A DNA stretch of 23,234 nucleotides from a virus, in the IMG/VR virus record IMGVR_UViG_3300025684_000072, positions 1-23,234 of that record. One strand, written 5' to 3'. The position numbers were made by a program, and so were the translations under genes. Below are positions 1-23,234 of this stretch, one piece after another; the first letter of the stretch is position 1, and every line of letters starts with the position of its first letter. The notes beneath the pieces were generated by a model. It ran no database searches. It was not told the DNA's origin and saw only the letters and a program-made list of their open reading frames with translations.

Positions 1-237
1 TCCCCAATCAACATCGTACGTTCCAACCCAAGGCAATACAAAGGTGTCTGCTGCACTTCCTGCTTTAGTAGTGTCTATTCTAATTATAAATCGTGTATCG
101 CCTCCTACTATATCAGTATCACCAACATACGAAGAATCATACACACTTCCCCATCCAATATCATTAGAACTTCCTCTACCCCATCCTATGTTATTATTGG
201 TCGCCCCTTGTCCCCAACCTATTGTATTATTTGCCAT
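1..237 (-). CDS. Distal fibre/surface protein with IGWG repeats, 3' truncated by window edge
   Basis: The ATG is at 235-237 and 79 codons are visible before the window ends, so the C-terminus is missing. The N-terminus carries three imperfect copies of an N-x-IGWG repeat (NNTIGWGQG, NNNIGWGRG, SNDIGWGSV), then a segment reading DTTKAGSAADTFVLPWVG and YDVDWG. That second segment resembles the start of the BspA-like/PKD-like surface modules found at the end of Bacteroidota phage structural operons (known family, recalled rather than searched). The gene follows the connector gene by about 50 bases. I infer a host-recognition or appendage protein at the distal end of the late operon. The repeats are read directly; the function is inference. 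Confidence 0.75.
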   Translation of the reverse strand, partial: MANNTIGWGQGATNNNIGWGRGSSNDIGWGSVYDSSYVGDTDIVGGDTRFIIRIDTTKAGSAADTFVLPWVGTYDVDWG

Positions 238-288
238 TCTTGTTCAAATAAATTACTAACTTCTCTATGTTGCTTTGCTTCGGCTTAC

Positions 289-786
289 CTATAGCACCCA
301 TCCCTTAAATGTTGCGTCTGAATCTGGAAATATGTCGTCATTTGAATTTGAACGATATTCTGGAAACAGATTTTGATTAAAACTCATATAATCCACGAAC
401 CTCCTTGTGTAATAGTCGGCAAACTCTCTCTCTTTGGCGACTAAATAGTCCACCTCTCCTTTATCAACGCTTGTCGAATTTTCGCTCGTGTGTTTGAATA
501 TCCCACCATTCTTTACCTGATAAGCAGCAAACGGTAAATAGTCCACCATAGCGAAGTGAATAAGCATCGGTTGAATATAGGTAGTTACGAGTGTTAAATA
601 ATCACCAGATAACGTGTCAGCTATTATGTCAGCAGAAATCTTGTTGTATAAATCTGTTCCCAAGTAATTCCTAACGTGTATCTCTTGGGCTATCTTTATG
701 AAATGAATGAATTTATCTGTATCCACATTTCCATCCAATATGGAATTGCGAACAAGGTCGGTGCGGGTTATGAATAGTGCTGTCAT
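289..786 (-). CDS. Head-tail connector/head completion protein (DUF6712-like)
   Basis: The product is 165 aa. It starts MTALFITRTDLVRNSILDGN and contains IAQEIHVRNYLGTDLYNKI, a central KNGGIFKHTSENS stretch, a tyrosine/arginine helix (YYTRRFVDYM) and a C-terminal FKGWVL. This pattern matches my memory of the DUF6712 family, which sits just after the portal in Bacteroidota phages and is thought to be a neck adaptor. Its ATG overlaps the portal stop codon by four bases (ATGA), so the two are probably translationally coupled. That position fits an adaptor bound to the portal ring. A gp6-like connector is the likely role, but this was not verified by structure. Confidence 0.65.
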   Translation of the reverse strand: MTALFITRTDLVRNSILDGNVDTDKFIHFIKIAQEIHVRNYLGTDLYNKISADIIADTLSGDYLTLVTTYIQPMLIHFAMVDYLPFAAYQVKNGGIFKHTSENSTSVDKGEVDYLVAKEREFADYYTRRFVDYMSFNQNLFPEYRSNSNDDIFPDSDATFKGWVL

Positions 787-2564
787 TTCTTAGGTAAAAA
801 TCCGTTATTTGGCATATCAACAGGTCGGGTAGCTACTTTCTTGTCGTTTACCTCCGGTTTAAATCCGTCTTTCTTAGCTTGATTCACGCTTACTTCAGCA
901 TTAGGATTGCCAACATCAGGATTAACGCCTTTAGCACGGTAAGTCTTGCGCATCCAGAAATGATGGCAATTACCACCGCCTTTATAAAACCAAACATTGT
1001 AGGTGTCTGCGCCTCTTGGTCCCCATCCTGCGTTAACTACCTTTTCTTCTAAAGCAAGGATATCTTCTTTTCGATATATCTTCTTCGCTGCAACCATTTT
1101 TCGGCAAAATTCTCTGGAATTACCAGAAGTAGTAAGTGGTGCATATTGGTATCTTACTTTAAATCGAACATCATCCACATTCCCGTCTTGTTCCGACTTC
1201 GCCTTTGGTCTTGCTGTACCCGTAGAAGCTAATCCTATCATCATATCTAAAACCTCTTCTTGGTCATAGTCAACAGGTCTTTCATCAACCAATTCCCAGT
1301 TCTCTAAATCTTCATCCTCGCCATCAAGTAAATCAAAAACCCTATCATCAACATCAGGCATTTCTTTAGACATTTGAACTCCGTCATTCGCCTTAACGCT
1401 TGTTCCGTCATTCGACTTTACGCCTGTTTCTTCCTCTCTCGTTTCTTGGTCAGCGACATTCGACAAATCGGTAAACTCTAACGGCTGTAATGTTCTAAAG
1501 TAAAGGTTTAACGAGATATTATTAACCGCTAGTATCTTGTCAAACGCATCTAACAGAAGTTCCTGAAATGGTCTTATAACGGTATTGTCCATTAATATAG
1601 AAGCCGTCTTTAACTCGTCAGCGTTATTCCCCAGACCTGTGTTGTCCTTAATCCCTAAAAGCATAGGAGAAACCACCCTATGACTCATCATTACCTTCTT
1701 AGTGCTTTCGTCTGAAAGGAATTGGTATTGGTTGTGTGCTTCGCTTAATTGGATAGGCTCAATCGTTGCTGCCTGTGCCGCATCATCGTTAAATGCTAAC
1801 ACAAACTTACCCGCATTAGAACTACCACTCCATTTATCTCTTATTCGGTTTTCAAGTAGTTGTCTCTCTTCCTCGTTTGGCACTCCATTATTAAAATTAA
1901 TAAGCATCGAAGGAGCAAGCCCATTCATTATGTTGTTTAAATGGTAGTTAGCAATCTCCTCTTCTAACTCCGCGTATTGAAGCCCTCCTTGGTAGTCCAC
2001 AGGAGCGTAGTAGAAGAAACCTGCACGGTAAGGTTTAACATATAGAATCTCGATAGATTCCTTTGAGAATCCAAAAGCAGGTATTCGCTTGACCTCCTCG
2101 TTTGGTTTTAATTTCTTCCAATCAGATGCATAGTAATATGCTTCTACATCACCATCTTCATTTGCTTTCTCGGCTCTTAATGTTTGTACCGGAAAATGCT
2201 CTGCCTGAACGATTTTAGTTCTATTTTTTGAGTATATAACCTGAATAGCACATTGTCCCATAAGTTTTAAATCGTATGCCAGCTTCCGCACACAATCCTT
2301 ATGGAACATCGTAATCGCTTGGGCATATTGGTCAGGTTTGCGTGATGAATCTGTAGCATCCAAACCACGTCCGTAAATCATCTCTGAAATACCATTAATG
2401 ATAGCGTTGTTCGATGGAGAGCCGTTGTACCTGTCAATCAAATATTGAAAGTAGTCGTTATCGTCACCATAAGCCACCCATTGCTTGTTTCTAACCTCCG
2501 TAATCTTAGGGGAGGAGTAAGAAGCGAGCGCAACTACACTAACTTCGCTTTTTGGTTTTTTCAT
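783..2564 (-). CDS. Phage portal protein with an acidic linker and a C-terminal extra domain
   Basis: The product is 593 aa. Residues 20-370 read as a portal protein: GDDNDYFQYLIDRYNGSP near 33-50, NAIINGISEMIYGRGL (53-68), LAYDLKLMGQCAIQVIY (95-111), and SHRVVSPMLLGIKDNTGLGN (294-313) in the wing/stem area. Residues 370-460 form a low-complexity acidic linker with a short tandem repeat (VKSNDGTS, VKANDGVQ). Residues 463-545 form a compact extra domain with FCRKMVAAKKIYRKEDI, NAGWGPRGADTY and YKGGGNCHHFWMRKTY. The portal makes the dodecameric DNA channel of the head. The tail domain may be a fused head-morphogenesis module (inference). The start overlaps the upstream gene by ATGA. Confidence 0.85.
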   Translation of the reverse strand: MKKPKSEVSVVALASYSSPKITEVRNKQWVAYGDDNDYFQYLIDRYNGSPSNNAIINGISEMIYGRGLDATDSSRKPDQYAQAITMFHKDCVRKLAYDLKLMGQCAIQVIYSKNRTKIVQAEHFPVQTLRAEKANEDGDVEAYYYASDWKKLKPNEEVKRIPAFGFSKESIEILYVKPYRAGFFYYAPVDYQGGLQYAELEEEIANYHLNNIMNGLAPSMLINFNNGVPNEEERQLLENRIRDKWSGSSNAGKFVLAFNDDAAQAATIEPIQLSEAHNQYQFLSDESTKKVMMSHRVVSPMLLGIKDNTGLGNNADELKTASILMDNTVIRPFQELLLDAFDKILAVNNISLNLYFRTLQPLEFTDLSNVADQETREEETGVKSNDGTSVKANDGVQMSKEMPDVDDRVFDLLDGEDEDLENWELVDERPVDYDQEEVLDMMIGLASTGTARPKAKSEQDGNVDDVRFKVRYQYAPLTTSGNSREFCRKMVAAKKIYRKEDILALEEKVVNAGWGPRGADTYNVWFYKGGGNCHHFWMRKTYRAKGVNPDVGNPNAEVSVNQAKKDGFKPEVNDKKVATRPVDMPNNGFLPKK

Positions 2565-2908
2565 ATTATAATAAATTCGTTATCTCGTGAATCTTCGGAA
2601 ACATACACGTCCTTGTTCACAGAGTAATAGTCGTTCAAATCTTGGTCAATGTCTTGGTCAGAGCAAAACACCTTGTCTTTGTATATCACACTTAAGCCAT
2701 CTAATATCGTCAAGTCATAGAACCTACCCTCAAATAAAGAAAACGCATTAGAAAGCGTTAAATAGCCTTCTACGTTAGAAGCGGCAACCGTGTAAGTGCT
2801 AATTGTGTTCTTGGAATCATCCCGTAGCTTCAATGTAACGGAAGTAGGATAGCTTCTGGGAATCACACTCAAGGTCTGTGGGTCGGTGCTTGTAGTTAAA
2901 ACTTTCAT
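2561..2908 (-). CDS. Conserved phage structural-operon protein, unknown function
   Basis: The product is 115 aa, with no signal peptide or TM segment. Readable stretches are VIPRSYPTSVTLKLRDDSKN, FSLFEGRFYDLTILDG, VIYKDKVFCSDQDID and LNDYYSVNKDVYV. The beta-rich pattern and the place directly before the portal (ATGA overlap) suggest a small virion or assembly protein. I recall similar proteins beside portals in Bacteroidota phages, without a known role. It is the first gene after the terminator at about 2967-2996, so it begins a new transcription unit with the portal, connector and fibre genes. Confidence 0.7.
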   Translation of the reverse strand: MKVLTTSTDPQTLSVIPRSYPTSVTLKLRDDSKNTISTYTVAASNVEGYLTLSNAFSLFEGRFYDLTILDGLSVIYKDKVFCSDQDIDQDLNDYYSVNKDVYVSEDSRDNEFIII

Positions 2909-2966
2909 AACTTGATTGCTTAGCTATCTATATAACGATTAAAAAAGAAAGTTTTGTGTTAACTCC

Positions 2967-2996
2967 AAAAAAAAAGAGAGCCTTACGGGACTCTCT
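2967..2996 (-). terminator. Rho-independent terminator
   Basis: Read on the minus strand, AGAGAGTCC-CGTAA-GGCTCTCT folds into a stem (AGAGAG/CTCTCT plus CC/GG with one bulged T). It is followed at once by nine T residues (2967-2975). It ends the two-gene unit of the 67-aa and 31-aa genes and sits about 60 bases before the portal-operon start. Confidence 0.85.
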
Positions 2997-3022
2997 CTTC
3001 AAACTAACTAACCAACCTAACT

Positions 3023-3118
3023 TCAAAGAAAACTTCTTATTATCGAAAATAACACTAAAAATGCTACTATCCAAATGCCTTTACGGCTTATCTTGTCTAT
3101 TACTTCTATTGCTTTCAT
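3023..3118 (-). CDS. Very small single-pass membrane protein (31 aa)
   Basis: The ORF has 31 codons, from ATG at 3118 to TGA at 3023-3025. The protein starts MKAIEVIDKISRKG and continues as IWIVAFLVLFSIIRSFL, a basic amphipathic N-terminus followed by one strong TM helix. It lies 26 bases after the 67-aa gene and ends about 30 bases before a terminator, so it is the last gene of a two-gene unit. The fit between the ORF and the promoter/terminator borders is the main evidence that it is real. The function is unknown; a small holin-like or inner-membrane effector is possible but cannot be shown. Confidence 0.6.
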   Translation of the reverse strand: MKAIEVIDKISRKGIWIVAFLVLFSIIRSFL

Positions 3119-3144
3119 CTGTCTAAAATTTGCTTAATTTTCTG

Positions 3145-3348
3145 TTAAAATTTAACTGTTCGTTTTAAATCCTCTAATCTGTTCACTCTTGGGCTCTCCG
3201 CATTCTTAGTAGCGTCTATCAATTCCATATCTGAAATTACTCGTGTCCAAGTCTTACCTGTTACCGTCGAAGTGTAGCTAACACGGTAGTGTCCGTGTCC
3301 TGCGCTTAGAAATGTGAAATCTGAAAGTTTAGGCTTAATAGTAGGCAT
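3145..3348 (-). CDS. Small hypothetical protein, first gene of a two-gene unit
   Basis: The product is 67 aa, starting MPTIKPKLSDFTFLSAGHGH. It has a beta-rich middle (YRVSYTSTVTGKTWTRVIS) and a basic C-terminus (RLEDLKRTVKF). There are no cysteines, no signal and no TM. I do not recognise a family. It is preceded by a strong Bacteroidota-type promoter (3374-3404) and an A-rich leader, and is followed by the 31-aa membrane protein and a terminator. It is therefore expressed separately from the capsid and portal operons on either side. Confidence 0.7.
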   Translation of the reverse strand: MPTIKPKLSDFTFLSAGHGHYRVSYTSTVTGKTWTRVISDMELIDATKNAESPRVNRLEDLKRTVKF

Positions 3349-3373
3349 CTGTCGTTGTTTTTAAATGTTTCAA

Positions 3374-3404
3374 CAAATATAATAAACAAATGTTAACATC
3401 CAAA
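3374..3404 (-). promoter_or_regulatory. Bacteroidota-type promoter P1 (TTTG-19-TATATTTG)
   Basis: On the minus strand, TTTG (3401-3404) is followed after 19 bases by TATATTTG (3374-3381), a full match to the Bacteroidota -33/-7 consensus TTTG/TAnnTTTG. The A-rich leader with AAAAACAAC leads to the ATG at 3348. The -33 box begins only about ten bases after the T-tract of the previous terminator. TTAACATTTG occurs twice in tandem here, and the copy nearer the start belongs to a 17-base core shared with promoter P2 at 19417-19448. Confidence 0.8.
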
Positions 3405-3413
3405 TGTTAAGCC

Positions 3414-3440
3414 AAAAAAAAGAGAGCCGAAGCTCCCTTT
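3414..3440 (-). terminator. Rho-independent terminator after the tail tube gene
   Basis: On the minus strand, AAAGGGAGC-TTCG-GCTCTC is followed by eight T residues (3414-3421). The stem is closed by a UUCG tetraloop and has one G-T pair. It ends the long unit containing capsid and tail tube genes, and promoter P1 follows directly. Confidence 0.88.
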
Positions 3441-3457
3441 AATTAAGTGTACCTAAA

Positions 3458-3976
3458 TTAAGGTGTTGGATTGATAGCAGAAGATGAATCATCCGTTGGT
3501 TCGTCACAGAAGAACGGAGGAGCGGTTTCTTGAGCAACAAGCGAAAGCGTAAAGCCGCTTAAATCACCCATAGCAGCACCGGTAGCAATAGAGCCGCCAG
3601 TAACCTCACATCCGTTATCTTTGCCAACCAAGAAGAAATTCCCGTTGTAATCCTCTACCACCACCTGTGGACGACCGTGAGCAAGTAATTTAATTTGCTC
3701 CTGTGTCGCTACGTCCAAGAATGTTAAAGTAAGATTTAAGGTAGTCTCGTAGAAAGTCGTGCCATTCTCTCTGGAAGAGTTGATAGCGGTTTCTAACGAC
3801 GAATTACCCTTAATCTCATATTTATAGAAGTCCTCGGCATCGTTTAGTGTGATGCTTCCAGACGATGGAGAAAGTGCAGCAGTAACAGCCGAGTAAGGGG
3901 CAAAGTAAACACTTTTCAAACCACCTACTGAACTCTTACACGGCAACACCCTTCCATTTGAAACTGAACAAGCCAT
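3458..3976 (-). CDS. Major tail tube protein (probable)
   Basis: The product is 172 aa, starting MACSVSNGRVLPCKSSVGGL. It contains YFAPYSAVTAALSPSSGSIT, TTFYETTLNLTLTFLDV, HGRPQVVVEDYNGNFFLVG, KDNGCEVTGGSIATGAAMGD and LSGFTLSLVAQETAPPFF. This beta-rich layout and length match what I recall of tail tube subunits in Bacteroidota siphoviruses, where the motif RPQVxVEDYNGNFFLVGxDNG is characteristic. It forms stacked hexamers around the tape measure. It lies directly after the capsid gene, with a GC-rich hairpin between them, and before a strong terminator. The N-terminal GRVLPCK and the CxV later are cysteine sites of unknown use. The family call comes from memory, not a search. Confidence 0.7.
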   Translation of the reverse strand: MACSVSNGRVLPCKSSVGGLKSVYFAPYSAVTAALSPSSGSITLNDAEDFYKYEIKGNSSLETAINSSRENGTTFYETTLNLTLTFLDVATQEQIKLLAHGRPQVVVEDYNGNFFLVGKDNGCEVTGGSIATGAAMGDLSGFTLSLVAQETAPPFFCDEPTDDSSSAINPTP

Positions 3977-4002
3977 ATGTTGAGATTTAGAAGTTAAATA
4001 TA

Positions 4003-4024
4003 GGGGAGAGCGTTAACCCTCCCC
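4003..4024 (-). other. GC-rich hairpin between capsid and tail tube genes
   Basis: On the minus strand, GGGGAGGG-TTAACG-CTCTCCCC forms a strong stem (one G-T pair) 7 bases after the capsid stop codon. There is no clean T-tract (TATATTTA follows), so it is a weak terminator, an attenuator or an mRNA-stabilising element rather than a full stop. It may set the ratio of capsid to tail tube transcripts (inference). Confidence 0.55.
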
Positions 4025-4030
4025 GTTTAA

Positions 4031-4978
4031 TTATGCAAGAGTAAGCAAGGTACAATCGCTACCAATACCGTATTGGATTCCGGAAGTAAATCGCATTACT
4101 ACACGTACATTCTGCGAACCGTCTAAATCTGCCATATCAAGAACCTTAACCTCGTTGTGGTCGCTTAACAAGCCAGTACCGAAGTAAAGGTTGGATTTTT
4201 GGGCAGCCACGATGTGGTCAGATGGCATACCGGGAGCAAGTTGCATTTTGATACCCTCGTAAGAAAGAGCATTCCCGTTGTTATACCATTGTGTCCCAGC
4301 AGCGTTAACACCCGCAGCACCAAGACCAGAAGCACCAAATCCACCCAATGCACGGATGTAGGCTTGGTAAGCAGCTTGAGGTACGTAGATAGTCAAATCC
4401 TCTTTACCGAATAGAGCGGTAGGAATAGTGTCAACCACACTTCCTAGAAGGTCAATTACATTTGTAGAAGAGAACGCAGTCTCGGTAAGGTTAGGTGCAT
4501 CATTTACAGTAGCATCAGCAGCCATAAGCACAGTAAACCCATCGAACTCACCAGCGGTAGCGTTTACACCACCCCAGATGTTGTTCTCGGTCTTCTCAGC
4601 TACCATTCCTGCAACGTGAGCGATGATGAAATCGCTGAAAGAAGGAGGCAGGTTGTCAAATGCAGAGTAACCCATTTGAACAGCTTCCCAGTCAGAGCGG
4701 AAATCTTTCTTACAAAACTCAAGGTTCACTTGGAACTCTTCAGGTTGAAGGATGCGCTCGGTTAGAGTGATAGTTCCGGTATCGGTAAAATCACAAGAAC
4801 CATCTTTAATTACGTTAGCATCAGCAGCAACCTTCTTGATTACTTCTTTGTACTTAACGTTTGGTTTGATTTCAATCGCACCATCTTCCAAGGTCTTCCC
4901 AGACAGAAGAGCGGCAGCGATATACTTACCGGCAAAATCGCCAGCGTAAGAAGTGGTAATACTAGTTGTAGTAGCCAT
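4031..4978 (-). CDS. Major capsid protein (HK97-fold, probable)
   Basis: The product is 315 aa, starting MATTTSITTSYAGDFAGKYI. Readable parts are a long N-terminal arm, LQPEEFQVNLEFCKKDFRSD (a typical P-loop/spine region), FSDFIIAHVAGMVAEKTENN, TIYVPQAAYQAYIRALGGF, and a C-terminal domain with MQLAPGMPSDHIVAAQKSNL, VKVLDMADLDGSQNVRVVMR and GIQYGIGSDCTLLTLA. The length, the position directly after a scaffold gene and the C-terminal pattern support the shell protein. An A/T-rich 14-base gap separates it from the scaffold stop. No cleaved delta domain is evident inside the ORF, consistent with a separate scaffold. Confidence 0.85.
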   Translation of the reverse strand: MATTTSITTSYAGDFAGKYIAAALLSGKTLEDGAIEIKPNVKYKEVIKKVAADANVIKDGSCDFTDTGTITLTERILQPEEFQVNLEFCKKDFRSDWEAVQMGYSAFDNLPPSFSDFIIAHVAGMVAEKTENNIWGGVNATAGEFDGFTVLMAADATVNDAPNLTETAFSSTNVIDLLGSVVDTIPTALFGKEDLTIYVPQAAYQAYIRALGGFGASGLGAAGVNAAGTQWYNNGNALSYEGIKMQLAPGMPSDHIVAAQKSNLYFGTGLLSDHNEVKVLDMADLDGSQNVRVVMRFTSGIQYGIGSDCTLLTLA

Positions 4979-4992
4979 AATTTAAAATTGAT

Positions 4993-5604
4993 TTATAGAT
5001 TAGAAATTTTTTGTAATACTTTATCTCTTGTAGATAAATTTCGGTTAGGAGAAAGCTTGAACATTTGTCTTTGTGCGTTGCTTTCAGGTGAATGCTTTAA
5101 AGGAGCAGCAGCAGGTTCTTGAGAAAGTTGAGCCTCTACTTGAGCAGCAGCTGTTTCAGCAAGTGCTGTTTCAGCAAGTGCTTCTTTTTCGATTGTTGCG
5201 GAAAGTTCAGCTTGAACTTCTTCAGTAGGCTCTTTAGCTTTCATCTCTACCATCTTCTCAATCATCGCTTTGATTTCTTCGATAGCAGCAGCAAATTCCT
5301 CTTTAGTTACGTAAAGCGTTTCTTCAGCCATTTCAGGAGCGGCTTCTTCTTCAGGCATTTCTTCCACCTCTTTGATTTCTGAAATGATACCTTCTTCTAC
5401 CACTACCAAGACTTTGCCATCCTCAAGAGAGTATTCGCCCACAGGAAGTGCAACCTTCTGGTCTTCGGTAACTATGAACACCTCATAGTCTTTCTCAAAT
5501 GATTCAGCCTCTAACACCGTACCATTCTCGAGTTTCATTTGCGCCAACTTCACTTCCATCCCTAGGAGTGTTCGTATAGCGCTAATTGCATCAGTTGATT
5601 TCAT
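4993..5604 (-). CDS. Capsid scaffold protein
   Basis: The product is 203 aa and strongly acidic in the middle. The order is an N-terminal segment with MEVKLAQMKLENGTVLEA, FIVTEDQKVALPVGEYSLED and VLVVVEEGIISEIKE, then a Glu/Ala/Met-rich helical region (about 80-165) with the short tandem repeat ALAETALAETAA, and a basic C-terminus RDKVLQKISNL. This composition and its place between protease and capsid genes are typical of an internal scaffold removed during head maturation. In some phages the basic C-terminus binds the capsid (general knowledge). A short tract EVKLAxM is also found in the protease (residues 37-43). Confidence 0.8.
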   Translation of the reverse strand: MKSTDAISAIRTLLGMEVKLAQMKLENGTVLEAESFEKDYEVFIVTEDQKVALPVGEYSLEDGKVLVVVEEGIISEIKEVEEMPEEEAAPEMAEETLYVTKEEFAAAIEEIKAMIEKMVEMKAKEPTEEVQAELSATIEKEALAETALAETAAAQVEAQLSQEPAAAPLKHSPESNAQRQMFKLSPNRNLSTRDKVLQKISNL

Positions 5605-5614
5605 ATAATTAAAT

Positions 5615-5761
5615 TTAAGAATTACGATATATACTTCCTATGCCTTGCGCCCATAACGAGCCATCGCAGCATTTCCTTGAATAGGTGTTTGTGTCCTTGC
5701 ACAAGCACGCTCTTGAACTATTCTTTGGGCTTGTGTAGCTTGGTGTTTTGTCTTTATCCAT
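5615..5761 (-). CDS. Small cysteine-rich conserved phage protein (48 aa)
   Basis: The ATG at 5761 overlaps the stop of the upstream fibre gene by eight bases (ATGGATAA), a coupling mode also seen at 6370-6377. The product carries ACLCKDTNTYSRKCCDGSLW and AQGIG, with four cysteines (19, 21, 31, 32). I recall the same signature (CLCxDxNTYSxKCCDGSLxAQGIG) in structural operons of Bacteroidota phages. That is why this frame is preferred over two longer overlapping readings of the same DNA. The role is unknown; the cysteines could make disulfides or bind metal. Its location between fibre and scaffold genes suggests a virion-associated or assembly role. Confidence 0.7.
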   Translation of the reverse strand: MDKDKTPSYTSPKNSSRACLCKDTNTYSRKCCDGSLWAQGIGSIYRNS

Positions 5762-6377
5762 AGTTCTGAACCTTTTGAATGAAAAAGATAATATCCCACA
5801 CTGAAGCCGTACCTCCAATAGCGGTTATCTTCCATTGACTACCAACACTTGTAAAGTTAGCATCAGCATAGTATTGAAACATTCCGTGGTAGTCGTGTGC
5901 CACATCATTACCCTTCGGAAATGTGATAGTGTCTCTGATTCTGTCGTATGGTGTGCCGTTTGCGCCCTCTAAGACGAGTTCGAGATACGTTTGGTTAGCG
6001 TTAGCAGAAGACATCTTAAATACTATGGTCATTAAATAGGTGTCATTTTCAAAATCAGCTAATACCTTACCATCTTCGTAGTAATCAATTCCCGTATGCG
6101 ACCTATAAACAGTTCCTGCATCATTTGGTAATATCACCTCAACGCCATCTGTTAATGATAGCTTACTTGCAGATGTGTATTGCCCATCATCATATCTTGC
6201 CCATCCTAAACCTGAATCTGCACCTCCTTGTGGGTAAATCTTACGCCATTCTCCATTCCAAACGGTATATACACCAGATGATGTGGTAACATACGCCCCA
6301 TCTTCTATTTGGTAAGCGTTTCTTACATCGTCCGTGTCAACGTCTACTTGAACCTTGTATGAAGTATTTTTAACCAT
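5754..6377 (-). CDS. Putative head fibre/decoration protein with jelly-roll-like C-terminus
   Basis: The product is 207 aa. A short N-terminal part (MVKNTSYKVQVDVDTDDVRN, then GAYVTTSSGVYTVWNGEWRK) is followed from about residue 57 by a beta-rich domain: WARYDDGQYTSASKLSLTDG, VEVILPNDAGTVYRS, TYLMTIVFKMSSANANQTYL, HDYHGMFQYYAD and SQWKITAIGGTASVWDIIFF. Such a layout, with Trp/Tyr-rich strands and an Ile/Phe-rich last strand, is common in trimeric phage fibre or C1q/TNF-like jelly-roll domains (inference from pattern). It starts eight bases inside the end of the protease gene and so is part of the head operon. A tail or capsid decoration fibre is most likely; the host ligand is unknown. Confidence 0.55.
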   Translation of the reverse strand: MVKNTSYKVQVDVDTDDVRNAYQIEDGAYVTTSSGVYTVWNGEWRKIYPQGGADSGLGWARYDDGQYTSASKLSLTDGVEVILPNDAGTVYRSHTGIDYYEDGKVLADFENDTYLMTIVFKMSSANANQTYLELVLEGANGTPYDRIRDTITFPKGNDVAHDYHGMFQYYADANFTSVGSQWKITAIGGTASVWDIIFFIQKVQNYG

Positions 6378-6939
6378 TTAAGATTTCTATTATCTTGCTC
6401 AAAAGTTCGTCGTCTTCATTCTTCTTTTCCGCCTCTAGTTTGTCGGCAAAATAACCCTCAATAGAAAATCCTTTTACCTTACCAGTCTTAACGTAATCAT
6501 TCCAGACTTCGTCGTTGTTTACTTTGACCGCACCCATCCAAGTGCCTACTGGTAACTTCATTCCGTAGAATGCTGATTTGTCCTTCTCTTGGTCTTCAAC
6601 TATCCAAGATTCAACTAACGTCAAACCGTTTAAGGAATATTGATGCTCAAGTGTAGAGTTGTTTTGATTACCACGAATAAGGTACATTTCAGAAGCTTTA
6701 CGAACGGTGTCTTTAGAAAAATAGATATACCATTCATCGTCAGCGTTCTTTCGGTAAATAGGTTTATTTGGGATTAAGAGCGCGCCTAACAAGATACGTT
6801 TCTCTTTATCCATTTCAGCAAGTTTAACTTCCTCCGATTTTAAAGCAATGAAATCTTCTTCGATAGCTGGGTTCTCCACAACGGAAATAGCCTCGATACC
6901 AATTTGCTCTTCATCCAATACGAGTTCTACTATACGCAT
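6370..6939 (-). CDS. Prohead protease, XkdF-like
   Basis: The product is 189 aa. It begins MRIVELVLDEEQIGIEAISV and contains LLGALLIPNKPIYRKNADDE, WYIYFSKDTVRKASE, TLEHQYSLNGLTLVESWIVE, FYGMKLPVGTWMGAVKVNND and VKGFSIEGYFADKLE. This matches the PBSX XkdF-type putative serine protease family. By analogy with other herpes-assemblin-like proteases, H99 and S111 (in VESWIV) are candidate catalytic residues. It would cut the scaffold that follows two genes later and free the head interior for DNA. About 43 bases separate it from the tape measure stop, with no convincing promoter or terminator between them. Confidence 0.8.
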   Translation of the reverse strand: MRIVELVLDEEQIGIEAISVVENPAIEEDFIALKSEEVKLAEMDKEKRILLGALLIPNKPIYRKNADDEWYIYFSKDTVRKASEMYLIRGNQNNSTLEHQYSLNGLTLVESWIVEDQEKDKSAFYGMKLPVGTWMGAVKVNNDEVWNDYVKTGKVKGFSIEGYFADKLEAEKKNEDDELLSKIIEILNG

Positions 6940-6982
6940 AACTAATTAACGTTTACGGTTGAATATTTTGCATTTTTAATTT

Positions 6983-8776
6983 TTAAATACCTGCTTCTCG
7001 GATGATATTTCTATCCATTTCTTGTGCAGTACTAACGTCTTTCGATACTACAAATGCTTTGATAGGTCTATTCATTGAACTTTCTACAACACTAGCTAAT
7101 TGGTTAACTCCTGAACTTCCTACCGTGTTAACCTGTGGAACGGTAGCTTGTGGAATAGATGGAGCAGCAATCGAAATTCCACCTCCTGATGGTATTGCAG
7201 ATTTCATCTTGGATGTCGCCGAACGAATAGACGCTATGATGCCTACCGCTTGAGCAGCATACGCGATGATTAAAGGGACGTTTAAAGGTGGGGGAGCAGC
7301 AGATGCAGCTTTAGCAGCACCCGTTGAAATGTCCACACCTGCACCAGCAGCTTTAACACTAGCATCAGCAACCGCTTGAGCAGCCTTTCTCGCACTTGCC
7401 TGTGCGTCTATTATAGCCTCTCGAGCGGAGAGTATCTGTTTAGCAACCAAAAGAGCCTTACCTAACGCGGACTCCTCATTGGCAATAGAAATAGCGTTAT
7501 CAAGCGTTTGCATTTGGCTTGCTCGTTTGTTAGCTTCTATATGTGCAAGCTGGTCAGCAAGTGATTGCTCGTCTGCTAATTTCTGCGCTGCCTTCGCATC
7601 TTCTCTTGCTTTGTCTTGAGCATCAAATTCAGCACGTAAATTCTGAAGGGCTAATTGTTGGGAATATTCAAGTTCAAGCGTATCCAATCCAAATTGAGCG
7701 GCTTGTGCAATAAGCGTGTCGTATTGCTCTTGTAATTTTGTTAGCTCTAATTGCCTTCTTTGGTCTTCTTCTAAAGCAAGAGCATTTCTTTGAGCCAACA
7801 GAAAAGCATTCTTTTCAGCTTCAATATCAACCTCTTTATAAGCATTATCTTTTACGTTTTGTACTTGCTTATCTCTTAGCTTTGCAATTTCCTCGTTTCG
7901 CTTCTTAACTTCTTCTGGCGATAATCCGCCTTTTTGTAAAGCTGCTTCTTGCTCCGCTATTTGTTTCTGAACATCTGCTGCTGCTTTTTCAAGTTGAGCT
8001 GCTTGATTTAAAGCCTCATTTGTGTTTCTAACTAACGAATCAGTATTGTTAGCTGTGTAGGCTGCTACATTACCAAAAGATAAAATGGAATTGCCTAATT
8101 GCTGCCAAAAACTTGGATTAAGTGATTCGTCACCAGCTAAAACCTTTGCTCTACCTTCAGCAGCTTTAGCGTATAATACTTCGGCTTGCGCTTTTAATTT
8201 AGTGATGTTAATCACCGTATTTGCGTTTGCTACTAATAACGCTTCAGCTTGCTCTAACGATTCGGCATAACCAACGGCTTCACCCAAAGATTCGTTGTAC
8301 AATTTTAAGGCTTCATCCTTACCAATAATGCCCTCTTTAGCTAATTGAATCTGGTCAGTAACTTTCGATAGCTTGGTTTGCATTTCAGATACAGAGCTAA
8401 CTATCTTGTCAATAGATTCTTTGTATGCTTTCTGCGCAGCCGTTGTAGATGTGATTAACCTCTTTAACTTATCCCAATTCTCAATCAGCAAACCAATACC
8501 AACAACCGCAGCACCTATACCGGTAGCAACAAGGGCTTTTCTGAACCCGCTAAGACCTTTAGTTGATAATGCAACCGCTTCATACGAATCTTTGAACTGC
8601 TGGGCTAATCCTCCAGTAAGCTGGTTGAGGATAGCCATAGCACCACCGTTCTTGGTTACCTCGTCAGTTAGTTCAGATGTATTACCTGTCGTTTTAACAA
8701 GCGCGTCATCAAGCTGCTCAACGCTTTTAATCGCTCCTGATGTATCTAATTCAACCTTAGCGTAAATTGTTTTCAT
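6983..8776 (-). CDS. Tail tape measure protein
   Basis: The product is 597 aa, starting MKTIYAKVELDTSGAIKSVE. A hydrophobic segment ALVATGIGAAVVGIGLLIEN (about 82-101) precedes a long helical coiled-coil region rich in Ala, Gln, Lys and Glu (about 110-460). A second hydrophobic stretch, VPLIIAYAAQAVGIIASI, lies near residues 503-520, followed by a Gly/Ser/Pro-rich end. This is the classic layout for a protein that sets tail length and may insert into the membrane at DNA injection. If about 1.5 Angstrom per residue applies, the tail would be roughly 90 nm. It overlaps the preceding 46-aa ORF by ATGA. Confidence 0.88.
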   Translation of the reverse strand: MKTIYAKVELDTSGAIKSVEQLDDALVKTTGNTSELTDEVTKNGGAMAILNQLTGGLAQQFKDSYEAVALSTKGLSGFRKALVATGIGAAVVGIGLLIENWDKLKRLITSTTAAQKAYKESIDKIVSSVSEMQTKLSKVTDQIQLAKEGIIGKDEALKLYNESLGEAVGYAESLEQAEALLVANANTVINITKLKAQAEVLYAKAAEGRAKVLAGDESLNPSFWQQLGNSILSFGNVAAYTANNTDSLVRNTNEALNQAAQLEKAAADVQKQIAEQEAALQKGGLSPEEVKKRNEEIAKLRDKQVQNVKDNAYKEVDIEAEKNAFLLAQRNALALEEDQRRQLELTKLQEQYDTLIAQAAQFGLDTLELEYSQQLALQNLRAEFDAQDKAREDAKAAQKLADEQSLADQLAHIEANKRASQMQTLDNAISIANEESALGKALLVAKQILSAREAIIDAQASARKAAQAVADASVKAAGAGVDISTGAAKAASAAPPPLNVPLIIAYAAQAVGIIASIRSATSKMKSAIPSGGGISIAAPSIPQATVPQVNTVGSSGVNQLASVVESSMNRPIKAFVVSKDVSTAQEMDRNIIREAGI

Positions 8777-8913
8777 TTCCAGTTCTTTTCTTTAATCACT
8801 TGTTGCCATCCCTTTTTTAAAGTATCAGGCAAATGATATTTACCCTGTGCTATTCGGATATTCTCCGTTTCGCCATTCACATATTTAAGTAAGTCTATAA
8901 TGTTGTGTATCAT
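8773..8913 (-). CDS. Small hypothetical protein before the tape measure (46 aa)
   Basis: The ORF has 46 codons, with ATGA overlaps at both ends: its ATG overlaps the stop of the 683-aa baseplate gene, and its TGA overlaps the tape measure ATG. The protein starts MIHNIIDLLKYVNGETENIR and ends KGWQQVIKEKNWK; it is soluble and basic at the C-terminus. The exact double coupling is strong evidence for translation. The position next to the tape measure fits a small tail assembly factor, but no family is recognised. Confidence 0.75.
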   Translation of the reverse strand: MIHNIIDLLKYVNGETENIRIAQGKYHLPDTLKKGWQQVIKEKNWK

Positions 8914-10961
8914 ATAATATTCAATAGTTCTAAATCACTCTCTCCTGTGTTGAGGTTCGTTGTGATTGAATTGATTCGGTATTTCCTATTAGCAATCACA
9001 ATGATGTCAGCTAACGAATATGTCATCAAAAACTTCACAGGTAGCTTTGCTTTTATCTTTGTTAATCTTCTCTTAGGATTAAAGGTATCCTCTATGTAGC
9101 TTTGGTAGTAATTCGCAAACAAAGAACCAGCAAATGTTTGTGTGGGGTTGTACTCGTTTACTTCCTCTCCGAAATGGATGGAGTCATCGTTTGTCGCTGA
9201 ATTAATATCAACCGAATTTAATGGAATGGTGTAGCTAAATATGTTAGTCGATGTAGCCGGTCCTGTTAAAAAAGAAATACCATCACCACCTAGCACTCTG
9301 TACGGATAAAACAAAACAGGTGCGCCATAGTACGATTGATTTGAATCATCAACACTTGAACCTGTTTGAACAGTAACCGATGGCGTTTTGTCGAATTGCA
9401 TATGCTCAAAAGGCACTTCCACCTTGTACGTATCTCCAAATATTTCGTTATCTACTTTGTATTCAACTGTTCCCCAGCCTATTCCTTCTGTTTGCTCATA
9501 AAGTTTAGCGTACCTCGAACCTCTTCCCTTATATTCAAACGAAATATCTTTAAACGGTAACGCCACATCTACTTGTGATTCATTGACATCTACGTAAGAC
9601 GTTATGTCGTGTTCTGTCGATGTGTAATAGTCGTCTAACGGTTTAACCACTATCTCTCCAGCTGCGTTCTTGTATGCCGTCAAATTGAACATCTTAAACA
9701 AACCTGTCAGGAAGTCAATCACCCGCATCGTCGGAATGTGGTCTTGTGCGTTAAAACTTAATGTTGTAGAAATAACAACACCCGAACCTATCCCGTAGTC
9801 GTGTGATTCTCCTAATGTTGTTTGCTCAAGTTCCCATTGCGCCGTATAACTAACACTTCCGTCTGGAGTTGATTGTATGTATATTTGATAGCCTGTCGAT
9901 GAATTTGTCAGCACTCCAGAAATAACCACATCCGCTCCCGCAACACCTCCTTTTTGAACGTACACAACACCGTCTTTCTTAACAGTTACCGTGTAGTCAT
10001 AAGAACCCGAACTTCTAATAGTCAAGTCGTAATTAACAACCTGCCCTCCTATTAGACCATAAATATAAAGGTAATCAGCCCGTAAAATTACATTCGTCAT
10101 TGAAGACACATCGACGGTATTTCCATCGTACAGAACCTCTAATAGTCCTATGTCTTTAAACGGATAGCCTTTCTCTCGAAGCATCCACATATAAAGGTTA
10201 TAGAACTGCGGGTTGCTCGTTTGCTTTATAAAAGAATCAGAACTAAATGTTATATCGGGATAGGTTTCTTCTATGGCTTTCACTATCAACCAAACCCGAA
10301 TAGCATAGCTTAACTCTTCATAGTAAACCCCATTGTCGTTAGCTGATGGAAGTAGGTTTGCTCCAGCTGGGTTGATAGTTCCATCTGCGTTAAAGTAGTC
10401 AGGTGGAGTAACACCCGATTGATAATAAATTCTGGTAGTGTTAGATATTAATGGAATACACCACGCTCCGGTATAAGAAACGCTATCAATGCTATTAGTT
10501 AAATTAAATGGTCCTGATTGAAGATGTGTAGATATTTGTGTGCCGCTATACGTAACAGAGAACCCAGATAGCCAGTTTAACGAGTTTAACTTGTCATCCC
10601 CAAGAATGTCTTTTAAATCTACAACCTCCCCATAGAATGTAACTTTATACGAATATGCTTTGTTATCTTTTAATTGAACGCCATCTAACTTAATCTTTCC
10701 CGTTTGAAATGGTAGGTAGTTTAACTCGATTCTCGCTGCTACTTTCTTTCTTGCATCAAAGCCGTTGTCAATATCATAGTTGTAATAGTGACTGAATATC
10801 TTGTTGTTTGCCTTTGTCGCGGGAAGATTAAAACTTTGGGTGAAATTGGCAAATACTTTACCTATATCTTTAACATTCTGAATGGTCTGCGTTAAGGAAA
10901 TAGATTCGTCCTTAAACAACTCTACTTGTTCCCCGTCTATGTATAGCTGTACCTGCCTCAT
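8910..10961 (-). CDS. Large tail/baseplate structural protein
   Basis: The product is 683 aa. The N-terminus reads VQLYIDGEQVELFKDESISL, FANFTQSFNLPATKANNKIF and SHYYNYDIDNGFDARKKVAA, followed by LPFQTGKIKLDGVQLKDNKA and VVDLKDILGDDKLNSLNWLS. This N-terminal block recurs in tail-tip proteins of Bacteroidota phages (recalled). The middle is beta-rich with Tyr/Ser/Gly repeats typical of fibre-like folds. The C-terminus (KRRLTKIKAKLPVKFLMTYS, IIVIANRKYRINSITTNLNT) resembles a hub/assembly domain. Flanking ATGA overlaps put it in one unit with the upstream 374-aa tail protein and the tape measure. A baseplate hub or tail-associated lysin scaffold is likely; no catalytic motif is evident. Confidence 0.65.
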   Translation of the reverse strand: MRQVQLYIDGEQVELFKDESISLTQTIQNVKDIGKVFANFTQSFNLPATKANNKIFSHYYNYDIDNGFDARKKVAARIELNYLPFQTGKIKLDGVQLKDNKAYSYKVTFYGEVVDLKDILGDDKLNSLNWLSGFSVTYSGTQISTHLQSGPFNLTNSIDSVSYTGAWCIPLISNTTRIYYQSGVTPPDYFNADGTINPAGANLLPSANDNGVYYEELSYAIRVWLIVKAIEETYPDITFSSDSFIKQTSNPQFYNLYMWMLREKGYPFKDIGLLEVLYDGNTVDVSSMTNVILRADYLYIYGLIGGQVVNYDLTIRSSGSYDYTVTVKKDGVVYVQKGGVAGADVVISGVLTNSSTGYQIYIQSTPDGSVSYTAQWELEQTTLGESHDYGIGSGVVISTTLSFNAQDHIPTMRVIDFLTGLFKMFNLTAYKNAAGEIVVKPLDDYYTSTEHDITSYVDVNESQVDVALPFKDISFEYKGRGSRYAKLYEQTEGIGWGTVEYKVDNEIFGDTYKVEVPFEHMQFDKTPSVTVQTGSSVDDSNQSYYGAPVLFYPYRVLGGDGISFLTGPATSTNIFSYTIPLNSVDINSATNDDSIHFGEEVNEYNPTQTFAGSLFANYYQSYIEDTFNPKRRLTKIKAKLPVKFLMTYSLADIIVIANRKYRINSITTNLNTGESDLELLNII

Positions 10962-12082
10962 CGTATATTTTGAATCTTGTCGAATGCGTAATCGAATGTC
11001 ACCGAGTAACTAACTAACTTGTCATTAAGGCTTGTCTTGTAAGTAAGGCTTTGTGTCTTAGGTGTAACCGGGTAAACAAATGTAATATCATCCGTCTTGG
11101 TAAGCCATACTTGCTCTGATAGCATCATTTGCTTTAATACCTCGTTGTAATCCTCCGAAACGAAACCTGTGTTTAAGGTGATGCTTTCTTTCCCTTGTAC
11201 GTTTATTGAGCTATATTGACGACCGTTATAGCTCAAATTCAGCAAGTTCATTACGTTAGATTTGTATTCTTCTGATTTGCTATTTATACTTTCAACTTCT
11301 TTAGCGAAGAAATACACGTCTTGAAACGCTCCAAACTTGTTCACGAATGTTACCTTTCTATCTGGATATTTGTCGCAATGCATCGTTCTAACCTTAATGC
11401 TCTCATAAGCATCTTCTATCTCTCCTGATGTGTATTTGTAAAATCGAACCTCATCAATAGCGTTTACATCTACTACGTTCTCGAATGCAGCTAAATTTGG
11501 GTTGAATTCGTATATTCCTCCATCATCCAACACCCTTTGTTTGTAGTTGTCAACGCTGACCGTTCCGCTTGCGCTTGGGTATCTCATCAAACCTAATGTG
11601 TTAGTGGCTATCGAGTAATTGTAGGTATTAACCTCATTACCCTGATAAGCAAATACAACGTCTAATTGCTCATCCCCAAATACAGGTACACGAATGTTCT
11701 CATCATCTGGTCGCCATATAACCTTGTTAGAAATCATCTTGGTTCTGGATAGTTCCGCATTCGCTCCCTCTTCAAAATAGCCATAGCCATCAACGGCAAT
11801 ATAAGTGTTCAAACCATCGTTTACCCATACCGCATAGGAAGTATAATCACCATTGAAATTGATTTCTATGTAATCACGGATAAGTTCTGATACTTCGAAT
11901 GTCGCGTAAACATAACCTAATCCCGGATTGGTTACCGCCTTGGTTATGGAATATTGAACCGCAGCAGGAATAGGTGTCTTAGCACCTGTCCAAATCTTTA
12001 AATCTAACGTTAATGTGCTAACGGCTGATATTGTTGATTTTTGCAAATAGTACGGAGAACGTACGTTTATCTTTGTGCTCAT
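10958..12082 (-). CDS. Tail/baseplate structural protein
   Basis: The product is 374 aa. It starts MSTKINVRSPYYLQKSTISA, has a repetitive beta pattern (TLTLDLKIWTG, YVYATFEVSELIRDYIEINF, YAVWVNDGLNTYIAVDGYGY) and later VTFVNKFGAFQDVYFFAKEV and SYSVTFDYAFDKIQNIR. The FVNKFGAxQ motif is one I recall in distal tail or baseplate proteins of Bacteroidota siphoviruses. It is coupled by ATGA overlaps to genes on both sides. I assign it to the tail tip without knowing the exact subunit; a Dit-like role is possible. Confidence 0.6.
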   Translation of the reverse strand: MSTKINVRSPYYLQKSTISAVSTLTLDLKIWTGAKTPIPAAVQYSITKAVTNPGLGYVYATFEVSELIRDYIEINFNGDYTSYAVWVNDGLNTYIAVDGYGYFEEGANAELSRTKMISNKVIWRPDDENIRVPVFGDEQLDVVFAYQGNEVNTYNYSIATNTLGLMRYPSASGTVSVDNYKQRVLDDGGIYEFNPNLAAFENVVDVNAIDEVRFYKYTSGEIEDAYESIKVRTMHCDKYPDRKVTFVNKFGAFQDVYFFAKEVESINSKSEEYKSNVMNLLNLSYNGRQYSSINVQGKESITLNTGFVSEDYNEVLKQMMLSEQVWLTKTDDITFVYPVTPKTQSLTYKTSLNDKLVSYSVTFDYAFDKIQNIR

Positions 12083-12603
12083 TTCTTTGTCGTGTATTTT
12101 AAAAGCTCGTCAACGTCTAACGCGAAAGCCTCTATTAAATCATTAGGCAAATCTTTAAATGCTTTCTCAAATGGCTTGGTAAAGAATAGAGATGGTTTGA
12201 TTCCTTTGTTCTTCTTTCCAATAGCCATCAAAATTCCTGTTTGCTTAAAACTCATAAAGCGTCCTTTCTTATCCCTGAATTGGATTCCTCTAAACTTTGT
12301 CCATTTCGCGAATGTTCCAGTAGCGGCTTCTAATCCTATTAAATTGGAACTTGGTTTGTAACTAAAGTTAGATAGTGATGTGCCACTTTTAACGCCTTTA
12401 ACGCCTCGGTCTTGGTACATCCCATATTCCTCCATTAAGAACTTTAAAAGTATGGAATTAGGCATCTCTTTAGCCTCATATCCTAAGCTATCATATAGCT
12501 TCTTAGTGTAGTTCTTCTTGTTCTTGGTAAGGTTGCTCCTTGATTGCTGGACCACATACTTACCGAACTTGTTTAAAGCCTCTTGTGTGTTCTTTAACTG
12601 CAT
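12079..12603 (-). CDS. Tail completion/head-tail joining protein (HK97 gp10-like, tentative)
   Basis: The product is 174 aa and very basic (many Lys). It contains KYVVQQSRSNLTKNKKNYTK, MYQDRGVKGVKSGTSLSNFS, KGRFMSFKQTGILMAIGKKN and KGIKPSLFFTKPFEKAFKDL. The arrangement of an N-terminal helix, a glycine-rich middle and a GIKPSxFFxKPFExAF motif is like the HK97 gp10 neck family, which has KxTPFLxPAFE at the same place (pattern comparison). It overlaps the upstream gene by 10 bases and the downstream one by four. A neck or tail-completion role fits these neighbours. Confidence 0.6.
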   Translation of the reverse strand: MQLKNTQEALNKFGKYVVQQSRSNLTKNKKNYTKKLYDSLGYEAKEMPNSILLKFLMEEYGMYQDRGVKGVKSGTSLSNFSYKPSSNLIGLEAATGTFAKWTKFRGIQFRDKKGRFMSFKQTGILMAIGKKNKGIKPSLFFTKPFEKAFKDLPNDLIEAFALDVDELLKYTTKK

Positions 12604-13064
12604 AGGCTTATATCATTTTCAATAACGACATCGAATGTCGCTACCCATCCCGCTATATTGTTTTCAAACCTATCCAAGAACGGCTCACAAGTTACTGCAC
12701 CCTCAAGCTGATACTTGTCCCTAAACAGGTCGCTCATACGTAACTTCTGCAACATCCGATTTAATACGGCTAACTGCGTGTTAAGTACATCGTGTAGATT
12801 ATCATTACCAACAAACAAATCGGTTACTTCTTCCTTGCTCGTGTCAACGATATCCATAGCCAACACACTTAGGTTGAATGTTAAAATGCGTTCGTCTTGT
12901 GTCGCAGAATTAACTATTAAATGCGACAAAGGGAAGATGGTTTGCTTCGATAGGTCAATATCAGTGATGTCCCCGTGTGTTACGGTGTTCACATTCACAT
13001 CGTCAAGCAATGTGTTCTTAATCGTTTCTGTTACCTTGTAGAAACCCTGTATTCCTTTACTCAT
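12594..13064 (-). CDS. Neck/tail completion protein, tentative
   Basis: The product is 156 aa. It starts MSKGIQGFYKVTETIKNTLL and contains LTFNLSVLAMDIVDTSKEEV, HDVLNTQLAVLNRMLQKL and a conserved-looking end EPFLDRFENNIAGWVATFDV-VIENDI. I recall this as a widespread Bacteroidota phage family in the head-tail junction cluster, probably a tail terminator-type protein. Its ATG overlaps, by the usual ATGA, the TGA of the -1 frame of the upstream gene rather than of its 0 frame. This is a key piece of evidence for the frameshift there. Confidence 0.65.
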   Translation of the reverse strand: MSKGIQGFYKVTETIKNTLLDDVNVNTVTHGDITDIDLSKQTIFPLSHLIVNSATQDERILTFNLSVLAMDIVDTSKEEVTDLFVGNDNLHDVLNTQLAVLNRMLQKLRMSDLFRDKYQLEGAVTCEPFLDRFENNIAGWVATFDVVIENDISLCS

Positions 13065-13791
13065 TTCTTTCTAATTTGTTGAACCTCCAAATCGTTTTTC
13101 TCCTTCATAAACGCCAACATCATTAAACACTTGTGGACGTTTAATTCAGTGATATGTTCAAGTCTTGCAACATCGCCGAGAGCGAGTGCGTATATTGATT
13201 GATACCAACCCCACTTGCTTCCGAATTGAGATAACGCACTATAAGGCTCTCCTTGTCCGCCTGTGAAGAGTTCAGGATAGCTTTCGATAAGTCCGTCCCT
13301 AAACGATAAAAAAAAACAATAGAACCCATTACGCAGTCCATAGTAATATCCTTCATATGCAAGCTGTCGTTAGGCTTGTAATCTTCTATCGCATACCGCT
13401 CTCCATATTTAGTCGTTACACGACGGTACAAGACATTCATCGCTAAATGCATATTCTCCCAATTTCCTAAATATGTGTCAAGGTCTATATATTCCCCTAA
13501 TGAAATGTCCTCTAACTTAGGTATGAATCCATATTCATTGCCTCCTATCTTTGTGCGCTGTATTAGCTTTTGTTTGTCGCTGAATAACTCATTTAACATC
13601 GAAACGATTTCGTTCGTGTCACTTAACCTCATATTCAAAACGTACTCTGAAGGTACATTGCAAAATATCTCTATCATTTTAATTTGAAGAAACCGCTCAT
13701 CGGTGTTATTCTCCTGAATCTTTAGAAACTTCTGATATTGTCCAAGTGTTACCTCTGACATCGTTTCTGGAATGTTAATCTCTACCTTCAT
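13061..13791 (-). CDS. Frameshifted product (243 aa) made through a T9 slip; tail-assembly-chaperone-like candidate
   Basis: Reading residues 1-161 in the 0 frame and slipping back one base in the T9 run (13308-13316) gives 82 more codons to TGA at 13061-13063. The new part reads LSFRDGLIESYPELFTGGQG, EPYSALSQFGSKWGWYQSIY, ALALGDVARLEHITELNVHK, CLMMLAFMKEKNDLEVQQIR and KK. It is far more protein-like than the 0-frame tail, with an FGxKWGWYxSIYxLAxGD motif and a final charged helix. Its stop overlaps the next ATG by ATGA, like most junctions here. The 0-frame bases GTT TTT TTT contain the canonical -1 heptamer T-TTT-TTT. The product may be made by ribosomal frameshifting or by transcriptional slippage; alternatively the assembly may have one wrong T. 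Confidence 0.75.
13141..13791 (-). CDS. 0-frame product (216 aa) of the T9-slippage gene
   Basis: The unshifted reading gives 216 aa: MKVEINIPETMSEVTLGQYQ, KFLKIQENNTDERFLQIKMI, a middle with FIPKLEDISLGEYIDLDTYL and WENMHLAMNVLYRRVTTKYG, then DITMDCVMGSIVFF at the slip site. The first 161 residues are shared with the longer product. The remaining 55 residues (YRLGTDLSKAILNSSQ onward) look less conserved in character. In phage lambda and many others, the short and long frameshift products of a tail chaperone gene are both needed (known for G/GT). This gene is not beside the tape measure, so the chaperone role is only a hypothesis. An isolated terminator lies upstream at 13834-13854. Confidence 0.65.
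   Translation of the reverse strand: MKVEINIPETMSEVTLGQYQKFLKIQENNTDERFLQIKMIEIFCNVPSEYVLNMRLSDTNEIVSMLNELFSDKQKLIQRTKIGGNEYGFIPKLEDISLGEYIDLDTYLGNWENMHLAMNVLYRRVTTKYGERYAIEDYKPNDSLHMKDITMDCVMGSIVFFYRLGTDLSKAILNSSQADKESLIVRYLNSEASGVGINQYTHSLSAMLQDLNISLN
13308..13316 (-). other. T9 slippery homopolymer
   Basis: Nine T residues on the minus strand occur inside codons GTT-TTT-TTT-TAT (residues 159-162). The run satisfies the T-TTT-TTT heptamer for -1 ribosomal slipping and is also long enough for polymerase slippage. It is the only long homopolymer I noticed inside a coding region here; other long T-runs belong to terminators. Confidence 0.75.
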
Positions 13792-13833
13792 AGTTATATA
13801 ACGAATTTTAAGTAAGGTTTTAGAAAATGAAAT

Positions 13834-13854
13834 AAAAAAACCTCCCGAAGGAGG
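13834..13854 (-). terminator. Rho-independent terminator after the zinc-ribbon gene
   Basis: On the minus strand, CCTCC-TTCG-GGAGG is followed by seven T residues (13834-13840). This is a perfect five-pair stem with a UUCG tetraloop. It ends the unit of TerS, TerL and the 38-aa gene and isolates the downstream tail operon. Confidence 0.9.
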
Positions 13855-13865
13855 CTGTGTTTAAA

Positions 13866-13982
13866 TTAACGCATTGATGCTTCAAAGCAAACCCCCGAGC
13901 AGTAGCCTTCGTGGTCAATAGGCTCTCCGCATTCATAACATTCGTGTTCTTTCTCTTCTGAATAATAAAGTAAATGATTCAT
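13866..13982 (-). CDS. Zinc-ribbon mini-protein (38 aa)
   Basis: The ORF has 38 codons, from ATG at 13982 to TAA at 13866-13868. The protein is acidic and carries HECYECGEPIDHEGYCSGVC, a CxxC...CxxxC set of four cysteines plus histidines that looks like a treble-clef or zinc-ribbon knuckle. Similar tiny CxxCG(E/D)xI proteins occur in Bacteroidota phages (recalled). It stands alone between the large terminase and the tail operon, preceded by a promoter-like sequence and an A-rich leader and followed within about 30 bases by a strong terminator. A regulator or nuclease-inhibitor role is possible but unproven. Confidence 0.7.
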   Translation of the reverse strand: MNHLLYYSEEKEHECYECGEPIDHEGYCSGVCFEASMR

Positions 13983-13996
13983 CGTGTTGTTTTTAT

Positions 13997-14027
13997 TAAA
14001 GATACTAACTTACCACGTATTTTCCAA
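13997..14027 (-). promoter_or_regulatory. Weak Bacteroidota-type promoter P3 before the zinc-ribbon gene
   Basis: On the minus strand, TTGG (14024-14027), 19 bases, then TATCTTTA (13997-14004) approximates TTTG/TAnnTTTG with one mismatch in each box. It lies in the last codons of the terminase gene. Downstream, AATAAAAACAACACG leads to the ATG and resembles the leaders of P1, P2 and P4. Confidence 0.45.
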
Positions 14028-15150
14028 GGTTAGGTTTGGATAGCATTGAATATGTGGCATAACGTACAGAATCGCAGATGTGATTATTAGTGTCAATAGG
14101 CACGTTAGTAATGATTCCCGTCCTATCTTCTTTCCATTTGTAATTCCTAAATTCCATTATTGCGTTAGTGGAGTCTTTAAGCACGTGAAGCTTGTGTCGT
14201 TTTAGCATATCGATTCCCGCTTTTATATCCTTCTCGCTTTTACGTATGTTCCAACCAAACCTCCTTAACTCCTCATTCAATCTAGGCTCTGCCGTGTCAG
14301 CATAAATAGCACCTTGGATGTAGTTTTCTTTTAGAAAATTATGAATGTCTATGGTAGTCATACCTGTGCGATATAACAGTTCTTTGATGTATAGGTTGTG
14401 TTCGTGTTTGTAAACTGCCACTAATGCCGTTGGGTCGTTTGTAAATCCGTAATCCATACCATAAGATAGCAAAGAAGCGTTCTCCGGTATTTTATCAATT
14501 TCCGTGTACGTGAATATAGTAGCGCGAGACATCGCTCGTTCTCCAAGACCATATATCTGCCAGTACTGCTCGTCCGTATCCTTTAACCTTTCAATCTCGG
14601 ATATAAGTTCAGCAGATAGGAATGGATTGTCTTTGTACGTCGTTTTAAAAAAAGCACAGTCCTCTCGGCTTATTACCTTCTCATACAACCAATGATATTC
14701 GTCTGATGGGTTGAAGTCGCCAATGATACGTCCTTCCGTTCTAAATAGAAGCTGCTGCCAGTCTTCCCATAGTAGTTCGTTTACCTCGTTAGCGAATAGA
14801 AGGTTTCGTTTACGTCCTCTTACCTTTTGTGGCTGGTCTAAGGAAATGAACTCCACAAGGTTTTCAAATAGCTGGTATTCGTTATTTGTCTTGTTGTGGT
14901 CTTCCTCTCGGTACAGGTTGTTATTTCTTAATATATCTAAAAAATCCCGCATAACGGTAGCACGCAATGCTGGGAATGTCTTTCTACAAATGGTTACTAT
15001 TTGGTTTTTGTTTTCAGCACAATATTGGAATATAATCCACATCAGGATGTTATACGTCTTACCTGAACGTGTACCACCCTGTTCTATTATTATTTTTTTA
15101 TCGCTTCTTACAAGGTGTTTAAATACCTTATTGGTCTGAAGGTGTATCAA
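14005..15150 (-). CDS. terL: Terminase large subunit
   Basis: The product is 381 aa. The ATPase domain has Walker A GGTRSGKT (25-32), and Walker B LLFANE (117-122) with its catalytic-type glutamate. The nuclease domain has GMDYGFTNDPTALV (D233), AIYADTAEPR (D285) and NHICDSVRYA (D360), the three acidic sites of the RNase H-like fold. It is short but complete. The enzyme packages DNA into the prohead and cuts concatemers. It overlaps the small subunit gene by 23 bases, which suggests coupled translation. Its 3' end contains the candidate promoter for the 38-aa gene. Confidence 0.95.
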   Translation of the reverse strand: MIHLQTNKVFKHLVRSDKKIIIEQGGTRSGKTYNILMWIIFQYCAENKNQIVTICRKTFPALRATVMRDFLDILRNNNLYREEDHNKTNNEYQLFENLVEFISLDQPQKVRGRKRNLLFANEVNELLWEDWQQLLFRTEGRIIGDFNPSDEYHWLYEKVISREDCAFFKTTYKDNPFLSAELISEIERLKDTDEQYWQIYGLGERAMSRATIFTYTEIDKIPENASLLSYGMDYGFTNDPTALVAVYKHEHNLYIKELLYRTGMTTIDIHNFLKENYIQGAIYADTAEPRLNEELRRFGWNIRKSEKDIKAGIDMLKRHKLHVLKDSTNAIMEFRNYKWKEDRTGIITNVPIDTNNHICDSVRYATYSMLSKPNLGKYVVS

Positions 15151-15472
15151 TGATTTCTATTTTAAATCCTGCTGGCATACCATCAACTCCTGTAATTTCT
15201 TGCCGCTCAACATAACCTCGTTTTTTGCCTTTGGTCTTTAGATAAAATATGGTTGATGTGCTATTGCCGTCTTTGATTTGTTTGTGAAGCTGCGATTCGG
15301 CAAAATCCAAAGCAATATCAGAAATGCCTTCCACCTCGTTCTTGTATTCATCATCGGTAGTCATCCACAAGTAATGTGTGCTTCTTGCAATTCCGACCGA
15401 CTTACAAGCGGTTGTAACTACACCGAGAGATTTCTCAAGTGCTTCAATCATTGCTTTTTTATTTATGTCCAT
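15128..15472 (-). CDS. terS: Terminase small subunit
   Basis: The product is 114 aa. The N-terminal helix-turn-helix reads MIEALEKSLGVVTTACKSVG and IARSTHYLWMTTDDEYK, which is typical of phage TerS DNA-binding domains. It is followed by an oligomerisation helix (ALDFAESQLHKQIKDGN) and SIFYLKTKG-like text (STIFYLKTKGKKRGY). The subunit recognises the packaging site and presents DNA to TerL. The ATG is preceded by the A-rich leader AAATAAACAAAA right after a terminator, so the packaging genes start a new transcription unit. Confidence 0.9.
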   Translation of the reverse strand: MDINKKAMIEALEKSLGVVTTACKSVGIARSTHYLWMTTDDEYKNEVEGISDIALDFAESQLHKQIKDGNSTSTIFYLKTKGKKRGYVERQEITGVDGMPAGFKIEIIDTPSDQ

Positions 15473-15484
15473 TTTTGTTTATTT

Positions 15485-15517
15485 AAAAAAACCTGAGAAC
15501 TCTCAAACTCAGGTTTT
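15485..15517 (-). terminator. Terminator between accessory genes and terminase
   Basis: On the minus strand, AAAACCTGAG and CTCAGGTTTT form up to ten base pairs around a ten-base loop. The 3' arm merges into seven T residues (15485-15491). The plus-strand reading ends in TTTT only. It lies only about 13 bases before the TerS ATG, so the terminase genes may also be served by read-through or by a promoter I did not recognise. Confidence 0.8.
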
Positions 15518-15541
15518 GATTTAACGAGTATATAAAGAACG

Positions 15542-15814
15542 TTAGAGTTTTTGAAATCCGTATTTATTTTTTAACCTACCTGATAAACAGGCAGATACAT
15601 AACCTTGTGATTTACCTACGTAAAAACTTGCATCTATTACCGAATCGAAATGCATATTTAAAACAGAAGAGTACACTTTGATTTTTTCAAATGTTTTTGA
15701 TTTTTCAGGCTTGCCATTTGTTATTAATTTTAATTGACTTAAATAATAATCCTTATGCTTTGGATTATTTGTTTTATCAATCATTATTTGATAATATGTC
15801 TTTAACTTTTCCAT
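15542..15814 (-). CDS. NUMOD-like small DNA-binding protein without a nuclease domain
   Basis: The product is 90 aa from this ATG. A second ATG at 15784 would give 80 aa with an eight-base overlap to the methyltransferase and may be the true start. The C-terminal half reads VYSSVLNMHFDSVIDASFYV, GKSQGYVSACLSGRLKNKYG and FQKL, a pattern like the NUMOD1 or intron-encoded nuclease repeat that follows GIY-YIG or HNH catalytic parts. No catalytic motif is present. It could be a remnant of a mobile endonuclease or a small transcription regulator. It sits between the methyltransferase and a terminator. Confidence 0.55.
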   Translation of the reverse strand: MEKLKTYYQIMIDKTNNPKHKDYYLSQLKLITNGKPEKSKTFEKIKVYSSVLNMHFDSVIDASFYVGKSQGYVSACLSGRLKNKYGFQKL

Positions 15815-16946
15815 TTATCTTTATTTTTATTGTTGGTTCAAGTTTTTGCATTCGGTCAATTATTACTTGACAATACTTCGGGTCAAGCTCCATACCATAG
15901 CACTTTCGGTTGAGTTGGTGTGCTGCTACCATTGTAGAGCCGCTGCCGAGAAAAGCATCTAAAACAATATCGCCAACCTTTGATGAGTTTTCTATTGGCT
16001 TGCTGCACAATGGTATTGGTTTCATTGTAGGGTGTTCATCTGAACGTGATGGCCTTTCAATGTCCCAAACTGTTGTCTGCTTTCTATCTCCATACCAACT
16101 ATGCGAAGCTCCATCAAGCCAACCATAAATGCACGGCTCGTGTTTCCAATGATAGTCAGACCTTCCAAAGGTTGAGTTGTTTTTATTCCACACAATGTAG
16201 GATTTAAATAAAAACCCCGCATTTAAAAACTGCTGAATAAAGTTGTGAGTTTCAGATGATGCGTGCCAAACATATATTGCTCCTCCTTTTTTTAGAGCAG
16301 TAGATATTGTTGTGTAAACATCATACAAGAACTTCGGAAAGTCATCAAGTTTATCATTGGCAATTTTTTCACGCTTCTTGCTTCCGCCTTCATAGTTTAT
16401 ATTGTATGGGGGGTCGGTATGGCACATATCAGCCTTCTCACCATTCATCAGCCTTGCGACTGCATCGCTATCGGTAGAATCCCCACATAGCAGACGGTGT
16501 TGGCCTACCTCTATCAAGTCCCCCAATACGATGTCTGTGTGGATTTCGTTTGGTACTTCGTAGTCATCCTCCTCCGCTTCAAGTACGGGCGTATTGTCAA
16601 AGGGCAGTTCAAGACCCCAATCTTCCAACGACTCTCCATCCCATTCGTTTGCTAATATATCCCAGTCCCATTCACCAAAGCCTACGTTGTCTTTAATTAT
16701 AAATTCTTTCTTTTGCTCGTCTGTCAGTTTATCTGCCACCAGAACAGGCACATCTTTTAATCCAGCTTCCTTACAAGCTTTTAAACGCATATTGCCACCT
16801 AATACTATATTATTACTATCTACGACGATAGGGCGTAATTCTAGCATCTGTGGGAAATCTTTTATGGATTTCACCAATTGCTTAAACTTGTGGTCTTTGA
16901 TTACCCTTGGATTGTCGGGATTCTCTTTTATTAAATTAATGTCCAT
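15777..16946 (-). CDS. ParB-like N-terminal domain fused to beta-class DNA methyltransferase
   Basis: The product is 389 aa. Residues 1-90 are a ParB/Srx-like domain: ENPDNPRVIKDHKFKQLV and VLGGNMRLKA (49-57), as in many phage and plasmid ParB-methyltransferase fusions. The catalytic part has motif IV DPPY (178-181), a target recognition region with HWKHEPCIYGWLDGASHSW, the HPTMKP box (305-310) and the SAM-binding FLGSGS (332-337). The order IV then I marks the beta class, which methylates adenine N6 or cytosine N4. The enzyme could protect phage DNA from host restriction. No cognate restriction enzyme is visible nearby, so it is an orphan methyltransferase here. Confidence 0.88.
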   Translation of the reverse strand: MDINLIKENPDNPRVIKDHKFKQLVKSIKDFPQMLELRPIVVDSNNIVLGGNMRLKACKEAGLKDVPVLVADKLTDEQKKEFIIKDNVGFGEWDWDILANEWDGESLEDWGLELPFDNTPVLEAEEDDYEVPNEIHTDIVLGDLIEVGQHRLLCGDSTDSDAVARLMNGEKADMCHTDPPYNINYEGGSKKREKIANDKLDDFPKFLYDVYTTISTALKKGGAIYVWHASSETHNFIQQFLNAGFLFKSYIVWNKNNSTFGRSDYHWKHEPCIYGWLDGASHSWYGDRKQTTVWDIERPSRSDEHPTMKPIPLCSKPIENSSKVGDIVLDAFLGSGSTMVAAHQLNRKCYGMELDPKYCQVIIDRMQKLEPTIKIKINGKVKDILSNND

Positions 16947-17032
16947 AGTATTGTTATAAATGCTCCTATAAAACTTACTGACGTAAATAGTAATGCGTCT
17001 TGAATTTGTTTGTTGCTACGTCCTTGGTTCAT
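16931..17032 (-). CDS. Small single-pass membrane protein (33 aa)
   Basis: The ATG at 17032 overlaps the stop of the 60-aa gene by the usual ATGA, and the stop TAA at 16931-16933 overlaps the methyltransferase start by 16 bases. The protein starts MNQGRSNKQIQDALLFTSVS and continues FIGAFITILWTLI, a hydrophilic N-terminus followed by one TM helix. The coupling supports translation. No family is recognised. With the 31-aa and 44-aa ORFs it is one of three tiny membrane proteins in the window. Confidence 0.55.
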   Translation of the reverse strand: MNQGRSNKQIQDALLFTSVSFIGAFITILWTLI

Positions 17033-17211
17033 CCTTGTAAATTTAATTTCTTCATTATGTTTTGTGTGCCGTGCTTCCATCCTAATCCATAGCTATCATC
17101 TAATGCAATAGATTCTTTCTTTAATACTTCTTTAAGAATGGAGTGCCACGTTAGTTTGTCTTTGTCTGTGTTCCAAAGCCTATCAAATAGTTCTTCTACT
17201 GGTGTTTTCAT
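17029..17211 (-). CDS. Small hypothetical protein
   Basis: The product is 60 aa: MKTPVEELFDRLWNTDKDKL, TWHSILKEVLKKESIALDDS, YGLGWKHGTQNIMKKLNLQG. It is soluble, mostly helical and has no cysteines. It is preceded by an 86-base spacer with a direct repeat and inverted repeats, and it is coupled by ATGA to the 33-aa ORF. The function is unknown. An early regulatory role is conceivable from size and position only. Confidence 0.6.
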   Translation of the reverse strand: MKTPVEELFDRLWNTDKDKLTWHSILKEVLKKESIALDDSYGLGWKHGTQNIMKKLNLQG

Positions 17212-17220
17212 CTCTTTGGC

Positions 17221-17291
17221 GTTAATATTTCTTAATATTTGATAATCAAGATACTTTGACTATCATTCTTTATAGATAGCATACTTCTATC
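17221..17291 (-). promoter_or_regulatory. Repeat-rich spacer before the 60-aa gene
   Basis: The 86-base gap between genes holds TTAATATTT twice at a ten-base period (17221-17240). It also holds CTATC-GATAG-CTATC (17260-17264, 17275-17279, 17287-17291), which can fold into alternative small hairpins. I find no full TTTG/TAnnTTTG promoter. It could be an operator or an RNA leader; both are inference. Confidence 0.35.
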
Positions 17292-17297
17292 ATAGTC

Positions 17298-17627
17298 TTA
17301 CCCATAATATTCCATTGCGTGTCCTTCACTTAAAAGTGTTTTGTTTATATTCAATTCTCCGATTCTCAATACACCAAGACAACGTCCGTACTTATCCACG
17401 CCTATCGATTCTAATTCAAAATCAGCATATCGTAGTAATTGGCTTAATCGCTCTTTTGCGGCTAAACCTTTCTCTTTCTCTTCAAGGTCTTTGGTTCGTG
17501 TCTCAGGAGTGTCGATACCATATAGCCTTATGGTTACTTTCTTCCACGTTGAGAAGCCTAAGTCTACCATAGCTATAACAGTATCTCCGTCTACTATGCG
17601 TATAAGTGATGCGATGTAGTAGTACAT
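17298..17627 (-). CDS. Staphylococcal nuclease-like (SNase) thermonuclease
   Basis: The product is 109 aa. The SNase fold is clear from IRIVDGDTV (D13/D15), VTIRLYGIDTPETR (R34, D39, T40, E42), VDKYGRCLGVLRIG (R82) and LLSEGHAMEYYG at the end. These are the equivalents of the calcium- and phosphate-binding residues of Staphylococcus nuclease, so activity is expected. There is no signal peptide, so it acts inside the cell, possibly on host DNA or RNA. Its ATG overlaps the stop of the lipoprotein gene (TAATG). It is shorter than secreted thermonucleases but covers the core. Confidence 0.85.
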   Translation of the reverse strand: MYYYIASLIRIVDGDTVIAMVDLGFSTWKKVTIRLYGIDTPETRTKDLEEKEKGLAAKERLSQLLRYADFELESIGVDKYGRCLGVLRIGELNINKTLLSEGHAMEYYG

Positions 17628-17848
17628 TAATCACAAATTACTGTGGTCTTGATTACATCAAAACTGCCATCTTCGTACCAAATAGTCTTGGTGTAGTTCT
17701 TGTATTGCTCTGGTCCATTCCAGCTACTTGAGTTTATTAGAACCCATTTGGCACCTTCTTTCTTGTACACCTTCTGTTTGCAAGTGATTTCTTCTTTGCT
17801 GCAACCAAGTGTTGCTACTGCTACTAATAATAATGCTACTTTTTTCAT
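17627..17848 (-). CDS. Small lipoprotein
   Basis: Starting at ATG 17848, the protein is 73 aa and opens MKKVALLLVAVATLGCSKEE, a clean lipoprotein signal with the lipobox TLGC. An in-frame ATG at 17878 adds ten residues (MFIQKLNIYK) before the signal and is less likely. The mature part has CKQKVYKKEGAKWVLINSSS and ends KTTVICD, with two further cysteines that could pair. It would sit in the outer or inner membrane facing the periplasm. A role in superinfection exclusion or surface alteration is plausible but not shown. It is followed by the nuclease gene in a TAATG overlap. Confidence 0.7.
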   Translation of the reverse strand: MKKVALLLVAVATLGCSKEEITCKQKVYKKEGAKWVLINSSSWNGPEQYKNYTKTIWYEDGSFDVIKTTVICD

Positions 17849-17901
17849 TTTATATATATTTAGTTTTTGGATAAACATTATTTTTTATTTCATAAAAGAT
17901 G

Positions 17902-18036
17902 TTAGCAAGCAAGCTGGCATACGTACTTCGATTGAATCCATTTCAATAATTTAATGATTACTACTAACGCTATAGTACTAAACCATATTATCCTGAACCA
18001 CTTGTTCACCCATCTGTTCCAGTCGTTGCTCGTCAT
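17902..18036 (-). CDS. Out-of-frame overlapping small membrane protein (44 aa)
   Basis: In a different frame, an ATG at 18036 inside the 3' end of the DnaA-like gene opens a 44-codon ORF that runs to TAA at 17902-17904. It reads MTSNDWNRWVNKWFRIIWFS, TIALVVIIKLLKWIQSKYVC, QLAC: a Trp-rich amphipathic segment, one TM helix and a Lys/Trp end with two cysteines. The hydrophobic helix directly after the upstream stop and the ORF's length suggest that it is real. Overlap without a start-stop junction is less common in this window, so confidence is moderate. A holin-like or membrane-depolarising role is only a guess. Confidence 0.5.
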   Translation of the reverse strand: MTSNDWNRWVNKWFRIIWFSTIALVVIIKLLKWIQSKYVCQLAC

Positions 18037-18436
18037 CGTATATAGCCTTTATGTATTCGTGTGCCACTCCAGCCGCTTCGTCGCTCATTTGGTTAAGCAT
18101 ATAAATAGCCTTTGTTTTCTTTGAATCTTTGCCCACAGCATCGGTGTCGATAGCGTGATAGATGTTTCGCATACGTGGAGAGAAACGGAGATAGTTCTCA
18201 AAGTTTTTAACCGAATGAATGATGGTAGAATGGTCGCTAGACTTGCCATTTATCTTTTGAAACTTCGCTATATCGTTAAACGGATACAAGAACACCTGTC
18301 GTGCGATAAAATTAAATACCGCTCGTGCTTCTGTATAATCACGTTGTCTTGAGTTTTTAAATATGTCAAGACTGGCGTTCTTGTTTACCTGTCGGGCTAA
18401 CCATTTCAATTTCCAAAATTCCTCTCCTCCTCTCAT
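17978..18436 (-). CDS. Stand-alone DnaA domain IV-like DNA-binding protein
   Basis: The product is 152 aa. The central part reads NSRQRDYTEARAVFNFIARQ, VFLYPFNDIAKFQKINGKSS and DHSTIIHSVKN (68-78). This mirrors the DnaA domain IV helix-turn-helix and its signature DHSTV/I that contacts the DnaA box. There is no AAA+ domain, since the protein is only 152 aa and has no Walker motif. It may mark a phage origin or compete with host DnaA for its boxes. It is coupled by ATGA to the upstream nuclease gene and contains the start of the 44-aa ORF. Confidence 0.75.
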   Translation of the reverse strand: MRGGEEFWKLKWLARQVNKNASLDIFKNSRQRDYTEARAVFNFIARQVFLYPFNDIAKFQKINGKSSDHSTIIHSVKNFENYLRFSPRMRNIYHAIDTDAVGKDSKKTKAIYMLNQMSDEAAGVAHEYIKAIYDDEQRLEQMGEQVVQDNMV

Positions 18437-19185
18437 AAAGTGTCTTCTATATAGTAATCATCTAAACTCATTCCCTGTTCAAAGAACATTTGGTATCTCT
18501 CTATCCCTTCTCGCGTCTTAGCCTGTCCAGCAAGGTAAAACTCCTCACTAACGTGAAACACACCGATATCCAATGAACCTTTGTCTAACACCAAGAACGT
18601 AAAATCCTCATACGACATTCCGAATATCTCGCAGTAAATGTAAACTTGGACGTCATACCCATAACGCTTTGCCGAGAATGGGAAACTCTTAATGTCCGAT
18701 GTGGTTTTTAAATCAACAATTCTATTCGGTGCTATGATGTCTGCCTTACCTCTAAATGGATAGCCATCTATCTCTCCGACTGTTGGTTGCTCGAATGCCG
18801 CTCCGGCAAGATAGCTAACCGCAGTTTGGTTCTTTAGAAACGCATCAGCCATACGTTCTGATTCGTTCTTCTCTTTAATGGTAAATACCCTACCGTGTGC
18901 TTCTTTAGCTTCCTTATAAAGCTTTGTATTCTTTGATTGCACATCCACAAAGATTTGCTGGTCGAAAATTTCAGGTTGCAAGATAGCTGTGTGAAACAAC
19001 CATCCGGAACGAAATGCTTCGGAATCTTCCTGTCCGTACTTCATCACGTACGCAAACGTCTTGGGAGAATCTAAAAGTAATTTAATAGCACTACTTGATA
19101 GTGCCATCTTCGACAAGTCCCCGTAGTAGAACTCATCATCGTTCAGGTAGTCTGCGTAGTCGTTAGATAGTGTTTGCAGTTTCAT
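18433..19185 (-). CDS. PD-(D/E)XK exonuclease, RecE/Cas4/YqaJ-like
   Basis: The product is 250 aa. Features are LSSSAIKLLLDSPKTFAYVM (29-48), SGWLFHTAIL with His65, FEQPTVGEIDGYPFRGKADI with Glu132 and Asp149, IVDLKTTSD with D158 and K160 (the D-x-K of PD-(D/E)XK), and YDVQVYIYCEIFG with the downstream Q-x-x-x-Y motif. This set is typical of RecE C-terminal/DUF3799 exonucleases used in phage recombination, and of Cas4-like nucleases. It would make single-strand ends for strand annealing. No annealing protein of the Bet or RecT type was seen within the window; it may lie beyond the upstream edge. Confidence 0.82.
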   Translation of the reverse strand: MKLQTLSNDYADYLNDDEFYYGDLSKMALSSSAIKLLLDSPKTFAYVMKYGQEDSEAFRSGWLFHTAILQPEIFDQQIFVDVQSKNTKLYKEAKEAHGRVFTIKEKNESERMADAFLKNQTAVSYLAGAAFEQPTVGEIDGYPFRGKADIIAPNRIVDLKTTSDIKSFPFSAKRYGYDVQVYIYCEIFGMSYEDFTFLVLDKGSLDIGVFHVSEEFYLAGQAKTREGIERYQMFFEQGMSLDDYYIEDTL

Positions 19186-19394
19186 TTGTTGAAGAGTTTA
19201 AACATTGCTGACACATCACCACCACATCCATACCAAGCTGATAGACTCGCTACATCTTGAAGGGTTAAATCAAATATAAAATGTTTACTTCTCAACGTTT
19301 CTTGAAGGCTCGCAACACCCAATGGATATTGATTAATACCGTCTGTAAGCACCTGCCTTTGTTCTTCTGTTAATTGCTCGTAAAGTGTTTTCAT
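19182..19394 (-). CDS. Small hypothetical protein at operon start
   Basis: The product is 70 aa, starting MKTLYEQLTEEQRQVLTDGI. It then reads SKHFIFDLTLQDVASLSAWY and GCGGDVSAMFKLFNK. It is helical with no TM. It is the first gene after promoter P2 (19417-19448) and is linked by ATGA to the exonuclease gene, so it may be a partner or inhibitor of that nuclease (inference). The family is not recognised. Confidence 0.65.
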   Translation of the reverse strand: MKTLYEQLTEEQRQVLTDGINQYPLGVASLQETLRSKHFIFDLTLQDVASLSAWYGCGGDVSAMFKLFNK

Positions 19395-19416
19395 CTGTTG
19401 TTTTTAAAAGTTTCAG

Positions 19417-19448
19417 CTAAAGTAATAAACAAATGTTAATTAAACAAA
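19417..19448 (-). promoter_or_regulatory. Bacteroidota-type promoter P2 before the replication/recombination operon
   Basis: On the minus strand, TTTG (19445-19448), 20 bases, then TACTTTAG (19417-19424) matches the -33/-7 consensus with one mismatch in the -7 box. The 17 bases TTAACATTTGTTTATTA, just before the -7 box, are identical in P1. TGAAAC and TTTAAAAACAAC follow in both before the ATG. The promoter overlaps the end of the DUF2279-like gene. Confidence 0.75.
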
Positions 19449-19825
19449 TTAATTTTAACCTTTCTTTCCTTTCGTTTGGTAACGGCATCTCTTAAAATAT
19501 TAATGGTTATGCTTCCAATGATAGTGTAGGCAAGGTCTTTGTTGTCGAATCCCGTTCTATTCCTGTCGTATGTTTCTTTGGCTATACCTGCTATCGTTCC
19601 AGCAGCAATCGAATATAGAACTGCATTCTCGTCCTTCTTAGTTAGCTCGTATGTTAGCCCGCTAATGGCAGAACCAGCAGTAAAGTGTAATATCTTATCC
19701 GTTTGTCCAAATCCCAAATTTCCTATTAAAAAAGTGAACGCAATAACTTTCTTAATATTTGTGGGATAGTAGGCACCAGTAAGAATAGAGCGATAATTCC
19801 TGATAAGATGAGTATAGGCTTCCAA
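19436..19825 (-). CDS. YfiM/DUF2279-like periplasmic protein with no ATG start
   Basis: The longest reading starts at TTG 19825 (129 aa), but no ATG is in frame before the conserved region. The segment after residue 41, TDKILHFTAGSAISGLTYEL and TIAGIAKETYDRNRTGFDNK, matches YfiM/DUF2279 (DKxxHFxAG, GxxKExYD). Just before it lies an ordinary signal peptide, IKKVIAFTFLIGNLGFGQ, which would start at the ATT codon 19756-19754 and give 106 aa. The ORF overlaps the upstream spanin-like gene by up to 100 bases in another frame. A rare ATT or TTG start is most likely. It sits between spanin-like and operon P2, consistent with a cell-envelope or lysis role. Confidence 0.65.
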   Translation of the reverse strand: MEAYTHLIRNYRSILTGAYYPTNIKKVIAFTFLIGNLGFGQTDKILHFTAGSAISGLTYELTKKDENAVLYSIAAGTIAGIAKETYDRNRTGFDNKDLAYTIIGSITINILRDAVTKRKERKVKINLFN

Positions 19826-20175
19826 GATATTTTAGTTTTGATAATCTTTTCTTGTTCACTAATTAGTGTACTTTTCTGTTGTATGGTTTCCTTTAGACTT
19901 GAAATAATTCGTTCTTTCTGCCGTACATCGAATGTTAGCTGGTTGTCTTTAATCTCAACGATGATAGTATCGGTATCTCTTACGTAGATTCGTTTAAACT
20001 CCGTAGCAATCGAATCCTTACAAATTTCAGGCACTATCATCACGTCATTGAGTAGTGGTGCTTTGATTTGCTCGGTTCTCACAAATAGCGAATCGCTTTG
20101 CTTCACTTCTAAAGTGTGATAGGTCTTCTTTCCACAAGAAGCTAAAAGGATGGATAATAATAGTATTGCTCTCAT
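19726..20175 (-). CDS. Unimolecular spanin candidate (lipoprotein with C-terminal TM)
   Basis: The product is 149 aa. It starts MRAILLLSILLASC with a lipobox LASC (Cys14) for lipid attachment. A periplasmic region follows: beta-like segments (AFKRIYVRDTDTIIVEI-type text at 58-75), then a coiled-coil-like helix from about 84 to 115 (RQKERIISSLKETIQQKSTL). Near the C-terminus a TM helix ILILSGIIALFLLVP (121-135) is followed by a basic tail RKLLRSLF. An outer-membrane lipid anchor plus an inner-membrane helix is the hallmark of u-spanins, which fuse the two membranes at lysis. The ATG overlaps the stop of the preceding gene by ATGA. No endolysin or classical holin was found beside it. Confidence 0.65.
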   Translation of the reverse strand: MRAILLLSILLASCGKKTYHTLEVKQSDSLFVRTEQIKAPLLNDVMIVPEICKDSIATEFKRIYVRDTDTIIVEIKDNQLTFDVRQKERIISSLKETIQQKSTLISEQEKIIKTKISWKPILILSGIIALFLLVPTIPQILRKLLRSLF

Positions 20176-21020
20176 AGTCCGCAGTAACCAGAATCACATT
20201 CGTTAAATTCTTCATCAAATAGTTCTATCTGTGATTTCCATTTGATTATGTCTTCATATTTTACGTCAGAACGAAAAGTACTTTTTGATTCAATTTCTCT
20301 GTCTGCAAACCATTGCATTTTAGTTGGATGTTTATCACTCATCTTTTTAAGCAACAAAGGACTTCTCCACCAGCAACCAACGCAATTATTCATATACGCA
20401 AATCTTACGGGCTTACCTTTCCAAAACTCCTCTACATTGTCCTTGTAAATGTTAGCGTCTATTAACGGAAATGATGGCTTACAGTACTCGATAGTCTTCC
20501 ATACATTCCTATCGTTCTTTCTGCCTATCACTATTTTAACCTCAACCATTCCATTCTCGTTGGTCTTCTCAAGCATTCGTGTGGCGCGATTAGTTTCGTT
20601 TGCTCTGTAACCAAATCTCATCTCAACATCATCATCTATTCCGTACCTCCATTCTGCTATTGGAATGGTCTTCATATCTGTTGTGCAATATCTAGTAACT
20701 TTGTTGGGTAAATAATACCCCCCATTCTTCATCTTGTAAGACTTTATAGTATCATCAAAGGTCTTACCTGACAACCAAGTAATCTTGCGACCAATGAATT
20801 GCTCTAAGTCAAGCATAGTGTAAATGATAGTATCATCTTCAAGTGTGCCTATGAATGGCTTCTGAATCCTGTCTTCTACTTCTTGTCTTAGTTTCTTATC
20901 TGGGAACATACAATTCTTGTCGTCTGTTCTTACCAGAGCAAATACGTCATAATCTGCTGGATAGTTAGCCGCTATGTAGCTACTGGTTTTTCCTCCTGAA
21001 AGCGAATTTACTGTTTTCAT
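20172..21020 (-). CDS. PAPS-reductase/CysH-like ATP pyrophosphatase domain protein
   Basis: The best start is ATG 21020, one base overlapping the phosphoesterase stop (TGATG); a TTG three bases upstream is unlikely. The 282-aa protein opens with a PP-loop LSGGKTS (7-13). It has KVTRYCTTDMKTIPIAEWR (Cys112), then PSFPLIDANIYKDNVEEFW, NNCVGCWWRSP (Cys213 and Cys216) and a C-terminal CDSGYCGL (Cys275, Cys280). These match the phage 'phosphoadenosine phosphosulfate reductase family' proteins: an ATP pyrophosphatase core with a possible Fe-S or zinc site. The substrate is unknown; sulfur transfer or nucleotide modification are options. It is not a complete sulfate assimilation gene set. Confidence 0.8.
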   Translation of the reverse strand: MKTVNSLSGGKTSSYIAANYPADYDVFALVRTDDKNCMFPDKKLRQEVEDRIQKPFIGTLEDDTIIYTMLDLEQFIGRKITWLSGKTFDDTIKSYKMKNGGYYLPNKVTRYCTTDMKTIPIAEWRYGIDDDVEMRFGYRANETNRATRMLEKTNENGMVEVKIVIGRKNDRNVWKTIEYCKPSFPLIDANIYKDNVEEFWKGKPVRFAYMNNCVGCWWRSPLLLKKMSDKHPTKMQWFADREIESKSTFRSDVKYEDIIKWKSQIELFDEEFNECDSGYCGL

Positions 21021-21898
21021 CAATGTGTTAGCGTTATTTCGAATGTTATTGGTTTGTTCTTCTGAAAGTAAAACTTTGTAAATGCTCCACCTAAATGTTT
21101 AGGCACACCTATTCGTTCTGATGCCCATCCCCTACCTTCTGCAAATTCCTCCTTGTATGTGCCGGTCTTCACGTGCCATTGCTTCTCAATCTGAACCTTA
21201 TTCGCCTTATTGCTCATCTTATACCTCGGTTGCGTCATTATGAATGCGTCGTGTGTATGCCCACTAAACACAATATCGGCATCAGGAAACATAGCTGAAT
21301 ACCTCATCACGCTTAATGCTCCTTTAGTAACTATGCCTCCCCAATGTCCGTGTGAGTAAGCTACATTGATAGGCTTGTTATCCCCTCCTTTTGTGTAGGA
21401 GAAATTAAGCGTATAATAGCCTAAGTAGTTACCTATTTGAATGTTGCTATCTGCGAGAAGGTTTAGCCGTTCGATGAACCTTTCCATCACATCCGTTTCG
21501 TTTCTCTTACTTACGCTCGTTTCGTGATTACCTCGTGATATTAAGATGATGTTCTTGGCGTAGGGAATGAGTTTCTGTGCCGCATCATTAATTACCAAAT
21601 CCAAGTAGTTGTCTTCGTTGTGTTCTGGTCGAATGCTGCTCTTACTCTTACGTGGGTCGTATGCACCTTGCATTAAACAAAAGAAATCACCCGTAATGGT
21701 AATCATTGCATCTAACTCAAGTGCTTTGTCCATATGCTTAAAGAACAGTTCTCTATCGCATTTAGGATTATCAAAATGCACATCAGAACAGGTGAACATC
21801 CACTTCTCATCTTTCGCCTCAACCGGAATGTTAAAACGATGGTAATTCGAAGAAAGCTTCTTAGGTGTTATCATCCGTTGAGGTTTGAAGCGAATCAT
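21020..21898 (-). CDS. Calcineurin-like metallophosphoesterase
   Basis: The product is 292 aa. The five metal motifs are clear: SDVHFD (D39, H41), TGDFF (G70-D71), SRGNHET (N124, H125), YSHGHWGG (H183, H185) and FSGHTHDAF (H214, H216). It would hydrolyse a phosphodiester, perhaps of nucleotides or DNA ends, in the cytoplasm. The start chosen overlaps the 73-aa gene by 38 bases; an internal Met at residue 9 (21874) would leave a 14-base overlap and is possible. The gene is directly followed by the CysH-like protein (TGATG), so the two enzymes may act together. Confidence 0.88.
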   Translation of the reverse strand: MIRFKPQRMITPKKLSSNYHRFNIPVEAKDEKWMFTCSDVHFDNPKCDRELFFKHMDKALELDAMITITGDFFCLMQGAYDPRKSKSSIRPEHNEDNYLDLVINDAAQKLIPYAKNIILISRGNHETSVSKRNETDVMERFIERLNLLADSNIQIGNYLGYYTLNFSYTKGGDNKPINVAYSHGHWGGIVTKGALSVMRYSAMFPDADIVFSGHTHDAFIMTQPRYKMSNKANKVQIEKQWHVKTGTYKEEFAEGRGWASERIGVPKHLGGAFTKFYFQKNKPITFEITLTH

Positions 21899-22082
21899 AA
21901 ACCTTATTTATGTCGCTTATCCATTTGTTAATTTCCTTAGGCCGGCACGTGCAAGGCTTGTAGAAACTATGATTAAATATATCAGCGTGCATCTCGCACA
22001 ACATCGTAAATTCTTCTTGACTTATATTGGTTGATTTCCTTGCTCGAAATAGTGACCAGTCTTTATGTTGTTTTGCTGTCAT
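21861..22082 (-). CDS. Small CxC-containing hypothetical protein
   Basis: The product is 73 aa, starting MTAKQHKDWSLFRARKSTNI. It contains EEFTMLCEMHADIFNHSFYK, then PCTCRPKEINKWISDINKVY. Cys29, Cys44 and Cys46 with nearby His residues could bind a metal. I recall similar YKPCTCxPKxxxxWIxDLN proteins in Bacteroidota phages without a known role. It is coupled by ATGA to the 50-aa gene upstream, and its end overlaps the phosphoesterase start. Confidence 0.6.
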   Translation of the reverse strand: MTAKQHKDWSLFRARKSTNISQEEFTMLCEMHADIFNHSFYKPCTCRPKEINKWISDINKVYDSLQTSTDDNT

Positions 22083-22231
22083 TTTCTTCTTATTTGAATG
22101 TTGTTCAATGCTTCCTTCCTGTCCTCACACCCGCAGCTTTCGTAACCTAAAAGGTCAATTACAATCTTCTTTGTGAGCCACTTCACACCTGTATAACGAA
22201 ATAGCACCTCTAATTTGTTTCCTAGTTTCAT
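22079..22231 (-). CDS. Small CGC-containing hypothetical protein (50 aa)
   Basis: The ORF has 50 codons with ATGA overlaps at both ends, to the sigma-like gene upstream and the 73-aa gene downstream. The protein starts MKLGNKLEVLFRYTGVKWLT, then KKIVIDLLGYESCGCEDRKE and ALNNIQIRRK. The GYESCGCxxRKEALN motif is one I recall in other Bacteroidota phage genes. The double coupling makes translation very likely. It may be a metal- or nucleic-acid-binding protein; nothing in it proves this. Confidence 0.75.
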   Translation of the reverse strand: MKLGNKLEVLFRYTGVKWLTKKIVIDLLGYESCGCEDRKEALNNIQIRRK

Positions 22232-22710
22232 AAGTTTAGTTTCTTCTTGATTCCTTTCTTTACTTTGTTGTAAGTGTTATAGAGCGAATAGTAAGAAATG
22301 GTTGTTTGACGTGAAAGTTGTCGGATGTTAGTCCCAGATTCTACAATTTCATATATCTTCTGGTCGTACCAATGGTATGTCGAAAGCACATCATTACATT
22401 GCTCGTACACTTCAGAAAACAACACATTTTGCTCTGTTTCTAAGTCATTTTCGCCAATTTCAGTCAAAATATACTTACTTTCCTTTCTTTTTTGGTCTAG
22501 AAACAAATTCTTAACAGTTGTGAATATATAGTAGTAGTTTGCTTCTTTCTCGTCGAACATCACATCCGCTCCTTCATCAACACGTTTTTTGATTTTAATG
22601 TACATTTCCTGAACGATATCCTCCGCGTTTTCTCTCGTACATCCAAACCTCTGCACCATTTCTACCCATTCGAAATGCTTCTTGGCGATTATGGACAGCA
22701 CATCTACCAT
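22228..22710 (-). CDS. Small sigma-70-family/ECF-like sigma factor
   Basis: Starting at ATG 22710, the protein is 160 aa. A TTG at 22734 adds eight residues but would overlap the upstream 51-aa ORF more deeply, so the ATG is preferred. Region 2-like text reads ENAEDIVQEMYIKIKKRVDE (28-47), and NYYYIFTTVKNLFLDQKRKE (58-77) resembles region 2.3-2.4. A C-terminal segment, RQLSRQTTISYYSLYNTYNKVKK, looks like a region 4 helix-turn-helix. It could redirect host RNA polymerase to phage promoters. The 17-base core shared by promoters P1 and P2 is a candidate target, though unproven. Sequence similarity is weak outside these motifs. Confidence 0.7.
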   Translation of the reverse strand: MVDVLSIIAKKHFEWVEMVQRFGCTRENAEDIVQEMYIKIKKRVDEGADVMFDEKEANYYYIFTTVKNLFLDQKRKESKYILTEIGENDLETEQNVLFSEVYEQCNDVLSTYHWYDQKIYEIVESGTNIRQLSRQTTISYYSLYNTYNKVKKGIKKKLNL

Positions 22711-22859
22711 ACCTGCAAACGAATATAAAAGCAAAGGAAGGTTAACACGTAGCTATCTAGTGGGTCGCCATCCGTATCTTCCTCTGGGTAGCGATAAAAG
22801 CCCACAAGTATGCCATCTACAATTCCTGCCGTAAGTAACATATTCTCACCCAACCACAT
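22704..22859 (-). CDS. Small ORF (51 aa) before the sigma-like gene
   Basis: The ATG at 22859 gives 51 codons, ending with TAG at 22704-22706, seven bases inside the sigma-like gene (ATGGTAG). The protein starts MWLGENMLLTAGIVDGILVG, has an acidic middle (FYRYPEEDTDGDPLDSYV), and ends LTFLCFYIRLQVW. Two hydrophobic stretches flank an acidic loop, so a small membrane protein is possible. A -7 box TACCTTTG lies 13 bases upstream of the ATG. I do not recognise the family. Confidence 0.5.
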   Translation of the reverse strand: MWLGENMLLTAGIVDGILVGFYRYPEEDTDGDPLDSYVLTFLCFYIRLQVW

Positions 22860-22872
22860 ATCGTGTTTTTAT

Positions 22873-22898
22873 CAAAGGTATAAATTATTTCCTACAAA
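22873..22898 (-). promoter_or_regulatory. Promoter candidate P4 before the sigma-like operon
   Basis: On the minus strand, TACCTTTG (22873-22880) is a perfect -7 box (TAnnTTTG). The nearest TTTG (22895-22898) is only 14 bases upstream, shorter than the usual 17-23. The leader ATAAAAACACGAT before the ATG resembles the leaders of P1-P3. The -7 box is good evidence; the -33 box is weak. Confidence 0.5.
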
Positions 22899-23233
22899 TA
22901 CGTTTCAAGGGCTTTTTGAGCCATTTGCCGAACGTTCTCTTCTACTTCGGTACTTGACCATATACGGGATTTATAAAACGCTTCTAATCGCTCCTGTGTC
23001 GCTTTGTATGTACTTCTCGTCATCCTTCCCGTTGAATCATATTCAATCTTCATACCTAAATCCTCATATAACTGCCTGCTATTCATTGATGATGTTAATC
23101 TATCTAAATGAAATTGAATAGGCATTTCAAGAATCTTGTGTAATCGGGTCTGCGACTTAACCTCGTCATATTGATTTACAAACTCGTTGAACAGGAACAG
23201 GTATAGCTTGTAATACAAATCTTGGTTACGCAT
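22892..23233 (-). CDS. Hypothetical protein at the window edge, start uncertain
   Basis: The visible reading is 113 aa from an ATG at 23231-23233, one base from the window end, so the true start may lie outside. It reads MRNQDLYYKLYLFLFNEFVN, then KSQTRLHKILEMPIQFHLDR, LTSSMNSRQLYEDLGMKIEY and TEVEENVRQMAQKALETYL. It is soluble, helical and charged, with no cysteines. I do not recognise a family. It ends 32 bases before the 51-aa ORF, and the P4 -7 box lies in that gap. Confidence 0.5.
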   Translation of the reverse strand: MRNQDLYYKLYLFLFNEFVNQYDEVKSQTRLHKILEMPIQFHLDRLTSSMNSRQLYEDLGMKIEYDSTGRMTRSTYKATQERLEAFYKSRIWSSTEVEENVRQMAQKALETYL

Positions 23234-23234
23234 C

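Follow-up and report, generated by a model that had tools for sequence, protein, structure and literature searches.

The window analysed here is the entire 23,234-base sequence of a virus record, from a virus of marine Bacteroidota-type bacteria. The gene of interest lies on the minus strand, between the gene for the large terminase subunit and a gene of 156 codons, and is open in two reading frames that part at a run of nine Ts (Table 1). Around this run (13316..13308, minus strand), the codons of the 0 frame are ATT GTT TTT TTT TAT. When the run is re-read one base back, the frame continues as LSFRDGLIESYPELFTGG...FGSKWGWYQSIYALALGD...EKNDLEVQQIRKK for 82 codons to a TGA at 13063..13061, which overlaps the ATG of the next gene (13064) as ATGA; the +1 frame at the run closes after two codons. 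The numbers given for the locus in the initial annotation (the end of the ORF at 13141, the T9, the 82-codon -1 frame, the ATGA overlap and the T-TTT-TTT heptamer) were all confirmed on the sequence. Since the start of the 156-aa gene is overlapped by the stop of the -1 frame rather than by that of the 0 frame, coupling to this gene could be open only to translation in the shifted frame.

Table 1. Coordinates of the split gene, its recoding site and neighbouring features in the window
Feature	Position	Strand	Remarks
0-frame ORF, 216 aa	13141..13791	-	Match to phrog_32199 (E 4.9e-17); N-terminal domain (residues 1-161) followed by a 55-aa 0-frame tail
T9, putative slippage run	13308..13316	-	At least nine Ts in 321/321 readable loci
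In-phase heptamer T_TTT_TTT	13309-13315	-	Within T9
-1-frame tail, 82 codons and TGA	13061..13309	-	Reached only after a slip; stop overlaps the next ATG
Dual-coded overlap	13141..13308	-	0 and -1 frames both open and both conserved
Next gene, 156 aa	12594..13064	-	phrog_30964; conserved neighbour; start overlaps the stop of the -1 tail
Large terminase subunit	14005..15150	-	Terminase_3 (E 1.5e-20) and synteny; conserved upstream neighbour
Tape-measure candidate, 597 aa	6983..8776	-	Named from length, Ala-rich helical sequence and position; without family match
Intrinsic terminator between terminase and chaperone-like genes	13839..13856	-	z -4.0
TCGTTATATA box beside the chaperone-like start codon	13795..13804	-	Recurs, including variants, in many relatives

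An AlphaFold model of the 216-aa 0-frame product, presumed to be the abundant form of the chaperone, had a mean pLDDT of 78.5, with residues 1-170 mostly at 80-92 and the 0-frame tail below 50. The -1 tail was predicted with moderate confidence to be helical, and carries the motif KWGWYxSIYxLAxGD.

Genes of 156, 174, 374 and 683 aa stand between the split gene and the tape-measure candidate. The order TerS-TerL-chaperone-like gene-156-174-374-683-tape measure is kept in about 40 contigs, in only some of which the tape-measure gene is reached or is similar enough to be detected. The gene is as unusually placed as had been remarked from the single sequence: it follows the terminase gene and lies in the tail block upstream of the tape measure with four genes intervening, and not directly beside the tape measure, adjacency being the usual but not a defining position. 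The portal, capsid-like and candidate tube genes (289-6939) are found downstream of the tape-measure candidate, an unusual order of terminase, tail and head.

The TCGTTATATA box may be a (late) promoter or an initiation element, and an exact copy is also found before the gene at 2908 (2929-2938). Between the terminase gene and the terminator that follows it lies a 38-aa ORF (13866-13982, minus strand), shorter than the usual gene-calling length, with zinc-ribbon-like cysteine pairs (CYEC, CSGVC). The two other long A/T runs of the window (2967-2975 and 3414-3421) are the T tails of minus-strand hairpins and are thus terminators, not coding sequence.

Conservation of the split gene

In a first scan, 584 relatives were found among viral contigs and 80 of them kept; later scans raised the number of readable loci to 321. 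These loci are not independent, since some contigs contributed repeatedly, and their effective number is smaller. Clustering of the first 162 usable loci gave 51 representatives. Runs of 9, 10 or 12 Ts occupy the junction, at which 60 distinct site sequences were found among the 321 readable loci. The -1 tail is 81-91 codons long in loci where the contig includes its end, the exception (L015) having an early stop. In the kept relatives with a readable site, the T-run occupies the same codon position, the 0 frame extends 55-62 codons past it and then stops, and the -1 frame yields the same tail; over the 321 loci, the overlap open in both frames ranges from 25 codons, in the cultured Nonlabens phage P12024L, to 79. 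The three nearest relatives (L002-L004; 92-93% identity, separate assemblies) share T9, the split and the tail with the window. Within the ORFs of 38 related contigs, sense-strand runs of at least nine Ts occur once per contig, always in the chaperone-like gene.

The -1 stop is linked to the next gene by ATGA in 28/51 representatives and by TAATG in 10/51, together 38/51. In 8/51 (L012, L040, L053, L072, L082, L124, L126 and L139) the next called gene begins 112-283 nt past the -1 stop, and either the ATGA linkage has been lost or a small gene has been inserted.

The family extends to a cultured phage and to bacterial genomes. Nonlabens phage P12024L (Inhavirus) has the same T9 (CTT TTT TTT TAT), -1 tail and gene order, but differs in that its 0-frame tail has only 25 codons and in that the gene is annotated as two hypothetical proteins, gp40 and gp41. 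Among cultured phages, searches by sequence with members of the family recovered only P12024L/S. The gene also occurs in bacterial chromosomes and bins, Flagellimonas onchidii among them; in a survey of 397 genomes around F. onchidii it was present in 3, with T9 in 3/3. In PHROGs, the gene is cut by reading frame into two families of unknown function, phrog_32199 and phrog_38404.

Because homopolymers are error-prone, one wrong T in the assembly of a continuous gene had been offered as the alternative to a slip. Such an error, or decay of the gene, can now be excluded for all practical purposes: the same split recurs across many samples, in 321 loci, as well as in cultured P12024L, homologues keep the T-run (at least nine Ts throughout), its register and the -1 tail, and both frames are under selection (see below). 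Homopolymer runs are also classic contingency sites, at which DNA-level differences in run length between genomes could toggle the long form. Lengths of 9, 10 and 12 do exist, yet the frames are fused in 0/321 loci, no locus is out of register, and close relatives all retain the split, which makes phase variation highly improbable.

More distant homologues were reached by a structure search, which led to a protein of Flavobacterium phage 6H and from it to relatives in the Duneviridae (laban6-1, Ingeline), in Leef_1 and in a Microcystis phage, several of which are continuous ORFs of 259-301 aa. The proteins laban61_gp017, Ingeline1_5, Leef1_2 and QXN68085 (Microcystis phage) are remotely homologous to the family over the N-domain and part of the -1 tail, and differ from it in being encoded in one continuous frame, without the split. 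When the profile of the fused family was compared with those of the distant homologues by hhalign (probability 94.6, E 7e-8), the alignment crossed the junction into the -1 tail up to WGWYQSIYALALGD, whereas that of the 0-frame family with the same homologues stopped at the junction. The -1 tail alone gave no convincing alignment to the continuous homologues (probability 2), and only the fused profile aligns. Because the fused profile runs through the junction and the 0-frame profile stops there, the -1 tail is the C-terminus common to the distant relatives.

The recurrence of one split in 321 loci, together with continuous distant homologues that match the -1 tail, supports a programmed -1 slip at T9 that would be conserved throughout the family. 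The proposal of such a slip in a tail-chaperone-like gene was thereby upheld, and comparison with homologues bore it out in two respects, near relatives sharing the split and T-run and distant ones being continuous and matching the -1 tail, while the 0-frame tail was unmatched in the distant ones. In phage 6H (L178, 2501-3400) the remote homologue is broken: its 0 frame ends in FFYSTR and a stop, and the homology resumes a few codons later in the -1 frame. Other F. psychrophilum phages have near-identical copies, and the broken gene represents either decay or a further, distinct recoding site.

Selection on the two C-termini

The 0 frame stays open past the run for about 57 codons on average, compared with about 10 expected from synonymous recoding of the -1 tails. 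Furthermore, in pairs at 75-90% protein identity, change at four-fold sites of the -1 frame was 0.14 in the overlap versus 0.32 after it, and 0.41 at four-fold sites of the 0-frame part before the overlap. Pairs above 90% identity behaved similarly (silent variation of 0.063 in the overlap versus 0.12-0.15 outside), and at wider divergence, where few comparable sites remain in the -1-only region, the contrast with that region weakens. First positions of the -1 frame, which are third positions of the 0 frame, are relaxed. Because the 0 frame is kept open while silent change in the -1 frame is reduced, both C-termini are under selection and the overlap is dual coding. The description of the -1 frame as the real C-terminus therefore holds insofar as this tail is shared with distant homologues, but the 0-frame tail is also selected.

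The -1 frame might instead be a second gene with its own internal start, as the annotation of P12024L gp41 from an internal ATG would have it. This is very unlikely, since the -1 frame is conserved from the T-run onward (FFLxFR...), and so before an internal start is reached, and since distant homologues fuse both parts.

The length of the dual-coded overlap is unusual. At 25-79 codons it exceeds the stretches of 5 codons in lambda and 7 in P2, and in published collections overlaps average 26-36 nt (PMC10885494).

Identity of the protein

The N-terminal part is extended by a conserved C-terminal domain in the -1 frame, an arrangement that resembles lambda gpG/gpGT, where a common short form and a long form share a single start, the long form gains its C-terminal part through the -1 shift, and the gene lies upstream of the tape measure. 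The marine gene differs in that lambda slips on GGGAAAG with 5 further 0-frame codons versus about 55 here, and in that the lambda gene adjoins the major tail and tape-measure genes; sequence similarity is undetectable. P2 gpE/gpE+E' likewise shifts -1 on a T-rich site (GGT TTT TTG), and gpE matches the PHROGs 'tail protein' family phrog_166 (E 4e-7) over a stretch also matched by part of the marine family, 11/51 members of which match it weakly (best E 2.3e-4). The P2 system differs in its T6 run, its 7 codons past the slip, its size and its position beside the tape-measure gene T. Pfam, including curated tail-chaperone models, returned nothing above noise, and neither sequence nor fold searches of the PDB gave a significant match.

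From its architecture and context, and with weak support from homology, the best reading of the protein is a tail chaperone. We regard it as probable, with good confidence, that the product is a phage tail-assembly chaperone and that a programmed -1 slip at T9 yields two forms of it from a single start. It is unlikely that the recoding is real and the protein some other morphogenesis factor, such as a connector or neck factor. The position of the gene after the terminase and not after a tail tube, the lack of a curated chaperone family match and the empty fold search would suit such a factor, but the G/GT-like architecture, the tail-side neighbours, the link to phrog_166 in common with P2 gpE and the position of the continuous remote homologue Ingeline_5, three genes before an annotated tape measure, all point to a chaperone.

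By analogy with lambda G/GT, most products would read through T9 to give the 216-aa protein with its 55-aa 0-frame tail, and a fraction would shift -1 at T9 to give a protein of 243 aa whose helical tail has 82 aa. Through their common N-domain the two forms would coat the tape-measure protein, and the long form, the rarer of the two, would bridge to the tube by recruiting the tail-tube subunit with its -1 tail. Slip frequency would fix the ratio of the two forms, and the slip itself could come from RNA polymerase adding one U in the nine or more Ts, from the ribosome, or from both.

The proposed slip and its significance

The junction carries the marks of two kinds of slippage. It is a homopolymer of at least about nine residues that need not keep one codon phase, and T-runs longer than eight are in the range reported for transcriptional slippage (PMC3711429). 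It also contains, in the sites examined, the in-phase X_XXY_YYZ heptamer (T_TTT_TTT) of -1 ribosomal frameshifting. A stimulator, which is common but not obligatory for the latter, was not found: fold z-scores for a downstream pseudoknot or hairpin were about 0, the RNAalifold consensus of 25 sequences was empty, and a Shine-Dalgarno-like element upstream was absent in 302/321 loci. An invariant T9 with neither an RNA structure nor a Shine-Dalgarno-like stimulator is unusual. Thermus dnaX (A9) and Shigella mxiE (T-run) similarly have a homopolymer of at least nine at a frame junction without an obvious stimulator (PMC3711429), although these are not phage tail genes and slippage at the T9 described here is predicted from sequence.

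In the other ORFs of the 38 contigs (237 kb), T8 was observed 3 times versus 16.3 expected and runs of at least nine Ts 0 times versus 4.7 expected, in any phase, while in-phase T7 was not avoided (26 observed versus 30.1 expected). Avoidance of runs of eight or more but not of the in-phase heptamer modestly favours polymerase over ribosomal slippage, although such avoidance can have other causes, for example replication errors. Before the shift, Phe is encoded by TTT in 51/51 representatives and never by TTC (p about 1e-5 from 80% TTT usage); UUU may itself be more slippery on the ribosome than UUC. As evidence for the polymerase, the TTT-only codon and the avoidance of long runs are indirect. 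The run also stays at nine when its flanks change (ACT TTT TTT TTG; GGT TTT TTT TTG; TTA TTT TTT TTT C), and a few lineages hold the nine-T run in other phases.

The same two-product chaperone could be made by a purely ribosomal slip, with tRNA-Phe slipping -1 in tandem on T_TTT_TTT, the mechanism of other tail chaperones. The heptamer is in phase at the sites examined, P2 gpE uses the related site GGT TTT TTG, and the Leu/Val/Ile and Tyr/Trp codons required in the two frames account in part for the extra flanking Ts; furthermore, slippage in the well-studied tail chaperone of lambda is ribosomal (PMC5009743). Against a purely ribosomal slip, the heptamer never ends in C though TTC makes up 20% of Phe codons, the heptamer alone is not avoided elsewhere as longer runs are, the search for a stimulator was negative, and the nine-T length is held despite changes in the flanks. 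This explanation remains a serious one, judged somewhat below an even chance.

RNA polymerase, adding one U in at least nine Ts, is considered the likelier machine, at slightly better than even, with the ribosome on T_TTT_TTT given a substantial but smaller share; both may contribute. The ribosomal-type slippage first suggested for the locus retains its in-phase heptamer, but the site behaves as a homopolymer of at least nine Ts and RNA polymerase is also a candidate. The fuller reading, in which polymerase slippage on an invariant T9 sets the chaperone forms, both C-termini function and the same roughly 170 bases are used in two frames, is tentative and stands just under an even chance. The open-access literature yielded no description of tail chaperones made by transcriptional slippage, and nothing linking tail chaperone, frameshift and Flavobacterium.

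Control of tail length by a slip-made ratio of chaperones is a textbook case of ribosomal recoding. The gene described here belongs to a large marine family and is split in the manner of G/GT, which the annotation of the only cultured member found does not record. Its recognition corrects annotation, in which gene callers either omit the -1 tail or make a separate gene of it, as in P12024L and PHROGs. The family combines the G/GT architecture with a stretch of unusual length that is maintained in both frames and a site seemingly tuned for RNA polymerase. If it is the polymerase that slips, a central ratio in phage assembly would be set at transcription.
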